Source of the DNA: Lacisediminihabitans changchengi
GTDB lineage: Bacteria; Actinomycetota; Actinomycetes; Actinomycetales; Microbacteriaceae
NCBI RefSeq assembly: GCF_016634425.1
Contig: NZ_JAEPES010000001.1
Coordinates: forward strand, 186,001 to 250,000
Direction: 5' to 3'
Length of the DNA stretch: 64,000 nucleotides
Under the pieces are notes generated by a model. It was not told the origin of the DNA and did not search any database. It worked only from the letters and a program-made list of their open reading frames with translations. The position numbers were made by a program, and so were the translations under genes. Below, in pieces: positions 1-64,000 of this stretch. Position 1 is the stretch's first letter. Each line of letters starts with the position of its first letter.

Positions 1-327
1 GTGGATGCTGCACAGCAGTCCGGCGGCGATCCGGACGAGTTGCCCGACCCCGCGCCGGGGAGTCGGCTTGCGCTGGCACCGGCGATGTACGCGTCGTCGT
101 TCACGCTCGAGAACCTGGCCCGCGTCACCGCACTGCGGAAGCTGGCCAGGGAACTCGACGTGTCGACCAGTGGTCTTGCTCTCGCGTGGCTACGACGGCA
201 TCCGTTGGTCACCGCGACGATCGTCGCGCCGAGGCGGACCGCGCAATGGGATGCAGTCACCGAGTCGCTCGCGCTTGACCTTCCTGAGGATGTGGCCGAG
301 CAGGTGAGCGCGCTCTTCCCGCTCTGA
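1..327 (+). CDS. aldo/keto reductase, C-terminal fragment
   Basis: This is the last 108 residues of a gene cut off by the left edge; the GTG at base 1 is probably an internal codon. The segment AWLRRHPLVTATIVAPRR followed by a Trp-containing helix is the typical end of the aldo/keto reductase TIM barrel, where the 'HP-V-IPG' loop helps bind NADP(H). Enzymes of this family reduce aldehydes and ketones in the cytoplasm; the substrate cannot be told from this part. The catalytic Asp/Tyr/Lys/His residues lie outside the window. Confidence 0.7.
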   Translation: MDAAQQSGGDPDELPDPAPGSRLALAPAMYASSFTLENLARVTALRKLARELDVSTSGLALAWLRRHPLVTATIVAPRRTAQWDAVTESLALDLPEDVAEQVSALFPL

Positions 328-416
328 GCAGCGCGCGGGGTCTAATCGGGGGTGCGCTGGGTCCGACCGGTGGCGCCTGGGTCTGACGTGCGCTGGTCTG
401 ACCGGTCGTGCCACCG

Positions 417-1772
417 CTACCCAGTGCCCATCGGGATCACCACCTTCCCTCCGCGTCGGGGCACCCGGTCGGTGTCGATCCACGGTGGTGGGACGAAGTA
501 TGGCACCCGTTCGCGCATCACGATCTCCCATCCGTCGTCGTGGATGCGGTGGTGGTGGAACGAGCACAACGGGATGCCGTTGGCCAGATCGGTCGGCCCG
601 CCGTTCGACCACCAGTGGAGATGGTGCGCCTCGGTGTAGCTGGGTGGGTGCGCGCAGGACGGGAAAACACAGCCGCCGAAGTGTTCGGCCAATGCCTGTC
701 GTTGTGCGGTGCTGAACAGTCGTCGTGACCGGCCCAGGTCGAGCACCTCGCCCTCCCCACCGAGCACTGCGGGGATGATGTTCGCCTCCGCCGCAAGGAG
801 ACGTGCGGTGGTGGCGGAGATCCCGGCCTCGATGCCGTCTATCTGTGCGGCACCGCACCCGTCGAGGAGCTGGTCGAGAGTCATCCGTATAACCATCGTC
901 ACCAGAGGAACCGTTGGCGCCGTCCCGAAGGATGCAATGGCCGCCCGGAACAGCTCTTCGGCGGCATCGGCGCGGCGTTGTGGCATGGTGCGGTCGTCGA
1001 GATCCACCATCCCATCCGTGGCGAGCCCCTGCTGGTCGCGGTCGCGTTTTTGCCGCAACTGCTCCCCTACGAGATGGTCGATACCGGCGCGGACGAGTCC
1101 GGCTGTTTCGGGTGGCATGGTCCACACGAACCGGGTCATTCCGTCCGGAAGCTGCACCATCGTCAACGACCGGCGGTGCCGGCGGATCACATCTCGTGGT
1201 TCGGCACCGTCTTGGTCGAGGTGGTCACGGACGTGCCGGGCGATACCGGCGACCTGTTTCACCGTCAACCCAGGCGCGTGATCGACCAGTGCCCGTTCGC
1301 CGGCAAGACGTGCGTCGGCACTGCAGCGGGGGGCGGCCTGCTCGAGTTCGTGCACGATCACCGCCGCGGCGTCGGCACTGACCGCACCCGTGGCCAGCGC
1401 CTCCCCGATGGCTGGGTAGCGGGCGGGAAGCGCTGATCCGTCCACCGCGGTCGCCGCCCTGGTTGCCTCACCAACCTCACACAGTCGGACACCCTCAGCT
1501 GAGGTGAGCTGCCACAACTCGGCAAGGAACAGCCCCGGTCTCGAGTGACCCGCCCGTCGCGCTATGCCGTCGCCACCGAGGTGAGGTGCTGAGCGGTGCG
1601 CGAGTTCGCCAGCGACCTGCGTCTGTGCATGATCGAGAGCCCGCCGCACACTGCGGAGATCCGCGGTGAGCGCGAGAAACTCGTCCGCCGACAGCGCCTC
1701 GAGATCGACGTCTCCCCACTCGTCAGCGAACGCACCGATGCGTGACGCGAGGGCCCGGGTGGAGAGCATCAT
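417..1772 (-). CDS. DUF222 / HNH endonuclease domain protein
   Basis: A 451-residue protein with an N-terminal helical DUF222 region (about residues 1-300) and a C-terminal HNH nuclease domain. The HNH core is visible near residues 375-425: a Cys-x4-Cys pair (CVFPSC), the AHHLHWW histidine cluster, an Asn in LANGIPLC and the HHHRIH metal-binding end. Such proteins are abundant, often multicopy, in actinobacteria (the 13E12 repeat family in mycobacteria); their biological role is unsettled, with mobile or selfish behaviour suspected. The gene stands alone, tail-to-tail with the aldo/keto reductase. Two ATG codons are adjacent at the start (1772 and 1769) and no strong ribosome site is visible, so the exact start is uncertain. 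Confidence 0.85.
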   Translation of the reverse strand: MMLSTRALASRIGAFADEWGDVDLEALSADEFLALTADLRSVRRALDHAQTQVAGELAHRSAPHLGGDGIARRAGHSRPGLFLAELWQLTSAEGVRLCEVGEATRAATAVDGSALPARYPAIGEALATGAVSADAAAVIVHELEQAAPRCSADARLAGERALVDHAPGLTVKQVAGIARHVRDHLDQDGAEPRDVIRRHRRSLTMVQLPDGMTRFVWTMPPETAGLVRAGIDHLVGEQLRQKRDRDQQGLATDGMVDLDDRTMPQRRADAAEELFRAAIASFGTAPTVPLVTMVIRMTLDQLLDGCGAAQIDGIEAGISATTARLLAAEANIIPAVLGGEGEVLDLGRSRRLFSTAQRQALAEHFGGCVFPSCAHPPSYTEAHHLHWWSNGGPTDLANGIPLCSFHHHRIHDDGWEIVMRERVPYFVPPPWIDTDRVPRRGGKVVIPMGTG

Positions 1773-1880
1773 AGGATGAGTTTCTCACCGACCACCGACA
1801 TTCCGATCGGGCCAATAATGCTGACCAGAGGGTTTTTATAAGTCCAACGAGTGGTGGGCCTGTGGAGGAGAGGAGGCGCC

Positions 1881-1898
1881 CTTCGACGAGCTCAGGGA
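1881..1898. repeat. single half of a CTTCGAC...CTCAGG repeat
   Basis: The string CTTCGACGAGCTCAGGGA matches one arm of the palindromic repeat found inside recG at 60781-60795, with one base changed. It lies in the 160-base gap between the HNH gene and the carbonic anhydrase gene. No matching second arm is visible nearby, so it looks like a decayed or partial copy. Confidence 0.5.
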
Positions 1899-1920
1899 CC
1901 ACACTCGCCACCATCCCGGC

Positions 1921-1926
1921 TACCGT
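1921..1926 (+). promoter_or_regulatory. -10 box for leaderless gamma-CA transcript
   Basis: TACCGT sits exactly 6 nt before the ATG at 1933. No ribosome site is present. The arrangement predicts transcription starting at the A of the start codon. Confidence 0.5.
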
Positions 1927-1932
1927 TGCCGC

Positions 1933-2445
1933 ATGAGCCTGATCCTGCCGTTCGGTGACCGCACACCCTCCGTCGCCCCCACCGCCTGGGTCGCGCCGAC
2001 CGCCACGCTGATCGGCGGCGTCACACTGCACGATTCCGCGAGCGTGTTCTACGGCGCAGTTCTGCGCGCCGACACCGACGACATCACGATCGGCCCGGGC
2101 AGCAACCTCCAAGACAACGTGGTCGTGCACTGCGACGCCGGCATCCCGACGGTCGTCGGCGCGGGCGTCAGCGTCGGCCATGCCGCCGTGCTGCACGGCT
2201 GCACCATCGAAGACGACTGCCTGATCGGGATGTCCGCGACAGTGCTCAACGGAGCCGTGGTCGGCAAGGGCTCGCTGGTGGCCGCCGGTGCCGTGGTGCT
2301 CGAGGGCACGGTCATCCCGCCCCGGTCACTCGTGGCGGGAGTGCCCGCCAAGGTGCGCCGAGAATTGACTGCCGAGGAGATCGAGGGCGTGCGCGAGAAC
2401 GCCAGACACTACCTGGCGCTCTCCGTGCAGCATCGCGAGCTGTAG
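1933..2445 (+). CDS. gamma-class carbonic anhydrase / hexapeptide-repeat protein
   Basis: A 170-residue left-handed beta-helix protein. Repeated hexapeptide turns ([LIV]-G-x4 pattern: IGGVTL, IGPGSN, VGAGVS, IGMSAT) run through most of the length, followed by a C-terminal helix. VVHCD and the VGHAAVLHGC segment supply the His residues that bind metal in gamma-carbonic anhydrases and relatives such as YrdA/PaaY. The likely role is a cytoplasmic CO2/bicarbonate interconverting trimer, but many family members have no proven activity. It is monocistronic and probably leaderless. The end of the gene is part of a tandem duplication shared with the convergent neighbour. Confidence 0.8.
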   Translation: MSLILPFGDRTPSVAPTAWVAPTATLIGGVTLHDSASVFYGAVLRADTDDITIGPGSNLQDNVVVHCDAGIPTVVGAGVSVGHAAVLHGCTIEDDCLIGMSATVLNGAVVGKGSLVAAGAVVLEGTVIPPRSLVAGVPAKVRRELTAEEIEGVRENARHYLALSVQHREL

Positions 2446-2498
2446 CGCCCTAGTGCCGGGCGCGAAGCATCGCGAGCTGTAGCGCCCTAGTGCCGGGC
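2430..2498. repeat. two copies of a 32-bp direct repeat, 37-bp period
   Basis: A 32-base segment (GCATCGCGAGCTGTAGCGCC... onward) occurs at 2430-2461 and again, identically, at 2467-2498. Copy 1 contains the last codons and TAG stop of the carbonic anhydrase gene; copy 2 contains the stop codon (CTA on the plus strand) of the convergent membrane protein gene. Each copy carries sequence matching both gene ends, so this looks like a recent duplication across the tail-to-tail junction. Confidence 0.85.
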
Positions 2499-2795
2499 AC
2501 CCAGCGCCGCGACGATCAGCCCGGCGATCGGAATAAGCGCGACGACGAGCGCGACGGTGGAGAGCACTTTCGCGCTGGTGCGCAGCAGTCCGACGATCGA
2601 GAGCACCACGGCGACCACGAGGAGACCTGTGCCGACGTAGAAGATGACGATGCTGGCATCCGAGAGCCGACCGCCGAGAGCCGCGTCGACGCCACTGATG
2701 AACCCGCCGTAGCCGAGCCCGGCACCGACGATCGCGAGCACGAGGGCGACGAGGGCGGTGCGTCCGGGAAAGTAGCGGGGCTCGGGCGTCGACAT
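2487..2795 (-). CDS. small membrane protein, unknown function
   Basis: A 102-residue protein with three likely membrane helices at about residues 13-34, 46-66 and 74-97, and a short polar N terminus (MSTPEPRYFPGR). It resembles the small uncharacterised 'DUF4190-like' membrane proteins common in actinobacteria, but no family can be fixed by eye. It lies 7 bases downstream of ftsY on the same strand and is probably co-transcribed after it. Its stop codon lies inside the duplicated 32-bp repeat. No function can be assigned. Confidence 0.6.
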   Translation of the reverse strand: MSTPEPRYFPGRTALVALVLAIVGAGLGYGGFISGVDAALGGRLSDASIVIFYVGTGLLVVAVVLSIVGLLRTSAKVLSTVALVVALIPIAGLIVAALGARH

Positions 2796-2802
2796 GAGCT
2801 TC

Positions 2803-3672
2803 CTAACCGATGAGGTTCGTCACGAACACGTGCGGGGTGAAACCGGTGAGGTCACCGATCCCCTCGCCCTGGCCGACGAGCTTGATCGGGATGCCGGTCT
2901 TCTCTTGCACAGACAGCACGAAGCCGCCCTTGGCCGAGCCGTCGAGCTTGGTGAGCACGAGCCCGGTCACCCCGGCGTGTTCGATGAACGCCTGCGCCTG
3001 GGCGAGACCGTTCTGGCCGGTTGTGGCGTCGAGCACCAGGAGAACCTCGGCGATCTCGGTCTGCTTCTCGACCACGCGCTTGATCTTCCCGAGCTCGTCC
3101 ATGAGCCCGCTCTTGGTCTGCAGGCGGCCCGCGGTGTCGATGAGCACGATCTCGATGCCCTCGCGCTGCGCCCGCTCCACGGTCTGGAAGGCCACGGATG
3201 CCGGGTCCTGCCCCTGCTGCTGCGGCCTCTGGATGGCGGCTCCACCCCGCTCCGCCCAGGTGGCCAACTGCTCGACGGCGGCCGCACGGAAGGTGTCTGC
3301 GGCACCGACGATGACGCTGCGACCGTAGTTGCCGAGGAACTTGGCGAACTTGCCGATGGTTGTCGTCTTGCCGACCCCATTCACCCCCACGACCAGCACG
3401 ACGGCGGGGCGGTTGGAGAGGTGGAGGGTGGGATCGAGTGTGGAGAGACGCTCCTCGAGGGTCTCGCGCAGCATCCGTCGCAGGTCGGCCGGGTCGGTGG
3501 TATTAAACCGTCGAACGGATGCGCGCAACTCGGCCACGATCGACTCGGTGAGGTCTGGGCCGAAGTCGGCGGTGATCAGGGCGTCTTCAAGGTCGTCCCA
3601 GGTCGCGTCGTCGATGGTCTTGCGAGCGAACATGCCCTTGAGAGCGCCAGACAGGGACCACGGTGTTGCCAT
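2803..3672 (-). CDS. ftsY: signal recognition particle receptor FtsY
   Basis: The SRP receptor GTPase docks ribosome-SRP complexes at the membrane for insertion of membrane proteins. The 289-residue protein has the helical N domain (about 15-85) and the G domain: P-loop GVNGVGKTTT at 96-105, DTFRAAA at 126-132, DTAGR at 179-183 and TKLDGSAKGG at 241-250. The long acidic A domain of E. coli FtsY is absent, as is usual in actinobacteria; only a short N-terminal stretch precedes the N domain. The ATG at 3672 has no ribosome site but lies 6 nt after TAGCAT, suggesting a leaderless message. Confidence 0.96.
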   Translation of the reverse strand: MATPWSLSGALKGMFARKTIDDATWDDLEDALITADFGPDLTESIVAELRASVRRFNTTDPADLRRMLRETLEERLSTLDPTLHLSNRPAVVLVVGVNGVGKTTTIGKFAKFLGNYGRSVIVGAADTFRAAAVEQLATWAERGGAAIQRPQQQGQDPASVAFQTVERAQREGIEIVLIDTAGRLQTKSGLMDELGKIKRVVEKQTEIAEVLLVLDATTGQNGLAQAQAFIEHAGVTGLVLTKLDGSAKGGFVLSVQEKTGIPIKLVGQGEGIGDLTGFTPHVFVTNLIG

Positions 3673-3678
3673 GGCACC

Positions 3679-3684
3679 ATGCTA
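3679..3684 (-). promoter_or_regulatory. -10 box for leaderless ftsY transcript
   Basis: On the minus strand TAGCAT is followed by six bases and then the ftsY ATG (3672). No Shine-Dalgarno-like sequence is present in between. Confidence 0.5.
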
Positions 3685-3733
3685 CCGACCAGATCGGCGA
3701 CGCCCGGAGCACGCCCACGCTGTCAGCGGGCAA

Positions 3734-4495
3734 TTACCGCGGTGCGAAGGTTTCGCCGCGGTGCTCGAGCACCACCTCACGAGCGATCGAGGCGCCCCAG
3801 ACTGCGTAGCTGTGGGAGAAACGGAGGTCGTTGGTCTCGGCGATCCAGACCTCTGCCGCGAGGCCCTCGGGAAATTCCGTGAACTGGCAGCGGGGATACC
3901 GCTCGGCGACAGTCCTCGACACCGCGTTGAGCTCTCGGCATTCCCGCCCGATCTCTCGCTGGGTGAACCTGGTCAGAGATCCGATTTTCTCAATCGGCGG
4001 GATCGCGGCGATTACCACGCAGCCCGCGGTACCGACCGCGGCCTGCACCGCCTCGATCGCGGCGACGAGGCCGTCGCTCCATTGACGCGGTGATACGAAC
4101 ATCATGCTCTCCAGCGCGCCGAGTTGGATGATGGCCACATCGACATCCGCAAGTTTCGATGCGCTCGCCGCCGCGGAATCCGGTACGGCTGCCAAGTGGA
4201 AGCCTTCGACGGGCACCAGCTGCCAGTTCACGCCGTGCCCCGTGCGGTGCGCGAGCGCCCGCGAGAAACAGGCACCGAGCGACAGATCGAAGGTGATCAC
4301 TCCAAGACCGACGCTATTCCAGTCCCCGAGAATGGCGACGGAAAACGGATCTGGCCCCTCGACCGCACCCCGCGGTTCGTCGGTCGGGTACACCGAGTTC
4401 GACGAGATCTTGCGTCGGTACGACAGCTCCAACTGACACGCCGTCTTCGCGATGATGCGGCGTATTTCAGCTGCACGTTCTTGAATGGAGAGCAT
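3734..4495 (-). CDS. SGNH/GDSL-hydrolase-like protein with altered nucleophile block
   Basis: A 253-residue protein with SGNH-hydrolase block spacing. Block I reads ILGDWNSVGLGV (about 52-63) where GDS-x-x-x-G-x-G is expected, so the Ser is displaced or lost; block III reads IIQLGALES where GxND is usual; the C-terminal catalytic Asp/His block is matched by DLRFSHSYAVWG (about 227-238). It has no signal peptide and is probably cytoplasmic. It may be a diverged esterase or a non-catalytic relative. The ATG at 4495 is preferred over the GTG at 4498 because GAGGG lies 7 nt before the ATG. A strong sigma-70-type promoter precedes it. It is a single-gene unit between ftsY and smc. Confidence 0.5.
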   Translation of the reverse strand: MLSIQERAAEIRRIIAKTACQLELSYRRKISSNSVYPTDEPRGAVEGPDPFSVAILGDWNSVGLGVITFDLSLGACFSRALAHRTGHGVNWQLVPVEGFHLAAVPDSAAASASKLADVDVAIIQLGALESMMFVSPRQWSDGLVAAIEAVQAAVGTAGCVVIAAIPPIEKIGSLTRFTQREIGRECRELNAVSRTVAERYPRCQFTEFPEGLAAEVWIAETNDLRFSHSYAVWGASIAREVVLEHRGETFAPR

Positions 4496-4543
4496 CACTG
4501 ATCCCTCGTACGTTGTAACGAGTCCCCGCCCGGTGTGTCCCCC

Positions 4544-4572
4544 ATTATGCCGACACGGCGCATCAGAGTCAA
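4544..4572 (-). promoter_or_regulatory. sigma-70-type promoter of the SGNH-like gene
   Basis: Minus-strand TTGACT (plus 4567-4572) and CATAAT (plus 4544-4549) are separated by exactly 17 bp. This is one of the closest matches to the vegetative consensus in the window. Predicted start of transcription is near 4537, leaving a leader of about 40 nt before the ATG at 4495. Confidence 0.7.
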
Positions 4573-4573
4573 C

Positions 4574-4602
4574 GTGTTTACAAGGCTCCGCGATGTAAAC
4601 AC
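4574..4602. promoter_or_regulatory. 9-bp inverted repeat GTGTTTACA-N11-TGTAAACAC
   Basis: Perfect arms at 4574-4582 and 4594-4602 with an 11-bp spacer. It begins one base beyond the -35 box of the SGNH-like promoter and ends 7 bases before the smc stop codon. There is no T-run after it in the smc direction, so it fits an operator for a dimeric regulator better than a terminator. It is AT-rich for this genome. Confidence 0.55.
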
Positions 4603-4609
4603 ACGTGGG

Positions 4610-7600
4610 TCAGGCGGTCTTCGACTCGATCCGTTGCCCGACTACCGCGCTGATCCCATCCGCCCGCATAGAGACGCCATAGAGCGCATCGGCGATTTCC
4701 ATCGTGCGCTTCTGGTGCGTGATCACGATGAGTTGGGATGTCTGGCGCAGGTCTTCGAAGATCTGCAGCAGGCGACCGAGGTTGGCATCGTCGAGCGCCG
4801 CCTCCACCTCGTCCATGATGTAGAACGGGCTGGGGCGCGCTTTGAAAATCGCGATGAGCAGCGCCACCGCGGCCAGCGATCGCTCCCCACCACTGAGCAG
4901 CGAGAGCCTCTCGATCTTCTTGCCTGCCGGCTTGACGGTCACCTCGATGCCCGTGGTGAGCAGGTTCTCGGGGTCGGTGAGATGGATGCTGCCGCTTCCG
5001 CCCGGGAATAACACGGGGAACACCTGGTCGAACGCCGCACGGGTGTCTTCGAACGCGCTGGAGAAGATGTCCTGCATCTTCTCGTCGATCTCCTCGATGA
5101 TCGTGAGCAGGTCTTTGCGCGTGCTAGTGAGGTCGGTGAGCTGTTCGGTGAGGAACTTGTGCCGCTGTTCGAGAGCCGCGAACTCCTCGAGAGCGAGCGG
5201 GTTGACCCGGCCGAGCTGAGCGAGTTTTCGCTCGGCCTTGGCAAGGCGCGCCTGCTGCTCGGCCCGCACGAACGGGATGCCGGGTGGCGGCGCTTCGACA
5301 GCCGGGTCGATTAGCTCGGGGCCGGCGTCGAGGGGCACCAGCTGGTCCGGGCCGTACTCCGCCACCAGCACGTCCTCGACCAGGCCGAGCTCGCCGCCGG
5401 CGCGCTCGAGCAGGCTCGACAGCTGCAGCTTCTTCTCGTAGACCTGCATCTCCAGGCCATGCACGTCATCGCTGACCGCGGTCAGCCGCTCCCGCAGCGC
5501 GCTCTCCCCGCGACGGAGTTCGGTCAGTTCCTCATTCTGCGCGGCACGCTCGGCCTCGCGCGCGGCGAGCTCCACGCGGGCTTCCGACACCGACCTGTCG
5601 ACCGCGTCGAGCACGGCAGGCAGCGCGTCGACCACCGACTGTGCCGACGCGACCTGACGACGACGGATGACCGCGCGCCGCGCCGCTTCCTCGGCCGCGG
5701 CCCGTTCGGCCTGGAGCTGGCGCGCGAGTTGCTCCGCGCGGAGCTGTTCCGCCCGAACCCGCTCCCGCGCGGTCTCCACCTGCAGTCGGGCCTCCAGCTC
5801 CCGCTCGCGAGCTACCTCGAGTTCCTCGAGCACTCCATCACGGGCGGCGACGTCGAGGATCGGCCGGGGACGGGATGCCGCGTTCTCGAGTTCGTGGCGT
5901 GCGGTGTCGGCCGCGGCAGCGGCATCCGTCACCGTCTCTTCGGCGAGGGCGAGACCGCGCTCGAGGCGCTCGGCCTCGGCCTGTGCGGCCTCGACCTGCA
6001 CGCGCAGGCGGTTGAGTTTCTCGGTCTGAGCAGCCAGGCGGGAGTCGAACTCGCGCAGCGACGCGAGAGCACGGCTCGACTGCTCCTTGGCGACCTGCAG
6101 GCGTCCGCGCTGCTCGGCCAGGGCGAAGCGAGCCCGGTCGAGCAGGGCCGTCACCTCGGTGAGGCGGTGATCTGCGGCATCCCGGTCGGCGACAAGTTCG
6201 AGGCGGGAGCGCTTGGCCCCGGAGCCGCCCTTGAGCACGTGGCGGCTGAGTACGTCACCGGACTTGGTGATGACTGTGAGGGAGTCGGTGGCGCTCGCCC
6301 GGTTCCACGCTGCGCGGGCGGACGGGATGTCGTCGGCGATCAGCACATCGCGCAGGATCGCCTTCACCCCGTCGGGCGCGGTGACCACGCTCAGTGCGCT
6401 GACGACGCCGGGGCCGGTGGCAGGAGCCACGGCATCCGTATCGGAATCGGCGATCACGAGCTCGATGCGGCCGAAGTCCGCCTCTCCCGCGTGCGCGAGC
6501 GCGTCGATCGCGGCGTCGCGATTCTCCGCAAGCACCGCGTCAGCGAGCGACCCGAGGGCCGCCGCAATGGCCGCCTCATACCCGGGTTGCACCTGCACGT
6601 TCTCGGCGACCAAGCCACGGATGCCCGCGAGCCGCGCGTTCACCAGAGCGCTCGAGCCGTCCTTCTGGTCGAGTGCCATCGACAGGGCGCCGGTGCGAGC
6701 GGCGAGCGCGTCACGTTCGCGCTCGTGGCCGTGCAGCTCGTCGCGCAGCCGGTCGATCTCGGCCTCCGCCTCCGTCACCTCGCCCTGGGCGATCTGATAC
6801 GCGGCGTCGAGATCGGTGTCGGCGGTGTCACCGATCGCCGCCTCCGCTTCGAGGGAGGCGAACTGGGTCTGCGCGTTCTCGCGGCGTTGGAGGGCAGCAT
6901 CGAGCGCGTTCTGCTGGCGCAGCACCTCGCCACGCACTGCGGCGAGACGGGAGGCGGCGGCGTCGCGCTGACCGGTGAGTTTGGAGAGCTCGAGGTCGTG
7001 CCGAGAGACGAGGGACGACTGGTAGGCGATCTGCTCGTCGAGGCCGTCGAGGTTGGCCCTGGCGACCGCCGTGGCTCCCTGGGCGTCACGCCAGACACCC
7101 TCCGCGTCCTCGATCGCGAGCGCGAGGCGCTGCACCTCCTCGGCAGCGTCGGCCACCATCTGGCGGGTCACGCCCTGACCGGTCTCCTGCACCTCGGCCT
7201 GCTGACCGAGGAGGGCGAGCCGCTGGCCCGCCAGCGTATAGAGGCCGCGGAGGCGTTCCTGCACCGACTCGAGTCCGAAGGCGGTACGACGGGCGAGGTC
7301 GACGGCGTCGCCCACCTGCGCCTGCTCGATGCGGGACTCGCGCAGTTTCGCCTGATCCAACTGTTCCTGCAACACGATGCGCTCGGTCTTGCGCTCGCTC
7401 TCGCTGCGTGAGTTCGCGGTGATGGCGGCGCGCAGCTCGACCACCTCGTCGGCCAGGAGGCGAGCCCGGGCATCCCGCACGATCGCGGCGATCGACTGCG
7501 CCTCTTTGGCGATCTCGGCCTGATGACCGAGCGGCTTCAGCTGACGACGGATCTCACCGGCGAGGTCGGAGAGCCGGGTGAGGTTGGCCTGCATGGCGTC

Positions 7601-8143
7601 GAGTTTGCGGAGCGTCTTCTCTTTGCGGCGGCGGTGCTTGAGGATTCCCGCGGCCTCCTCGATGAACCCGCGCCGCTCCTCGGGGGTCGCGTGCAGCACC
7701 GCGTCGAGCTGCCCCTGGCCGACGATGACGTGCATCTCGCGGCCGAGTCCCGAGTCGCTCAACAGTTCCTGCACGTCGAGCAGACGCACCGTACTGCCGT
7801 TGATCGCGTACTCGCTGCCGCCGTTGCGGAACAGGGTGCGGGCGATCGTCACCTCGGCGTATTCGATCGGCAGCGCGCCATCCGAATTGTCGATGGTGAG
7901 GATGACCTCGGCTCGCCCCAGCGGACCCCGGGTCGACGTGCCGGCGAAGATGACGTCTTCCATCTTGCCGCCGCGGAGGGTCTTCGCGCCCTGCTCCCCC
8001 ATCACCCAGGCGAGCGCATCGACGACGTTGGACTTGCCGGAGCCATTCGGCCCGACGACGCAGGTGACGCCCTGCTCGAAGGCGAAGGTGGTGGGCTGGG
8101 CGAAGGACTTGAATCCCTTGAGGGTCAGGCTCTTCAGATACAC
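4610..8143 (-). CDS. smc: chromosome segregation ATPase SMC
   Basis: Structural maintenance of chromosomes protein, which acts with ScpA/ScpB to compact and separate chromosomes. The head halves are at both ends: Walker A GPNGSGKSN at residues 31-39 and, near the C terminus, the signature LSGGERSL and Walker B FYIMDEVEAALDD. Between them are two long Ala/Glu/Arg-rich coiled-coil arms and a central hinge (about residues 500-650). The frame is open further upstream, but the GTG at 8143 is chosen: it gives 1177 residues, the family's usual size, begins VYLKSLTLKGFKSF as in homologues, and has AAGGGGG upstream. It is monocistronic here. Confidence 0.95.
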   Translation of the reverse strand: MYLKSLTLKGFKSFAQPTTFAFEQGVTCVVGPNGSGKSNVVDALAWVMGEQGAKTLRGGKMEDVIFAGTSTRGPLGRAEVILTIDNSDGALPIEYAEVTIARTLFRNGGSEYAINGSTVRLLDVQELLSDSGLGREMHVIVGQGQLDAVLHATPEERRGFIEEAAGILKHRRRKEKTLRKLDAMQANLTRLSDLAGEIRRQLKPLGHQAEIAKEAQSIAAIVRDARARLLADEVVELRAAITANSRSESERKTERIVLQEQLDQAKLRESRIEQAQVGDAVDLARRTAFGLESVQERLRGLYTLAGQRLALLGQQAEVQETGQGVTRQMVADAAEEVQRLALAIEDAEGVWRDAQGATAVARANLDGLDEQIAYQSSLVSRHDLELSKLTGQRDAAASRLAAVRGEVLRQQNALDAALQRRENAQTQFASLEAEAAIGDTADTDLDAAYQIAQGEVTEAEAEIDRLRDELHGHERERDALAARTGALSMALDQKDGSSALVNARLAGIRGLVAENVQVQPGYEAAIAAALGSLADAVLAENRDAAIDALAHAGEADFGRIELVIADSDTDAVAPATGPGVVSALSVVTAPDGVKAILRDVLIADDIPSARAAWNRASATDSLTVITKSGDVLSRHVLKGGSGAKRSRLELVADRDAADHRLTEVTALLDRARFALAEQRGRLQVAKEQSSRALASLREFDSRLAAQTEKLNRLRVQVEAAQAEAERLERGLALAEETVTDAAAAADTARHELENAASRPRPILDVAARDGVLEELEVARERELEARLQVETARERVRAEQLRAEQLARQLQAERAAAEEAARRAVIRRRQVASAQSVVDALPAVLDAVDRSVSEARVELAAREAERAAQNEELTELRRGESALRERLTAVSDDVHGLEMQVYEKKLQLSSLLERAGGELGLVEDVLVAEYGPDQLVPLDAGPELIDPAVEAPPPGIPFVRAEQQARLAKAERKLAQLGRVNPLALEEFAALEQRHKFLTEQLTDLTSTRKDLLTIIEEIDEKMQDIFSSAFEDTRAAFDQVFPVLFPGGSGSIHLTDPENLLTTGIEVTVKPAGKKIERLSLLSGGERSLAAVALLIAIFKARPSPFYIMDEVEAALDDANLGRLLQIFEDLRQTSQLIVITHQKRTMEIADALYGVSMRADGISAVVGQRIESKTA

Positions 8144-8319
8144 GCCCGCCCCCTTCTGTTCGCCAGGAATGACTGCTATCGACCAGGCACCACGGTACCG
8201 GAACCCGCCCGCAATCCTCGGCAGGCCAGCGCTCAGACACAGGGGCCTGACAATTGTCACGCTCCGATCGTGACGACCGTCGTGGGCGGGCGGATGTCTG
8301 CTCCGCAAGGCTTGCAGTC

Positions 8320-9252
8320 ATGACGACTCCTGCCATCCAGCTCAGCTCCCTTCGCAAGGACTTCGGCCATCTGCACGCCGTCGACGGAATCGACCTCACG
8401 GTGCGACAGGGCGAGGTGCTCGCGCTGCTCGGCCCGAACGGCGCCGGCAAGTCCACGACGATCGACCTGACCCTCGGGCTCTCCAGACCGACCGCAGGCA
8501 GCGCGACCCTGTTCGGTGCCGACCCGCGTGCGGCAATCGTCTCCGGGCGAGTCGGCGCGATGCTGCAGGGCGGTGCCCTGCTGCCGGAGACGACGGTGTC
8601 GCAGAGCATCGCGCTCGTGGCTGCAGCACACCGGGCGCCGCTCTCCGTCGCCGACGCGATGGAGCGGGCCGGCATCAGCGAGCTCGCTCACCAAAGGGTG
8701 TCCAAGCTCTCGGGTGGACAACTGCAGCGGGCTCGCTTCGCTGTCGCGGTGGTGTCCGACCCGCAGCTGCTCATCCTCGACGAGCCGACGGCGGCCATGG
8801 ACGTCGAGTCGCGCCGCGAGTTCTGGCGCTCAATGCGCGAATTGACCGCTCAGGGAACCACCGTGGTCTTCGCTACGCACTACCTCGACGAGGCAGACAG
8901 CTACGCCGACCGCATCGTGATCATGAACGCCGGGCGCATCGTCGCCGACGGAACTCCGGCCGAGGTGAAGGCCGTGGTCTCGGGGCGTAGCCTCCGGTTC
9001 GCGGTAACCGGGGGTGGGGCGGATGCCGCGGCCGAGGTCATCCGTTCCCTCCCTGCCGTGCGCGACCTCCGCCGCCTCGCCGACGTCTTCACCCTGGTGT
9101 CGGACGACTCGGACTCCACCCTGCGCGAGTTGCTCCGCCGGGTGCCAGACGCCCGCGACATCGAGATCACCTCGCACAGCATGGACGACGCCTTCCTCGC
9201 GCTCACCTCCGCCGCTCCCCGTACCGCACACACGATCACTGAAGGGGTCTGA
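8320..9252 (+). CDS. ABC transporter ATP-binding protein (ABC-2 type exporter)
   Basis: A 310-residue ATPase that energises the membrane protein encoded next. Walker A LLGPNGAGKST is at about 37-47, the signature LSGGQ at 130-134, Walker B LLILDEP at 150-156 with the switch His in FATHYLDEAD. A roughly 80-residue C-terminal extension (DGTPAEVKAVVSGRSLRF onward) is typical of DrrA/NatA-type exporters. The ATG at 8320 is preferred over an upstream in-frame ATG at 8254, since the extra 22 residues are Arg/Asp-rich and unlike the family. The permease start follows 2 bases after the stop. The substrate is unknown; drugs, lipids or antimicrobial peptides are usual for this class. Confidence 0.88.
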   Translation: MTTPAIQLSSLRKDFGHLHAVDGIDLTVRQGEVLALLGPNGAGKSTTIDLTLGLSRPTAGSATLFGADPRAAIVSGRVGAMLQGGALLPETTVSQSIALVAAAHRAPLSVADAMERAGISELAHQRVSKLSGGQLQRARFAVAVVSDPQLLILDEPTAAMDVESRREFWRSMRELTAQGTTVVFATHYLDEADSYADRIVIMNAGRIVADGTPAEVKAVVSGRSLRFAVTGGGADAAAEVIRSLPAVRDLRRLADVFTLVSDDSDSTLRELLRRVPDARDIEITSHSMDDAFLALTSAAPRTAHTITEGV

Positions 9253-9254
9253 CT

Positions 9255-9998
9255 ATGCCGATCCGCTACATCCTGCTCGAGTCGTGGCGCCAGCTGCGCA
9301 ACGTTCGCTCGCTCGCCTTCACCTTCGTGGTTCCCCTCGTCATGCTGTTGATCTTCGGATCGATCTACGGCGCTGCCGGACAGCAGGAACAGACCACGGG
9401 GCTGCCCTGGCTGATCGTCACCACTGTGCAGATGGCGTCGTACGGCGGCATGATGGCCGCCCTCTCACAGGCCTTCGCGATCACCACCGAGCGCTCGATC
9501 GGCTGGAACCGCCAGCTGCGGATCACTCCGCTCTCCGGTGCCGGCTACCTCCTGTCGAAGGTGTCGGCCGCGCTCCTGGTCGCCCTCACCAGCATCGTGC
9601 TGCTCTGTGCAGTGTCGATCGTCGCCCTCGGGGCGAGGATGGATGCCCTGCACTGGCTGCTGGCGATACTCGGGGTCTGGGTGGGCGTCATCCCGTTCGC
9701 GCTGATCGCCGTCGCGATCGGACAATTCGCGAAGCCGTCGTTCGCCCAACCGCTGTTCATGGTGGTCTTCCTCGGTCTCGCCGTGCTCGGCGGGCTGTGG
9801 ATCCCGCTGGAGATCATGCCGAACTGGGTCATCGGCATTGCGCAGGTGGTGCCCTCCTACTGGTTGAACAAACTCGGGCAGATCGGCGCGCACGGCAGCG
9901 GAGATGCCCTCGTTCCGATCGCCATACTCGCGGCGTGGACTGTCGTGCTGGCCGCCCTGATCACCTGGCGCTACCGCCGCGATGCAGCGCGGTCCTGA
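9255..9998 (+). CDS. ABC-2 type transporter permease
   Basis: A 247-residue membrane protein with six likely helices, including segments near residues 20-42, 55-75, 98-125, 132-154, 160-182 and 219-240. The order and the GLWIPLEIMPNWV loop match the ABC-2 permease family (the DrrB/NatB/YvfS type). GAAGGGG lies 8-9 nt before the ATG. It forms one transcription unit with the ATPase and probably with the histidine kinase and response regulator that follow, a layout seen for exporters that are controlled by their own two-component system. Confidence 0.85.
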   Translation: MPIRYILLESWRQLRNVRSLAFTFVVPLVMLLIFGSIYGAAGQQEQTTGLPWLIVTTVQMASYGGMMAALSQAFAITTERSIGWNRQLRITPLSGAGYLLSKVSAALLVALTSIVLLCAVSIVALGARMDALHWLLAILGVWVGVIPFALIAVAIGQFAKPSFAQPLFMVVFLGLAVLGGLWIPLEIMPNWVIGIAQVVPSYWLNKLGQIGAHGSGDALVPIAILAAWTVVLAALITWRYRRDAARS

Positions 9999-10018
9999 GC
10001 TGGTGGAGACGGTTCGAC

Positions 10019-10024
10019 TAGCGT
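10019..10024 (+). promoter_or_regulatory. -10 box internal to the ABC/two-component cluster
   Basis: TAGCGT lies 7 nt before the ATG at 10032. It suggests that the kinase/regulator pair has its own leaderless promoter in addition to read-through from the transporter genes. It also argues against the in-frame GTG at 10023, which overlaps the box. Confidence 0.45.
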
Positions 10025-10031
10025 GACTGAC

Positions 10032-11171
10032 ATGAGTGCCACCACCGATGTCATGACGCTCGGTGAGCGTCTGCGCGCACCGGGTTCTCGCAACTGGTAC
10101 ATCGGCAGCGGCGCCGGGCTGCTCTGGCAGACCCTCCTGGTCGTCTCGATCGTGGCGCTGCCGCTACCGGTCGGGCAGAAGGTCGGCGGGCTCGCGCTGC
10201 TTGCCGTGATCTACGCGGCGTTCCTGCTCGTCGGGCCCATCATCTGGCGGGAGAGCGCGCGCACCAAGATCCTGGTGACGCTCGGCTTCTGGGCAGTCAG
10301 CGCGATCCTGATCCCGCTCGTCGGGCCGGTGGCGATCTGGGTGTGGCTGCTGATCGTCTCCTTGGCCGCGTTCACGAACCTGCCGGTGGCGGCATCCGTT
10401 CCAATCAGTGCGGGGGTAGTCGGACTGCAACTGGCGATCGGCGCGGCGAACGACTTCACGCTTGGACTCGGCTTCGCCCCGATCGTCACCGCGGTCTGCG
10501 CAGCCACCTTCATCGGGCTCGGATTGCTCGGACGGTCGAACCAGCGGCTCGAGGTCGCCAACACCGAGATCGCCCGGCTCGCCGTGGAGGCCGAGCGTGC
10601 GCGATTCGGCCGCGACCTCCATGATGTGCTGGGGCACACGCTCACCGTCGTGACCGTGAAGTCGGAGTTGGCGCGCCGCCTGGTCACTATCGACCCGGCA
10701 CGGGCGGAGTCCGAAATCGTGGATATCGAGCAGCTCGCCCGCGGCGCTCTCGCCGACCTCAGACTGGCGGTGACCAGCTATCGCGAGGTGACGCTGGAGT
10801 CGGAGCTGGCCACCGCGCGCACGGCTCTCGCGGCCGCTGACATCCGGCTGGACTTAGAGGATCGCGGAGCCCCAGACGATGCCGCACTGCGCAGCGTATT
10901 CGCCTGGGTGCTGCGCGAGGGGGTCACCAACGTCATCCGTCACTCGGGGTCGTCGACCTGCTGGGTGACGGTGAGCCCGGACGCGCTGACCGTGGCCGAC
11001 GACGGTCGAGGAGGCACCGTCGAACCGGGCACTCTCGAGAGAGGCAACGGTCTGCGCGGACTGCGCGAGCGCAGCCGCGAGGTCGGCGCCGAGCTCGCGA
11101 TCAGCCCGAGTGCGCGCGACGGCTTCGCCCTGACCGTGCGGGCCGCACAGAAGTTCCGGACAGCGCGGTGA
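10032..11171 (+). CDS. NarL-type sensor histidine kinase (HisKA_3)
   Basis: A 379-residue membrane kinase. The N-terminal 165 residues hold about six membrane helices with almost no extracellular loop, so it probably senses a signal within the membrane, as DesK-type kinases do. A coiled linker leads to the HisKA_3 box ERARFGRDLHDVLGHTL, with the phospho-accepting His near residue 197, and then an HATPase domain with the N box EGVTNVIRHS and the G box ADDGRGG. It follows the ABC exporter and overlaps the response regulator by 4 bp (GTGA). It probably controls that exporter. Confidence 0.88.
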   Translation: MSATTDVMTLGERLRAPGSRNWYIGSGAGLLWQTLLVVSIVALPLPVGQKVGGLALLAVIYAAFLLVGPIIWRESARTKILVTLGFWAVSAILIPLVGPVAIWVWLLIVSLAAFTNLPVAASVPISAGVVGLQLAIGAANDFTLGLGFAPIVTAVCAATFIGLGLLGRSNQRLEVANTEIARLAVEAERARFGRDLHDVLGHTLTVVTVKSELARRLVTIDPARAESEIVDIEQLARGALADLRLAVTSYREVTLESELATARTALAAADIRLDLEDRGAPDDAALRSVFAWVLREGVTNVIRHSGSSTCWVTVSPDALTVADDGRGGTVEPGTLERGNGLRGLRERSREVGAELAISPSARDGFALTVRAAQKFRTAR

Positions 11172-11782
11172 CCATCCGCATCGTGATCGCCGACGACCAA
11201 GCACTGGTTCGCGGCGCCCTCGCCTCCCTGCTTGACCTCGAGACCGACTTCGAGGTCGTCGGGCAGACCGGTCGTGGAGACGAGGTGCTCCCCCTGGTGC
11301 AGACCACGGCCGCTCATGTCGCCCTGCTCGACGTGGAGATGCCGGGCCTCGATGGATTGTCGGTGGCGCGTCAGCTCACCGAATCGGGATCGTCGTGCCG
11401 ATCGCTGATCGTGACGACGTTTGGCAGACCCGGGTATCTGAGGCGATCGCTGGAGGCTGGGGCATCCGGATTCATCGTCAAGGACACCCCGTCCGATCAG
11501 CTGGCCGATGCCGTGCGTCGGGTCGCCTCCGGACTGAGAGTGGTCGATCCCGCGCTGGCCACCGAGTCGCTGGTGACCGGCGATTCGCCGCTCACCGCGC
11601 GCGAGACCGACGTGCTGCTCTCGCTGCGCACCGAGGGACGGATAGCGGATGTCGCGGCCGCTCTGCATCTCTCCGAGGGAACGGTGCGCAACCACCTGTC
11701 GTCCGCGATCGGCAAGACCGGCGCGCGCAACGGCGGCGAGGCCGTGCGTATCGCCGCCGACAACGGCTGGCTGCTCGGCTGA
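11168..11782 (+). CDS. NarL/LuxR-type response regulator
   Basis: A 204-residue regulator with a receiver domain (acidic pair Asp9-Asp10, phospho-acceptor Asp55 in LLDVEMPG, Thr in IVTTFG, Lys in VKDTP) and a C-terminal LuxR helix-turn-helix (about 141-204, LTARETDVLL through VRNHLSSAIGKTG). It is the cognate partner of the preceding kinase, with which it overlaps by GTGA. Targets are likely to include the upstream ABC transporter genes, an inference from position only. Confidence 0.9.
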   Translation: MTIRIVIADDQALVRGALASLLDLETDFEVVGQTGRGDEVLPLVQTTAAHVALLDVEMPGLDGLSVARQLTESGSSCRSLIVTTFGRPGYLRRSLEAGASGFIVKDTPSDQLADAVRRVASGLRVVDPALATESLVTGDSPLTARETDVLLSLRTEGRIADVAAALHLSEGTVRNHLSSAIGKTGARNGGEAVRIAADNGWLLG

Positions 11783-11887
11783 GTTCTTCGCCCGGCACAG
11801 CAACGCTTCGGTATCGATCCGCGCAGATCGCGACCCCAGGAGACTAACCTGGTCGGCTGCCCGGAACCGAGTGGCAGAGAGGTAGCG

Positions 11888-12925
11888 ATGAGAACCCTCA
11901 TCGACGAGATCCCCGTTCCTCACGCCGTCGACGACGGCGACTGGCCCGCTTTTGCCGCGGCCATGGTCGTACGCAACGCGGTGCAGGCCGCCGCCTACGG
12001 CACCGACGAGATGTTCATGTCGGCCGCGGACCTCCTTCCGTACTGGCGCGACCCGCACGAACCGAAGCGTCTCCTGGTCGCCAGGGTCGACGGCGGCATC
12101 GTGGGCAGGGCGGTCGTCGAGCGCCAGGACGAGTCCACCGAGGTCGCATGGGTCAGCGTGGAGGTGCTTCCCGAATTCCGCGGCCGCGGCATCGGACGCG
12201 CGCTTGCCGATCGAGCCGAGGAGCTGGCCGCCGACGTCGACAGACTCGTCGTCTACTCGCCGATCCCCGACGCACCGGGCGAGCGCCTGCATCCACCGAC
12301 CGGCTTCGGATCGGTGCCGCAGGCGCGCGCCGAGGTGCGCTTCCTCCTCGCCCGCGGCTACACGCTGGAACAGGTCGAGCGGGCGAGCCGCCTGCCGCTC
12401 CCGGCGCACGACCTTCCGGCCGCACCCGCCCCCGACGGCTACCGGATGCACCGGTGGATCAACCGCACCCCGCCAGAGTGGCTCGCCGACATGACTGCGC
12501 TGTTCACGCTGATGAGTACGGACGAGCCGTCTGCGGGGCTCGACGAACCCGAGGACATCTGGACGCCCGAGCGCCTGACCGCCTACGAGGAGCGTCGCGA
12601 ATCGAGCGACCGCACCCACCTCGTCAGCGCGGTCGAGAACACCGCCACCGGCACACTGGTGGGGATGACCGAGCTGGCGGTACCGTCGGAACTCTCGCGC
12701 CCCGCGATGCAGCAGGACACCATCGTCGACCGGGCCAACCGCGGACATCGGCTCGGGATGGTGCTCAAGGTCGCGAATCTCGAGTATTTGCAGAGGGAGC
12801 GGCCGGGACATCCGTCGGTCATCACGTTCAACGCAGAGGAGAACCGGCACATGCTCGACGTGAACGAGGCGGTCGGGTTCGTGCCGATGGGATTTGAGGG
12901 CGCCTGGAAGAAGGTGCTGCGGTAG
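11888..12925 (+). CDS. tandem-domain GNAT acetyltransferase
   Basis: A 345-residue protein with two GNAT folds. The N-terminal domain has the acetyl-CoA loop EFRGRGIGRALADRA near residues 97-111; the C-terminal domain is more diverged but keeps NRGHRLGMVLKVANLEYL (about 284-301) and an asparagine-rich beta strand (ITFNAEENRHMLDVNEAVGF). The two-domain plan recalls mycothiol synthase and other actinobacterial double-GNAT proteins, but MshD-specific features cannot be claimed. The substrate is unknown. GAGAGG precedes the ATG; a TAACCT box at 11845-11850 may be its -10. Confidence 0.75.
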   Translation: MRTLIDEIPVPHAVDDGDWPAFAAAMVVRNAVQAAAYGTDEMFMSAADLLPYWRDPHEPKRLLVARVDGGIVGRAVVERQDESTEVAWVSVEVLPEFRGRGIGRALADRAEELAADVDRLVVYSPIPDAPGERLHPPTGFGSVPQARAEVRFLLARGYTLEQVERASRLPLPAHDLPAAPAPDGYRMHRWINRTPPEWLADMTALFTLMSTDEPSAGLDEPEDIWTPERLTAYEERRESSDRTHLVSAVENTATGTLVGMTELAVPSELSRPAMQQDTIVDRANRGHRLGMVLKVANLEYLQRERPGHPSVITFNAEENRHMLDVNEAVGFVPMGFEGAWKKVLR

Positions 12926-12931
12926 GCCCGC

Positions 12932-13447
12932 TCAGCTGCCGCAACTCTGCCAGGCGTCGCTCGACTGCACCGCCTTCGCGAACGTCTCGACCGTCGCTCC
13001 GTAGCCGCCGTCGAGCGCCGTGGTCGCGATGGTGTCGAGCGTCGTGGCTCGTTCGGTCTTCGTCTCGCCCCGGAGCGACTTCAGGTCGGTCTTGAGTGCG
13101 TCCGGCAGCGGGCGAAGGCGAACACCCGGGTTCTCCGCGCGCCACTGCGCCTTGGCCTCGACCCCGGGGCCGTAGCCGCCATCCGCCGCCTTCGCGCGAA
13201 TGGTCTTCACCTCGGCGCGGCGTTCCGCTCCTGGCTTCATGGCCTTGAGCGTCTTTAGATCGCTCCGCAGGTCGGCCGGTGCCGCCCGCAATGCCACCCG
13301 CAGGTGCTGGGCGAACGAGCACGTGGTGGTACTGGTCGTGGCATCCGCGGTACTGGCGTTCGCGGCGACCGCCCCGCCGCCGATCACGAGGGCGATGCCA
13401 GCCGCGAAGGCGGTGCCAGAGGTCAAGATCTTGCGTCCGGTGTTCAT
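12932..13447 (-). CDS. secreted protein with two internal repeats
   Basis: A 171-residue exported protein. Residues 1-31 form a Sec signal peptide (basic MNTGRK, hydrophobic core, cleavage expected near VAANAS-TADA). The mature part holds two related blocks of about 50 residues: LRAAPADLRSDLKTLKA...DGGYGPGVEAKAQ and LRPLPDALKTDLKSLRG...DGGYGATVETFAK. Each pairs an Arg/Lys/Asp helix with a DGGYG turn. Three Cys are present, one near the mature N terminus and one three residues from the end, so a disulphide may close the fold. The family is not recognised. AGGAG precedes the ATG at 13447, which is preferred over an upstream in-frame ATG. It is divergent from the OmpR-type regulator and shares its control region. 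Confidence 0.7.
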   Translation of the reverse strand: MNTGRKILTSGTAFAAGIALVIGGGAVAANASTADATTSTTTCSFAQHLRVALRAAPADLRSDLKTLKAMKPGAERRAEVKTIRAKAADGGYGPGVEAKAQWRAENPGVRLRPLPDALKTDLKSLRGETKTERATTLDTIATTALDGGYGATVETFAKAVQSSDAWQSCGS

Positions 13448-13518
13448 GGTGCGCTCCTGTCGAATCGTGGGTCGCTCCGTGCGACCGGGCTTCAGCATCC
13501 GCTGCGCCGATCAGCGGG

Positions 13519-13548
13519 ATGTTCGGTGCATGTTCGGGGAATGTAAAG
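13519..13548. promoter_or_regulatory. three direct repeats at 11-bp period, likely OmpR-family site
   Basis: ATGTTCGG at 13519, ATGTTCGG at 13530 and ATGTAAAG at 13541 start exactly 11 bp apart, one DNA turn. Direct repeats with about 11-bp spacing are the usual binding pattern of OmpR/PhoB-family regulators. The site lies midway between the secreted protein gene and the response regulator gene. Confidence 0.6.
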
Positions 13549-13586
13549 TCACTCCCCTTCCCCGCTGGCATCGCCGTGCGACCGAG

Positions 13587-13592
13587 CAGAAT
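13587..13592 (+). promoter_or_regulatory. -10-like box for leaderless response regulator transcript
   Basis: CAGAAT is followed by 6 nt and the ATG at 13599. It is a weaker match than TAnnnT but has the same spacing as the other leaderless candidates and as 56052-56057. Confidence 0.35.
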
Positions 13593-13598
13593 GGTGCG

Positions 13599-14291
13599 AT
13601 GAGCGAGTCGCGCGGGCTGATCGTGGTGGTAGAAGACGAGCACGCCATCGCCGACCTCGAGCGGCTCTACCTGGTGGATGCCGGCTTCGGTGTGCACGTC
13701 GAGCGGGAGGGCAGCGCCGGGCTCGCCGCGATCCGACGCCTGCGCCCGGTGGCGGTGGTGCTCGACGTCGGACTCCCCGGCCTGGACGGCATCGAGGTCT
13801 GCCGTGCGCTCCGGGCTGCGGATGACTGGACGCCGGTGATCTTCGTCACCGCCCGTGACGACGAGGTCGACCGCATCATCGGGCTCGAGCTCGGTGCCGA
13901 CGACTACCTCACCAAGCCGTTCTCACCCCGCGAGCTGGTGGTGCGAGTGAAGACGATCCTGCGCCGCGGCAGCATGGCCAGCGGCCCCGGTACGGTGAGA
14001 GTCGGCACGGTGACGCTGCACTCGGCGGAGCGGAGGGTGGAGGCATCCGGACGGCCCGTGCCGTTGACCAGTCTGGAGTTCGACCTGCTCGCCAAGCTGA
14101 TGAGCGCCCCGGGGCAGGTGTTCACGCGCGAGCAGCTGCTCGCCACGGTGTGGGGACAGGCCGACTACGGACTCGGCCGCACGGTGGATGTACACGTGGC
14201 ACAGCTGAGGTCGAAGCTCGGCGACGACAGCCCGATCGTCACCTCGCGCGGCGTCGGCTACGCCGCGCGCGACCTACGGAGCGAAGCGTGA
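13599..14291 (+). CDS. OmpR-family response regulator
   Basis: A 230-residue regulator: receiver domain with acidic residues Glu12-Asp13, phospho-acceptor Asp56 (VVLDVGLPG), Thr in VIFVTARDD and Lys in YLTKPFSPREL, then a winged-helix DNA-binding domain (about 130-228) ending QLRSKLGDDSPIVTSRGVGYA. The ATG at 13599 begins the conserved receiver fold; an upstream in-frame start would add more than 130 unrelated residues. It overlaps the kinase gene by 4 bp (GTGA) and faces the secreted protein gene across a probable binding site. Confidence 0.92.
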   Translation: MSESRGLIVVVEDEHAIADLERLYLVDAGFGVHVEREGSAGLAAIRRLRPVAVVLDVGLPGLDGIEVCRALRAADDWTPVIFVTARDDEVDRIIGLELGADDYLTKPFSPRELVVRVKTILRRGSMASGPGTVRVGTVTLHSAERRVEASGRPVPLTSLEFDLLAKLMSAPGQVFTREQLLATVWGQADYGLGRTVDVHVAQLRSKLGDDSPIVTSRGVGYAARDLRSEA

Positions 14292-15655
14292 GGGCCTGGC
14301 TCGGATCGCTCAGCGGGCGGATCACCCTCGTCACCGCCGGCGTCGCCGTGCTCGCTGTGCTCGTCACCGGGCTCCTGTCCCTGCAGCTGGTGCGCTCGTC
14401 GAACCTCAGCGAGGCGCGCAGCCAGCTCGCCACGCAGGCTCAGCTGCTGAGCGAGCATCCGGCGACAGCCTCGCGACTCGGCGAGCAGGCGCGACTCGCC
14501 CTCGGCGACACTGCCGTCGCCGTGGTCTCGCCCGACGGCACGGTGACCGGCGATGCCGCGGCCTATCTGCGGCCGGCGCAGCTGCGTGCCCTGCTCGCCG
14601 GGCGGCCGGTGTCGGTCGTGGAGCGACGCGCGGTGACGCCGGTGGTCGTCGAAGGCCGACCGACCGCGGCCGGCGGCGCCGTGGTGCTCGCCCGCACCGA
14701 GCAGAACCTCGAGGCACCCGCGAGGGCGACCACCGGCCGCATCGTGATCGCCCTGGTGGTGGGCGTCGTGATCGCGTTGGTCGCGGGGGCGCTACTCGGG
14801 CGCTGGATCGCCCGCCCCCTCGTCGTCGCGGCCGCTACCGCCCGACGGATGGCGTCGGGCGAGCGCGATCTGCCGCTGCCGGCGCGGGGGCCGTCGGAGA
14901 TCACGGATGTCGGCCACGCTCTCGCCGCACTCGACACCTCCCTTAGCGCCAGCGAGGGGCGGCAGCGGGAGTTCCTGCTGTCGATCTCGCACGAACTTCG
15001 CACGCCGCTGACCGCGCTGCGCGGCTATGGCGAGGCACTCGCCGACGGCGTGATCCCCGCCGCCGAGACGGCGACCGTTGGCGCGACCCTGGTCGCCGAG
15101 ACCGAGCGTCTCGACCACTTCGTCGCCGATCTGCTCGAGCTCGCTCGGCTCGAGGCCGACGACTTCGCCCTCAACCCGCAGCCGGTCGACCTGCACGAAC
15201 TACTCGCCCAGGTACGGGACGCCTGGGGTGGTCGCAGCGCCAACCTCGGGGTGGCGCTCACCGTCGAGTCCGCCCCTCTCGACTCCGCCTCGCTCAAGCC
15301 CGCCCCTCTGGTTATCGTCACCGACGGGAGACGCCTCCGCCAGGTCGTCGACGGTCTGGTCGAGAACGCCCTGCGAGTGTCACCCGCCGGGTCGACGGTC
15401 ACGATCGCGGCGCTGCGCGACGACGACGAGGTACGGCTGTCGGTGTCCGATGGCGGCCCGGGTCTCAGCCCGGAGGATGCGGCGCACGCCTTCGAGCGCG
15501 GGTTACTGCAGGCGAAGTATCGCAACGAACGCCCGGTCGGCACCGGACTCGGCCTGTCTATCGCGGCGCGGCTCGTCACCCGGCTCGGGGGAACCGTCGT
15601 GGCGGGCCCAGCCCCCGGCGGTGGTGCACGCTTCACGGTGACGCTGCCCGTCTGA
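14288..15655 (+). CDS. HisKA sensor histidine kinase
   Basis: A 455-residue transmembrane kinase. Membrane helices are at about 12-35 and 151-172, with a roughly 115-residue extracytoplasmic sensor domain between them, then a HAMP linker (173-225), the HisKA box LSISHELRTPLTALRGYGEAL with His235, and the HATPase domain (N box DGLVENALRVSP, G1 DGGPGLSPEDA, G2 GTGLGLSIAARLV). GTG at 14288 overlaps the regulator's TGA. With the regulator it forms a classical two-component pair; the adjacent divergent secreted protein may be part of the same response. Confidence 0.92.
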   Translation: MRAWLGSLSGRITLVTAGVAVLAVLVTGLLSLQLVRSSNLSEARSQLATQAQLLSEHPATASRLGEQARLALGDTAVAVVSPDGTVTGDAAAYLRPAQLRALLAGRPVSVVERRAVTPVVVEGRPTAAGGAVVLARTEQNLEAPARATTGRIVIALVVGVVIALVAGALLGRWIARPLVVAAATARRMASGERDLPLPARGPSEITDVGHALAALDTSLSASEGRQREFLLSISHELRTPLTALRGYGEALADGVIPAAETATVGATLVAETERLDHFVADLLELARLEADDFALNPQPVDLHELLAQVRDAWGGRSANLGVALTVESAPLDSASLKPAPLVIVTDGRRLRQVVDGLVENALRVSPAGSTVTIAALRDDDEVRLSVSDGGPGLSPEDAAHAFERGLLQAKYRNERPVGTGLGLSIAARLVTRLGGTVVAGPAPGGGARFTVTLPV

Positions 15656-15692
15656 ACCTGCCCCGGTGACTCTGCCCCCGTGACGCTGCCCG

Positions 15693-15785
15693 AATTCAGG
15701 ACACCGTGTCACTCGTGAGGCAGGAAGGACGGATGTTCTCCCCTCCCGCATCAGCCGCCACTTTCGCCACACGACCTCCTGAATT
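15693..15785. repeat. imperfect inverted repeat enclosing about 60 bp
   Basis: AATTCAGGA at 15693-15701 is matched by TCCTGAATT at 15777-15785, and the pairing continues imperfectly inward (GTGT with ACAC). The enclosed DNA has no gene. It fills the 167-base gap between the kinase and mutM, whose 3' ends converge here. It could be a terminator-like structure or a small palindromic repeat. Three loose copies of GTGACnCTGCCC lie just to the left (15643-15691). Confidence 0.4.
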
Positions 15786-15822
15786 ACGGGACTGGGCGGG
15801 GCGTGACGCCGGGAGCGGGGCG

Positions 15823-16758
15823 TCAGGTGGTGCGGAGGCGCTGGCAGAACGGGCAGTAGTGGCTGCCGCGGTTCATGAACTGGTCACGCACGATCGGGCG
15901 ACCGCAGCGCGGGCAGGCCTCGCCGTGCTGCCCATAGGCGTTCAGCGAATGCGAGAAGTAGCCGCTCGCCCCGTTGACGTTCACGTATTGCGCGTCGAAG
16001 CTAGTGCCGCCCTCGGCGAGAGCCTTGCGCAGCACGATCCGCACCTCGGCCAGCAGGGTCTTCGCCCGCGCCCGGCTGAGCGTGTTCGTCGGCTGGTCAT
16101 AGTGGATCCGCGATGCCCAGAGTGATTCGTCGGCGTAGATATTGCCGATCCCGCTGATCAGGTTCTGGTCGAGCAGCGCCCGCTTGATGCCGGTCTTGCG
16201 CTTCGCGAGGGCGGCGAAGAACCTGCCGTCGTCGAAGGCCGGGTCCAGCGGGTCGCGCGCGATGTGGGCCACCTGCGACGGGATCAGCGCGAGCTCCGAC
16301 CCGAGACCGGCGGCACGGCCGTCATCCGTTGGCACGAGCCTGTCGATCGCCATCGAGCCGAAGATGCGCTGATCCACGAAATCAAGGCGGATGAGTTCGG
16401 CACGCAGATCGCGGTGGCCACTGTCTGGGCTCGGGGTGACCAGCCCCAGACGGATGCGCAGGAGGGAATCATCCGGCTGATCCAGCGAGCGCAACAGCAC
16501 CTGGCCGCTCATGCCGAGGTGCACGACGAGGGCTTCGGGTTCGTCGACGCTGCCCGACAGCGGCAGCCAGAGGAACTTGCCGCGGCGCACCGCCGCCTCG
16601 ATGGAGCGTCCCTCGAGGCGCTCGATGAAGTCTTCGCTCGGGCCTTCGTGGCGCCGAAGCGACCGCGACTCGAAGACCGAAACGGATGCGATCCGCGCAC
16701 CCACCACGGCCGGCTCGAGGCCTGCGCGAACGACCTCGACCTCCGGCAGTTCGGGCAT
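15823..16758 (-). CDS. mutM: formamidopyrimidine-DNA glycosylase
   Basis: A base-excision repair enzyme that removes 8-oxoguanine and nicks the DNA. The 311-residue protein starts MPELPEVE, with Pro2 the catalytic nucleophile and Glu3/Glu6 supporting. The H2TH region carries LLDQNLISGIGNIYADE, and the C-terminal zinc finger has Cys-x2-Cys (CPRC) and Cys-x2-Cys (CPFC) about 20 residues apart. It is the last gene of a likely unit DUF177-rpmF-rnc-mutM, 26 bp after rnc, an order often seen in actinobacteria. Confidence 0.96.
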   Translation of the reverse strand: MPELPEVEVVRAGLEPAVVGARIASVSVFESRSLRRHEGPSEDFIERLEGRSIEAAVRRGKFLWLPLSGSVDEPEALVVHLGMSGQVLLRSLDQPDDSLLRIRLGLVTPSPDSGHRDLRAELIRLDFVDQRIFGSMAIDRLVPTDDGRAAGLGSELALIPSQVAHIARDPLDPAFDDGRFFAALAKRKTGIKRALLDQNLISGIGNIYADESLWASRIHYDQPTNTLSRARAKTLLAEVRIVLRKALAEGGTSFDAQYVNVNGASGYFSHSLNAYGQHGEACPRCGRPIVRDQFMNRGSHYCPFCQRLRTT

Positions 16759-16784
16759 TTACAGCTCTGGCTCGAGGGGTCGAA

Positions 16785-17483
16785 CTAGACGGTCGCGGAG
16801 GAGAGGGTGGTCCAGGCCTCGAGGGCCGCCGCCATCTCCGCCTGCTTCTTGCTGGTGCCGTCGCCCTCGGCGATGTTCTCGCCGCCGAGCGACACAATGG
16901 CGTGAAAACGCTTCGAGTGGTCGGGGCCGCTGTCGCTGACCTCGTAGCGCGGGAGCCCCTTGCCCTGGCGGGAGGCGAGCTCTTGCAGGCTGGTCTTCGG
17001 ATCCATCGCTGCGCCGAAGCGCTCCGGGTCTTGGAGCAATGGGGCGATGAGTCGCAGCACCAGGTCGGTGGCGGCGTCGCCGCCGGCATCGAGGTACGCG
17101 GCACCGATGATCGCCTCGACCGTGTCGGCGAGGATCGAGGACTTGTCACGCCCGCCCGTCAACTCCTCCCCGCGACCGAGACGCAGGTGGCGGCCGAGGT
17201 CGATGGTGCGCGCTACTTCGGCAAGCGCGACGGACGACACCAGGGAGGCGCGACGCTTGGCGAGGTCGCCCTCGTCGAGATTCGGGTTGTTGCGGTAGAG
17301 CATCACCGTAACGGCCTGGCCGAGAATGGAGTCGCCGAGAAACTCGAGGCGCTCGTTGTGGCCGGTGCCGCCGTTCTCGTACGAGTACGAGCGGTGGGTA
17401 AGCGCGAGTTCGAGGAGTTCCGGGCTGATCGCTACAGCCAGGAACTCCTCGAGTTCACCCCGCGCGGCACTGGTGCCGGGCAT
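16785..17483 (-). CDS. rnc: ribonuclease III
   Basis: Double-strand-specific RNase that processes rRNA precursors and other structured RNAs. The 232-residue protein has the nuclease signature NERLEFLGDSILG at 43-55, a second acidic cluster (LADTVEAIIGAAYLD) and a C-terminal double-stranded RNA-binding domain (about 160-228) with the GEGTSKK-like loop AEGDGTSKKQAE. It lies 28 bp after rpmF and 26 bp before mutM. No convincing ribosome site precedes the ATG at 17483. Confidence 0.96.
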   Translation of the reverse strand: MPGTSAARGELEEFLAVAISPELLELALTHRSYSYENGGTGHNERLEFLGDSILGQAVTVMLYRNNPNLDEGDLAKRRASLVSSVALAEVARTIDLGRHLRLGRGEELTGGRDKSSILADTVEAIIGAAYLDAGGDAATDLVLRLIAPLLQDPERFGAAMDPKTSLQELASRQGKGLPRYEVSDSGPDHSKRFHAIVSLGGENIAEGDGTSKKQAEMAAALEAWTTLSSATV

Positions 17484-17511
17484 GAATGTATTCGCTGGTG
17501 AGGCGGGCGTC

Positions 17512-17715
17512 TTAGACGTCTGCGACCTTGCGGCCCTTGTACTCCATGTACAGGGGCTGGCCGGTCGAGTCCTCGACGACCTTCGCGCGGTGGGGAAGGC
17601 TGTAGACGGTCTTGCCGCCTTCGACGGTCTTCACCAGGGTGGGAGGGGTGGCCTTCCACTGGGCGCGACGAGCACGGGTGCTGGCGCGCGACATCTTGCG
17701 CTTCGGAACTGCCAT
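17512..17715 (-). CDS. rpmF: 50S ribosomal protein L32
   Basis: A 67-residue basic protein starting [20 protein letters not shown], the hallmark of L32. The usual two Cys pairs of zinc-binding L32 are absent, so this is the Cys-less, zinc-independent form common in actinobacteria. It follows the DUF177 gene, its standard partner in bacteria; a GAGAGAGAGAAAAGCC stretch supplies the ribosome site. Confidence 0.96.
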
Positions 17716-17769
17716 GGCTTTTCTCTCTCTCTCGCGGCGCCGCTGCGGGCGGCACCGTTCACTTCATTA

Positions 17770-18315
17770 CTAAGACTGGGGCTGGTCTGTCGTGTCTTCG
17801 AGGCCGGCCAGATTGCCCAGGGCCGCCCACCGTGGATCGATGGCGTCCTCGTGCTTGTGGCCCGGGTTGTCGAGGAGTCGCACCCCACACTGCGGGCACA
17901 GACCGAGGCAATCGTCTTGACAGACCGGTTGGAACGGGAGTGACAGCACCACCGCATCCCTGATTACGGGTTCGAGGTCAATAGTGTCCTCGTGAACCTC
18001 GTACTCGAAAGCTTCGTCTTGAGAATACGCGAAAAGCTCCTGGAATTCGACCTGAAGCGGTTCTTCGACCTCGATGAGGCATCGAACGCACTCACCGGCG
18101 GCCGTTCCGTCGACCTCGGCAGAGACCAGGATGCCGTCATGCAGGGACTCCATGCGGAGGTTGATGTGCAGGTGCGCGCCCTCCTTCACACCGATGACGG
18201 CGTTGCCGAAGGACTCCGGCACGGTGACGTCGAGGGTGCGTTCGCGCATCTCGCCTGGGCGGTGCATGAGGTCATGGACTTCGACGGTGTACGGGGTTTT
18301 GATCACGTGAGGCAC
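17770..18315 (-). CDS. DUF177 (YceD) family protein
   Basis: A 181-residue YceD/DUF177 protein, conserved next to rpmF and linked to 23S rRNA accumulation or ribosome assembly in bacteria and plastids. The middle has CVRCLIEVEEPL and the C-terminal part has CQDDCLGLCPQCG, two Cys clusters typical of the family that may bind zinc. The start is set at GTG 18315 (VPHVIKTPYTVEV) because the frame upstream encodes repeat DNA and because TACACT lies 6 nt before it, predicting a leaderless message. It is the first gene of the rpmF-rnc-mutM unit. Confidence 0.9.
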   Translation of the reverse strand: MPHVIKTPYTVEVHDLMHRPGEMRERTLDVTVPESFGNAVIGVKEGAHLHINLRMESLHDGILVSAEVDGTAAGECVRCLIEVEEPLQVEFQELFAYSQDEAFEYEVHEDTIDLEPVIRDAVVLSLPFQPVCQDDCLGLCPQCGVRLLDNPGHKHEDAIDPRWAALGNLAGLEDTTDQPQS

Positions 18316-18321
18316 CCGACG

Positions 18322-18327
18322 AGTGTA
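18322..18327 (-). promoter_or_regulatory. -10 box for leaderless DUF177-rpmF-rnc-mutM transcript
   Basis: Minus-strand TACACT is 6 nt upstream of the GTG at 18315, with no ribosome site in between. Confidence 0.5.
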
Positions 18328-18384
18328 CGCGGGTGCCGCGGGGTCACGGCCGGTGCGGCGTGCGCCCTGGGCGAACCGCTTGTC

Positions 18385-18432
18385 GGTTTCGATACGCGAA
18401 CGCGCCAGAGCGCGTGCGCTACTCATCCGGCG
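18385..18432. repeat. copy of the GGTTGAGTAGCGC repeat family
   Basis: Read on the minus strand, 48 bases match the repeat at 49553-49600 at nearly every position (GATGAGTAGCGCACGCGCTC ... TATCGAAACC). The aminotransferase stop codon TGA (18423-18425) lies inside the repeat, so the repeat supplies the end of that gene. Only one arm is present here. Confidence 0.75.
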
Positions 18433-19769
18433 TTGGTCTCGACCGCGGTGAACGCCTCGTCGTAGATGGCGAGGGCACGCGCGACCTCGTCGGCGGTGAT
18501 CACGCACGGTGGCACGACGTGGATGCGGTTGTCCGCCGAGAACGGAAGCAGTCCGCGCTGCAGCAGCTCCGTCTTGAGCGCGGCGATCACGGCGGGCGAC
18601 ACCGGTGCCCTGGTGGCGCCGTCATCCACCAGGTCGAGCGCCCAGAACACGCCGAGCCCACGCACCTCGCCGATCATGGGGTGCTTGGCCGCGAGCGCGG
18701 CGAGGCCCGGGCCGAGGACATCCGTTCCGATGGTCTTCGCGTTCTCGACGATGCCCTCCGCCTCCATTGCGTCGAGCGCGCCGACGATCGATGCCATGGC
18801 GAGCGGATGTCCGGAGTAGGTGAGTCCGCCGGGGAACACCGCATCCTCGAAGGCGTTGGCGATCGACTCGGAGATGATCACCCCGCCGGCCGGCACGTAG
18901 CCGGAGTTGACGCCCTTGGCGAAGGTGATGAGGTCCGGCGTCCAATCGCCCTCCTGCGCCGCGAAGCCCTGCCAGGCAAACCACTCCCCCGTGCGCCCGA
19001 AGCCCGACATGACCTCGTCGATGATCATGCGGATGTCGTACTTGTCACAGAGGGCTCGCACGCCGGCGAGGTACCCCGGCGGCGGCACCAGCACGCCGGC
19101 GGTTCCAGGAACTCCCTCGATCAGGATGGCCGCGATGGTCGACTGCCCTTCCGACAGGATGACGCGTTCCAGGTGGTGCAGCGCGCGCTCTCCCTCCTGC
19201 TCCACCGAGTCAGACCAGAACTCGGAGCGGTAGGCGAAGGGTCCGAAGAAGTGAACGTGTCCGCGGGCGAACTCGTTCGGCATCCGTCGCCAGTCGCCCG
19301 TGGCGACGATGGCAGCGCCGGTGTTGCCGTGGTACGAGCGGTACTGCGAGAGCACCTTGTCTTTGCCGGTCGTGAGCCGCGCCATCCGGATCGCGTTCTC
19401 GTTCGCGTCCGCGCCGCCGTTGGTGAAGAAGACCTTGTTGAACGGCTCGCCTGCCCGATCGAGGATGCGCTGGGCCGCCTTGCCCCTGGCGAGATTGGCG
19501 TTGGCCGGGGCGACCATGGTGAGCAGCTCGGCCTGTTCCGTGATGGCCCGGATGACCGCGGGGTGCTGGTGCCCGATGTTCATGTTCACCAGCTGGCTGG
19601 AGAAGTCGAGATACTCCGTGCCGTCGTAATCCCACACCGTGCTGCCGAGGGCTTTCGCAATGCTGAACGGCTTCAATGCCCCCTGCGCCGACCAGGAGTG
19701 GAAGACATGAGCTCGATCGAGCTCGAGGGTGAGTTCGGCGTCGCTGAGGGTGGTCGTGGTGTCGGTCAT
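18423..19769 (-). CDS. class III (omega) aminotransferase, likely beta-alanine/pyruvate type
   Basis: A 448-residue PLP-dependent aminotransferase of the class III fold. It has the PLP phosphate loop GADANENAIRMAR, the IIDEVMSGFGRTGEWF segment with the cofactor-binding Asp, and the Schiff-base Lys in LITFAKGVNSGYVP. As the last gene of the pyrimidine/hydantoin cluster it most likely moves the amino group of beta-alanine (or beta-aminoisobutyrate), the end product of reductive pyrimidine breakdown, to a keto acid. The ATG at 19769 is chosen (AAAGAAG upstream); longer in-frame starts add unrelated residues. Its stop codon comes from a repeat. The exact amino donor is inferred from context. Confidence 0.82.
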   Translation of the reverse strand: MTDTTTTLSDAELTLELDRAHVFHSWSAQGALKPFSIAKALGSTVWDYDGTEYLDFSSQLVNMNIGHQHPAVIRAITEQAELLTMVAPANANLARGKAAQRILDRAGEPFNKVFFTNGGADANENAIRMARLTTGKDKVLSQYRSYHGNTGAAIVATGDWRRMPNEFARGHVHFFGPFAYRSEFWSDSVEQEGERALHHLERVILSEGQSTIAAILIEGVPGTAGVLVPPPGYLAGVRALCDKYDIRMIIDEVMSGFGRTGEWFAWQGFAAQEGDWTPDLITFAKGVNSGYVPAGGVIISESIANAFEDAVFPGGLTYSGHPLAMASIVGALDAMEAEGIVENAKTIGTDVLGPGLAALAAKHPMIGEVRGLGVFWALDLVDDGATRAPVSPAVIAALKTELLQRGLLPFSADNRIHVVPPCVITADEVARALAIYDEAFTAVETNAG

Positions 19770-19804
19770 TTCGGTCTTCTTTCGGAGTCTTTCGATGGTG
19801 CTGG

Positions 19805-19830
19805 GCGGAGGCCGGTCGCCCGACCTCCGC
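19805..19830. terminator. hairpin between substrate-binding protein and aminotransferase genes
   Basis: GCGGAGG (19805-19811) pairs with CCTCCGC (19824-19830), with further partial pairing inside. It lies just after the binding-protein stop. With no T-run it is more likely an mRNA 3'-end stabiliser or attenuator that lets the binding protein be made in excess. Confidence 0.45.
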
Positions 19831-19844
19831 ACCGGTGATGGTGA

Positions 19845-20993
19845 CTACTTGCCGCCCTCTGTGAGCTCGACTGTCAGGGGCGTGAAGGAGGTTCCCTTCA
19901 CATCCACCCCCTCGGCTTCGAGCTCTGTGAGCGCCTTCTTCACATAGGTGTTGCTGTAGGCCGTCGACGGCGGGGCCTTCGTGATGATCGTCGAGCCGGT
20001 GTTGTCTTTCGTGCCCTCGGCGATCTTCGCGGTGCGATCCCACGATGACTTCTGGATGACGCCCAGCCCGTCGGTGGACGGCCAGAGCAGCTTGTTCACC
20101 TCGTTGGTCATCCAGAGCTGGTGGCTCGTCCCTAGCGTCGAGCCTGCTGCCGTCACGATGTCGGCCGCCTTCTGTGCGTTGTCGCGCGCGTAGACCCAGC
20201 CCTTGATCGAGGCCTTGATGAACTTCACGGTCTCGTCCTGGAACGCCTTGTCCTTCAGCTTGTCGGCGTCGGCCCAGATCGCATCCTGCAGCATCGCGGT
20301 GCCCTCTTTCTCCCAGTTGATGACGTTGAGGTCATCCGGCTGGTAGAGCTTGCCGGTCGCCGGGTTGACCGTCTCGAGCACCTGCGCGTACTCGTTGTAG
20401 GTCATGGCCTGCGCGGCGTCGATGTCCCCGGCGAGAAAGCCCTTCATGTCGAAGGCCTGCTGCACCAGGCTGATGCCGGTGTCAGTGTTGATGCCGGCCT
20501 TCTGCATGCCGGCGAACAGCTCCCACTGGTTGCCGAAGCCCCAGCTGCCGACCTTCTCGCCCTTCAGGTCGGCTGCGGTGGTGATGCCTTTGTTCTTGAA
20601 CGAGATCTGCGTGGTTCCGCTGCGCTCGAAGATCTGGGCGACATCGGTGACGTTGACGCCCTGCTCTATCGACCCGAGCACCTTCGGAACCCAGGAGATG
20701 GCGTAGTCGGCATCGCCGTCAGCGACCGATTTGATCGGAACGGTGTCCGTTCCGGCCTCCTTGATCTTCACGTCGAGGCCCTCGTCTTTGTAGTAACCCT
20801 GTTCGACCGCGGCGTAGTACCCGGCGAACTGGGCCTGGGCCACCCACTGCAGTTGCAGGGTGACGGGAGTGAGCTTGCCGTCCGTCGAATTCGATGAACC
20901 ACTGTCGCTCGAGCTGCTGCAGCCGCTCAGGACGAGGGCGGTCGCCGATGCGATAGCCGCCGTGCCGAGCACGATTCGTGTGCTGTGTCTCAT
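19845..20993 (-). CDS. ABC importer substrate-binding lipoprotein (NMT1/THI5-like)
   Basis: A 382-residue lipoprotein: basic N terminus, hydrophobic segment and lipobox VLSGC with the lipidated Cys25. The mature protein begins with a Ser/Gly-rich tether, then VTLQLQWVAQAQFAGYYAAVEQGYY, the signature of the NMT1/THI5-like family that binds thiamine-precursor pyrimidines, riboflavin precursors, sulphonates or N-formyl-aminomethylpyrimidine. Together with the adjacent dihydropyrimidinase it points to import of a pyrimidine, hydantoin or related N-heterocycle. AAGGAGGAAG precedes the ATG. Confidence 0.88.
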   Translation of the reverse strand: MRHSTRIVLGTAAIASATALVLSGCSSSSDSGSSNSTDGKLTPVTLQLQWVAQAQFAGYYAAVEQGYYKDEGLDVKIKEAGTDTVPIKSVADGDADYAISWVPKVLGSIEQGVNVTDVAQIFERSGTTQISFKNKGITTAADLKGEKVGSWGFGNQWELFAGMQKAGINTDTGISLVQQAFDMKGFLAGDIDAAQAMTYNEYAQVLETVNPATGKLYQPDDLNVINWEKEGTAMLQDAIWADADKLKDKAFQDETVKFIKASIKGWVYARDNAQKAADIVTAAGSTLGTSHQLWMTNEVNKLLWPSTDGLGVIQKSSWDRTAKIAEGTKDNTGSTIITKAPPSTAYSNTYVKKALTELEAEGVDVKGTSFTPLTVELTEGGK

Positions 20994-21067
20994 TGGTGCT
21001 TCCTCCTTGGTACGTGTCTGTGGTGCGGGCCAGGGTGGTGCAGTGGTGATGTGGTGCAGTGGTGCAG

Positions 21068-21086
21068 CCGGTCGAGGGGCGACCGG
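21068..21086. terminator. hairpin after the first permease gene
   Basis: CCGGTCG (21068-21074) pairs with CGACCGG (21080-21086) around a 5-nt loop, 4 bases after the permease stop. No T-run follows. It probably separates the membrane-component messages from the binding-protein message. Upstream of it (21031-21066) is a low-complexity TGGTGCAG-rich stretch. Confidence 0.45.
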
Positions 21087-21089
21087 ACA

Positions 21090-21872
21090 TCAGGACGGAG
21101 CGGGGCTGTGCCGCGTTGCCAGCTTCTCCAGTGCGAGGGTGACGAGGTAGAAGGCGAGTCCGAGCAGGATCGCACCGAGCACGAAGGCGTAGGCGAGCGT
21201 GTAGTTGCTGTAGGCGGCCGCGCTGGTGATCGAGCTGGCGAGGCCGTCGACCGGGCCACCGAAGTATTCGGCGATCAGCGCCGAGATCACAGCGAGCGAG
21301 GATGCCACGCGCAGCCCGGTGAAGATGTAGGGCAATGCTCCCGGCACGGTGACCGTGCGAGTGCGCTGCCAGGGCGAGGCTGCGTAGGCCCGCATGAGGT
21401 CTTGCAGAACCGGCCGAACCTGGCGCAGCCCGCGAAGGGTGTTGAAGTAGACCGGGATGAACACGGCGAGCGCCGCGACCAGCTGCCGGGCCGTCTCGGC
21501 TCCCGCGCCGAACATCGTGTACAGCACGGGGGCGAGCGCGACGATCGGCACCACCGACAGGGCCGTGACCACGGCGGCGGAGAGCTGATCGAGCACGCGA
21601 ACGAGGGCGGAGAGGATGGCGCCGACGATGCCGATGATTCCCCCGACCACCAACCCGATCAGGGCGTTGAGTCCGGTGATGCGAGTGCCGGTCCAGACCG
21701 TGCCGACCGACTGCCCGAACCGGTCGGCGATGCTCAGCGGGCTCGGCAGCACGTACGGCTTGATGCCGAAGCCGACCACGATCAGCTGCCAGAGCAGCAG
21801 GGCGAGGATGCCGAGAATCAGCGGGGCGAGGATGGTGCGCGTTCTCGAGCCCCGCACCGTACCGGCTCTCAT
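21090..21872 (-). CDS. ABC transporter permease
   Basis: A 260-residue BPD-type inner membrane protein with about six helices. The cytoplasmic EAA loop is visible as LMRAYAASPWQRTRTVTVPGALPYIFTGLRVA (about 165-195), which docks the ATPase. It belongs to the SsuC/ThiX-like group that works with NMT1-type binding proteins. ATG overlaps the TGA of the ATPase gene by 4 bp, so the two are translationally coupled. Confidence 0.88.
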   Translation of the reverse strand: MRAGTVRGSRTRTILAPLILGILALLLWQLIVVGFGIKPYVLPSPLSIADRFGQSVGTVWTGTRITGLNALIGLVVGGIIGIVGAILSALVRVLDQLSAAVVTALSVVPIVALAPVLYTMFGAGAETARQLVAALAVFIPVYFNTLRGLRQVRPVLQDLMRAYAASPWQRTRTVTVPGALPYIFTGLRVASSLAVISALIAEYFGGPVDGLASSITSAAAYSNYTLAYAFVLGAILLGLAFYLVTLALEKLATRHSPAPS

Positions 21873-22690
21873 CGGGTCTCGACCCCGCGCGCTGCACTGG
21901 CGGCCTCGGCGACCGGGCTGCCATGCAGGGCCTCGCGCACCGCGCTGACGGCGGCGAAGAAGCTGGAGGCCTCACGAAGGTCGTCGGCACGTTCCCCCGC
22001 GGAGCCGAGCGCGACATCCACGATCTGACGGATGCGGCCGGGGCGCGGCGACATCACCACCACCCGGTCGGAGAGGAACACCGCCTCGGGGATCGAGTGG
22101 GTGACGAACACGACGGCGGCCCCGGTCTCGCCGCAGATGCGCACGAGTTCGGCCTGCATCCGTTCGCGGGTCATCTCGTCGAGCGCACCGAAGGGCTCGT
22201 CCATCAGCAGCAGTTCGGGGCTCTCGGCGAGCGATCGGGCGATCGCGACGCGCTGTTGCATGCCGCCGGAGAGCTGGTCCGGGTAGCGGTCGGCCACGTC
22301 GCTCAGACCGACCAGGGCGAGCAACTCCGCTGCCCGCGACTGCCGGGCGGGCTTTCCGACCTTGTGCAACTCGAGCGGCAGCTCGATGTTGCCGGCGACC
22401 GTGCGCCACGGCAAGAGCCCCGCCTGCTGGAAGGCGATTCCGTAGTCCTGGTCGATGCGCGCCGCGCGGGCCGTCTTGCCGAACACCCGGATGTCGCCGG
22501 AGGTCGGCTGGTCGAGGTCGGCGATCAGTCGCAGGAGCGTCGACTTGCCACATCCGCTCGGACCGATCAGCGAGACGAACTCGCCCGGAGCAACCGCGAG
22601 GTCGATTCCGTCGAGGGCGACCGTCTCGGCGCCCTTGGCCAGCCGGAAGATCTTGGACACTCCCGTTACGTGGACTGCGGCCGTGGTCAT
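21869..22690 (-). CDS. ABC transporter ATP-binding protein
   Basis: A 273-residue nucleotide-binding subunit of the SsuB/TauB type. Visible motifs are Walker A LIGPSGCGKSTLLR, Q loop FQQAGLLPWR, signature LSGGMQQRVAIARSLA, Walker B LLLMDEPFGALDE and the switch His in FVTHSIPEAV. ATG 22690 overlaps the upstream permease TGA (ATGA), and GGAGAGG gives the ribosome site. It is flanked on both sides by permeases, implying a heterodimeric membrane channel. Confidence 0.92.
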   Translation of the reverse strand: MTTAAVHVTGVSKIFRLAKGAETVALDGIDLAVAPGEFVSLIGPSGCGKSTLLRLIADLDQPTSGDIRVFGKTARAARIDQDYGIAFQQAGLLPWRTVAGNIELPLELHKVGKPARQSRAAELLALVGLSDVADRYPDQLSGGMQQRVAIARSLAESPELLLMDEPFGALDEMTRERMQAELVRICGETGAAVVFVTHSIPEAVFLSDRVVVMSPRPGRIRQIVDVALGSAGERADDLREASSFFAAVSAVREALHGSPVAEAASAARGVETR

Positions 22691-23586
22691 GCCGGCACCT
22701 CTCCCCTGCGATAGCGCTTCAGGGCGAGCCCGAGAAGTGCAATGAAAGCGGCAGCGATCAGCCCGATGGCGACCGCGCCGAAGATGGGTGCCCACGGCTT
22801 TCCCGGGTCGCCGCTGGACGCGGAGGCGTACTCGACCATCATTCGGCCGACCCCGCCCTTGAGACCGATGGAAACCTCCGCCACCACGGCACCGATCACG
22901 GCGTTGGCCGCAGCCAGGCGCAGCGCCGGCAACAGATAGGGCACGCTGGCGGGCAACCGCAGGCGGATGAGGGTCGTCCACCAGCCGACCGCGTAGGTGC
23001 GCATCAATTCGACGTGCGCTCGGTCCGGGGACCCCAGCCCGCGAAGGGCACCGATAGACACCGGGAAGAAGGCGAGGTAGGAGGCGATGACGGCAACCGT
23101 CATCCACTCCTGCCAGCGTGCATCGCCGAAGCGGATCTGGTTGCCGATGCCGGCGACGAGCGGCGCGAGAGCGATGAGGGGCACCGTCTGGCTCAGCACG
23201 ATCCAGGGCAGCAGTGCCGCCTCGGCGGTACGAAGGCGCTGCATGAGCATGGCGAGTAGCAGCCCGACGACGACCCCGACCACCCAGCCGACCGCCGCGA
23301 TGCCGAGCGTGAAGGCGGATGCCTGCAGCACCGCGACCCACAAAACCGGGGAGCCGGATGTCGCGGTCACCGGTTCTCCGAGCCGCGTGAACATCGTGAT
23401 GAGGTGCGGCATCGCGAGATCGCTGGTGCGCGGAAGCACCGTCACCCCGCCGACCACCACGCCCGTCGCAGGGCCGACCGATTTGTACAGCTCCCAGAGC
23501 ACCCCGAGCAGCACGACGCCGATGGCGCCGAGCAGCACCCCGGTCGCACCACTGCGCCGGGCACGGATCGTGGCTCTGTCAGTCAC
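22687..23586 (-). CDS. ABC transporter permease, second subunit
   Basis: A 299-residue membrane protein of the same BPD family as the other permease, with a longer N-terminal region (VTDRATIRARRSG, then the first helix at about 15-36). The EAA loop is LMRTYAVGWWTTLIRLRLPASVPYLLPALRLA. GTG 23586 overlaps the TGA of the LLM gene by 4 bp. Two different permeases imply a heterodimer. Confidence 0.86.
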   Translation of the reverse strand: MTDRATIRARRSGATGVLLGAIGVVLLGVLWELYKSVGPATGVVVGGVTVLPRTSDLAMPHLITMFTRLGEPVTATSGSPVLWVAVLQASAFTLGIAAVGWVVGVVVGLLLAMLMQRLRTAEAALLPWIVLSQTVPLIALAPLVAGIGNQIRFGDARWQEWMTVAVIASYLAFFPVSIGALRGLGSPDRAHVELMRTYAVGWWTTLIRLRLPASVPYLLPALRLAAANAVIGAVVAEVSIGLKGGVGRMMVEYASASSGDPGKPWAPIFGAVAIGLIAAAFIALLGLALKRYRRGEVPA

Positions 23587-24614
23587 GACCGCGCCACCAC
23601 GCGGTCGCGCATTGCGGGGATCACGGTCTCGCCGTAGACGCGGAGGGTCTCCTCCTTGTTGTCGTGCTGCAGGTAGGCGGCGAACTGGTCGACGCCGAGC
23701 TCTTTCAGCGCGGTCAGCTTCTCGATGTGCTGCTGGGCGGTGCCGAGGAGGCAGAACCGGTCGACGATCTCGTCGGGCACGAAGCTCGCGTGGGTGTTGC
23801 CGGCCCGACCGTGTTCGTTGTAGTCGTAGCCCTCCCGGCCCTTGATGTACTCCGTCAGCGCCTTCGGCACCGTGGAGTTCTCGCCATACTTGGCGACGAT
23901 GTCCGCGACGTGATTGCCCACCATGCCACCGAACCAACGGTTCTGGTCGCGCATGTGGGCCCAGTCCTCGTCCGTGCCCGACGCCGAGACGTAGGCGGGG
24001 GCCGCGACGCAGAACGTGATCGACATCGGGTCGCGGCCGGCCTTCTCGGCAGCGCTTCGCACGGTCGCGATCATCCACTCGGCGACGTCGAGGTCGGCCA
24101 TCTGCAGGATGAAGCCGTCCCCAACCTCGCCGGTGAGCTTGAGCGCGAGCGGGCCGTATGCGGCCACCCACACTTCGAGCTCGGAGCCGACGCTCCACGG
24201 AAACTGCAGCGTCGCACCGTTGTACTCGACCGACCGCGAGTTCGCCAGCTCACGGATGACGTGGATGGCCTCGCGCAGCGTCTTCAGCGTGGTGGGCGCG
24301 CCGTTCGTCACGCGCACCGCCGAGTCCCCCCGCCCGATGCCGCAGATGGTGCGATTGCCGTACATCTCGTTCAGGGTCGCGTAGGTGGAGGCGGTGACCG
24401 TCCAGTCGCGGGTGGCCGGGTTGGTGACCATCGGACCGACCTTGATCTTGTGTGTCTCGGCCAGGATCTGGCTGTAGATCACGTACGGCTCCTGCCAGAG
24501 CAGGTGAGAGTCGAAGGTCCAGGCGTAGTCGAAGCCGAATTGCTCGGCAAGCTTTGCGAGGTACACCGTGCGCGAGGCGGGCGGGTTGGTCTGGAGCACT
24601 GCGCCGAATTCCAT
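23583..24614 (-). CDS. LLM-class oxidoreductase (TIGR03842 / CPS_4043-like)
   Basis: A 343-residue luciferase-like TIM-barrel protein. MEFGAVLQTNPPASRTVYLAKLAEQFGFDYAWTFDSHLLWQEPY and the AWTFDSH segment match the family known as 'F420-dependent oxidoreductase, CPS_4043 family', whose function is unknown and which has been noted beside hydantoinase/dihydropyrimidinase genes. It sits between the dihydropyrimidinase and the importer genes and overlaps the permease by GTGA. Members also occur in bacteria without F420, so FMN use is possible. It is a candidate for an otherwise missing pyrimidine ring-reducing or ring-modifying step; this is inference. CGGGA precedes the ATG. Confidence 0.78.
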   Translation of the reverse strand: MEFGAVLQTNPPASRTVYLAKLAEQFGFDYAWTFDSHLLWQEPYVIYSQILAETHKIKVGPMVTNPATRDWTVTASTYATLNEMYGNRTICGIGRGDSAVRVTNGAPTTLKTLREAIHVIRELANSRSVEYNGATLQFPWSVGSELEVWVAAYGPLALKLTGEVGDGFILQMADLDVAEWMIATVRSAAEKAGRDPMSITFCVAAPAYVSASGTDEDWAHMRDQNRWFGGMVGNHVADIVAKYGENSTVPKALTEYIKGREGYDYNEHGRAGNTHASFVPDEIVDRFCLLGTAQQHIEKLTALKELGVDQFAAYLQHDNKEETLRVYGETVIPAMRDRVVARS

Positions 24615-24633
24615 GGGGTCCCGTTCAGTTACT

Positions 24634-24724
24634 CGCTGGTTGAGTAAGCCCCGACGGAGAAGGAGCCGTATCGAAACTGGGTTTCGATACGCGTGCTCCT
24701 TCGTCGCGCGCTACTCAACCAGCG
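24634..24724. repeat. complete palindromic GGTTGAGTA repeat (about 91 bp)
   Basis: Outer arms CGCTGGTTGAGTA (24634-24646) and TACTCAACCAGCG (24712-24724) are perfect complements. Inside, AAGGAG/CTCCTT and GTATCGAAAC/GTTTCGATAC also pair around a TGG loop, so RNA would form one long hairpin. It lies in the 119-base gap between the dihydropyrimidinase stop and the LLM start, where it could modulate transcript levels. Confidence 0.85.
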
Positions 24725-24733
24725 TTGGTGTGG

Positions 24734-26176
24734 TCAGATCAGATACTGCGAGAGGCCGCGGGAGATGTACTTGCCGTCGCCCTTCGTTCCGAGGTACTGG
24801 CCTCCGTCGACGACGACCTTGCCGCGGGAGATCACCGTGTCGACGTGGCCGTCGATCTCGAAGCCCTCCCAGGCCGAGTAGTCCATGTTCATGTGGTGAC
24901 TGCGGCCCTCACCGATGCCGATGGAGGTGTGCCCGTTCGGGTCGTAGATCACCACGTCGCCGTCGGCACCGGGCTGGATGACGCCCTTCTTGCCGTACAT
25001 CCCGAACATGCGGGCCGGCGTGGTCGAGGTGAGCTCCACCCAGCGCGGCAGCGAGATATGCCCGTCGACGACACCCTGATACATGAGGTCCATGCGGTGC
25101 TCGACCGAGCCGATGCCGTTCGGGATCTTCGAGAAGTCCCCGATTCCCATGTCCTTCTGTCCCTTCATACAGAACGGACAGTGGTCGGTGGAGACCATCT
25201 GGATGTCGTTGGTGCGCAGCGACTGCCACATGTGGTGCTGGTGACCCTCCGCCCGCGATCGCAACGGCGTCGAGCACACCCACTTCGCGCCCTCGAAGTC
25301 GCCCCACTGCTCGCTCACCGCTCCCAGCTGCTCCTCGAGCGACAGGTAGAGGTACTGCGGGCAGGTCTCGCCGAACACGTTTTGGCCGTTGTCGCGAGCG
25401 ATCGAGATCTGGTCGACCGCCTGCTTGGCGCTGACGTGCACCACGTACAGCGGCGCCCCCGTGAGGTTCGCGATCATGATCGCGCGGTGGGTCGCCTCCT
25501 CCTCCGCCTGCCACGGCCGTGAGGTGCCGTGGAAGTAGGGGGAGGTGTTTCCGGCCTCGAGCGCCTGCTTCACCAGAACGTCGATCATGGCGCCGTTCTC
25601 GGCGTGCATCATCATCAGCGCACCGTTCGATGCGCCCTTCTGGAACGCGCGCAGGATCTGGCCGTCATCGCTGAGGAAGACGCCCTTGTACGCCATGAAC
25701 AGCTTGAAACTGGTGACGCCCTCGTCGATCAACTCGTCCATCGCCACCAGGGACGAGTCTTGAACGTCGCTGAGGATCTGGTGGAAGCCGTAGTCGATGG
25801 CGCAGTTACCGGCGGCCTTCTCGTGCCAGGCCTGGTAGCGGTCGATCACGTTCTCGTTCGGGTACTGCACCACGAAATCCACGATGCTCGTCGTGCCGCC
25901 CCAGGCCGCGGCCCGGGTGCCGGTCTCGAAGGTGTCGGAGGCGAAGGTGCCGCCGAACGGCATCTCCATGTGGGTGTGCCCATCGATTCCGCCCGGGATG
26001 ACGTACTTGCCCGCCGCATCGATCACGGTGTCAACGTTGGCTTCGAGGTCGAAGCCGAGCAGGGTCGATCCCGGGGCGAGCACGGCGGCGATGGTCTCGC
26101 CGTCGATCAGCACGTCTGCCAGGCCGGTTCCGGTTGCGTTGACGACCAGGCCGTTCGTGATCAGGGTCTTAGCCAT
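24734..26176 (-). CDS. hydA: dihydropyrimidinase / D-hydantoinase
   Basis: A 480-residue cyclic-amidohydrolase that opens dihydrouracil, dihydrothymine or hydantoins to the N-carbamoyl amino acid. The binuclear zinc ligands are visible: His67 and His69 in GGIDGHTHMEMPFGG, the carbamylated Lys158 in SFKLFMAYKG, His191 in MMMHAENG, a His in YVVHVSAK (about 247) and the Asp in VSTDHCPF (about 326). It follows the nitrilase-type gene by 18 bp and shares its direction, so the two act in sequence. 'Hydantoinase' versus 'dihydropyrimidinase' cannot be settled from sequence; the nitrilase and aminotransferase favour pyrimidines. Confidence 0.92.
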   Translation of the reverse strand: MAKTLITNGLVVNATGTGLADVLIDGETIAAVLAPGSTLLGFDLEANVDTVIDAAGKYVIPGGIDGHTHMEMPFGGTFASDTFETGTRAAAWGGTTSIVDFVVQYPNENVIDRYQAWHEKAAGNCAIDYGFHQILSDVQDSSLVAMDELIDEGVTSFKLFMAYKGVFLSDDGQILRAFQKGASNGALMMMHAENGAMIDVLVKQALEAGNTSPYFHGTSRPWQAEEEATHRAIMIANLTGAPLYVVHVSAKQAVDQISIARDNGQNVFGETCPQYLYLSLEEQLGAVSEQWGDFEGAKWVCSTPLRSRAEGHQHHMWQSLRTNDIQMVSTDHCPFCMKGQKDMGIGDFSKIPNGIGSVEHRMDLMYQGVVDGHISLPRWVELTSTTPARMFGMYGKKGVIQPGADGDVVIYDPNGHTSIGIGEGRSHHMNMDYSAWEGFEIDGHVDTVISRGKVVVDGGQYLGTKGDGKYISRGLSQYLI

Positions 26177-26194
26177 GTGGCACTCCTTCGCGGT

Positions 26195-27043
26195 CTACGG
26201 CTTCGGGATGCTGGTGTACGACTCCGGGCGACGGTCGCGGTAGAACTGCCAGTTGTCGCGCACCTGCCGCACCATGTCCATTTCGAGGTCGCGGATGACT
26301 ACCTCCTCGACCTCGCCGCTGCCATAGCCGCCGATGATGTTGCCCTGCGGATCGACGAACTGGCTGTTGCCATAGAAGGTGACCGCCAGATCGCCGTACT
26401 CGTTGTCTTCGGTTCCGACCCGGTTCGCGGCCGCCACGAAGTAGCCGTTGGCGCCGGCCGCCGCGGGCTGCTCGATCTCCCAGAGCCGATTCGACAGACC
26501 CGGCTTGGTCGCGTTGGGGTTGAAGACGATCTGCGCACCGTTCAGGCCGAGCTCACGCCAGCCTTCCGGGAAGTGCCGGTCGTAGCAGATGTAGACGCCG
26601 ATCGGGCCGACCGCGGTCTGGAAGACGGGGTAGCCGAGGTTGCCCGGGCGAAAGTAGAACTTCTCCCAGAACTTGTCGAGGTGCGGGATGTGGTGCTTGC
26701 GGTACTTGCCGAGGATGGTGCCGTCGGCATCCACCACCACGGCCGTGTTGTAGTAGACGCCGGGCATGTCCTCTTCGTAGATCGGGAGGACCATCACCAT
26801 GCCGAGTTCTTTGGCGAGGCCTGCGAAGCGCTGCACGATCGGGCCGTCGGCCGCTTCGGCGTACGCGTAGTACTTGGCATCCTGAGTGATGCCGAAGTAC
26901 GGACCGTAGAACAACTCCTGGAAGCAGATCACCTGGGCGCCGGCCGCGGCCGCATCCCTCGCGAACTGTTCGTGCTTGGCGATCATCGATTCTTTATCGC
27001 CCGTCCACGTGGTCTGGGTGATCGCTGCGCGTACGACAGTCAT
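26195..27043 (-). CDS. nitrilase-superfamily amidohydrolase, likely N-carbamoyl-beta-alanine amidohydrolase
   Basis: A 282-residue carbon-nitrogen hydrolase. The catalytic triad is clear: Glu43 in CFQELF, Lys116 in KYRKHHIPH and Cys153 in VYICYDRHFPEGWRELG. The sequence resembles beta-ureidopropionase and related N-carbamoyl amidases that release ammonia and CO2 from N-carbamoyl-beta-alanine. The second ATG (27043) is preferred because GGAGG lies 5 nt before it; the first ATG (27055) is poorly placed. It is the first gene of the catabolic operon, divergent from the MocR-type regulator across an AT-rich control region. Confidence 0.87.
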   Translation of the reverse strand: MTVVRAAITQTTWTGDKESMIAKHEQFARDAAAAGAQVICFQELFYGPYFGITQDAKYYAYAEAADGPIVQRFAGLAKELGMVMVLPIYEEDMPGVYYNTAVVVDADGTILGKYRKHHIPHLDKFWEKFYFRPGNLGYPVFQTAVGPIGVYICYDRHFPEGWRELGLNGAQIVFNPNATKPGLSNRLWEIEQPAAAGANGYFVAAANRVGTEDNEYGDLAVTFYGNSQFVDPQGNIIGGYGSGEVEEVVIRDLEMDMVRQVRDNWQFYRDRRPESYTSIPKP

Positions 27044-27078
27044 CCGTGCCTCCATTGGTCCTTTTTGTTATTCTGCTC

Positions 27079-27112
27079 CGTAAACATTTCTTTTACGTTT
27101 CTGCGACGTAAA
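27079..27112. promoter_or_regulatory. operator with three alternating TTTACG/CGTAAA half-sites
   Basis: CGTAAA (27079-27084), TTTACG (27092-27097) and CGTAAA (27107-27112) form two overlapping palindromes: CGTAAA-N7-TTTACG and TTTACGT-N7-ACGTAAA. The region is the most AT-rich stretch between the divergent nitrilase and MocR-type genes, and probably binds that regulator. Confidence 0.65.
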
Positions 27113-27133
27113 AAAGTTCAGGTCTGGGGCGCC

Positions 27134-28465
27134 ATGAGAGCGATCACCGATTCGGTCGAAGAGACGACACCGCACGGAATCGCCGCCGCCGTCGCTCGGC
27201 TGATCACCTCGGGGGAACTCGCTCCAGGCGACCGATTGCCGACCGTGCGGGAGCTGGCCGCCGAGCTCAGCGTGAGCCCGGCCACCGTCAGCCACGCCTG
27301 GCAGGCCCTCTCCGGGGTCGGGCTCATCGTCTCGCGCGGGCGCAGCGGCAGTTTCGTGCGGGCGGCACCGAGGCGCTGGCTGCCACCTCGCTACCAAGGG
27401 CTCGCGGGGCAGCTGGAGGCCACGCGGCTCGACCTCTCCACCGGCACGCCCGACCCGCTGCTGCTGCCGGCGCTCGGTCCCGCCTTCTCCCGAATCGCCC
27501 TCCGCGCCGATACCCCGAGCTACCTCGACCAGCCGGTGATCCCCGAGCTCGAGGCGGTGCTGCGCGCGGCCTGGCCGGCGCCGGTCGACGCGCTCACCGT
27601 GGTGGACGGCGCACTCGACGCGATATCCCGCGCAATGGATCTCGTGGTGCGGTTCGGCGACCGCGTCGTGGTCGAAGACCCCGGCTTCCCCCCCATCTTC
27701 GACCTGGTCGACCACGTCGGAGCCGTGCGCGTGCCGGTCGGTGCGGACGAGGAGGGCATGCGCCCCGAGTTGCTCGAGCGGGCACTGACCCTGCGGCCGA
27801 GCGTGATCCTGCTGCAACCGCGGGCGCAGAACCCCACGGGACGCTCGCTCAGCCGGGGCCGCGCAGAACAGCTGGCCCAGGTCATCCGTCGCAGTCGGCA
27901 CGCCAGCGGCGCGATCGTGATCGAGGACGACCACTCCGCCGGGATCTCCGCGGTCGCCGACGTGAGCCTGGCGCAGTGGCTTCCGCAGCAGGTGCTGCAT
28001 ATCCGGAGCTTCTCGAAGTCGCACGGGCCCGACCTGCGCATCGCGGCCATCGGAGGGCCTGCCGAGCTCATCGAGCCGATCGTGTCGCGGCGGCTGCTCG
28101 GGCCCGGCTGGACCTCGCGCATGCTGCAGGCGATGCTGCACGACCTGCTCACCGATCCGGCGTCGATCGCCGAGGTGGCGGATGCCCGGCGCATCTATGC
28201 GGCTCGGCAGCGTGACCTCTCCGCGGCCCTTGCCGCCCACGGCGTTTCGCTCGCCGCGGCAGACGGCATCAACACCTGGCTCCCGGTGGCCGACGAGCGC
28301 GCGGCCATCGTCCAGCTCGCGGCGGCGGGCCTCCGGGTCGCGGCGGGAACGCCGTTTCAAGCGGATGCGGGGGCGTCGGCATCCTTCGTGAGGGTGACGG
28401 TCGGCGCACTCCGCGAGGACGTCGACTGGGTGGCCGCCCAGCTCGCCGCGGCCGCGAGCGCCTAG
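27134..28465 (+). CDS. MocR/GabR-type regulator (GntR HTH fused to aminotransferase fold)
   Basis: A 443-residue transcription factor. Residues 1-80 form a GntR winged helix (HGIAAAVARLITSGELAPGDRLPTVRELA, VSPATVSHAWQAL), followed by a fold-type I aminotransferase-like domain with the PLP Lys in HIRSFSKSHGPDLRIAAIGG. MocR proteins sense amino compounds through PLP; GabR, for instance, senses GABA. Divergent placement beside the pyrimidine cluster suggests it senses beta-alanine or a related product. The frame is open far upstream over the neighbouring genes, but homology begins at the ATG at 27134. Its TAG stop shares the CTAG at 28462-28465 with the convergent MFS gene. Confidence 0.88.
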   Translation: MRAITDSVEETTPHGIAAAVARLITSGELAPGDRLPTVRELAAELSVSPATVSHAWQALSGVGLIVSRGRSGSFVRAAPRRWLPPRYQGLAGQLEATRLDLSTGTPDPLLLPALGPAFSRIALRADTPSYLDQPVIPELEAVLRAAWPAPVDALTVVDGALDAISRAMDLVVRFGDRVVVEDPGFPPIFDLVDHVGAVRVPVGADEEGMRPELLERALTLRPSVILLQPRAQNPTGRSLSRGRAEQLAQVIRRSRHASGAIVIEDDHSAGISAVADVSLAQWLPQQVLHIRSFSKSHGPDLRIAAIGGPAELIEPIVSRRLLGPGWTSRMLQAMLHDLLTDPASIAEVADARRIYAARQRDLSAALAAHGVSLAAADGINTWLPVADERAAIVQLAAAGLRVAAGTPFQADAGASASFVRVTVGALREDVDWVAAQLAAAASA

Positions 28466-29715
28466 CTCATAGGCAGTCGCTCGGCGCGGCGCTCCCGCAA
28501 CAGAACAAGCGCCAGCACGCCGCACAACAGGTAGAGCAGCGCCTGCGCATCGAGGATCGGCAGCACCCCGAACCGATCGGCGAGCGCCCCGGCGAGCAGC
28601 AGCCCGATGCCCTGAGCCGCCAGCATCGCCGTCTGCATGATGGACGTCACCCGGCCGAGCGCGGCGGCCGGAGCCGTGGCCTGCGCGAGCGACAGCTCCG
28701 CGGCTCCCGCCACGACCGCCGGGATGCCGATGGCGATGAAGAACCCCACGTAGACGGCGGTGGCCGAACTCACCGGGGCGAAGTTCCAGATCAGCAGCGC
28801 TGCCACGCCGAAGACGACGTTGCCCCACCCGATCAACGGCCGCGGCTCGAGCTTGCGCGCCAGAACACCGAGCACGAGCCCGCCGAGCACGCCACCGATC
28901 GCCTGAACCCCGCGGAACAGTCCGACCTCGGTGTCCGTGGCGTGCAATACGTCGACCACGAACACGACGAACAACACCAGAAAGATGCCCTGCCCGATCG
29001 CGCCGATCGACTGGATGACGAGCAACCCGCCGAGCGGACGTGACCGTCTCACCACCCGCCAGCCTTCGCTAAATTGCCGCAGCACCCCGCCGGGCGAGCC
29101 GGGCGACCGGGACAACGCAGGCGCGTGACAGACGAGGATGAGCGCGGCGCTCACGAGGTAGGTCGCACTGTCGATCAGCACGACACCGCCGAGGCCCATC
29201 GTGGCGAACACCAGTCCGCCGAGCGGCGAGCCGATCAGCCGCGACAGGTTGTCGCCGACCGACACCAGACCGTTCGCGCGAGTGAGCTGATCCCGCGGGA
29301 CGATGCCGGGAAGAAAGGACTGTCGAGCCGGCAGGAAGACCGCCCCGAGACCGGCCTCGAGCGCCGCGATGAGGTAGACGACCCAGAGCCGGTCGTGCAG
29401 GGCGTCGGGGTCGACAGCGGCCCACAGCAGAGGAAGCAGAGCGGCTCCCTGCGCCAGATTAATCAGCACCATGGTGGGCCGGCGGTCAAAGCGATCGACC
29501 AGAACCCCCAGGAAGGGACCCAGCGTAAGCGCCGGAACCAGCTCAGCGAGGAACACGGTCGATGCGCCCAACGCCGAGCCGGTGATGCCGAAGACGTAGA
29601 GCGGCAGCGCGATCATCAGCAGCCAGTCGCCGGTGTCGGAGAGGAATCCCGCGGTCAGTGTCAGACGAAAATCACGGATGGCCAGCGGTGACCGCGTCGA
29701 CGCAAGCGCCGTCAC
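28462..29715 (-). CDS. major facilitator superfamily transporter
   Basis: A 417-residue, 12-helix MFS protein of the MFS_3/EntS-like exporter group. It begins IRDFRLTLTAGFLSDTGDWLLMIALPLYVF, and the loop between helices 2 and 3 carries the motif-A-like DRFDRRPT. GTG 29715 overlaps the TGA of the upstream ArsR-like gene by 4 bp, so expression is coupled to that regulator. Drug, metabolite or siderophore export is typical; the substrate is unknown. It ends tail-to-tail with the MocR-type gene, the two stop codons sharing CTAG. Confidence 0.85.
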   Translation of the reverse strand: MTALASTRSPLAIRDFRLTLTAGFLSDTGDWLLMIALPLYVFGITGSALGASTVFLAELVPALTLGPFLGVLVDRFDRRPTMVLINLAQGAALLPLLWAAVDPDALHDRLWVVYLIAALEAGLGAVFLPARQSFLPGIVPRDQLTRANGLVSVGDNLSRLIGSPLGGLVFATMGLGGVVLIDSATYLVSAALILVCHAPALSRSPGSPGGVLRQFSEGWRVVRRSRPLGGLLVIQSIGAIGQGIFLVLFVVFVVDVLHATDTEVGLFRGVQAIGGVLGGLVLGVLARKLEPRPLIGWGNVVFGVAALLIWNFAPVSSATAVYVGFFIAIGIPAVVAGAAELSLAQATAPAAALGRVTSIMQTAMLAAQGIGLLLAGALADRFGVLPILDAQALLYLLCGVLALVLLRERRAERLPMS

Positions 29716-30323
29716 AGCGCACCGTCCGGGTGCGGGAAGGCGTCGAAGGCGAGGTGGACGACAGCGGCGTCGGCGGGAGCGTCGACGCGTGTCATGGCGA
29801 TGTACGGACGGATGAGCGCATCCACCGCACCCCGCAGCGCCGCGAGTTCCTCGGCCGTCGCCCGCAGCCCGTAGTTCGACAGGCCGCTGGACTCCTGCCA
29901 CTCCGTCGGCAGCGCGCCGAACCCGGCGATGTAGCGGCGGGCGAGGGCCGCGTCGTCGTCGATGGTGCGCTCGGCGAGGGTCGCGGCGAGCGAGCGTGCG
30001 GCCAGGTCATCCTGATCCCCCTCCAGACCGTGCCCGAGGTCGCCGAGATCGAGACCGGTGGCGACGCTGCGCCACGGGCGCTCGCGGGAATCCGTCGACT
30101 CGGCCTGCTCGACCAGGCCGAAGCGCGCGAGGGAGCGCAGGTGGTAGCTGCAGTTGGAGCCGGTCGACCCGAGTGCCTCGGCGCACTCGGTCGCGGTGCT
30201 CTGCCCGAAGGTCATCAGGTGATTGAGGATGCCCAGGCGCAAGGGGTGGGCGAGCGCCCGGAGCGCGCGGACATCCGTGACCGCCACCCGGTTTTCGGGG
30301 CGCGCGTCATTTGTGAAAGACAT
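29712..30323 (-). CDS. ArsR-like winged-helix transcriptional regulator
   Basis: A 203-residue regulator. The N-terminal domain (about 18-90, RALAHPLRLGILNHLMTFGQSTATECAEAL then SNCSYHLRSLARFGLVEQ) is a typical ArsR/HTH_20 winged helix; the C-terminal half is helical and probably binds a ligand or forms the dimer. No metal-binding CxC motif is visible. It is translationally coupled to the MFS gene and probably controls both. Its own start codon lies inside a TGTGAAA/TTTCACA palindrome, indicating autoregulation. Confidence 0.82.
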   Translation of the reverse strand: MSFTNDARPENRVAVTDVRALRALAHPLRLGILNHLMTFGQSTATECAEALGSTGSNCSYHLRSLARFGLVEQAESTDSRERPWRSVATGLDLGDLGHGLEGDQDDLAARSLAATLAERTIDDDAALARRYIAGFGALPTEWQESSGLSNYGLRATAEELAALRGAVDALIRPYIAMTRVDAPADAAVVHLAFDAFPHPDGAL

Positions 30324-30331
30324 GTTTCACA
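30312..30331. promoter_or_regulatory. TGTGAAA-N6-TTTCACA operator over the ArsR-like start codon
   Basis: Perfect 7-bp arms at 30312-30318 and 30325-30331 flank the ATG (30321-30323 on the minus strand). Bound regulator would block both the promoter and the start of the regulator-MFS operon. Confidence 0.65.
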
Positions 30332-30336
30332 TATTA
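30331..30336 (-). promoter_or_regulatory. -10 box for leaderless ArsR-MFS transcript
   Basis: Minus-strand TAATAT lies 7 nt before the ATG at 30323 and overlaps one base of the operator. Confidence 0.55.
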
Positions 30337-30356
30337 GCGTCCGGCGCGCACCCCGG

Positions 30357-32648
30357 TCAGTCGCGCAGGCCGACTGCCCCGCGCATCCGTGACCATACCG
30401 ACGGCGGGAAGAGCACGGCGAGGGTTCGGGTACGCCCGGGAACCCCGCGCCGAAGCACGGCGATCACCGCCCGCATGTCGTCGACGGCGCCGCCATCGGC
30501 GACAGGGAACTCGGAGAATCGCTCGCGCTCGAGGGCCGCGACCAGCCGCTCGACGGCGTCTCCTCCCCCGAGCTCCGCCGCCGCCTCTCTGGGCGTCATG
30601 GTCTCTGAGATCGGTCGGCGGAGGTCCTCAGCGCTCTGTAGCACCTCCAGCCAGGCCACGAGCACGGGCGCACGCCCGAGCGCCAGATCGCGGGCGCGAC
30701 GACGGCGTTCCCGCTGACGGATGACCGCGGGCGCGAGCAGGAGCACGAGCAGAAGCAGCACCACCAGGGCGATCCACCACGGCACATCCGCCGACTCCGC
30801 GGCCGCCGCGCTGCCGTCGGCCCGGGCCGACGCAGACGGTTCGGGCGCGGCGGTCGGCGCGACGGAGGCCGATGCCGATGCCGAACTGGTCGGCGTCGGG
30901 TTGTCGCTCGCCGAGGGGATCGGCACGTCGGGGGTCGAGAGGTCCGCGTAACTCGGCAGATCACCGCGACTCACGGTGGGCTCGAAGCGGGTCCAGCCGA
31001 TCCCTTCGAAGTACAGCTCGGGCCAGGCATGCAGGTCGTGCGAGTCGACCTGGAAGGTGCTCCGACCGTTGACGTCGGCGATCTGGGTGCCGGGCAGGAA
31101 CCCGACGGAGATGCGTGCAGGGATTCCGAGCACCCGCGCCATCACCGCCATCGCCGACGCAAAGTGGATGCAATACCCGGCCTTCTCGGTGAGGAAACGG
31201 GCAACGACTCCGGCGCCGGTGCCGTCGTAGCCATCGGCGACCGGTGCGGTCTCCGAGTATTCGAAGTCGCCGTCATGGAAAAACGCTTGCAGCAGCAGCG
31301 CCTTCTCATAGTTGGTCGGGGCGGTGCCCACCACCTCGCGGGCGGTGTCGGTGACCAGCGACGGGAGGTTGGCCGGCACCGCGAGATACTGCTCAAGGCC
31401 GGCCGGAACGGTGGTACCCGCCGCAAGCAACTGCTCCGGCGTCGGCTGCACCTCGAGATCGGAGACCTGATACTGCTGCCCCGTCACCGAGCGATTGGGG
31501 CTCGAGACTGCGCGCCCCTCGCTGTCCCAGAACCAGTCCCCCTGCAGCCCGGTGACCTTGGTCGCCGGATACGGCATCGGCAGCCATTCACTGGTCAATG
31601 ACTCGATGGTGACGGATGTCGTGTCCCGTTTGCGCGGAACGTCCTGCCGGAGACCGGGGGCAGTATCGATCGCGTCGACCGAGTTCCTGCGGTCGAGGCG
31701 GAAGTCATCCGGCTCCCAGTTGACGCCGCGGAAATTCCCGACGCTCACCAACCGCAGGTAGTGGGCGTTGCCCGAACTGGTGGAGTAGGTGAGCACGTCG
31801 CGCGCCGAGCTGCGCCGTAGGTCATCTCCGAGCGACAGCACCGGGTTGACGCCGGTGCCGAACCCGGCTGACTGGCTCGTGGTGGAGTCGTCGATCTGCG
31901 GCAGCACGGCAGGGACAACCAGAGCAAGCACCACGGCGACCGCTCCCATCGCGAGGCTCAGTCGCCCCTGGCGTCTCGGCCCGCCCACCCGCAAGAGCAG
32001 CAGGTACAGCACGGTGGCGATGACGAAGACGATCGGGTCGGTCGCGCCGGGTTCGACGACACTCGGGACGGCCAGCAGCACGATGACCGGCACGCCGGCG
32101 AGCGCCGGTGCCCTCAGCAGGATGGCGAGCACGTCGGCGGCGAGCGCGATCCCCGCCACCGCGAAACAGAGCAGGAACGTGATGCCGGCGTCGGCGACCG
32201 CCGGCAGGGACTGGCCCGCGATCGAGAGATTCGCCTGACTCACCAGAGCCGAGAATGCGCCAAAGGTATCGGGCGTCGGGATGGCGGCGAGGATCGCCGT
32301 GGGCTGGGCGAAGAAGGCCGTCATCGCGCCGAGAAATACCGCCGCGGCTATCACCGGCGGCAGCCAGAGCGCACGCGAGAAGGTACGAACGAGCGCAGAC
32401 ACACCGAGGACGAGCAGAGCGACGAGCGACAGTTGGAACGCCCAGGCCGCCCCAGAGAGGATCACGTGCAGGCCCGAGATGACGACAATCAGCAGCGCGA
32501 GCAGCAGCAGGCTGACCTGCCAGTCGGAGGATGCCTTCCGGCCGTTCCACCGCGCCCGCTGGCGGTCGGCGCCCAGCGCTCGCCGCGGGTCGGCCGTCGT
32601 GGCGCCGGCGCCCCCTGCCCCGGGCGTGAGGAGGTCAACCCTGGGCAC
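30357..32648 (-). CDS. transglutaminase-like membrane protein (TgpA family)
   Basis: A 763-residue protein. About six membrane helices lie in the first 215 residues, then an extracytoplasmic region with a transglutaminase-like core: the Cys in AGYCIHFASAMAVMARVLGIPARISVGF, and the His and Asp of DSHDLHAWPELYFEGIGW. A Ser/Ala/Pro-rich linker, one more helix (WWIALVVLLLLVLLL) and a cytoplasmic tail complete the TgpA/DUF3488 plan. It starts at GTG 32648, overlapping the DUF58 gene by 14 bp. With MoxR and DUF58 it forms a widespread three-gene cluster of uncertain role, thought to act at the cell envelope. Confidence 0.9.
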   Translation of the reverse strand: MPRVDLLTPGAGGAGATTADPRRALGADRQRARWNGRKASSDWQVSLLLLALLIVVISGLHVILSGAAWAFQLSLVALLVLGVSALVRTFSRALWLPPVIAAAVFLGAMTAFFAQPTAILAAIPTPDTFGAFSALVSQANLSIAGQSLPAVADAGITFLLCFAVAGIALAADVLAILLRAPALAGVPVIVLLAVPSVVEPGATDPIVFVIATVLYLLLLRVGGPRRQGRLSLAMGAVAVVLALVVPAVLPQIDDSTTSQSAGFGTGVNPVLSLGDDLRRSSARDVLTYSTSSGNAHYLRLVSVGNFRGVNWEPDDFRLDRRNSVDAIDTAPGLRQDVPRKRDTTSVTIESLTSEWLPMPYPATKVTGLQGDWFWDSEGRAVSSPNRSVTGQQYQVSDLEVQPTPEQLLAAGTTVPAGLEQYLAVPANLPSLVTDTAREVVGTAPTNYEKALLLQAFFHDGDFEYSETAPVADGYDGTGAGVVARFLTEKAGYCIHFASAMAVMARVLGIPARISVGFLPGTQIADVNGRSTFQVDSHDLHAWPELYFEGIGWTRFEPTVSRGDLPSYADLSTPDVPIPSASDNPTPTSSASASASVAPTAAPEPSASARADGSAAAAESADVPWWIALVVLLLLVLLLAPAVIRQRERRRRARDLALGRAPVLVAWLEVLQSAEDLRRPISETMTPREAAAELGGGDAVERLVAALERERFSEFPVADGGAVDDMRAVIAVLRRGVPGRTRTLAVLFPPSVWSRMRGAVGLRD

Positions 32649-33915
32649 GCGCGGCCTCCAGCTCCGAGCTCAGGGAGAGCCAGGCATCCGCCGCGCTGTC
32701 GTCGGGATGCACGGCGACGCACACCCAGCCGGCGTTCTGGAGTGGTTCGGTCAGAGTGGAGGTCCATGGGTCGACCAGAAAGGCGACGGCGAGGTCGAAT
32801 GACGAGCGCTGGTGCCGCAGCTGATCGACGATCGCGGTATCGGTTGCCGAGAGGATCGCGAACACCGAGCCCTGCGACCGACCCGCCCTGGCCGACTGGG
32901 GCACGAGGGAGAAGTTCTCCGCCTGCCGGGCCGACAGCTGGATCGCCGCGAGCGAACGCAGATAGCCGTCGATCTCCTCCACGTCTCTCAGCTGCCGAGC
33001 CCCTGTCTCGTTCACCTGCACGACGAAGCCACGTTCGGCCAGGTACACGCTGAGCGAGGCGCAGAACTCGATCGCCCACTCGAAGCTCTCGCTCTCGACC
33101 TCGTCGACCGTGCTCAGTCCGCGAGCATCGCGATAGCCGTGCCGCAGGGTCTCGAGCACGATGTGGGCCTCCGCGTGGCTGCGCTGCTCCTCCTGCCGCA
33201 CCATCAGCTCGCCGTGGTGGGCCGAGGCGCGCCAATGGACGCGACGCATCGGGTCGCCGTCACGGTACTCGCGGGTCATCAGATCGTCTTCGCCACCCCA
33301 CGATCTGCGCTGGCGCATGCGGGTGGCGCCGTCATCGGCGGCGATCGTCACCGCGCCCTCCGGCAATTCCTCGATGCGTGGGGTGACGGTCAGCTCCCCG
33401 GTGCCCTCCGCCACCACGGCACCAGCAACCAGCCCGAACGGGTCCGCGAAGTCAATAATGACGGGACCGACCTCGAACAGTCCGCGCCGGTCCGGTCGCA
33501 GCGCGTAGCCGAGACGCACCGCGCTGCCGCGCGAGGTGTGACGGATGCCGCGGGCCTCCAGCATCCCGAGTTCGAGCGGCACCGTCACGAAGGGTCGCCA
33601 CGGCCAGGTATCGCGCCAGTGCGCCGAGGGACTCCGGTAATTCGAGAGGTTGGCGATCTCGAGCTCCACGGTGGTGATGCCACCCGCCTCGATCAACGGC
33701 GGGGTGAAGGTGCGATCGACGCGGTAGGCGAGGGGGCGGAACTGCACGTAGATCCAGGCAGAGAGACACAGCGCGAGGGCGAGCAAGGCCAGCACCAGCA
33801 GCTCGCGGTTCTGGAGCCCGTAGGCGATCGTCACCCCGAGCACGCCGGCCGCGCCGGTCACCCAGCCGCGCACCGTCGGCCGCGCTATCCGTCGCTTGGT
33901 CTTTCGCGCCGCCAT
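32635..33915 (-). CDS. DUF58 domain protein
   Basis: A 426-residue protein with two N-terminal membrane helices (about 18-58), a beta-rich domain, then the DUF58 (VWA-like) core marked by GDPMRRVHWRASAHHGELMVRQEE (about 223-246). It is the standard partner of MoxR-type ATPases; DUF58 proteins resemble von Willebrand factor A domains and are likely MoxR clients. It starts 8 bases after the moxR stop and overlaps the TgpA gene. Confidence 0.9.
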   Translation of the reverse strand: MAARKTKRRIARPTVRGWVTGAAGVLGVTIAYGLQNRELLVLALLALALCLSAWIYVQFRPLAYRVDRTFTPPLIEAGGITTVELEIANLSNYRSPSAHWRDTWPWRPFVTVPLELGMLEARGIRHTSRGSAVRLGYALRPDRRGLFEVGPVIIDFADPFGLVAGAVVAEGTGELTVTPRIEELPEGAVTIAADDGATRMRQRRSWGGEDDLMTREYRDGDPMRRVHWRASAHHGELMVRQEEQRSHAEAHIVLETLRHGYRDARGLSTVDEVESESFEWAIEFCASLSVYLAERGFVVQVNETGARQLRDVEEIDGYLRSLAAIQLSARQAENFSLVPQSARAGRSQGSVFAILSATDTAIVDQLRHQRSSFDLAVAFLVDPWTSTLTEPLQNAGWVCVAVHPDDSAADAWLSLSSELEAARAQG

Positions 33916-33923
33916 GTCGTGGT

Positions 33924-34925
33924 TCAGGCCGGGCCGACAGCACCGAGCGGCACGGCGGTCGTCGCGACGATTCTGCGCACCGCCTCGCTCGCGGCGGCGA
34001 CGCTGGCGGCTCCCCCGCTCGATGACAGTCGATTGGCCGGGATGAGGCGGTGGGCGAGCACGGACACGGCCAGGGCGTCGATGTCGTCGGGCAGCACGAA
34101 CTCGCGTCCGTCGAGAGCGGCGCGGGCCTTGGCGGCGCGCACCAGGTGCAGCGTGGCACGCGGACTCGCACCAACACGCAGGTCGGGGTCGGAGCGGGTG
34201 GCCTGCACGATGGTCACCGCATACTGTTCGACCGGCGACGAGACGAAGACCTCGCGCACGGTGGCGATCATGGCGATCAGCTCCATGGTGCTCACGACAG
34301 GTTGCACGTCGTCGAGGGGGCTGGAGTTCTCTCTCGTGTGCAGCATGGCGAGTTCGGCAGCGGCATCCGGATATCCCATCGAGATGCGGGCCATGAACCG
34401 GTCACGCTGCGCCTCGGGGAGCGGGTACGTACCCTCCATCTCGACCGGATTCTGGGTGGCGATGACGGTGAACGGAGCGGCGAGGGCGCTGGTCTCGCCA
34501 TCGACGGTGACCTGCCCCTCCTCCATGCTCTCGAGGAGTGCCGACTGGGTCTTCGGGCTGGCCCGGTTGATCTCGTCGCCGATCACGATGTTGGCGAACA
34601 CGGGTCCGGGCTTGAACTCGAACTCGCGGCTCACCTGGTTGTAGATCGAGACGCCGGTGATGTCGGAGGGCAGCAGGTCCGGCGTGAACTGGATGCGGTT
34701 CACCGTGCAGTCGACCGTCTTGGCCAGGGTGCGCGCCAGCATCGTCTTACCGACGCCAGGAACATCCTCGATCAGCAGGTGCCCTTCGGCGAGTAATACG
34801 GTGAGGGCCATCTCCACGGCGTCGCGCTTGCCATCGATGACGGTCTCGATGCTCTCCAGAATGCGCGTACTCGTCCGGTGGAATTCCACACTCGACAGGA
34901 TCCGCACCGCAGAATCGTTCGCCAT
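33924..34925 (-). CDS. MoxR-family AAA+ ATPase
   Basis: A 333-residue AAA+ ATPase: Walker A EDVPGVGKTMLART near 53-66, Walker B NIVIGDEINRA, sensor-1 ATQNPVEMEGTYPLPEAQ and an arginine-finger segment RDRFMARI. MoxR proteins act as chaperones that mature or insert metal in VWA-domain partners, here probably DUF58. The ATG at 34925 is preferred to 34958 because GGAGG lies about 8 nt upstream of it. First gene of the moxR-DUF58-tgpA unit. The 183 bases upstream, to the LLM gene stop, hold no further gene. Confidence 0.92.
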   Translation of the reverse strand: MANDSAVRILSSVEFHRTSTRILESIETVIDGKRDAVEMALTVLLAEGHLLIEDVPGVGKTMLARTLAKTVDCTVNRIQFTPDLLPSDITGVSIYNQVSREFEFKPGPVFANIVIGDEINRASPKTQSALLESMEEGQVTVDGETSALAAPFTVIATQNPVEMEGTYPLPEAQRDRFMARISMGYPDAAAELAMLHTRENSSPLDDVQPVVSTMELIAMIATVREVFVSSPVEQYAVTIVQATRSDPDLRVGASPRATLHLVRAAKARAALDGREFVLPDDIDALAVSVLAHRLIPANRLSSSGGAASVAAASEAVRRIVATTAVPLGAVGPA

Positions 34926-35108
34926 TGACCTGACCTCCAGAAAGCCGTTCGTCGCCATCTCACCATACGGCGGGCCGCCTGGTCTCCTGTTTCTACACGA
35001 TGCCGGTGGCCGGTTCGTTCACCCGGGGTATTTTCTCAGCGCGTGTCGACGAATGTTCACTGTTGCGCTGGGCCGTTCGTCATCCAGGAGGTGGCGGGGA
35101 TGCCCGGC

Positions 35109-36128
35109 TCAGGTGCGCACGCGGGCGCGGCGCAATTGCGGCACGACGGCACGGCCGAGCAGGGCGATGCCCTCGAGCTCGTCGGGGCCGTGCGGGGTGC
35201 CGAACTCGACGCGGCTGGCGCCGGCATCGATGAGGAGCTGAGCCTGGCCGGCGACGTCGTCCGGGTCGCCGCTGAAGGCGAACAGGTCGAGAACGTCGCC
35301 GGGGATCGCTCGGCCGGCCCCCGCAGCGTCGCCCGACCGGAGACGAGCAGCGACGAGCTCGAGCAGCCCCTCCGGCAGCTCGACGGTCGGATCGAAGGCG
35401 GCGATCGCGTCGAGGTACAGGGCGACCTCGCGACGGGCGAGGGCGCGGGCCTCCGTGCGGCTGCGGGAGACGACGGTGACCGCTCCCGCGATGACGCCGA
35501 CGGTGCCGCGGGGCCGGCCCGCGGCATCCTCTCCGACGGCGACCCTGCTGCGGGTAAGACGAACCATTGCCGGGTTGGCGGTTCCACCGACCTTGATCTC
35601 GTCGGCGATGCGGCCAGCCAGAGCTGCACCACGCGGACCCCAACTGCCGATCATCAGCGGCACCGTCTGCGGCGGGACGCTCGGGTCGAGACGCGTGCCG
35701 GGTTCGAGGGTGAAAACCGATCCGAGATACCCCACGCCGTCGCCCGAGAGCAACGCCTTGATGAACCCCGCTGCCTGCTCCAGGTGCGCGAGTGGCCGCG
35801 GCTGCTCCAGGCCGATCTGGGTTAGCCAGGTTCCCTTGACCAGTCCGAGGTAAGCGCGACCGGGTGCTCGGGCAGCGAGGGCCGCGTACTGTCCGGCGAT
35901 CTCGTACGGATGCATGGTGAACGGGTTATAGCCCGCCACGCCGAGCCGCACGCGGGACGTAACCGCAGCCATCTCTAGCAACGCGGGAAGCGGCGGCTGA
36001 AACAGCAGGTCGGAGAACACCGAGACCACATCGAGACCGACCTCTTCGGCCAGCGCGGCGACCCGTGCATACCTGCCCGGTGCCTTGTCGGATTGAACGC
36101 CGATACCCATCTCGACGTCAGAACTCAC
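35109..36128 (-). CDS. LLM-class (Mer-like) F420-dependent oxidoreductase
   Basis: A 339-residue luciferase-family TIM-barrel protein (GIGVQSDKAPGRYARVAALAEEVGLDVVSVFSDL; RAYLGLVKGTWL; PLMIGSWGPRGAALAGRIADEIKVGG). The arrangement resembles methylenetetrahydromethanopterin-reductase-like enzymes that use F420H2, and an F420 pathway is encoded about 14 kb away. It is the last gene of the ten-gene importer operon. The start is GTG 36128 or ATG 36110; neither has a strong ribosome site. The region just upstream is a 17-bp tandem repeat that has separated this gene from the preceding stop codon. Confidence 0.8.
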   Translation of the reverse strand: MSSDVEMGIGVQSDKAPGRYARVAALAEEVGLDVVSVFSDLLFQPPLPALLEMAAVTSRVRLGVAGYNPFTMHPYEIAGQYAALAARAPGRAYLGLVKGTWLTQIGLEQPRPLAHLEQAAGFIKALLSGDGVGYLGSVFTLEPGTRLDPSVPPQTVPLMIGSWGPRGAALAGRIADEIKVGGTANPAMVRLTRSRVAVGEDAAGRPRGTVGVIAGAVTVVSRSRTEARALARREVALYLDAIAAFDPTVELPEGLLELVAARLRSGDAAGAGRAIPGDVLDLFAFSGDPDDVAGQAQLLIDAGASRVEFGTPHGPDELEGIALLGRAVVPQLRRARVRT

Positions 36129-36172
36129 GTCAGGTCGCCGCTCACGTCAGGTCGCCGCTCACGTCAGGTCGT
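36124..36172. repeat. 17-bp tandem repeat (2.9 copies) at an operon junction
   Basis: CTCACGTCAGGTCGCCG repeats at 36124-36140, 36141-36157 and partly at 36158-36172. On the minus strand each copy holds GTGA. The copy at 36158 provides the TGA stop of the TIGR04076-like gene, the copy at 36124 the GTG start of the LLM gene. An original 4-bp stop/start overlap appears to have been pulled apart by duplication. Confidence 0.8.
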
Positions 36173-36506
36173 CCGTGGCCAGGTCGACCCTGCCGATGCG
36201 ATCAATGCGCATGATCAACCGTTCCTCCGGATCGGGGCAGGCGACGAGGGTGTCCCGCTCGAGCCAGTCACCCGCGGGCAGGTCGCGCTGCTTGGCCGGG
36301 ATGAGCGGAAGAACCGATTGCAGCGCGTAGATGCAGAAGTGGCGATCATCCGGGATCCGCAGTTCGTTGGAGTTGGTGACCTCGCAGAAGTCCCCGACCC
36401 GCATGCCGCAGACCGAGCGCCCTTCGATCGCCTCGACCGTGACACGGATGTCGTGGAGGCTCGTGACTGCCCCCTCGAACTCTGCGCCCTCCCCAGCCTC
36501 AGACAT
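36159..36506 (-). CDS. TIGR04076-like small protein
   Basis: A 115-residue cytoplasmic protein. The pattern IRVTVEAIEGRSVCGMRVGDFCEV, then ICIYALQSVLPLIPA-like (CIYALQSVLPLIP) and LVACPDPEERLIMRIDRIG matches the TIGR04076 family, small proteins with conserved Cys residues (here Cys at about 33, 41, 58 and 90). Family function is unknown. It overlaps the amidohydrolase by 8 bp and sits between that gene and an LLM oxidoreductase, so it probably serves the same pathway. Confidence 0.6.
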   Translation of the reverse strand: MSEAGEGAEFEGAVTSLHDIRVTVEAIEGRSVCGMRVGDFCEVTNSNELRIPDDRHFCIYALQSVLPLIPAKQRDLPAGDWLERDTLVACPDPEERLIMRIDRIGRVDLATDDLT

Positions 36507-37725
36507 CGAGCACCGCGTTTTTGTCGTCCCGCACCAGATCGCCTTCGATCATCACCCAACGGATGCCGCGGAGCGCAGCACTGTCGGCTAGCGGGTCGGA
36601 GTCCATAGCGATCAGATCGGCCCGCTTGCCGACCTCGATCGACCCGACCTCCGCATCCGCGCCCAGCCAGGCCGCCGGGTCGATGGTGGCGGCCTTCAGC
36701 GCGGCCGCCGGTCCGAGCCCGAAGTCGCTCATGTGCTCGATCTCGCGCACGGAAGCGCTCGTGCCCTCGAAGCGCCAGAACGGCGGCATGTCGCTGCCCA
36801 TCAAGATCGTGACCCCGGCGTCGAGCGCCATCCGATAGCTCTCGACGTGCTGCGGCCCGGCGCCCAGCGACCGCTGCTGCATCCAGGCCGGCACCCCCAG
36901 CTGGTCGAAGAACGCGCTTGCGCGTGTCACGACCAGCGTCGGCACCAGCGCCGTGCCCTGCGCCGCCATCGCGGCGGCGACCTCGGGCGTGAGCTGGTAG
37001 CCATGCTCCACACAGTCGAGTCCGAGCTCGACCGCCTGCAGGATGATCGGCGCCGGCCCCGCGTGCGCCGTCACCTTCTTCCCCCACGCGTGGGCCGTCT
37101 CCAGCACCGCCTCCAGCTCGTCGGCAGCCAGTTGCGGGGTGGCGATCGCCTCGTGCTCGCCCGCGATACCGCCCGAGATCATCACCTTGATCAGGTCGGC
37201 TCCGGCCTTGAGCTGCGAGCGCACGCCGTGACGAAACCCGACCGGCCCGTCGCACTCCAGGGTGTCGGTGCCCTCGAAACCGTGCCCGCCGGTGCAGACC
37301 AGCGCCCGCCCGGCCGTGAAGATGCGCGGCCCGATCGTGCGTCCGGCGGCGATCGCGTCGCGCAGGGCGAAGTCGGCGTGATCTTTTTCCGCCACGCAGC
37401 GCACGGTCGTCACGCCCTCGAGCAGGGTGCGGCGAGCGCCGTCGGCCATGTACAGCGCGAGCTCATGCGCGGTCATCGCCGAGACGGCGTCGCCGCCCGG
37501 TCCCGGCAGCGACAGCGAGAAGTGGGTGTGCATGTTGACGAGGCCGGGAGACAGGTACGCCCCGCCGAGCGAGACGGCCGGGAGATCGCCCCACTGCGTT
37601 TCGACCGAGTCCCGCGCTCCCACCGCGGCGATGACGCCGTCGACGATTGCGACCGCAGAATTCGGGCGGATGTCGCCGCTCACCACATCGACGACCGACA
37701 GGTCGACCAGCAGCCGGTTCACCAC
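36499..37725 (-). CDS. metal-dependent amidohydrolase (imidazolonepropionase/Xaa-Pro dipeptidase-like)
   Basis: A 408-residue amidohydrolase-superfamily enzyme. Metal-site residues are visible: His-x-His in VNMHTHFSLSLPG (about 63-73), Lys in GADLIKVMISGG, His in KVTAHAG, His in CVEHGYQL and Asp in LMGSDMPPFW. It is close to the COG1228 group, which includes imidazolonepropionase and bacterial Xaa-Pro/Xaa-Arg dipeptidases. With the dipeptide-type importer and the DUF885 protein, it probably cleaves an imported peptide-like or cyclic amide compound. It overlaps the DUF885 gene by 7 bp. Confidence 0.85.
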   Translation of the reverse strand: MVNRLLVDLSVVDVVSGDIRPNSAVAIVDGVIAAVGARDSVETQWGDLPAVSLGGAYLSPGLVNMHTHFSLSLPGPGGDAVSAMTAHELALYMADGARRTLLEGVTTVRCVAEKDHADFALRDAIAAGRTIGPRIFTAGRALVCTGGHGFEGTDTLECDGPVGFRHGVRSQLKAGADLIKVMISGGIAGEHEAIATPQLAADELEAVLETAHAWGKKVTAHAGPAPIILQAVELGLDCVEHGYQLTPEVAAAMAAQGTALVPTLVVTRASAFFDQLGVPAWMQQRSLGAGPQHVESYRMALDAGVTILMGSDMPPFWRFEGTSASVREIEHMSDFGLGPAAALKAATIDPAAWLGADAEVGSIEVGKRADLIAMDSDPLADSAALRGIRWVMIEGDLVRDDKNAVLDV

Positions 37726-39362
37726 TCCACCACCGTGCTCTCGAACGAATCCAGTTGATCGACCTCCGAGCGGTCGCCCAGCAGCTCCCAGCGCTGCAGC
37801 GAGAAGGGCAGATTGCCGTTCTTCCAGACCCAGTCATGGAAGGCGCGGAAGGAAAAGTCGCTCCCGTCCCGCTCGATGGCGTCCGCCAGTATCGCGATCA
37901 GCTGCAGTTTGCCGACCTGGTACGACATGGCAAGACCGGGGGTCGCCACATACATGGCGGTCTCCTCCGTTGCCGTTTCGACATCCATCGGCACCCGGCG
38001 CACGAAGGTATCCGCACCGGCGGCCAGGTCGAAGACACCGGTGGCAAGGTTCACGTCGACCAGCACCCGGAGCGCCCTCAGGCGCATGAAGTTCTGCACC
38101 ACCGAGCGCGAATGCGGCGACCCGTCGAACAGCCCGGCCTGCAGCATCGCCTCCTCGTTGTAGAAGGCGATGCCCTCGTTCGCCACCGAGTCGAAGTAGT
38201 GCCGGCGCAGTGGGTTCTCGTGCGCCCATGACCGCACCAGCTGCTGATAGTGCGTGCCCTCGTGGATGATCCCGAGCCGAGGATCGCGGGCGTTCGCCGC
38301 GTAGAAGTAGGGCAGTTCTGGCCCCGGGTCGGGCGTGTAGGCCACCCCGTCGACACCCGGGCGCTGAACGTCGGTGAGATCGTCGTTCACCGCGAACCAC
38401 TGCAGCGGACTCAGATACGACGGCGCGGGGTGCACGTGATAGTGCCCGTAACCCTCCTGGCTGAGCAGGTCGCGCTGCTCATAGAAGTCACGGATGCTTT
38501 GCTCATCCACCCGCTGCTGCGCGGTCTGCTCCTCCACCGCCGCGAACAACGGGGGCAGCTCCGACCCGCGAGGGCGGCCGATCGACTCCCAGACCACGGC
38601 GCGGCGATACTCCTGCTCGGCGGCCGCGGTGAGCTGTTCGGGGTCGTGCGCGATCAGGGCGACGTTGCGCAGGTACCAGAGAAAGCGCTCGCGGCCGACG
38701 ACGACGGGAGGGCCGAAGGTCGGCAGCGCAGCGGCCAGCCAGTCGCGGTAGCCGGCGAGCGCGGAGCCCGCGGCAGCGGCGGATGACTCGAGTCGGGCGT
38801 GCTGCTCGGGCGGGACGACATCCCGCAATCCGTCGACGGATGCCGCCAGCCGCGGCTCGATGCCGTGCAGCATCGAGACGGCCGCGCCAGCAAGATCGGC
38901 GACCCCGGTTCCGGTGAGGTTGGCCTGCGCGACGGCGACCTGGGCGGGAACGGCGTCGAGCGCGGCGATCAGGCCAAGCACCCGGCGGTCACCGAACGGC
39001 GGTAGCGGAAGGAGGAGGTCGACGTACGGCCCGAGGATCTGGCTGAGCAGGAAGTTGGCGTCGCGCTCCCAGGAGCGCAGCACCTCGATGTCCCACTTCG
39101 CGCGGGCGAGGGTGGAGCCGATCAGGCGGTGGTCGACCTGCACCGAAACGGGTTCGGAGATCACGTCGTGGGCGCGCCACGCGGCGGTGAACTCGGCGAT
39201 CGCGGCGATCCGGTCGGCCATCGAGTCGGCATCGATGCGCGGCAGCCAGAGCGGGTCGTGCGCGATCCGCGGGATGTCGTCGGCCGAGCGGAAGCTGGTC
39301 TCCTCGCGCCAGGCCCAGACCCGCGCGCCGAGGTCTGCTACCTGTTCCGAGAGGGTTGTCAT
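37719..39362 (-). CDS. DUF885 family protein (putative metallopeptidase)
   Basis: A 547-residue DUF885 protein. Near residue 365 it carries IIHEGTHYQQLVRSW, an HExxH zinc-metallopeptidase motif, followed by FDSVANEGIAFYNEEAMLQAGL, where the downstream Glu (NEG) is the likely third ligand. No signal peptide is seen, so it is probably cytoplasmic. DUF885 proteins are suspected peptidases or amidases without a settled substrate. It is coupled to the LLM gene upstream (ATGA overlap) and the amidohydrolase downstream. Confidence 0.85.
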   Translation of the reverse strand: MTTLSEQVADLGARVWAWREETSFRSADDIPRIAHDPLWLPRIDADSMADRIAAIAEFTAAWRAHDVISEPVSVQVDHRLIGSTLARAKWDIEVLRSWERDANFLLSQILGPYVDLLLPLPPFGDRRVLGLIAALDAVPAQVAVAQANLTGTGVADLAGAAVSMLHGIEPRLAASVDGLRDVVPPEQHARLESSAAAAGSALAGYRDWLAAALPTFGPPVVVGRERFLWYLRNVALIAHDPEQLTAAAEQEYRRAVVWESIGRPRGSELPPLFAAVEEQTAQQRVDEQSIRDFYEQRDLLSQEGYGHYHVHPAPSYLSPLQWFAVNDDLTDVQRPGVDGVAYTPDPGPELPYFYAANARDPRLGIIHEGTHYQQLVRSWAHENPLRRHYFDSVANEGIAFYNEEAMLQAGLFDGSPHSRSVVQNFMRLRALRVLVDVNLATGVFDLAAGADTFVRRVPMDVETATEETAMYVATPGLAMSYQVGKLQLIAILADAIERDGSDFSFRAFHDWVWKNGNLPFSLQRWELLGDRSEVDQLDSFESTVVEW

Positions 39363-40360
39363 ACGGTCACTCCAGTCAATCGGGGCAGGACGGTCTCGCC
39401 GATCAGCTCGACGGCGGCTACGGGATCCGCGCCGAGCGGGGGTCCGAACGACAGGTGCTCCACCCCGGATTCGATGAGGGACAGGCAGCGGGAAACCACC
39501 GCATCCGGGTCGCCGGAAATGCCCAGCCGCAGCATCGCCGGGGTGACCTGATCGGCCGCACCCTCGGGGTCTCCGGCCCGCAGGGACGCGTCGATGCCGG
39601 CGAAGTCACCGCGGGAGAGTCCGGCCCGGGTGAGAAGGTAGGGCGAGAAGGCGGATCCGTAATAGGCGAGTTTGTGCGCGAGGGCGCGATCGGCGACCTC
39701 CTGATCGTCGTCGACCGAGAGCCAGACGCAGGCGGGAAGATCAAAGTCGGCGAGATCGCGGCCGACCTCGGCTGCGGCGGTCTCGACCTGCTCGCGTACC
39801 ACCGTGAAGTGCTCCGGCGGGAAGAGCAGGGCGAGCACGCCGTCGGCCTCCTGGGCCGCGAAGGCCACCATCTTCGGGCTCATCGCACCGATCGAGATCG
39901 GTGTCGGAACCGGCGGGACGCGCAGATAGGCCTCCTCGGCCCATCCGCTCCCCGTGCCAGGAACGTCGACCGGCCGACCGCCATCCAGCAGGGCCTTGAT
40001 CGCCCGGAATGCCTCCCGAGTGGTGGTGAGCGGTGTCGGCTGCGAGATGCCGACCCAGCCGAGGAACTCGGCGGCGCCCGCGGCCAGACCTAGGCGGAAG
40101 CGTCCGCCGGAGAGCTCCTGCATGGTGGCGGCCATCATCGCGATTTCCGCCGGGTGCACCGTGTACGGGTTCGCGATGCCGATGCCCAGCTCGATGCGCG
40201 AGGTCGCTGTGGCCAGCGCCCCGAGCAGCACCGGCGCCGAGCGGATCATCAGATCGTTCGACACCCAGAGCTGATCGAAACCGGCCGACTCCGCGGCGCG
40301 CGCCAGATCGAGCAGAGCGGATGACTCGACGTCGTTGTTGAGGCGGAGGCTGACGGTCAC
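39359..40360 (-). CDS. LLM-class F420-dependent oxidoreductase
   Basis: A 333-residue luciferase-like protein (VSLRLNNDVESSALLDLARAAESAGFDQLWVSNDL; GIGIANPYTVHPAEIAMMAATMQELSGGRFRLGLAAG; PTPISIGAMSPKMVAFAAQEADGVLALLFPPE). It is distantly similar in plan to the other LLM protein of the operon. GTG 40360 overlaps the TGA of the upstream ATPase gene (GTGA), and its own TGA overlaps the DUF885 ATG. Longer in-frame starts would run through the 15-bp repeat and are rejected. F420 use is inferred from family and genome content. Confidence 0.8.
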   Translation of the reverse strand: MTVSLRLNNDVESSALLDLARAAESAGFDQLWVSNDLMIRSAPVLLGALATATSRIELGIGIANPYTVHPAEIAMMAATMQELSGGRFRLGLAAGAAEFLGWVGISQPTPLTTTREAFRAIKALLDGGRPVDVPGTGSGWAEEAYLRVPPVPTPISIGAMSPKMVAFAAQEADGVLALLFPPEHFTVVREQVETAAAEVGRDLADFDLPACVWLSVDDDQEVADRALAHKLAYYGSAFSPYLLTRAGLSRGDFAGIDASLRAGDPEGAADQVTPAMLRLGISGDPDAVVSRCLSLIESGVEHLSFGPPLGADPVAAVELIGETVLPRLTGVTV

Positions 40361-41424
40361 GGGCGCCCGACCACGCTGTTCTGATCCACGCTGTTCTGAT
40401 CCACGCGGTTCCGATCCACGCTGTTCCGAACGACGCTCAGGTCCAGGAGCCGTCGCGCGGGACCGCCCTCCGGCTGCAACCAACACGCAGCCTCCCTGGT
40501 CTCCTCGATGTGCACGAGCGCGGGATCGTCGGTGATGCAGCGGTCCATCGCGTACGGGCAGCGCGGGTGGAACCGGCAGCCGGTGGGCGGGTTGGAGGGG
40601 TCGGGCACCTCGCCACTCGGGGCGACGGGAGCCGCGGCATCCACCCCCAGCTTTGGGATCGCCTTGATCAGCGCCTCGGAGTACGGGTGCAGCGGGTCGC
40701 CCCAGAGCGGCTCGGTCGGCGAGTTCTCGACGATGCGTCCGAGGTACATCACCGCGACCCGGTCGGCCATGTGCCGCACGCCCGAGAGGTCGTGCGAGAT
40801 GAACAGCAGGCCCATTCTCCGGTCGGCCGCGAGGCTGGTGAGCAGGTTGGTGACCTGCGCCCGGGTGGAGGCGTCGAGCGCGGAGACCGGCTCGTCGGCC
40901 ACGATGATCGACGGGTTCGGGGCCAGTGCGCGGGCGATCGCGATGCGCTGGCGTTGCCCGCCGGAGAACTCGTGCGGAAAGCGCGAGGCGACGTTCGCCG
41001 ACAGCCCGACCGAGTCGAGCAGCTCGGCCACCTGCTCGGTCACTGGGCGCGGGTCGGTTGACGCCGCCAGGCCGTCGGCGATCTGCTTGCCGATGCGGCG
41101 ACGCGGGTTGAGCGAGGAATACGGGTCTTGAAACACCATCTGCAGGCCGCGGTCGCGCACCGGGCGGGCTCCGCGACCGACCGGGGCGACCGGATGTCCC
41201 TCGAGCGACACTGTGCCGGAGCTCAGTTTCTGCAGACCAACGATCGCCCGGCCGAGGGTGGACTTTCCGCAGCCAGACTCCCCCACGAGGCCCACGATCT
41301 CGCCGGCCTCCACGCTGAGGGAGACGCCGGCGACGGCGTGCACCGTGGCGCGACCGGGCACGTGGTAGTCGACCACGGCATCCTGCACATCGAGCAGGGC
41401 TGGATTATCTGCAGCCATCGTCAC
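40357..41424 (-). CDS. dipeptide/oligopeptide ABC transporter ATP-binding protein (DppF/OppF type)
   Basis: A 355-residue ATPase with Walker A LVGESGCGKSTLGR, Q loop VFQDPYSSLNPR, signature FSGGQRQRIAIARAL, Walker B IIVADEPVSALD, and the C-terminal Cys cluster found in Opp/Dpp ATPases (GCRFHPRCPYAMDRCITDDP) that can bind an iron-sulphur cluster. The last 20 or so residues are an unusual tail of NSVDQ-like pentapeptides encoded by 15-bp tandem repeats. It overlaps the second ATPase gene by 4 bp and the LLM gene by GTGA. Confidence 0.92.
   Translation of the reverse strand: MTMAADNPALLDVQDAVVDYHVPGRATVHAVAGVSLSVEAGEIVGLVGESGCGKSTLGRAIVGLQKLSSGTVSLEGHPVAPVGRGARPVRDRGLQMVFQDPYSSLNPRRRIGKQIADGLAASTDPRPVTEQVAELLDSVGLSANVASRFPHEFSGGQRQRIAIARALAPNPSIIVADEPVSALDASTRAQVTNLLTSLAADRRMGLLFISHDLSGVRHMADRVAVMYLGRIVENSPTEPLWGDPLHPYSEALIKAIPKLGVDAAAPVAPSGEVPDPSNPPTGCRFHPRCPYAMDRCITDDPALVHIEETREAACWLQPEGGPARRLLDLSVVRNSVDRNRVDQNSVDQNSVVGRP
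40371..40430. repeat. four 15-bp tandem repeats in the DppF-type gene
   Basis: CCACGCTGTTCTGAT at 40371 and 40386, then variants at 40401 and 40416. Because 15 is a multiple of 3 the frame is kept, and the protein gains a C-terminal run of NSVDQ/NRVDQ pentapeptides ending 5 residues before the stop. Confidence 0.85.
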
Positions 41425-42422
41425 ACTCCTGTCTCGACGAGAAGGGTTACCCGGTCGGCCGGATCGAAGGGATCGACGTGGCAGGCGAGCTCACGCTCCG
41501 TGCCGACCGGACGCAGCGCCGGCACGTCAGTGCGACAGGCGTCGACCGCGAACGCGCAGCGCGGGTGGAATGCGCAGCCGCTCGGCCGGTTCTCCGCGGT
41601 CGCGGCGTCCCCGGGGATGGCCACCAGCGGCTCACCCAGGTTGTGGGCGTTCGGAAGCGCATCGATCAGGGCGCGGGTGTACGGATGCCGCGGGGCTGCG
41701 AGCACATCGCGGGTGACCCCGTGCTCGACCACCCGGCCGCTGTACATCACGTAGAGCGAGTCGGCGGTGACGTTCATGACGCCGAGATCGTGGGTGATGA
41801 AGACGACGGCCATGCCGGTGTCGCGCCGGATCTGCTGCAGCAGTTCGAGGATTCCGGCCTGCACGGTCACATCGAGCGCGGTGGTGATCTCGTCGGCGAT
41901 GAGCAGCCGAGGGTCGCAGGCCAGAGCGCTCGCGATGGCGATGCGCTGCCGCATCCCGCCGGAGAAGTGATGCGGAAAGGCGGACAGCGCGTGCTGGGCG
42001 TTCGGGATGCGCACCAGATCGAGCAGCTGCACCGCGCGGTCCTGTGCCGCGCGCTTGCTGATGCTCTGGTGGGCGCGCAGTTGCTCGGTGAGCTGCGTCT
42101 CGATCGAGAGCATCGGGTGCAGGGAGGTCATCGGGTCCTGGAACACCATCGCGACGGTCTGTCCACGAACCCCGCGCAGCTGCTTCGGCGACATGGTGAG
42201 CACGTCGGTGCCGTCTAGCCGCACCTCGCCGGTGGCGCTGGAGCCGTTCGGCAGGAAGCCGAGGGCCGAGAGCGCGGTCACGGTCTTACCGCTTCCGCTC
42301 TCGCCGGCCAGCCCGACGAACTCACCCTCGTTCACGCGCAGCGAGACGCCATCTACCAGCACGCGGGGCGCGCCATCCGTGGGGAGGGAGATGCGCAGGT
42401 CATCGATTTCGAGAAGGCTCAT
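41421..42422 (-). CDS. dipeptide/oligopeptide ABC transporter ATP-binding protein (DppD/OppD type)
   Basis: A 333-residue ATPase, partner of the DppF-type protein. Walker A is [15 protein letters not shown] loop [10 protein letters not shown], signature [16 protein letters not shown], Walker [13 protein letters not shown], and the C-terminal Cys motif [15 protein letters not shown]. It starts just 3 bases after the permease stop and ends in an ATGA overlap with the next ATPase gene. Confidence 0.92.
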
Positions 42423-42425
42423 GGC

Positions 42426-43358
42426 TCACCGATCCGTCGTGGCGAGGGACTGCGAAGAGCGCGGGTCGAGCCCGTCGCGCAGCACGTCGCCGAGGAAGTT
42501 GAAGGCGATCACGACCGAGAAGATCGCGATGCCGGGGAAGACGGCGATCCACCAGTAGTAGAAGACCCTGGCACCGTCGGAGACCATCGCGCCCCACTCC
42601 GGCGTCGGAGGGATGGCGCCGAGGCCGAGAAACGACAGGCCGGAGAGCAGCAGCACCGCGCTGCCGAGCTCCAGGGTCGACAGCACCAACATCGGACCCG
42701 CCACATTCGGCACGATCTCCCGCCACAGTGCTCGCGCCGACGAGATGCCCAGCAGTCGGGAGGCGGCGAGGAAGTTGCTTCCGCGCAGGGTGAGGACGAG
42801 CGATCGCATCACCCGGGCGTACGACGGCCAGGAAACCGCGACGATCGCAAACACCGCATTGAGCAACGACGGGCCGAGGGCAGCGGAGACGGCCATCGCC
42901 AGGATGATGCTGGGGAAGGCGAAGAACAGATCGACGATGCGCATCAGCACGCCGTCGACGGCGCCGCCGACATAGCCCGCGATCGCGCCGATCGTGCCGC
43001 CGACCAGCAGCGACAGCGCGACAAGCACGACGGCGATCGGCAGGCTGATTCTGGCGCCGTAGATGACGCGGGAGAGAACGTCGCGCCCGACCGCATCCGT
43101 TCCGAACAGATGCGCGCCCGACGGCGCGAGAAACCGCGGGGAGGCCTGAGCCAGTGGGTCGAACGGAGCGATGAGCGGCGCGAAGATGGCGACCAGCGCC
43201 CAGATGGCGATGATCGCGACGCCAACGTAGGCGAGGGGACGACGCCAGGCGCGCGGCACCCGGAATCGCACGCTCCAGCGATTGCGCTGGCGCTTCGATC
43301 CGGGGTGCGCCGGCCCGTCAGGTACCAGCATCGGGTCGGAGACGATGGTGCTGCTCAT
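42426..43358 (-). CDS. dipeptide/oligopeptide ABC transporter permease (DppC/OppC type)
   Basis: A 310-residue membrane protein. An N-terminal cytoplasmic tail (about 1-40) precedes the first helix, then the periplasmic APLIAPFDPLAQ segment and the GTDAVGRDVLSRVIYGARISL motif that marks the DppC/OppC group, followed by five more helices and the EAA loop (SARALWREIVPNVAGPMLV). The start region is duplicated: an upstream copy of the ribosome site and ATG makes a 7-codon frame ending on this ATG. Confidence 0.92.
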   Translation of the reverse strand: MSSTIVSDPMLVPDGPAHPGSKRQRNRWSVRFRVPRAWRRPLAYVGVAIIAIWALVAIFAPLIAPFDPLAQASPRFLAPSGAHLFGTDAVGRDVLSRVIYGARISLPIAVVLVALSLLVGGTIGAIAGYVGGAVDGVLMRIVDLFFAFPSIILAMAVSAALGPSLLNAVFAIVAVSWPSYARVMRSLVLTLRGSNFLAASRLLGISSARALWREIVPNVAGPMLVLSTLELGSAVLLLSGLSFLGLGAIPPTPEWGAMVSDGARVFYYWWIAVFPGIAIFSVVIAFNFLGDVLRDGLDPRSSQSLATTDR

Positions 43359-43395
43359 ACAGTGCTCCAGGTCTTCATACAGCTCTCCAGGTCTT
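43356..43395. repeat. 20-bp tandem duplication of a ribosome site plus ATG
   Basis: CATACAGTGCTCCAGGTCTT (43356-43375) is followed by a second copy with one base swap region (43376-43395). On the minus strand each copy reads as CTGGAG, a spacer and ATG. The upstream ATG (43378) opens a 7-codon frame (MKTWSTV) whose TGA overlaps the real permease ATG, giving an ATGA coupling. Confidence 0.75.
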
Positions 43396-43406
43396 GGGCG
43401 TCACTG

Positions 43407-44423
43407 TCATGACGTACGGATCCGGGGGTCGACGAAGCCGTAGAGCACGTCGACGACGAGGTTGACCACGATGAACACGGCGGCAACGAACAGGGTCACT
43501 CCGACGATCGCCGGCAGGTCGAGGTTGGTCGCGCTCCGGAAGGCATACTGGCCGATTCCGGGCCAGGCGAAGATCTGCTCCACCAGCACGGTGCCCGCAA
43601 GCAGGGAGGCAAAGGCCGTGCCGAGCACGGTGATGATCGGCACCAGCGCGGCGCGCAGCACGTGCTTGCCGATGATGGTGCGCGGCGACAGGCCCTTCGC
43701 GTACGCCGAGCGCACGTAGTCGTTGCCGAGCACCTCGAGAATCGACGAGCGGGTGAAGCGCAGTAGCAGTCCGATCATCGGCGCGGAGAGCACCACCGCC
43801 GGAAGGATGAGGTGCGAGAGCGCGACGCCGAACGTGGTCCACTGACCGGAGAGCATGGCATCCACCGTATACAGCCCGGTGACGGTCGGCGGCGGAGTGT
43901 CGCCGGGGTTCAAACGCCCCGACGACGGGAAGATCCGCAGCTGCGTCGAGAACAGGAACATCGCCACGAGCGACAACCAGAAGATCGGGATGCTGACCCC
44001 ACCGAGGCTGAACAGGCGCAGCGCCTGGTCGATCGGCCGGTTGGCGCGGAGGGCGGCGACGACCCCGAGACCGATGCCGAAGATGATGGCGAGCAGGGTC
44101 GCGGCGATGGCCAGCTCCGCGGATGCCGGGCCGAACTGGGCGAGGTCCGTCGCCACCGAGCGGTGACTCTGCAGCGACTCGCCGAGGTCTCCGCGCAGGA
44201 GATTCACGACGTACAGACCGAACTGCACGTAGAGCGGCTGGTCGAGTCCGTGCGCCTTCTTGTACGCGGCGACGATCTCGGGGTCGGCCGAGGCGCGATC
44301 GCCGAGCTGCGCGGTGGCCGGGTCGCCCGGCAGCACCGAGGTCAGCGCGAACGTGACGATGATCACGCCGATGCCGAGCAGCAGCGCGGCGCCGATCCGC
44401 TTCAGCAGGAATCGCCAGAGCAT
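43407..44423 (-). CDS. dipeptide/oligopeptide ABC transporter permease (DppB/OppB type)
   Basis: A 338-residue membrane protein starting MLWRFLLKRIGAALLLGIGVIIVTFALTSVLPGDPA, the conserved first helix and loop of DppB-type permeases. The EAA loop (YVRSAYAKGLSPRTIIGKHVLRAAL) and a total of six helices are clear. ATG 44423 is chosen over a start 19 codons upstream because GGAGG lies 5 nt before it. Confidence 0.93.
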   Translation of the reverse strand: MLWRFLLKRIGAALLLGIGVIIVTFALTSVLPGDPATAQLGDRASADPEIVAAYKKAHGLDQPLYVQFGLYVVNLLRGDLGESLQSHRSVATDLAQFGPASAELAIAATLLAIIFGIGLGVVAALRANRPIDQALRLFSLGGVSIPIFWLSLVAMFLFSTQLRIFPSSGRLNPGDTPPPTVTGLYTVDAMLSGQWTTFGVALSHLILPAVVLSAPMIGLLLRFTRSSILEVLGNDYVRSAYAKGLSPRTIIGKHVLRAALVPIITVLGTAFASLLAGTVLVEQIFAWPGIGQYAFRSATNLDLPAIVGVTLFVAAVFIVVNLVVDVLYGFVDPRIRTS

Positions 44424-44459
44424 GCGGTCCTCCGTTGGGGCAAGTGTCGGGCTGTGGTG

Positions 44460-44495
44460 CTTTCCGGGCGGCCGTGACAACGACCGCCCGGAAAG
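44460..44495. terminator. strong hairpin between the substrate-binding protein and DppB genes
   Basis: CTTTCCGGGCGG (44460-44471) and CCGCCCGGAAAG (44484-44495) form a perfect 12-bp stem, extended by CGT/ACG inside. It starts 9 bases after the binding-protein stop and lacks a T-run. Such hairpins usually stabilise the 3' end of the binding-protein message or attenuate the rest of the operon, giving excess binding protein. Confidence 0.65.
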
Positions 44496-44504
44496 GTGGT
44501 GGGG

Positions 44505-46088
44505 CTACTTGATGGCGGGGATGTCCAGTCCGTAGACCGGGCTGTACGTCACCGTGCCGACCGTACTGGATGACACGATCGAGGCGGCGGGCTGGAACAG
44601 CGGGTTGAAGACCCCGGCCTTGTTGAGGCCCTTCTGCAAATCCTCGTAGAGGGCACCGCGAGCGTCGTTGTCGACAGTGGACGATGCCTTCGTGGCGATG
44701 CCCTCGACCGTGGCATCTGACCCCGTGGCCCAGCCGGCGCGCAGACCGACCGTGGCACCCGGGCCGAAGACTAGGTAGTCCGACGGGTCCGGGAAGTCCG
44801 GGTTCCAGAGCCAGAGGCCCATCTCCTCGGTGCCGGCACGGTAGCTGTCCAGCGCCGTGCTCACGGGCGAGGGAACCAGCGTCACCGTGATGCCCACCTC
44901 CTTGAGGTTGGCCTGGATGCGCTCCGCGATCGGACCGAAGTCGAGACCGGCGACGGTGATGTCGCTGGGGTACTCGAGCTTCACCGTGGGGGCCGAACCG
45001 AGGGCTGCGACGGCGGCCTTCGCCTTGGAGACGTCGCGGACTACCGCGTCGCTCTCCTTGAGCGCTCCGAGGAACGAGTTCGGGATGACACCGGCGGCCC
45101 GCACTGCGCCGTCACCGGCCAAGTCGAGCAGGGACTTGTAGTCGAGGCCGTAGGTCACCGCCTCGCGGAACTTCGGGTCGGAGGTGATGGTCGAGATCGC
45201 CGGGTTGGCGTTCGAGAACAGGAAGAACAGCGTCGGAGACGGGGCGGTAGTGATCTCCACCGAGCTGTTGCCCTTGAGCGAGGCGATCTGGTCAGACCCG
45301 AGGTCGAGCGCCACCTGCGCGGTGCCCGAGGTGATGTCCTGGTTCTGGGTCGCCGCGGTGGCGTTGCGCAGCACGACCTTGTCGTACTTGGGCTTGTCGC
45401 CCCAGTAGTACTTGTTCGGCACGATCACGGTCTCCGTGGTCGTGTTGAACGTCTTCAGCGCGTACGGGCCGGTTCCCGCCGAGGTCTTGTTGAGGAATTT
45501 CTCGGCCTTGTCGGTCTCGTCGGCACCGACAGCGTCGGTACCGCCGTTCTTCGTGACCAGCGCGGAATCCAGGATGCCGAGGGTCGGGCTGGTCACGATC
45601 GCCGGGATGGCGGTGTTCGACTTCTCCGAAATGATCTCGACGGTCGTGTCGTCGACCTTCTTCGTGGTGAGGCCGTCCATGAGGAACGAACCGTTGCCCT
45701 TGATGTTCGTCACGCGGTTGAGGGAGAAGACCACGTCATCCGCCGTCAGTTTGTCGCCGCTGGAGAACTTGGCGTCTTTGCGCAAGGTGAAGGTGTACTT
45801 CGTCGCGTCGGCGTTGCCCTCCCACTTGGTGGCGAGCATCGCGATCGGCGTGGAGCTGTCGCCGTTCTTGAACGTGAGCAGGGTGTCGTAGACGGCGCGG
45901 CCGAGGATGTTTCCCGCGGTCTCGAAGTTGCGGGCCGGGTCTGCCGTCTTCAGGTCGAACGACTTGTCGATGACGAGGGTTCCGCCAGACGACTTCTGCG
46001 GTGTTGCTGCCCCGCTGCAGGCGCTGAGCAGAAGGGCTGCTCCGACTGCGCCCGCGAGGAGGGCGGTACCACGTGCACGATTTCTCAT
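44505..46088 (-). CDS. ABC importer substrate-binding lipoprotein (SBP_bac_5, dipeptide type)
   Basis: A 527-residue lipoprotein with lipobox LLSAC (Cys near residue 24) and the family-5 binding-protein pattern LTADDVVFSLNRV (about 115-127) near a FTLRKDAKFSSGD strand. These proteins capture peptides, nickel chelates, heme or sugars outside the membrane; dipeptide-type permeases and nearby peptidase-like enzymes favour a peptide or modified amino acid. AAAGGA precedes the ATG. As the first gene of the importer operon it is followed by a strong hairpin. The binding specificity cannot be read from the sequence. Confidence 0.92.
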   Translation of the reverse strand: MRNRARGTALLAGAVGAALLLSACSGAATPQKSSGGTLVIDKSFDLKTADPARNFETAGNILGRAVYDTLLTFKNGDSSTPIAMLATKWEGNADATKYTFTLRKDAKFSSGDKLTADDVVFSLNRVTNIKGNGSFLMDGLTTKKVDDTTVEIISEKSNTAIPAIVTSPTLGILDSALVTKNGGTDAVGADETDKAEKFLNKTSAGTGPYALKTFNTTTETVIVPNKYYWGDKPKYDKVVLRNATAATQNQDITSGTAQVALDLGSDQIASLKGNSSVEITTAPSPTLFFLFSNANPAISTITSDPKFREAVTYGLDYKSLLDLAGDGAVRAAGVIPNSFLGALKESDAVVRDVSKAKAAVAALGSAPTVKLEYPSDITVAGLDFGPIAERIQANLKEVGITVTLVPSPVSTALDSYRAGTEEMGLWLWNPDFPDPSDYLVFGPGATVGLRAGWATGSDATVEGIATKASSTVDNDARGALYEDLQKGLNKAGVFNPLFQPAASIVSSSTVGTVTYSPVYGLDIPAIK

Positions 46089-46123
46089 GGTGGTCCTTTC
46101 ATGGGATGAGGTGAAGGTAACGT

Positions 46124-46172
46124 GCGTGCTGCTGGTGCTGTGCTGGTGCTGCTGTGCTGGTGCTGCTGACTG
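46124..46172. repeat. low-complexity TGCTGG/TGCTGT run in the importer leader
   Basis: The 5' leader of the binding-protein gene contains repeated GCTGGTGCTGCT-like units (plus strand 46124-46172). The rest of the 163-base gap to the NTF2-like gene shows no gene. Confidence 0.6.
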
Positions 46173-46251
46173 CGTTGCGGGTGCTGCGGTGTTTCCGGCC
46201 GGAGCCGGTCCTTCCCTGCCGACGCCCCTGCTGTCGGCGAGGGGCGAGAGC

Positions 46252-46677
46252 TCAGGGCAGGACGTCTTCGTGGTTGTGCACGTTCAGCCACGCACCGTTG
46301 ACGCGGCGCCAGACGCCGGTGACGCGCACGCGCTCCGCGGGCAGGCTCGCGTCGCTGAAGGTGACGGTGAGCAGATGGCGGGTGAGCGCGGTATCGCCCC
46401 AGATGTCGATCACGGGTTCCGTGGCATCGAGGTCGTCCACCTGCGGTGCGTCGGCGCCGGTCGGGCGGGCTGCGCGGACCTCGTTCAGACCGGTCAGGCC
46501 ATGAATGAGAGGTTCGTGGGCGGAATCCCACATCGTACCGTCAGCACTGATGTGCCGATCGACCCGGGCGCGGTCTCCGGTGAGAAACCCCTGGTACAGG
46601 TCGAGTTGGATCGCCCACAGGTCGGTCGCCTCACCATTGAGCAGCGGGTGGGCGGACGACTGAGTCTTCGAATCCAT
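46252..46677 (-). CDS. SnoaL/NTF2-like protein
   Basis: A 141-residue cone-shaped NTF2-like fold protein: N-terminal helix (ATDLWAIQLDLYQGFLTGDRARVDRHISADGTMWDS), then strands ending VTGVWRRVNGAWLNVHNHEDVLP, as in SnoaL/DUF4440 proteins. Members include isomerases, dehydratases and ligand-binding proteins, so no reaction can be named. The ATG at 46677 is chosen because minus-strand TTATAT lies 6 nt before it. It sits just upstream of the dipeptide-type importer operon on the same strand and may belong to that pathway. Confidence 0.7.
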   Translation of the reverse strand: MDSKTQSSAHPLLNGEATDLWAIQLDLYQGFLTGDRARVDRHISADGTMWDSAHEPLIHGLTGLNEVRAARPTGADAPQVDDLDATEPVIDIWGDTALTRHLLTVTFSDASLPAERVRVTGVWRRVNGAWLNVHNHEDVLP

Positions 46678-46683
46678 GACGCC

Positions 46684-46689
46684 ATATAA
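46684..46689 (-). promoter_or_regulatory. -10 box for leaderless NTF2-like transcript
   Basis: Minus-strand TTATAT is followed by six bases and the ATG at 46677, within a clearly AT-rich stretch (46684-46780). Confidence 0.55.
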
Positions 46690-46800
46690 CCGTATAAACG
46701 TCACATGCAAGGTTCAATTGTGTTTCGAACGTGTAACTGAATGGCAAAAGTGCTGAAAATCTACTCAATTGCAAGTCCAGAGCAGTTGAGAGGGCCCGAG

Positions 46801-47349
46801 CTACGGCTCGTCGACGACCGCGGGTCGCGGGGCCAGCATCCGTGCCGCGTAGTCCTCGGTGATGAGGTTGCCGAGGCCGAGCATCGTCTCGATGCGGGCC
46901 ACGTTGGGAATCTGCCAGACCTGGTCGAGCAGCAGTTCGCGCAGGTGTCGTTGATCGCTGAGTCGGAACCGGGCCAGCAGGTCGTATCGTCCGGCCACGA
47001 CGGTCAGTTCTTCGAGCTCCGGGATCTCGCGGAAGGCCGCGAGTGTCGGCTCGATATCTCCACCCGATTCCAGGGTGATCGGCATGAACACCACGACGTC
47101 GTAGCCGAGACGATCCCAGTCGATGTCGATCGAATACTGGCGGATCACCCCGCTGCGCTCGAGCCGGGCGATCCGCTCGGCAACAGCCGGAGCGGACATG
47201 TTGATCTGCCGCGCCAGTGCTCGCTGCGACTGGCGGGAGTCCCTGGCGAGCTCCTGCAGCAGCGCCAGGTCGACCTCGTCGAGCTTCGCCCGCTCCTGCG
47301 GTCGCTCGATGGCGCCGGCCAGCACTGCGGTGTGACTCTTCTTGGCCAT
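46801..47349 (-). CDS. Lrp/AsnC-family transcriptional regulator
   Basis: A 182-residue regulator. The helix-turn-helix is at about 24-70 (LDEVDLALLQELARDSRQSQRALARQINMSAPAVAERIARLERSGVI), followed by the RAM ligand-binding domain (VVVFMPITLESGG to NLITEDYA). ATG 47349 with GGAGA upstream is used; an earlier in-frame start would run through tandem repeats. It lies downstream of a class I aminotransferase. Lrp-type proteins sense amino acids, so it may control the aminotransferase, the HpcH-type gene or the peptide-importer operon. Confidence 0.88.
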   Translation of the reverse strand: MAKKSHTAVLAGAIERPQERAKLDEVDLALLQELARDSRQSQRALARQINMSAPAVAERIARLERSGVIRQYSIDIDWDRLGYDVVVFMPITLESGGDIEPTLAAFREIPELEELTVVAGRYDLLARFRLSDQRHLRELLLDQVWQIPNVARIETMLGLGNLITEDYAARMLAPRPAVVDEP

Positions 47350-47360
47350 CGTCTCTCCAA

Positions 47361-47433
47361 TGTCGAGGGGTATGACGTGTCGAGGGGTATGACGTGTCGA
47401 GGGGTATGACGCGTGTGTCGAGGGGTTATGACG
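47361..47433. repeat. array of 17-bp tandem repeats upstream of the Lrp gene
   Basis: TGTCGAGGGGTATGACG occurs at 47361, 47378 and 47395 without a break, and once more with one inserted base at 47416-47433. The array fills most of the gap between the Lrp start (47349) and the aminotransferase stop (47462). Four phased copies beside an Lrp-type gene suggest a multimeric binding site. Confidence 0.8.
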
Positions 47434-47461
47434 CATTCTCAGCGACCCAGGTGACGCTCGG

Positions 47462-48640
47462 TCAGTGTAGTGAATGGCGCTGCACCAGCAGTCCGCCCTG
47501 ACTCTCGGTGTACCAGTCGAGAAAGCGGCCGAGACCACGCCGAATCGTCTCCGGAGAGCTGGCTAACGACATCCGCAGCTGGTCGGATGCGACGCTGCCG
47601 AACGCACTCCCCGGCGCGAACGACACCCCGCGGCCGACCAGCTCGAGTGCCGCATCCCGTGAGCTGACGCCAGGAGCCAACGGCACCATCAGGTAGAACG
47701 CGCCGGAGGGGCGGCGCGGACGGATGTCGGCCTCGCTCAACAGCGACAAGGCCAGATCTCTGCGATCCCGGTATGCCGCGCGCATCGTCGCCACGGCATC
47801 TTGCGGCCCGGTGAGGGCGGCGAGCGCCGCGGCCTGATTCACCGAGGAGACACAGGAGATGAGCGCCTCTTGGACGTGCCCGACAATGGTCGCCAACCAC
47901 GCGGGCATCACCAGGTAGCCCACTCGCCAGCCGGTCATCGCGTAGGTCTTGGAGAAGCTGAAGACCGAGACGACGTTGTCGCCGAACTCGTGTGCGCCCG
48001 ACGGCTCGCCCTCGAAGATGATCTCGTCGTAGACCTCGTCGGAGACCACCATCACCCCGCGCTCGGCCGCGCCCTCGACGATGCGGCGCACCACGGCGCG
48101 CGGCAGAACGGCGCCGGTCGGGTTGCCCGGCGAGTTGAGCACCACGATGCGGGTTTTCGGTCCGATCAGCGCGAGCACCTCCTCCGGGTCTGGCACGAAA
48201 CCGGCCTCAGGGCGCAGCGGGTAGCGCACCGGCTCCGCCCCGCGGATGCGCGTCATCGCCTCGTAGTTGGGCCAGGCAGGGTCGGGCAGCAGCACCTCAT
48301 CGCCCGGCAGCACCAGCGCCTCGAACACCGCCGCAATGCCCTGCGATCCGCCCTGGCTCACCACGACGCAGCCCGGGTCGATCTCTGCTCCGTAGCGCAG
48401 CGCGAGCGAGTCGACCAGGGCGGTGCGCAGCGCCAGCGTGCCGGAACTCTGGGTATAGCGCACATCCCCTCGGGCCGCGACGGCGGCGGCGGCGGCCACG
48501 TGGGCAGGGGCCGCGAACCCTGGTTCGCCGATCTCGAGGCGATCGATCTCCACGGGTGACGTGAGCACGAGGTCGAGGATCTCCCGGATTCCCGAGGCTC
48601 GCGGGGCTCGCGGGGCGAAGGCTCTGGTGGGGTTGGGCAC
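47462..48640 (-). CDS. class I/II pyridoxal-phosphate aminotransferase
   Basis: A 392-residue fold-type I aminotransferase of the aspartate-aminotransferase group. Visible features are the Asn of NSPGNPTG, Asp/Tyr of SDEVYDEI, the Schiff-base Lys in SVFSFSKTYAMTGWRVGY and the C-terminal Arg in QLRMSLASS. GTG 48640 is preferred because AGAGGA lies 4 nt upstream; ATG 48676 lacks a ribosome site. It is divergent from the HpcH-type gene and upstream of the Lrp-type gene. The amino donor is not defined. Confidence 0.85.
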   Translation of the reverse strand: MPNPTRAFAPRAPRASGIREILDLVLTSPVEIDRLEIGEPGFAAPAHVAAAAAVAARGDVRYTQSSGTLALRTALVDSLALRYGAEIDPGCVVVSQGGSQGIAAVFEALVLPGDEVLLPDPAWPNYEAMTRIRGAEPVRYPLRPEAGFVPDPEEVLALIGPKTRIVVLNSPGNPTGAVLPRAVVRRIVEGAAERGVMVVSDEVYDEIIFEGEPSGAHEFGDNVVSVFSFSKTYAMTGWRVGYLVMPAWLATIVGHVQEALISCVSSVNQAAALAALTGPQDAVATMRAAYRDRRDLALSLLSEADIRPRRPSGAFYLMVPLAPGVSSRDAALELVGRGVSFAPGSAFGSVASDQLRMSLASSPETIRRGLGRFLDWYTESQGGLLVQRHSLH

Positions 48641-48780
48641 TGCGTCCTCTTTCTCGACTGTGGTGTGGAACATCATGGCGGGGCGACGATTCCGTCAGGT
48701 AACCGCGTGTGAATTCGATGTTACTTAAGGCAGATCGGGTCGATTACTTTTCAAACGTCAAGTCTGACTGTCATCATCGC

Positions 48781-48786
48781 TATAAC
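48781..48786 (+). promoter_or_regulatory. -10 box (TATAAC) of the HpcH-type gene
   Basis: GCTATAAC lies about 35 nt before the ATG at 48820, inside an AT-rich divergent region (48700-48790). A clear -35 is not seen. Confidence 0.4.
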
Positions 48787-48819
48787 CAACCACAACGGCA
48801 ACCCACCAGGAGGAGTGTC

Positions 48820-49545
48820 ATGTCCCCACAGCGCGGAGCCTGGGCGGTGGCGGGCGAGCCATTTATCGCCGCCCAGCTCACCCGACTCGGATTCGACTGG
48901 CTCTGCCTCGATCAGCAGCACGGCCGTTTCGACGATTCCCGAACCGACGCGGTACTCACCCACCGCCGTGACGACGCGGTGCCGGTGTATGTGCGGGTGC
49001 GCGCCCTCGACGCCGGACTGATCGGACGCGCGCTCGACGCGGGTGCCGCGGGCGTGATCGTGCCGCTGGTCGAATCGGTCGAGCAGGCCCGCGCAGCGGT
49101 CGCGGCCTCCCGCTACCCACCCGTCGGGACTCGCAGCTGGGGTCCGAACCTCGGGGCTCCCGATCGGATGCCTGCCACTGCCACGACCGCCAACTCCGAG
49201 ATCCAGGTCTGGGTGATGATCGAGACCGCCACGGCGCTGGAGCACGTGGAGGCGATCGCCGCCGTGCCCGGTGTCGACGGGCTGTTCGTGGGCCCGTTCG
49301 ACCTGGCGATCGCCCTCGGCGTGCAGGTCGACGCCATGATCGCGGATGACTCCCTCACCGCACCACTGCGTCGCATCCTGGCCGCGGCATCCGAGGCCGG
49401 CATCTCCGCGGGAGCGTTCGGCGGGGCGCCCGCACGCGGCGCGGTGCTGGCGTCGATGGGCTTCGCGTTCGTCGCGATCGCCACCGACACGGGGTTGCTC
49501 GAGCTGGGGTCATCCGCCGCCCTCGCCGCGGTGCCCGCTGATTGA
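48820..49545 (+). CDS. HpcH/HpaI-type aldolase/citrate lyase family protein
   Basis: A 241-residue class II pyruvate-aldolase-fold protein. It begins RGAWAVAGEPFIAAQLTRLGFDWLCLDQQHGRFD, with the His of QQHG acting as base, and has WVMIETATALEHVEAIAAVPGVDGLFVGPFDLAIALG, which carries the metal-binding Glu and Asp. Homologues cleave 4-hydroxy-2-oxo acids to pyruvate plus an aldehyde. AGGAGG precedes the ATG. It is divergent from the aminotransferase; together they could turn an amino acid into a keto acid and cleave it, which is inference. The stop codon is inside a repeat element. Confidence 0.85.
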   Translation: MSPQRGAWAVAGEPFIAAQLTRLGFDWLCLDQQHGRFDDSRTDAVLTHRRDDAVPVYVRVRALDAGLIGRALDAGAAGVIVPLVESVEQARAAVAASRYPPVGTRSWGPNLGAPDRMPATATTANSEIQVWVMIETATALEHVEAIAAVPGVDGLFVGPFDLAIALGVQVDAMIADDSLTAPLRRILAAASEAGISAGAFGGAPARGAVLASMGFAFVAIATDTGLLELGSSAALAAVPAD

Positions 49546-49600
49546 GTAGCCCCGCTGGTTGAGTAGCGCACGCGCTCTGGTGCGTCCGCGTTTCGAAACC
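49536..49600. repeat. GGTTGAGTAGCGC repeat at the HpcH-type gene end
   Basis: A short copy (GCTGATTGAGTAGC) provides the TGA of the HpcH-type gene, followed at 49553-49600 by a longer copy ending CGTTTCGAAACC. Bases 49558-49579 are identical to 53407-53428. Only one arm of the palindrome is present. Confidence 0.8.
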
Positions 49601-49652
49601 CCTCCGCACGTCCGCGCCGTCCGCGCCGTCCTGCGCCGCATCGAACGCCCGT

Positions 49653-49658
49653 TAGCGT
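49653..49658 (+). promoter_or_regulatory. -10 box for leaderless cofD transcript
   Basis: TAGCGT is 7 nt before the GTG at 49666; there is no ribosome site. Confidence 0.5.
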
Positions 49659-49665
49659 TGACCGG

Positions 49666-50643
49666 GTGAAAATCACTGTAATTTCCGGCGGCGTCGGCGG
49701 CGCCCGGTTCACCCGAGGCCTGCGCGAACACGTCCGACGAGCACTCCCGGGAACGGATGTCCACGGCGCCGATCTCACCGCGATCGTCAACACCGGCGAC
49801 GACATGTGGCTCACGAGCTTGCGCATCGCGCCCGACCTCGACTCGGTCATGTACACCCTCGCGGGCGAGAACGACGAGGTGCGTGGCTGGGGTCGCATCG
49901 GCGAGACCGAGCGCGTCAGTGCAGAACTGCGCGCATACGGCGTCGGCTGGCCGTGGTTCACCCTCGGCGACCTCGACCTCGGCACGCACATCACCCGCAG
50001 CCACTATCTGCGCTCCGGCCTGCCGCTCAGCGAGGCGACCAGGCTGATCACCGCTCGCTGGCCGCTCGGCGTCGAGCTGATCCCCGCCACCGACGACGAG
50101 GTGGAGACTCACGTGGTCACCGACGCGGGCACCATGCACTTTCAGGAGTGGTGGACCAAGCACCGCGCGGCACTGACCGCCCGTGCGTTTGTGCAGAAGA
50201 ACGTCGACTCGGCGACGCCGGCCCCCGGGGTGCTCGACGCGATCGCCTCCGCGGATGTCGTGCTGGTGGCGCCCTCGAACCCGGTCGTGTCGGTCGGCAC
50301 GGTGCTGGGCATCCCGGGTATCCGTGAGGCCTTGGCCGCGACATCCGCCCCCGTCGTCGGTGTCTCGCCGATCATCTCGGGAGCGGTCGTGCGCGGTATG
50401 GCGGATGCCTGCCTCAGCGCGATCGGCGTCGAGACCTCGGCGTTCGCGGTGGCCGAGCATTACGGCTCGCGTCGAAACGGAGGCCTGCTCGACGCCTGGC
50501 TGGTAAACGAGACGGATGCCGCGTCCCTCCCCGACATCGAGGCGCTGGGCATCCGGGCCGCCGCCGCCCCACTCTGGATGCGCGACGCCGACACCAGCGC
50601 CCAGCTCGCCGCCGACGTGCTGGCCCTCGCTACCGCTGGTTGA
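49666..50643 (+). CDS. cofD: 2-phospho-L-lactate transferase (F420 biosynthesis)
   Basis: CofD, called FbiA in mycobacteria, joins the Fo chromophore to the phospholactate/phosphoenolpyruvate-guanosine intermediate to form (dehydro-)F420-0. The 325-residue protein starts VKITVISGGVGGARFTRGL, the typical Gly-rich nucleotide loop, and has AIVNTGDDMWL and the LVAPSNPVVSVGTVL segment seen in the family. The GTG start is probably leaderless. The stop TGA falls within a palindromic repeat. It lies next to fbiC in the same direction. Confidence 0.95.
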   Translation: MKITVISGGVGGARFTRGLREHVRRALPGTDVHGADLTAIVNTGDDMWLTSLRIAPDLDSVMYTLAGENDEVRGWGRIGETERVSAELRAYGVGWPWFTLGDLDLGTHITRSHYLRSGLPLSEATRLITARWPLGVELIPATDDEVETHVVTDAGTMHFQEWWTKHRAALTARAFVQKNVDSATPAPGVLDAIASADVVLVAPSNPVVSVGTVLGIPGIREALAATSAPVVGVSPIISGAVVRGMADACLSAIGVETSAFAVAEHYGSRRNGGLLDAWLVNETDAASLPDIEALGIRAAAAPLWMRDADTSAQLAADVLALATAG

Positions 50644-50679
50644 GTAGGCGGCTCGTTCCTCGCTGCCTACTCAACCGGC
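50635..50679. repeat. compact palindromic GGTTGAGTAGGC repeat overlapping the cofD stop
   Basis: GGTTGAGTAGGC (50638-50649) and GCCTACTCAACC (50665-50676) are perfect 12-bp arms, with three further pairs outside. The TGA stop of cofD (50641-50643) is part of the left arm. In RNA it would form a stable hairpin and may end the cofD message. Confidence 0.85.
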
Positions 50680-50752
50680 GTTGTAGGCTGACTCTCGAAT
50701 CCGGTTCCACGCCCGGCTATGGGCGGCATCTTCTCAACGAGAGAGCGCCGCT

Positions 50753-53392
50753 GTGCCCGAAATAGATCTGCCTGCAATCGCCGAACCGTTCATCCCCGCC
50801 GCGTCAGCCATCTCCCGGGCGCTGAAACGCGCTGAGACCGGCGTGATCGTCGATGCCACCGAGGCCGAGATCCTGCTGCACGCCCGCGGCGCCGACCTCG
50901 ACCGGCTGCTGATCGTTGCCTCCCGCATCCGCGACGCGGGTCTCGAGCGCACCGGACGACCTGGCGTGATCACCTACTCCCGCAAGGTCTTCATCCCGGT
51001 CACCCACCTCTGCCAGGACCGCTGCCACTACTGCGCCTTCGTCAAAACGCCAGCGCAGCTGAAGCGCGCAGGCAAGGAGATGTTCATGTCTCCCGACGAA
51101 ATCCTCGAGGTGGCCAGGCAGGGCGCTGCGCTCGGCTGCAAGGAGGTGCTGTTCACCCTCGGTGACCGCCCGGAGGAGCGCTGGCCCGAGGCCGCGGAGT
51201 GGCTCGACGCCAACGGCTATGACTCCACACTGCAATACCTCCGCGCGATGGCGATCCGCATCATGGAGGAGACCGGCCTGCTGGTGCACATGAACCCGGG
51301 CGTGATGACCTGGGAGGAGATCCAGCGCCTCAAGCCGGTCTCCCCATCGATGGGCATGATGCTCGAGACGACCTCGCGCCGCCTGTTCGAAGAGAAGGGG
51401 CAGGCGCACTTCGGGTCTCCGGACAAAGACCCGGACATTCGTCTGCGCGTCATCGAAGACGCCGGTCGCAGCAACGTGCCATTCACCACCGGGCTGCTGC
51501 TCGGCATCGGCGAGACCTACGCCGAACGGGTCGACGGGATGTTCGCTATCCGCGCCGCCGCCCGTCGCCACGGGCACATCCAGGAAGTGATCATCCAGAA
51601 CTTCCGCTCCAAGATGTCCACCGCGATGATGCGCCGGGACGACCTGCCGCTCGAGGAATACATCGCCGCCGTCGCCGTCTCCCGCGTCGTTCTCGGGCCG
51701 GGCCTGCGCCTGCAGGCACCGCCGAACCTCACCGACGAGACCGAGCTCGGGATGCTGGTGCGCGCGGGCATCGACGACTGGGGCGGGGTCAGCCCGCTCA
51801 CGCCCGATCACGTCAACCCGGAGCGTCCATGGCCGAACATCGACGAGCTCGCGCGTCTCACGCTTCTCGCCGGGTATGAGCTGCACGAGCGTCTGACCGT
51901 GCACCCGCATTACGTGCGGGCGGAGGAGCCGTGGCTCGACCCGCGCCTCCTGCCCCACGTGCGCGCGCTCGCCGACGAGCGCGGTCTGGCGATCGAGGGC
52001 ACGCTCCCGGTCGGACTGCCGTGGCAGGAGCCCGACCCCGAGTGGCTCGGCTCCGGTCGCGTCAACCTGCACACCGAGATCGACACCGTCGGGCGAACGG
52101 ATGACCGGCGCAGCGACTTCGAAGACGTCTACGGCGACTGGTCAGAACTCCGCGAGACCGTCGGGGATACTCGCCGCGTGGCGGGTCATTCGGGCGACCC
52201 GGCCGTCGCCGCCGCCCTGGCGAAGGCCGAGACGAACCCGGCCGGGCTCTCCGACGCCGAGTACCTCGTGCTGCTGGGCGCGGAAGGAGGCGACCTCGAC
52301 GCTCTCGCTGGGTTGGCCGACCGCATCCGTCGAGACGTCGTCGGCGACCGCGTCGGGTACGTGGTCAACCGCAACATCAACTTCACCAACGTCTGTTACA
52401 CCGGGTGCCGCTTCTGCGCCTTCGCGCAGCGCCGCACCGATGCCGACGCCTTCACGCTCTCGATGAAGCAGGTCGGCGACCGCGTCGACGAGGCCTGGAA
52501 GATCGGCGCGACCGAGATCTGCATGCAGGGCGGCATCCACCCGGATCTGCCGGGCACGGCGTATTTCGACCTGGCTCGCCAGGTGAAAGAACGACAGCCG
52601 GGCATCCATCTGCACGCGTTCAGCCCGATGGAGATCGTCAACGGCGCGAGCCGCACCGCGATGTCATATCGGGACTTCCTCACGGCCACGAAGGAGGCCG
52701 GGCTCGACACGATTCCCGGGACCGCGGCGGAGATTCTCGACGACGAGGTGCGCTGGGTGCTCACCAAGGGCAAGTTGCCAGCTGCCGCGTGGATCGACAT
52801 CGTCTCGACCGCGCACTCGCTCGGTATCCGCTCGTCGTCGACCATGATGTATGGCCACGTCGATAACCCCTCCCACTGGGTCGGGCACCTGCGCACGCTG
52901 TCGAAGATCCAGGATGATACCGGCGGGTTCACCGAGTTCGTGCTGCTGCCGTTCGTTCATATGTCGTCTCCGGTATATCTCGCCGGCGTCGCCCGCCCCG
53001 GTCCCACCGCACAGGAGAACCGGGCCGTTCACGCGGTTGCCCGGCTCATGCTGCACGGCCGCATCGACCACATCCAGACGTCGTGGGTGAAGCTCGGCAC
53101 CGAGGGCACGCAGCTCATGTTGCAGGGCGGGGCGGATGACGTGGGCGGCACCCTGATGGAGGAGACGATCAGTCGCATGGCCGGCGCCGACAATGGGTCA
53201 GAGAAGACCGTCGACGAACTGGAGGCGCTGACGGCGGCGATCGGGCGCGAGGCGTATCAGCGCACCACGACCTACGGCGAACCGACCGACGAGCGCCGCG
53301 CCGTGGCCCGCGCGCACGCCGCCACCGGTTACGCCTCGACGGGCAAGTCCCTCAAGCTGCTGCCCCTGGAGGTCGCGCAGACCGCCCACTGA
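50753..53392 (+). CDS. fbiC: bifunctional FO synthase (CofG-CofH fusion)
   Basis: FbiC makes the deazaflavin chromophore Fo from tyrosine and 5-amino-6-ribitylamino-uracil. The 879-residue protein has two radical-SAM halves: the CofG-like half with [10 protein letters not shown] (Cys87, 91, 94) and the CofH-like half with [10 protein letters not shown] (Cys548, 552, 555). Fusion of the two halves is the usual actinobacterial form. The GTG start is at 50753 after GAGAG; a TAGGCT box at 50684-50689 may be its -10, giving a leader of about 57 nt with a small CGCCC/GGGCG stem. Confidence 0.97.
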
Positions 53393-53406
53393 CTACCCCT
53401 GCCGAC

Positions 53407-53507
53407 GGTTGAGTAGCGCACGCGCTCTAGCGCGTCCGCGTATCGAAACCTGCCCGGGCCGGGCCTCGATACGCGTCCTCGCGCGGACGCTCGGGCGCTA
53501 CTCGACC
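53407..53507. repeat. complete palindromic GGTTGAGTAGCGC repeat (about 101 bp)
   Basis: GGTTGAGTAGCGC (53407-53419) pairs with GCGCTACTCGACC (53495-53507) with one mismatch; inside, GCGTCCGCG/CGCGGACGC and TATCGA/TCGATA also pair. It fills the gap between the convergent fbiC and cofC genes and extends into cofC, whose last codons and TAG stop (53498-53500) are part of the right arm. Confidence 0.88.
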
Positions 53508-54208
53508 AGCGAACTGGTGCGGGGGCCGAGCCGGCCCACCAGCGCCTGCAGCTCCTCGCGCGTGTCGACGTCGCGGCGCAGGCCGGAGTCTTCCGCGATC
53601 TCCAGCGCCACGTAGCCGACGGCACGATGTGCCTCCGCCGAGCCGACACCGAACGCGGGAGCGTGGCTGGCCCCGTCTGCGGCGGTGATCAGCGTCGTTC
53701 CGGTGCCGGCGGCATCCGTCACCATCGCGCGGTCGTGCGCGGCGGCCGCGACCAGCGCTGCATCGAGTTCGGCGGGCGTCATGGCCGGCAGGTCACCGAG
53801 GAGAACGGCCACCCCGCGCCCCGGAGCCCCCATCGCCTCGGCGGTCTCCACCCCGAGGGCGATGGCGGCAGCGAGCCCGTCTGGCTCTTCTTCGACCAGC
53901 ACCAGGGCATCCGTCTCGTCGAAGATCACGGATGCCTCGGCGCTCGTCACCACCAGAACCCCGCTCACGGCGGCCGTCGCCACGGCGGCCTGCACGGTGT
54001 CGTAGGCGATCGCGAGCGCGAGCGCGGCGCGGTTGCCGTCGTTGTCGGTGTCGCCGAACCGCGACTTGGCGTCTGGCGTGCCCTTCACCGGGATCACGAC
54101 TACCCATTCGGTGGTCGGCTGCGGCTCGTGCGTGTCGGGAATCGTCTTCCCGGCCTTGCGAATGCCCGTCGTCGTCGGCAGCCGATCCGCCCTATACGCC
54201 TTGACCAT
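53498..54208 (-). CDS. cofC: 2-phospho-L-lactate / phosphoenolpyruvate guanylyltransferase (F420 biosynthesis)
   Basis: CofC (FbiD in mycobacteria) activates phospholactate or phosphoenolpyruvate with GTP. The 236-residue protein has the core [17 protein letters not shown] (about 37-53), the metal-binding [13 protein letters not shown] and the C-terminal [10 protein letters not shown] stretch. A 35-residue N-terminal extension is polar. It starts at ATG 54208, 17 bp inside the end of cofE, with AAAGG upstream. Its last residues (LVE) and stop are contributed by the palindromic repeat, so the natural C terminus may have been altered. Confidence 0.92.
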
Positions 54209-54950
54209 GTGATGCCTTTCCTGCCGCGAAGCCCTCCGCATATGCCTCGTCACTGCCGAGGCGGAACATGTCATTCGGCCCGGTACGCGTGAGCACCCGG
54301 GCACCGGGCGCCTCGGGGTCGAGCAGGTGGCCCACACCCCGCACGACCGCGACCGGCAGCCCCTCGCTCTTTCCCTTGACCAGGTCGGCAGCGGCCGCGA
54401 TCTCGTCGCCGACGGCGGGAACGGTGACGTCCAGTCGTCGCCCCTGGGCATCGAGGGTGCCGCGCAGGTCGTCGAGAACGCGGACTCCGCTGGAGCCGAT
54501 GGCGACATCCGTCTGCCCCTCACGCCAGGCGCGACCGAGAGTATCGGTGATGATCACGCCGAGGCGCACGTTGAAGCGTGCCTCGAGCGCCGCGCGAAGC
54601 GCCGCGGCGGAGGCATCGGGATCGAGCGGCAACAGCAGCACCGTACCGACAGGCGTATTAGAGCCGTCGACCCCGGCCGCGGCTCCCACGATGCCTAGCC
54701 GGTTTTCGACGATGCGGGTCATTCCGCGGGTGGCGACGACGCGCACGGTCTCGTCGGTGATGGCTTGATCACGATCGTCCGCCTGGACGAATCGCCCCTC
54801 AGCCTTCGACACGATCTTGGAGGTCACGGCGAGGATGTCGCCGTCGCGCAGGTCGATCTCCCGCTGCCCGATCACCTCGGCGAGGTCGTCGCCGGTCACG
54901 ATCTCGGGAATGCCCGGGATAGCCCAGATGGTGAGCGGGGCGGTCAGCAC
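54192..54950 (-). CDS. cofE: coenzyme F420-0:L-glutamate ligase
   Basis: CofE adds the glutamate tail to F420-0 using GTP. The 252-residue protein has [35 protein letters not shown], the [22 protein letters not shown] segment and [20 protein letters not shown], all typical of CofE. The C-terminal FMN-binding nitroreductase-like domain fused in mycobacterial FbiB is absent, so this is the stand-alone type and any reduction of dehydro-F420 must be done elsewhere. GTG 54950 is taken as the start; a longer frame to 54998 is possible. It overlaps cofC and follows an LLM gene in the same direction. Confidence 0.92.
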
Positions 54951-54998
54951 TGGGCTCGCATGGTGTCGATGGTCACGCTCTATTCTCCCGCCCCGCAC

Positions 54999-56045
54999 TC
55001 AGTGATTCCGCACCAGCCGTGGCAGCACCTCGCGACCGAACAGCTCGATCCACTCGCGCTGGTTGCGGCCGACATTGTGCAGATAGATGCGATCGAAGCC
55101 GAGATCGAGGTAGCGCTGAATGTGCTCGCGGTGCGCCTCGGGATGCTCGGACACGAGCATCCGTCCGTCGAAGTCTTCGGGCCTCACCAAGCGCGCCAAC
55201 TGCTCGAACTCATACGGTGAGCGGATGTCTGAGCGCGGAAAGCGCATGCCGCCGTTCGGCCATTCCGTGATCGCGTTAGCCATCGCCGCTGCCTGGGTAG
55301 GCGCCCAGCTGAGATGCAGCCGTAGCACCTTCAGGCCGCGCCGCGGGTCACGCCCGACCTCGCGCGCGCCCTCGTCGAAGCGCTCGAGCAGGCCGGCGAT
55401 CTTGTCGATCGGGGCGCCATCGACGATGATCCCGTCAACCGTGCGGCCGGCACGCTTGGCGGTGACGGGGCCGGATGTCGCGATCAAGACGGGCGGCGGA
55501 ACCGCGGGCATCGTCCACAACCTGGACGTTTCTAGCCTGAAGTAGGTTCCGCTGTGCTTGGTGTCGCGTCCGGAGGCGGAGGCCGCGAACAGCTTGCCGA
55601 TGATCTCGACGGCCTCGAACATCCGGTTGATCCGCTCGGCGGTCTCCGGCCAGTATGTGCCGGTCACGTGCTCGTCGATCGCCTCACCCGAACCGATGCC
55701 CAGCCAGTGCCGGCCCGGGTACATCGCCTCGAGCGTCGCACTGGCCTGGGCGACCATTGCCGGATGCCAGCGGAAGGTGGGCACGGACATCCCGGTTCCG
55801 AGATCTCCCGTGGTCGTCTGACCGAGGGCGCCGAGTACGTTCCAGACGAAACTCGCCTCACCCTGCCGCGGCACCCATGGCTGGAAGCGGTCGGCAGCCA
55901 TCACTCCGGTGAAGCCGTGTGACTCGGCGAGCGCGCTGAGTTCGAGCGCCTCCGTCGGGTGGAATTGCTCGAGCATCGCCGCGTAACCGATATGCACTGC
56001 ATGATCATGCACTGCGCCGTCGTGGGGAAGCGCTGGCGAGGTCAT
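54999..56045 (-). CDS. LLM-class F420-dependent oxidoreductase (TIGR03557-like)
   Basis: A 348-residue luciferase-family protein. IGYAAMLEQFHPTEALELSALAESHGFTGVMAADRFQPWVPRQG and FVWNVLGALGQTT follow the plan of Fgd and of the TIGR03557 group: an acidic/His-like dyad is replaced here by DRFQPW where Fgd has DHFQPW. GIGSGEAIDEHVTGTYWP matches the phosphate-binding loop of F420-binding members. First gene of a likely LLM-cofE-cofC operon, which ties it to F420. The -10-like CAGAAT 6 nt upstream is duplicated. The substrate is unknown; the catalytic His of Fgd is replaced by Arg. Confidence 0.85.
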   Translation of the reverse strand: MTSPALPHDGAVHDHAVHIGYAAMLEQFHPTEALELSALAESHGFTGVMAADRFQPWVPRQGEASFVWNVLGALGQTTTGDLGTGMSVPTFRWHPAMVAQASATLEAMYPGRHWLGIGSGEAIDEHVTGTYWPETAERINRMFEAVEIIGKLFAASASGRDTKHSGTYFRLETSRLWTMPAVPPPVLIATSGPVTAKRAGRTVDGIIVDGAPIDKIAGLLERFDEGAREVGRDPRRGLKVLRLHLSWAPTQAAAMANAITEWPNGGMRFPRSDIRSPYEFEQLARLVRPEDFDGRMLVSEHPEAHREHIQRYLDLGFDRIYLHNVGRNQREWIELFGREVLPRLVRNH

Positions 56046-56050
56046 TCCTC

Positions 56051-56084
56051 CATTCTGGCGTGGCGCACATTCTGGCGTGGCGCA
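56051..56084. repeat. 17-bp tandem duplication of a promoter region
   Basis: CATTCTGGCGTGGCGCA occurs at 56051-56067 and again at 56068-56084. On the minus strand each copy carries CAGAAT; the nearer copy is 6 nt before the LLM ATG at 56045. The duplication therefore creates two tandem -10-like boxes. Confidence 0.7.
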
Positions 56085-56114
56085 TCGTCGAGTCGGACCG
56101 GCCCGAAAAAGTTC

Positions 56115-56144
56115 TTGCGAATCCGCTGAGAGTGCGGCTACGGT
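56115..56144 (+). promoter_or_regulatory. promoter of the leader peptide / 88-residue protein unit
   Basis: TTGCGA (56115-56120) and TACGGT (56139-56144) are separated by 18 bp and lie 33 bp before the small reading frame at 56177. Confidence 0.5.
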
Positions 56145-56176
56145 GGTGCCCACGCCAACAGACGAGAGGAGCCAGC

Positions 56177-56248
56177 GTGTTTTACAACAAGATTTGGGAA
56201 ATGACCCCAGCCACTGCCGCCGGCCTCGTCGGCGTCTTCTCCGCCTGA
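56177..56248 (+). CDS. possible 23-residue leader peptide
   Basis: A short frame begins GTG after a good ribosome site (GAGAGGAG, 5 nt upstream) and encodes a peptide starting MFYNKIWEMTPATAAG and ending VGVFSA. It has its own promoter and is followed 13 bases later by a hairpin, then about 215 untranslated bases and the next gene. The layout resembles an attenuation leader, although no run of a single regulatory amino acid is present. It could also be an independent small protein. Confidence 0.45.
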   Translation: MFYNKIWEMTPATAAGLVGVFSA

Positions 56249-56261
56249 CCGGTCGGTAGTC

Positions 56262-56284
56262 CACCACCGGTTCTGACGGTGGTG
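56262..56284 (+). terminator. hairpin after the leader peptide
   Basis: CACCACCG (56262-56269) pairs with CGGTGGTG (56277-56284) around a 7-nt loop. A downstream ACCACCAC (56340-56347) could partly compete for the right arm. No T-run follows. The remaining bases to 56500 show no further gene. Confidence 0.4.
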
Positions 56285-56500
56285 ACGCTCACGAAGCCCG
56301 ACCCTCGATCGCACGAGATTCTTCTCCGCGTCGACGGGTGACCACCACACGTTCGATCGCGCTTCTCCGCGCTGTCATCTGCACCGGGTTCCCTGGTTCA
56401 TGGACGCGATCGGCCGTCCCCTCCCGCCGCCACGAGCGGCATCCGTCGGTCATGACGTCGCGCAATCCGCGCGCCGTCGTGTCGTCACGTAAGGAAGATC

Positions 56501-56767
56501 ATGACCAACAGCCTCACGACCCGCCCCGGTCGTACCGTTCACCACGAGCATCTCAACCAACCCGAGCACGTCGTGGTCGTACGCCGTGTGGGCCTGCTCG
56601 ACCGCGCTGCGCTGCACCTCGGAGTTGCGCTGGTCACGTGGAGCCGCCGGCCGCTCGAACTCGAGACGCGCGAACGACGCGCGAACCGGGCCGAGCAGCA
56701 CCTGGCCCGCCTCGCTCGCGAGCGCGAGGCCGAGCGCCTGCGCTACCTCTGCGCTGCCCAGCGCTGA
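56501..56767 (+). CDS. hypothetical protein, 88 residues
   Basis: A small protein with AAGGAAG 4-5 nt before its ATG. It starts with a polar segment (MTNSLTTRPGRTVHHEHLNQ), has a moderately hydrophobic middle (VVVVRRVGLLDRAALHLGVALVTW) and ends in an Arg/Glu/Ala-rich helix likely to form a coiled coil (LETRERRANRAEQHLARLARERE). I do not recognise the family. A long untranslated leader with a possible peptide and hairpin precedes it, and a strong terminator follows, so it is a self-contained unit. Confidence 0.6.
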   Translation: MTNSLTTRPGRTVHHEHLNQPEHVVVVRRVGLLDRAALHLGVALVTWSRRPLELETRERRANRAEQHLARLAREREAERLRYLCAAQR

Positions 56768-56802
56768 TGCCGGCGCTGTCGTCGGCGCTCACACCGAACA
56801 CC

Positions 56803-56866
56803 CCACCGAACCCCGTCGCCGTGCGGGTCTCCGCAGCCGAGACCCGCACGATGGCGGGGTTCGTGG
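56803..56866 (+). terminator. long two-part hairpin terminator
   Basis: A perfect 12-bp inner stem CGTGCGGGTCTC (56820-56831) / GAGACCCGCACG (56839-56850) is extended by an outer stem in which GGCGGGGTTCGTGG (56853-56866) pairs with 56803-56819. It follows the 88-residue gene; a short T/A stretch (TTAATT) lies just beyond. Confidence 0.7.
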
Positions 56867-56867
56867 C

Positions 56868-56873
56868 TTAATT
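56868..56873 (+). promoter_or_regulatory. -10 box for the broken SRPBCC gene
   Basis: TTAATT is followed by 6 nt and the ATG at 56880, the same leaderless spacing seen elsewhere in the window. Confidence 0.45.
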
Positions 56874-56879
56874 GACGGC

Positions 56880-57353
56880 ATGACCGAGCGCAACTTCACC
56901 ATCGCCCGCACTCTCGACGTTGCCCCCGAGCGCGTGTACCAGGCCTGGACCGAGCCCGACCATCTCGGCTGGTTCTTCGCCGAGCCGGAGGCCGAGAACA
57001 AGCTCCCCGAGGTCGACCTCCGTGTCGGCGGCGCCTGGCGCCAGCTGATGGTCGTGGACGAGGATGACTCGTACATCACCGGCGGCATCTAGCGCGAAGT
57101 TGTCCCGAACGAACGTCTCGTCTTTACCTGGGGGGCCGTAGGCGGCTGGCCCGCCATCGACCCCGACGACCTCGACAACGCCCCTCTCGTCACCATCGAG
57201 CTCGCGGATGTCGACGGCCGCACCGAGCTGACCTTGCGTCTTGAACTCCCCGCCTCCCTCACCGACGAGGAGGTCGAGGACGAGCTGGCCACCGGCATGC
57301 AGCCCGGCTGGACGGCGACCATCGATCGCCTGGTCGCGGAGCTGAACGGCTGA
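56880..57353 (+). pseudogene. SRPBCC/AHSA1-family protein interrupted by an in-frame TAG
   Basis: The reading frame from 56880 to 57353 encodes a complete AHSA1/START-like protein of 157 residues except for one amber codon at 57090-57092. Before it: FTIARTLDVAPERVYQAWTEPDHLGWFFAEPE and a GGAWRQLMV strand. After it, in the same frame: REVVPNERLVFTWGA and a normal C terminus with MQPGWTATIDRL. Homologues usually have Tyr (TAC/TAT) at the interrupted spot (GGIYREVVP), so a single C/T to G change explains it. Options are a recent pseudogene, a sequencing error, or read-through. It lies between the 88-residue gene and a LuxR-type gene. Confidence 0.85.
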
Positions 57354-57356
57354 GCC

Positions 57357-58022
57357 TTATGGACCGCCGAGCCAGTGGTCGATGCGATGGTGGTCAGGCG
57401 TGAAGCCGTGTGCGACGCCCCAGAGCACCGCTCTCGTCCTGCTGCTCGCACCGATCTTGCGGTAGATGTTGCGGATATACGACTTCACCGTGTTCGGGCT
57501 GAGGTAGGTGAGAGATGCGACGTCGGCATTGCTTTTTCCCTGGGTGATGAGGGCGAGTATCTCTGACTCTCGATCACTCAGGCCCTCGCTCTTGCCGGGC
57601 CAGTCGAGCGCTCGGGTGCTCGTGCCGGCGCGGGGCGGTTCGCTTACCACCTGCTCTCCCGCGTGCACGGTCTCGAGCGCCGCGACGAGGTCGCGCGCCG
57701 GAAGCGTTTTGGACAGGTACCCGTGCACCCCTTGCTCGAGCGCGCTGTCGACGAGCGCCGGGTGGAAGTTCCATGTGTACACGACCACTCTGGCCGCCCG
57801 CGGATTCGCCACCAGCTTCGCCAGCTCGCTCTGATCCGATTCTGGTTGAGCGAACGAGTCGTACATGACGATGTCAATCTCGTCAGATAGTTCGGCGTTT
57901 GCGTCGATCTCGCAGACGACAATGCGGTCGCGATACTGATCGAACATGTGGGCTAGTCCGGTCAGCACAACGTCATAGCCGTCGACCAGCGCCACGCGCA
58001 CGGGTGGACGGGGTCTCGCCAT
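57357..58022 (-). CDS. LuxR/NarL-type response regulator with atypical receiver
   Basis: A 221-residue regulator. The receiver begins VRVALVDGYDVVLTGLAHMF, so only one acidic residue remains where two usually bind Mg2+; a possible phospho-acceptor is Asp in VMYDSF, and the Lys of YLSKTLP is kept. The C-terminal LuxR helix-turn-helix (about 145-205) reads LSDRESEILALITQGKSNADVASLTYLSPNTVKSYIRNIYRKIG. No partner kinase is adjacent, so it may be an orphan with modified or no phosphorylation. It is divergent from the GlsB-type gene, with a G/C-rich palindrome between them. Confidence 0.85.
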   Translation of the reverse strand: MARPRPPVRVALVDGYDVVLTGLAHMFDQYRDRIVVCEIDANAELSDEIDIVMYDSFAQPESDQSELAKLVANPRAARVVVYTWNFHPALVDSALEQGVHGYLSKTLPARDLVAALETVHAGEQVVSEPPRAGTSTRALDWPGKSEGLSDRESEILALITQGKSNADVASLTYLSPNTVKSYIRNIYRKIGASSRTRAVLWGVAHGFTPDHHRIDHWLGGP

Positions 58023-58023
58023 A

Positions 58024-58050
58024 GGGGTGAGATTACACCCCCAAGGGGGT
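58024..58050. promoter_or_regulatory. overlapping CACCCCC/GGGGGT palindromes between divergent genes
   Basis: GGGGTG (58024-58029) pairs with CACCCC (58036-58041), and ACCCCC (58037-58042) pairs with GGGGGT (58045-58050). The two inverted repeats share an arm and lie 2-28 bp upstream of the LuxR-type start, a likely regulator site. Confidence 0.5.
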
Positions 58051-58083
58051 AACGCTAGACCTACGTCAGGGGTTTAGTGGTTA

Positions 58084-58105
58084 CTTGCGAGGCTGTCCTC
58101 GCAAG
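58084..58105. promoter_or_regulatory. 9-bp hairpin in the 5' leader of the GlsB-type gene
   Basis: CTTGCGAGG (58084-58092) and CCTCGCAAG (58097-58105) form a perfect stem with a CTGT loop, 42 bases before the ATG. It could be a transcript-stabilising 5' hairpin or an operator. Confidence 0.5.
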
Positions 58106-58147
58106 CCAAGAGTGCGCGACAATCGCGCCACCCGAAAGGAATTACCA

Positions 58148-58426
58148 ATGCTCGGTCTCATCATCAGCATCATCGTCATCGGTCTCATCGCTGGCGCCGT
58201 CGCTCGACTCCTCGTGCCCGGCAAGCAGAACCTCTCCATCGGCATGACGATCGTGCTCGGCATCGTCGGATCGTTCGTCGGCGGCTTCCTCGGCTACCTG
58301 ATCTTCGGCGCCGACCCGTCCGGCGGCTTCTTCCAGCCCGCCGGTATCGTCGGCTCGATCATCGGCGCCATCATCGTGCTGCTGATCTGGATCGCCGTGC
58401 GCGGACGCCGCACGGCCCGTCGCTAG
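58148..58426 (+). CDS. GlsB/YeaQ/YmgE-type stress-response membrane protein
   Basis: A 92-residue integral membrane protein with three helices (about 2-20, 32-52, 64-83) and Gly-rich packing motifs (IAGAVARLLVPGKQN, GIVGSFVGGFLGYLIFG), as in the transglycosylase-associated YeaQ/GlsB family induced by stress in many bacteria. The ATG at 58148 follows AAAGGA. Function in detail is unknown. It is divergent from the LuxR-type regulator, a possible controller, and ends in tandem repeats and a strong terminator. Confidence 0.9.
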   Translation: MLGLIISIIVIGLIAGAVARLLVPGKQNLSIGMTIVLGIVGSFVGGFLGYLIFGADPSGGFFQPAGIVGSIIGAIIVLLIWIAVRGRRTARR

Positions 58427-58462
58427 CCACCAGTCGCTAGCCACCAGCCACTAGCCACCAGC
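58421..58462. repeat. three 14-bp tandem repeats at the GlsB-type stop codon
   Basis: CGCTAGCCACCAGT (58421), CGCTAGCCACCAGC (58435) and CACTAGCCACCAGC (58449). The first contains the gene's TAG stop. Confidence 0.8.
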
Positions 58463-58474
58463 CGCAGACACAGC

Positions 58475-58508
58475 AATGCCCGGTCGACCCCATGGTCGAC
58501 CGGGCATT
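58475..58508. terminator. perfect 15-bp bidirectional terminator
   Basis: AATGCCCGGTCGACC (58475-58489) and GGTCGACCGGGCATT (58494-58508) pair perfectly around CCAT. The AA/TT ends give short T-runs both ways. It separates the convergent GlsB-type and fgd genes. Confidence 0.85.
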
Positions 58509-58524
58509 GTCGTGCAAAGTGGGG

Positions 58525-59547
58525 CTAGCCGAGCGCACGCAGGCGCGGCGCCAGATCGCGCTCGAACAGGTCGAGGAACCGGCGCTGGTCCTGCCCCGGA
58601 GCGTGGAACACGAGGTGGTTCAGCCCGGCGTCGACATACTTCGTGATGTCGGCGACCACGGCATCGGGGTCGTTACCGACGATCCAGCGTGAGGCGACCT
58701 GCTCGATGGGGAGGGCATCCGCTGCCTGCTCCATCTCGATGGGGTCGGTGATGTCGTGCTTCTGCTCCTTGCTCAGCGCCAGCGGTGCCCAGAAGCGCGT
58801 GTTCTCGAGCGCCGTGTCGTAATCGGTGTCGTAGCTGAGCTTGATCTCGATCATCTTGTCGATGTGGTCGGTGTCGCGACCGACCTTGTCGACGCCCTCC
58901 TGCACGGCGGGCAGGAGCTGCTCGGTGTAGAGCTCCATCCCCTTACCGGACGTGCAGATGAAGCCGTCCCCCTCACGCCCGACGTAGCGGGCGACGACCG
59001 GCCCGCCGGCCGCGATGTACACCGGGATGGGGACATCCGGTCGGTCGTAGATGGAGGCACCGTGGGTGGAGTAGTACTCGCCGCGGAAGTCGACGCGGTC
59101 TTCGGTCCAGAGCTGGCGCATCAGGCGGATCGACTCGCGCAGGCGGGCGAAGCGCTCCTTGAAGTCGGGCCAGTCCTGCGGGCCGGCACCACGAAATCCG
59201 GTGGCCACCTCGTTCAGGGCCTCACCGGTGCCGACACCGAGCATGATGCGGCCGGGGTACAGGCAGCCCATGGTGGCGAAGGCCTGGGCGATCACGGCGG
59301 GGTTGTAGCGGAAGGTCGGCGTCATCACTGAGGTGCCGATCTGCACCGTGGAGGTGCGCTCCCCCACCGCGGCCATCCAGCTGAGCGAGAACGGCGCATG
59401 GCCTCCCTCGTGCCGCCACGGCTGGAAATGGTCGCTCACGGCGACGCTCTCCATTCCGTGCCCTTCCGCGGCGACCGCGATCTCGACCAGCTCGCGCGGG
59501 CCGAACTGTTCAGCGGATGCCTTGTAGCCGAGTTTCAGAGGAAGCAT
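58525..59547 (-). CDS. fgd: F420-dependent glucose-6-phosphate dehydrogenase
   Basis: Fgd oxidises glucose 6-phosphate to 6-phosphogluconolactone and reduces F420 to F420H2, feeding reduced deazaflavin to other enzymes. The 340-residue protein starts [17 protein letters not shown], carries the active-site [20 protein letters not shown] (His40 and Trp44 in the mycobacterial numbering), [10 protein letters not shown] with the catalytic Glu, and [17 protein letters not shown], which binds the sugar phosphate. The similarity to mycobacterial Fgd1 is close along the whole length. Minus-strand CACAAT (59554-59559) lies 6 nt before the ATG. Confidence 0.96.
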
Positions 59548-59584
59548 GAGTCCATTGTGCTCTCGTCAGGCCCGCAGCGCGGGC

Positions 59585-60067
59585 TCACGCGCTCTGCAGG
59601 AAGTGCGCCACCGCGTGCGGCACATAGGGCGAGACGTCGCCGCCGAGCGCGGCGACCTGGCGCACCAGTGAGCTGGAGACGTGTGCGTGGGCCGGGTCGG
59701 GGAGCATGAAGATGGTCTCGACTCCGGCGAGGTTACGGTTCACGATCGCCATCGGGGTCTCGTAGGCCACGTCGACCTGCGAGCGCACGCCCTTCACCAG
59801 CACGGTGGCGCCGACATCGGTCGCGTAGTCCACCAGCAGTCCGACACTCCACGAGGTGACGACGATGTTCTCGGGCAGGCGGCCCTCGACGATCGAGCGC
59901 TCGATCAGCTCGACGCGCTTGGCGACCGGCAGCAGTGCCGACTTGCTCGGGTTGTGCACCACCAGCACGTGCAGCTCGTCGAAGATGCCGGCCGCACGCT
60001 CGATCACATCCAGGTGACCGAGGGTGATCGGATCGAAGGAACCAGGGACGACGGCGATCCTGCTCAT
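59585..60067 (-). CDS. coaD: phosphopantetheine adenylyltransferase
   Basis: CoaD transfers AMP from ATP to 4'-phosphopantetheine in CoA synthesis. The 160-residue protein has the nucleotidyltransferase loop [20 protein letters not shown] (residues 6-25), the [13 protein letters not shown] segment and [20 protein letters not shown], the ISSTxVR-type motif of the family. The ATG at 60067 is probably leaderless (TAGTCT 6 nt upstream). Confidence 0.96.
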
Positions 60068-60073
60068 GCGGTC

Positions 60074-60079
60074 AGACTA
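60074..60079 (-). promoter_or_regulatory. -10 box for leaderless coaD transcript
   Basis: Minus-strand TAGTCT, then 6 nt, then the coaD ATG. Confidence 0.5.
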
Positions 60080-60130
60080 TCGGCCCAGCGTTACCACGCT
60101 GTTACCGACGGACGCCAGAATTCCAAACGG

Positions 60131-62317
60131 TCAGTTCTTCGCCAGGAAGTCGCGGCTGGTCTCGTCGAGCCGCCGCGCCAGCGCATCCCGCAACTCGGTG
60201 TGTTTCGCCAGCGACGGATCCGACGACAGGATGCCCGCGGCCAGCTCCCTCGCGTCGGTGATGAGTTCGCCGTCCCGGGCGACCCGCAACAGCCGCAGCG
60301 ACGATCGGCCGCCGGACTGCGTGCTGCCGAGCACGTCGCCCTCGCGCCGCAGCTCCAGGTCTTTCTGCGCGAGCTCGAACCCGTCAAGGGTGGATGCGAC
60401 GGCCTCGACCCGTTCGCGGGCGAGAGTTCCTTCCTCCGCGCGGGTGACCATGAGACAGAGTCCCGGCACCCCGCCCCGGCCCACGCGGCCACGCAGCTGG
60501 TGCAGCTGAGAGACCCCGAAGCGGTCGGCGTCGAGCACGACCATCGTGGACGCATTGGGCACGTCGACCCCGACCTCGATCACCGTGGTGGCGACCAGCA
60601 CGTCGATCTCGCCGGCGGCGTATGCACGCATCGCCGCGTCTTTCTCCTCGCTCGGCATGCGGCCGGTCAGCGGCTCGATGCGGCGACCGGCGAGAAGTGG
60701 ATGCGCGCGCAGCAGGGCCAGCGTGTCGGTGACGTTGGCAATCACGGTCGCTGAGCCTGTCGAAGCGTCGCCGTCCGGCCCTTCGACAAGCTCAGGGTCC
60801 GAAGTGTCGGCCGGGTCGATTGCCGGGCAGACGACGAACACCTGGTGCCCTTTGGCGAGTTCCTCGGCGGAGCGCTCCCAGACGCGGTTCACCCAGCTCG
60901 GCTTCTCGGCGAGGGGCACGACGAAACTCTGGATCGGCGAGCGCCCCCCGGGCAGCTCTGCGATCGTCGACACGTCGAGGTCGCCGAAGACGGTCATGGC
61001 GACCGTACGCGGGATCGGCGTTGCGGTGAGCACCAGCACGTGCGGTGGAGTCGCCCCTTTGCGGCGGAGCGCCTCGCGCTGCTCCACACCGAAGCGGTGC
61101 TGCTCGTCGACGACCACCAGCCCCAAATCGTAGAAGCCCACCGTGTCGCTCATCAGTGCGTGCGTTCCGACGACGATCTGCGCCTGACCGGTGACCGCCG
61201 CGAGCAGCGCTTTCTTGCGGTCGGCCGTCGCGAGCTGACCCGTGATCAGCGTGGGGCGCAACTGCGCTGCGAGGTCGGGACCGAGCGTCTTCACGATCGA
61301 GCGCAGGTGCTGCCCGGCGAGCACCTCGGTGGGCGCAAGCAACGCGGACTGCCCGCCGGAGTCGGCCACCGCGAGCATCGCCCGCAGCGCGACGAGTGTC
61401 TTGCCGGAGCCGACCTCGCCCTGCACGAGCCGGTTCATCGGGGAGGTCGAGCCGAGGTCATCCGCGATCTCCTCGCCGACCCTGATCTGGTCGCCGGTGC
61501 GGGTGAACGGCAGCCGCGCGTCGAAGCGTTCGAGAAAGCCGCCGGGCTTTGGAACACGGGAGACGGATGTCTGCTGCCGCAGAATCGCGCGCTGCTCGAG
61601 CAACGCGGCCTGCAACACGAACGCCTCTTGGAAGCGCAGCGACTTCTGCGCCGCGCGCCAGTCGATCTCCTTCTGCGGGCGGTGGATCAGTTCGAGCGCG
61701 CGCGAGTACGACATCAGTTTGCGCGCGGTGCGCACCTCGAACGGCACCGGGTCGGGCAGCGGCGGCAGGCCATCGAGCACCACGCCGACGGCGGCGGCGA
61801 TCTGCCAGGACGCGATGGTGCCGGTCGCGGCATAGATCGGGATGGGGAGCTCTGCCCACTGCCGGGCCCGCTCATCCGCCGCGCTCGTGTCGCCGTCATC
61901 CGTGTCGGCCGGGAACAGCTCGTAGTCGGGGTGGGCGAGCTGCGGGGTGCCGCGGTACTCGTTGACCTTGCCGGCGAAGATGCCGCGCGAACCGACGCGC
62001 AGCTCGTTCTTGCGCCAGGCCTGGTTGAAGAAGGTGAGCGTGAGCACATCTGTGCCGTCACTGATCGTCACCTCGAGGATGGAGCCTCGCTTGGCCTGCA
62101 TGGTGCGCTCCCGCACGTCGACGACCTCGGCCACGATCGTGACGCTCTCGTCGATGGAGAGTTGGGCGAGGGCCGTCAGCTCACCGCGCAGTGCATAACG
62201 ACGCGGATAGTGGCTGAGCAGGTCGCCGACGGTGGCCAGCCCGAGGCCCTTCTGCAGCGCGGTCGCGGTGCGGGGACCGACGGAGACGCTGAGCTTGGCG
62301 TCGAGCGGGGAGTCCAC
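60131..62317 (-). CDS. recG: ATP-dependent DNA helicase RecG
   Basis: RecG remodels stalled replication forks and Holliday junctions. The 728-residue protein has an N-terminal OB-fold wedge domain (about 55-170), Walker A QGEVGSGKTLVAL, the DEQH box VVVDEQHRFGVEQREAL, LVLTATPIPRT (motif III), and the C-terminal helicase motifs VEVGVDVPNAS and QLHQLRGRVGRG. Unusually, the segment after CPAID carries an inserted PELVEG-type peptide encoded by a palindromic repeat, in frame and probably as a surface loop. GTG 62317 lies 6 nt after TAGCCT, so a leaderless message is likely. Confidence 0.95.
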   Translation of the reverse strand: MDSPLDAKLSVSVGPRTATALQKGLGLATVGDLLSHYPRRYALRGELTALAQLSIDESVTIVAEVVDVRERTMQAKRGSILEVTISDGTDVLTLTFFNQAWRKNELRVGSRGIFAGKVNEYRGTPQLAHPDYELFPADTDDGDTSAADERARQWAELPIPIYAATGTIASWQIAAAVGVVLDGLPPLPDPVPFEVRTARKLMSYSRALELIHRPQKEIDWRAAQKSLRFQEAFVLQAALLEQRAILRQQTSVSRVPKPGGFLERFDARLPFTRTGDQIRVGEEIADDLGSTSPMNRLVQGEVGSGKTLVALRAMLAVADSGGQSALLAPTEVLAGQHLRSIVKTLGPDLAAQLRPTLITGQLATADRKKALLAAVTGQAQIVVGTHALMSDTVGFYDLGLVVVDEQHRFGVEQREALRRKGATPPHVLVLTATPIPRTVAMTVFGDLDVSTIAELPGGRSPIQSFVVPLAEKPSWVNRVWERSAEELAKGHQVFVVCPAIDPADTSDPELVEGPDGDASTGSATVIANVTDTLALLRAHPLLAGRRIEPLTGRMPSEEKDAAMRAYAAGEIDVLVATTVIEVGVDVPNASTMVVLDADRFGVSQLHQLRGRVGRGGVPGLCLMVTRAEEGTLARERVEAVASTLDGFELAQKDLELRREGDVLGSTQSGGRSSLRLLRVARDGELITDARELAAGILSSDPSLAKHTELRDALARRLDETSRDFLAKN
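60751..60795. repeat. palindromic repeat inserted in frame in recG
   Basis: CTGAGCCTGTCGAAG (60751-60765) and CTTCGACAAGCTCAG (60781-60795) are complementary apart from one base, around a 15-nt loop. On the coding strand it encodes PELVEGPDGDASTGSA, a peptide without counterpart in ordinary RecG. A single arm of the same repeat is at 1881-1898. Confidence 0.85.
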
Positions 62318-62323
62318 CCCTTG

Positions 62324-62329
62324 AGGCTA
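62324..62329 (-). promoter_or_regulatory. -10 box for leaderless recG transcript
   Basis: Minus-strand TAGCCT, then 6 nt, then the recG GTG at 62317. Confidence 0.5.
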
Positions 62330-62365
62330 CCTGCGACGACCGACACGCCCGTCATGAGTCGGCAG

Positions 62366-63493
62366 CTATAGCCACTTCTTGCCCTTGAAGATCGAGTAGA
62401 GGGTCACGGCGACGACGAGCATCAGCCCGATCGCGACCGGGTAGCCGAATTCCCACATCAGCTCGGGCATTATTCGAAAGTTCATGCCGTAGATGCCGGA
62501 GATGATCGAGGGGGCGAAGAGGATGGCTGCCCAGGCCGAGATCTTGCGGGCCTCCACCGCCTGCCGGTTGCTCGCCTCGGTGACCCGCTGCATGTCCTCG
62601 TTCTGACGTTGACCGACCAGTGTGCCGTTGACGGTCAGAATGTCGCGCAGCAGGATGCGGAACTCCTCCACCCGATCGGTGATGCTCGCCACGTGGTCGG
62701 CGACGTCGCGCAGATACTGCTGAAGCTCGACCTCGATCTTGTACTTCTCGAACCCTTTGGTCAGGGTGGTCAGGATGTCGACCAGGGGACGCGCGGCGCG
62801 CTCGAAGTCGATCACCTCACGCGACAGCTCGTAGATGCGCCGCGAGACCTGCGGGTCACCGTCGAACACCTGCGTCTCGATCTCATCGATGTCGTTGGCC
62901 AGACCGGCGACCACCGGTGCATAGCCGTCGACCACGGCGTCCAGGATCGCGTAGAGCACCGCCTCGGTGCCGCGCGCGAGCAGCTCCGGTGTCTGCTCCA
63001 GCCGTCGGCGCACGATGCTGAGGTCGGGTGACTCGCTGTGGCGCACGGTGATGACGAAGTTCGGGCCGATGAAGACGTGGAGTTCGCCGAACTCCACCTC
63101 TTCCTCCACCTCCACGTAGCGGGCGGCGCGCAGCACCACGAACAGGGTGTCGCCGTAGCGCTCGATCTTTGGACGCTGATGCGCGACGATCGCGTCCTCC
63201 ACGGCGAGCTCGTGCAGCCCGAACTCGCGGGCGAGCGAGCTGATCTCCTCCGGCGTCGGGCGGTACAGGCCGATCCAGGCCATGGCATCCGGTGCGGCGT
63301 CGAGGGCGGCGTAGGTGTCTGACAGGTTCTTGGGGCTGGCGATGCGCTTGCCGTCGCGGTACACGGCGTCGGCGATGAGGCTCGAGCGATGCTCCGAGCG
63401 CTCGGGCTCGAGCTGGAGTTGCGCTGTCTCGAGGGCGGGCCGCTTCAGCCGCGGGGTGAGCGCGCGAAAGGGCTTGCGGAAGTCTGGTGCCAT
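62366..63493 (-). CDS. CorA-family magnesium/cobalt transporter
   Basis: A 375-residue CorA-type channel. The cytoplasmic N-terminal domain (about 1-310) is mostly helical and acidic; the pore helix ends in the diagnostic IYGMNF, followed by an external MPEL loop and a second helix (GYPVAIGLMLVVAVTLYSIF) with a basic tail (KGKKWL). It imports Mg2+ as a pentamer. ATG 63493 is preferred to 63538 because TACCGT lies 6 nt before it and the extra residues are unlike the family. Confidence 0.92.
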   Translation of the reverse strand: MAPDFRKPFRALTPRLKRPALETAQLQLEPERSEHRSSLIADAVYRDGKRIASPKNLSDTYAALDAAPDAMAWIGLYRPTPEEISSLAREFGLHELAVEDAIVAHQRPKIERYGDTLFVVLRAARYVEVEEEVEFGELHVFIGPNFVITVRHSESPDLSIVRRRLEQTPELLARGTEAVLYAILDAVVDGYAPVVAGLANDIDEIETQVFDGDPQVSRRIYELSREVIDFERAARPLVDILTTLTKGFEKYKIEVELQQYLRDVADHVASITDRVEEFRILLRDILTVNGTLVGQRQNEDMQRVTEASNRQAVEARKISAWAAILFAPSIISGIYGMNFRIMPELMWEFGYPVAIGLMLVVAVTLYSIFKGKKWL

Positions 63494-63499
63494 GCCGCC

Positions 63500-63505
63500 A
63501 CGGTA
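63500..63505 (-). promoter_or_regulatory. -10 box for leaderless corA transcript
   Basis: Minus-strand TACCGT followed by 6 nt and the ATG at 63493. Confidence 0.5.
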
Positions 63506-63554
63506 GACCCGCGGGGTGAACATCCGTCGCTCCCACACGCAATCCTGATGCCGC

Positions 63555-63560
63555 TACCGT
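63555..63560 (+). promoter_or_regulatory. -10 box upstream of rsmD
   Basis: TACCGT lies 7 nt before the rsmD ATG. The intervening GGAGACG could instead act as a ribosome site, so leaderless or leadered expression is possible. Confidence 0.45.
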
Positions 63561-63567
63561 GGAGACG

Positions 63568-64000
63568 ATGACACGCATAATCTCCGGGTTCGCCGGCTCG
63601 ATCACTCTGGGCACTCCGGGCAACGGCACCCGCCCGACCAGCGACCGGGTGCGCGAGGCGATCTTCTCCGCTCTCGACGCCCGCGGAGTGCTCGATGGAG
63701 CCCGCGTGCTCGACCTGTACGCCGGGTCAGGTGCGCTCGGTCTGGAGGCCGCCAGCCGCGGTGCTTCGCGGGTGCTGCTCGTCGAGCGCAGCCTTCCCGC
63801 CACCCAGACCAGCCGCAAGAACGCCGCACTGGTGCTGCGGCAGGCACCGAAAGGGTCGACCCTCACGATCGACGTGAGCAGCCAGCCGGTGCAGTCGTTC
63901 CTGTCGTCGAATCTGGCGGAGTGGGATGTCGTCATGCTCGACCCGCCGTACGACCTGGGCGAGATCGAGCTCATGCACAATCTCGCGGTGCTGGTGCCGC
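63568..64000 (+). CDS. rsmD: 16S rRNA (guanine-N2)-methyltransferase RsmD, N-terminal part
   Basis: The gene runs off the right edge; 144 residues are present. RsmD methylates G966 of 16S rRNA. It begins TRIISGFAGSITLGTPGNGTRPTSDRVREAIFSAL, with the SAM-binding VLDLYAGSGALGLEAASRGA (motif I) and the catalytic DPPYDLGEIE (motif IV). Its start is divergent from corA. In many actinobacteria rsmD is close to coaD and recG, as here. Confidence 0.95.
   Translation, partial: MTRIISGFAGSITLGTPGNGTRPTSDRVREAIFSALDARGVLDGARVLDLYAGSGALGLEAASRGASRVLLVERSLPATQTSRKNAALVLRQAPKGSTLTIDVSSQPVQSFLSSNLAEWDVVMLDPPYDLGEIELMHNLAVLVP

Follow-up and report, generated by a model that had tools for sequence, protein, structure and literature searches.

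A REPIN-like palindrome read in frame inside recG of Lacisediminihabitans changchengi

Results

In this work we have analysed a stretch of 64,000 nucleotides of the L. changchengi genome (the window), near one end of which lies recG. The product of this gene was matched by the NCBIfam RecG models with a best E value of 1.4e-272, yet under their curated score cut-offs, and among its nearest named RecG matches is that of Lacisediminihabitans profunda, whose best segment reaches 78%. The features discussed below are the following.

60131..62317, minus strand: recG, ATP-dependent DNA helicase RecG, 728 amino acids (open reading frame; NCBIfam RecG models; PDB RecG 1gm5, 9wm0)
60745..60801, minus strand: 57-bp inverted dimer (REPIN-like palindrome), encoding about residues 506-525 (SDPELVEGPDGDASTGSATV)
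60745..60767, minus strand: repeat unit 1, a unit A with 2 mismatches to CCCTTCGACNNGCTCAGGGACCG
60779..60801, plus strand: repeat unit 2, a unit A with 1 mismatch
60751..60795, no strand: 45-bp palindrome as first predicted, i.e. the dimer arms with the 15-bp spacer
60752..60805, minus strand: low-confidence loop (pLDDT <50), residues 505-522 (AlphaFold2 model)
1879..1901, plus strand: single copy of unit A, 1 mismatch, not called in-gene
24680..24720, minus strand: copy of unit B (GGTTGAGTAGC...GTATCGAAACC), which represents another repeat family with the same build
53407..53450, plus strand: copy of unit B

The original prediction placed a 45-bp palindrome inside recG, read through in frame, and both its arms and the open reading frame were confirmed: two 15-bp arms with one mismatch enclose a spacer of 15 bp. 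This palindrome forms the central part of an inverted dimer of 57 bp built from a 23-bp unit, CCCTTCGACNNGCTCAGGGACCG, which we call unit A. As single-stranded DNA the dimer folded better than all of its 200 shuffled versions on either strand (z about -4.5); the folding of a single 23-bp unit was no better than that of shuffles. The window holds three copies of unit A at up to three mismatches, compared with 0.01 expected from shuffles, and the copy at 1879-1901, earlier described as a decayed arm at 1881, turned out to be a whole and nearly intact unit. The 15-mer arm occurs nine times in the window at up to three mismatches, where 3.26 were expected and one of 100 shuffles reached nine; this count is weak evidence when taken alone, and it is the genome-wide count that makes the repeat firm.

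The exact 15-base arm is present 28 times in the host genome (3.41 Mb, 6 contigs), and its reversed control not once. A count over the whole genome, which had been proposed for the palindrome with the original prediction, gave 62 matches of the 23-mer at up to three mismatches (reversed control 0), which form 49 clusters and 47 distinct loci, two clusters having been dropped as a stretch of contig C1 repeated in C3; two of the 62 matches belong to this shared stretch. Identical repeats lie in mirror order and at equal spacing (111,764 bases) in C1:894052-1005887 and C3:328372-440207, indicating a stretch duplicated between contigs, in agreement with the contamination of 11.6% stated for the genome. 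At C1:1005816-1005887 the units form a tandem array with a 17-base period. Among adjacent pairs less than 100 bp apart in the host genome, eight of 14 are inverted and six direct, and many units are single.

Could the palindrome be a coincidence of coding in an acidic loop? Native RecG loops do resemble parts of it, for example the PELVEG of G064, which has 6 mismatches in 21, a level that shuffles also reach. However, none of 750 codon-shuffled loops came within five mismatches of unit A, from which the host's own loop differs by one, and the 62 genomic matches stand against none for the control. On the genome counts and the shuffled-loop comparison we rejected a chance palindrome, the probability of which we regard as negligible.

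At the level of the family, at least one arm was found in 95 of 299 genomes, some of which have hundreds (583 in G077) and many none. The sampled congeners carry between zero and three arms (three in G004, one in G005, none in G012, G008 and G007). Among 198 genomes from the whole phylum, the host included, 14 had a match and the host alone had more than six. Similar dimers lie on plasmids of Sphingobium, Variovorax and Moraxella (nine records at 80-90% identity, three of them inspected) and the exact 23-mer occurs in 10 stretches of viral contigs, so that unit A is not confined to Microbacteriaceae. In one IMG/VR contig filed as viral (L305) the 23-mers follow each other head-to-tail.

Eleven of the 47 distinct loci were found in frame inside recognisable proteins by a codon model together with family searches: an Fpg/Nei-type glycosylase, TreY, RecG, a YeiH-type transporter, an XdhA-like oxidoreductase, IleRS, a DUF3516 helicase, HrpA, PheT, a T2SSF protein and an ABC transporter. 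Two of these are aminoacyl-tRNA synthetases. By itself the codon model, a simple one for which the window served as training set, classed 10 loci out of 47 as read-through and missed PheT. For nine of the eleven proteins a single family match extends across the insertion point; the two others are the glycosylase and the ABC transporter, whose copies are located next to domain matches or between them. The open frame of the XdhA-like protein is located at the edge of its stretch. Loci with an open frame and no family support at the insertion point were excluded from this class (L200, L236, L239, L240 and L244); in L239 a FliP domain begins downstream of the insert. The protein of L244 (C6:182118), for which there was no family match, ends in a C-terminal tail of tandem EPVEGA repeats derived from tandem units. 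About 83% of the window lies in the open frames of the codon model, and the copies are thus rarer in genes than chance placement predicts.

The cleanest in-gene case is PheT, where filled and empty sites contrast within the genus. At the insertion point the host reads GPLRQAQDDASTGSETGRD, whereas six congeners (G008, G005, G012, G007, G009 and G002) have only G and two to three further residues; in G004 and G011 the turn is longer and unrelated. The comparison covered 24 genomes, of which 22 yielded PheT (only part of it in G003) and two, G006 and G010, did not. In pheT of G001 (L278), the turn that holds two units in the host carries a single decayed unit in another frame. Compared with the M. 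tuberculosis-type structure 7k98, the PheT insert is a gap, with 12-15 residues extra in the host, an excess that is also seen relative to the six congeners with a short turn. The TreY insert is likewise a gap against 6lcv (6 residues), HrpA has gaps of 9 and 5 against 9ggr, and the insert of IleRS falls in a poorly aligned stretch of the structure comparison. Four of the six single-unit inserts use the STSSG frame (P 0.017 for five equally likely frames, in a small sample with frames assigned by hand).

In RecG the dimer is read in frame as about 20 residues (about 506-525) in a linker that joins the CPAID-type strand to the helix after it. This linker varies in length and sequence in nearly every RecG that we read and is short in the solved RecG structures. 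The AlphaFold2 model, built from a 31-sequence alignment (mean pLDDT 83.9), places residues 505-522 at pLDDT below 50, between a strand (491-496) and a helix (528-537) of the second helicase domain. The loop modelling suggested with the original prediction thus gave a loop that is predicted to be disordered. It had also been claimed that the palindrome adds a PELVEG-type peptide of about 16 residues. The dimer does encode a peptide, and even a somewhat larger one, yet relatives without it have linkers of similar overall size: the host's length of 49 equals the median of 150 distinct loops (range 33-157), 71 of which are shorter. The simple reading of 16 extra residues was rejected on this ground. 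The dimer may thus not simply have been added to an intact loop, and some native linker residues may have been lost in the host RecG.

To see how this linker looks in relatives we used a RecG set of 171 entries (the host and some genomes are present twice), from which 163 loops were read, 150 of them distinct. Those outside the 163 were L047, L057, L116, L122 and L272-L275, of which L272 and the G001 piece were later read by eye. Genome G244 has, alongside its usual RecG, a second RecG-like protein (G244:C14:13584-15806) that is 45% identical to the query. The 163 loops, together with 750 codon-shuffled ones, were scored against three unit families, namely A, A3 (GGTCGAGCNNGTCGAGACC) and B (GGTTGAGTAGC...GCGTATCGAAACC). 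Unit A was found in the loops of the host (1 mismatch in 21) and G117 (3), no shuffle having fewer than 6. Unit A3 was found in those of G010 (0) and Rhodoglobus RYN_77 (1), no shuffle having fewer than 3. The loops of G230, G274 and G299 contain unit B, free of mismatches at one end or both, and here no shuffle had fewer than 2. For at least one unit pattern, each of these seven loops has a score reached by none of the 750 shuffles. The G311 loop contains three unit-B hairpins. In G001, recG is split between contigs exactly in the linker, and one of the contigs starts with an inverted pair of unit A. A weaker case is G125, with a hairpin of unit-B build and A3-like ends (11 mismatches in 35, best shuffle 16). 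By these comparisons, the RecG linker carries palindromes of the three unit families in seven lineages, or six if the host and G010 share one event, or eight with G125. In G117 both arms bear the same change (GCAGAAG / CTTCTGC) and so remain complementary.

Two loop repeats belong to none of the units A, A3 and B. The Pseudolysinimonas loops L039 and L090 have an inverted repeat with perfect arms of 15 bases, and the loop of G020 (L040) has a longer, imperfect one.

Had distant relatives carried this segment in their RecG, it would have been an old native loop. The 150 distinct loops did not indicate this: unit-A dimers occur in two further lineages (G117 and G001) and other palindromes in four more, among relatives that lack them, and palindromes scattered in this way are not one old native segment of the loop. 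It could still be that a single ancestral palindrome in the linker of Microbacteriaceae was kept or lost by lineage and homogenised to the local repeat types. The inserts share the site and, for A and A3, the frames, and in the tree of the whole gene the host and G010 group together with a support of 0.978. Trees were built from whole RecG without the loop and from its two halves, and the N-terminal half does not support this grouping. Moreover, insert-free neighbours stand in the trees next to G001 (G002), RYN_77 (RYN_65) and G299 (G260); the G001 protein is 93.9/90.6% identical to that of insert-free G002 and 79.8/84.7% to that of the host. Unit B is also unlike A in sequence and length. We therefore consider a common ancestral palindrome unlikely. 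Insert-free close relatives were found for four lineages and not for G117 or genus g13. In g13 the congener G120 probably has an insert too, since part of its loop resembles a decayed unit B (14 mismatches in 35, the best of 750 shuffles having 16). For G117 a single congener was read, G020, which lacks unit A and has the other repeat mentioned above.

Where copies were counted, the family of the palindrome in recG is multi-copy in its own genome (A in the host, A3 in G010, B in G299, G274 and G230). A3 has 181 copies in G010 and none in the host; unit B has 32 in G299, 18 in G274, 16 in G230 and 35 in the host. The repeat lists of G010, G299 and G274 include the recG copy itself. The match between insert and host is partial, since none of the 35 unit-B copies of the host is in recG, G117 has only two exact unit-A arms, and the counts are limited to some pairs of genome and unit. 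The hairpin of unit B has its inner six pairs in Watson-Crick form in 136 of 138 cells (23 distinct copies), with compensatory changes at three positions, and outside these GGTT/AACC followed by a tandem G.A mismatch. By eye, unit A has the same outer four pairs and the same GAG...CGA core. Unit B has GTAG before the covarying stem and, from its sequence, may be a GTAG-type REP family without RAYT.

Discussion

Rickettsia and Wolbachia are the best-known sources of palindromes that encode parts of proteins, and tagged REPs provide further cases in several other phyla. We now find such palindromes in a family of actinobacteria, no RAYT having turned up in the genomes tested for it, and a single genome has them in 11 or more proteins. 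We think it very probable that the recG palindrome is a selfish element of REP/REPIN-like type, inserted in frame in a native, disordered and length-variable linker of RecG, where it is tolerated. According to this proposal, an inverted dimer of the 23-bp unit was inserted in the second helicase domain, between the strand and the helix. Unit A is open in five of its six reading frames, and those used in recG give small polar residues (PELVEG, STGS), so that copies could be tolerated as long as their net length is divisible by three. Copies would land widely and most of those in genes would be lost, while those in polar frames of flexible linkers would persist; the palindrome in RecG would then be kept because it does little harm.

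The original prediction spoke of domestication, whereas the signs that we see are those of tolerance and repeated insertion, not of function. Is it possible that the peptide is selected for a role in RecG, such as tuning of helicase activity or binding of a partner? The insert is intact in frame, and the unit-A (host, G117, G001) and A3 (G010, RYN_77) inserts share the frame pair E[LP].E ... S.[GS]S. However, a tolerance restricted to polar frames would produce this agreement as well, the unit-B inserts of g13 and G299 encode quite different peptides at the same site, with a number that varies between congeners, and the loop is disordered in the model. A selected role is, in our opinion, very unlikely.

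As to the enzyme that would move a tolerated, selfish palindrome of this kind, the RAYT/REP transposase domain (Y1_Tnp, PF01797) was found in none of 19 genomes, the host and 18 others carrying these repeats, by a search that was positive in five of 14 known genomes as a control. Of 60 relatives, three have this domain. A RAYT-borne REP was rejected on this basis, and we hypothesize, from one genome per species, that the repeat spread as mobile or copied DNA by means of a non-RAYT enzyme.

The parallel with Rickettsia, proposed originally for an actinobacterial host, holds in that a dispersed repeat of a member of Microbacteriaceae is read in frame inside recG. The Rickettsia palindromic elements (RPEs) are described as multi-copy palindromes that lie in frame, as non-structured segments, in unrelated housekeeping proteins (PMC3767692, PMC2996958), and as Rickettsia-specific elements of 100-150 bp (PMC3767692). 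Unit A is similarly a multi-copy palindrome in frame inside protein genes; however, it has 23 bp and its dimer 57 bp, its sequence is unrelated as far as compared, and its host is a free-living-type actinobacterium. The GTAG and CGTC REPs described by Di Nocera et al. 2013 (PMC3733652) have palindromic units of 20-40 bp, often in inverted dimers, which are mostly intergenic and sometimes inside ORFs, those of DNA synthesis and repair genes among them. In the same account, the CGTC type is without a dedicated transposase and has a terminal CGTC (or TGTC/CCTC), a stem of 8-9 bp with AT at the first two positions and a CCA-type tail. Unit A, by contrast, reads CGGTCCCTGAGCNNGTCGAAGGG without the CGTC tag or stem, nor does it have the GTAG that the GTAG type carries at one end of the stem. 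The repeated form of a REPIN is an inverted pair of REP units, which unit A may resemble, its adjacent pairs being eight inverted and six direct besides many single units; from REPIN/RAYT systems it differs in the absence of PF01797 from the 19 genomes. RPEs and REPs inside ORFs are closest to it in behaviour.

What has already been reported, in the account of Di Nocera et al., is the presence of REPs in repair genes, with two Xanthomonas whose recB genes contain them at nearly the same position (PMC3733652). Words beginning with "actinobacter" or "recG" are absent from the main text of that paper, and in the open literature we found nothing on the arm sequence, on REPINs or REPs in Microbacteriaceae or on palindromic insertions in RecG that matches this element. 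As far as this search goes, three things are new: the occurrence in a family of actinobacteria, the unit itself, and three unit families in a single linker.

Lastly, it may be that the RecG linker is a true hotspot, in which a RAYT-independent enzyme recognising hairpins with the GAG...CGA core (tandem G.A mismatch) would insert active palindromes more than in other genes, the RecG variants differing accordingly. A rough Poisson estimate puts RecG above the average gene in insertions; it uses assumed gene numbers (12/3000) and is not counted as evidence, and we hold such a hotspot to be rather doubtful. One linker repeatedly struck in related genera nevertheless provides a natural series for following palindrome movement, the frames that are tolerated and any effects on the helicase.
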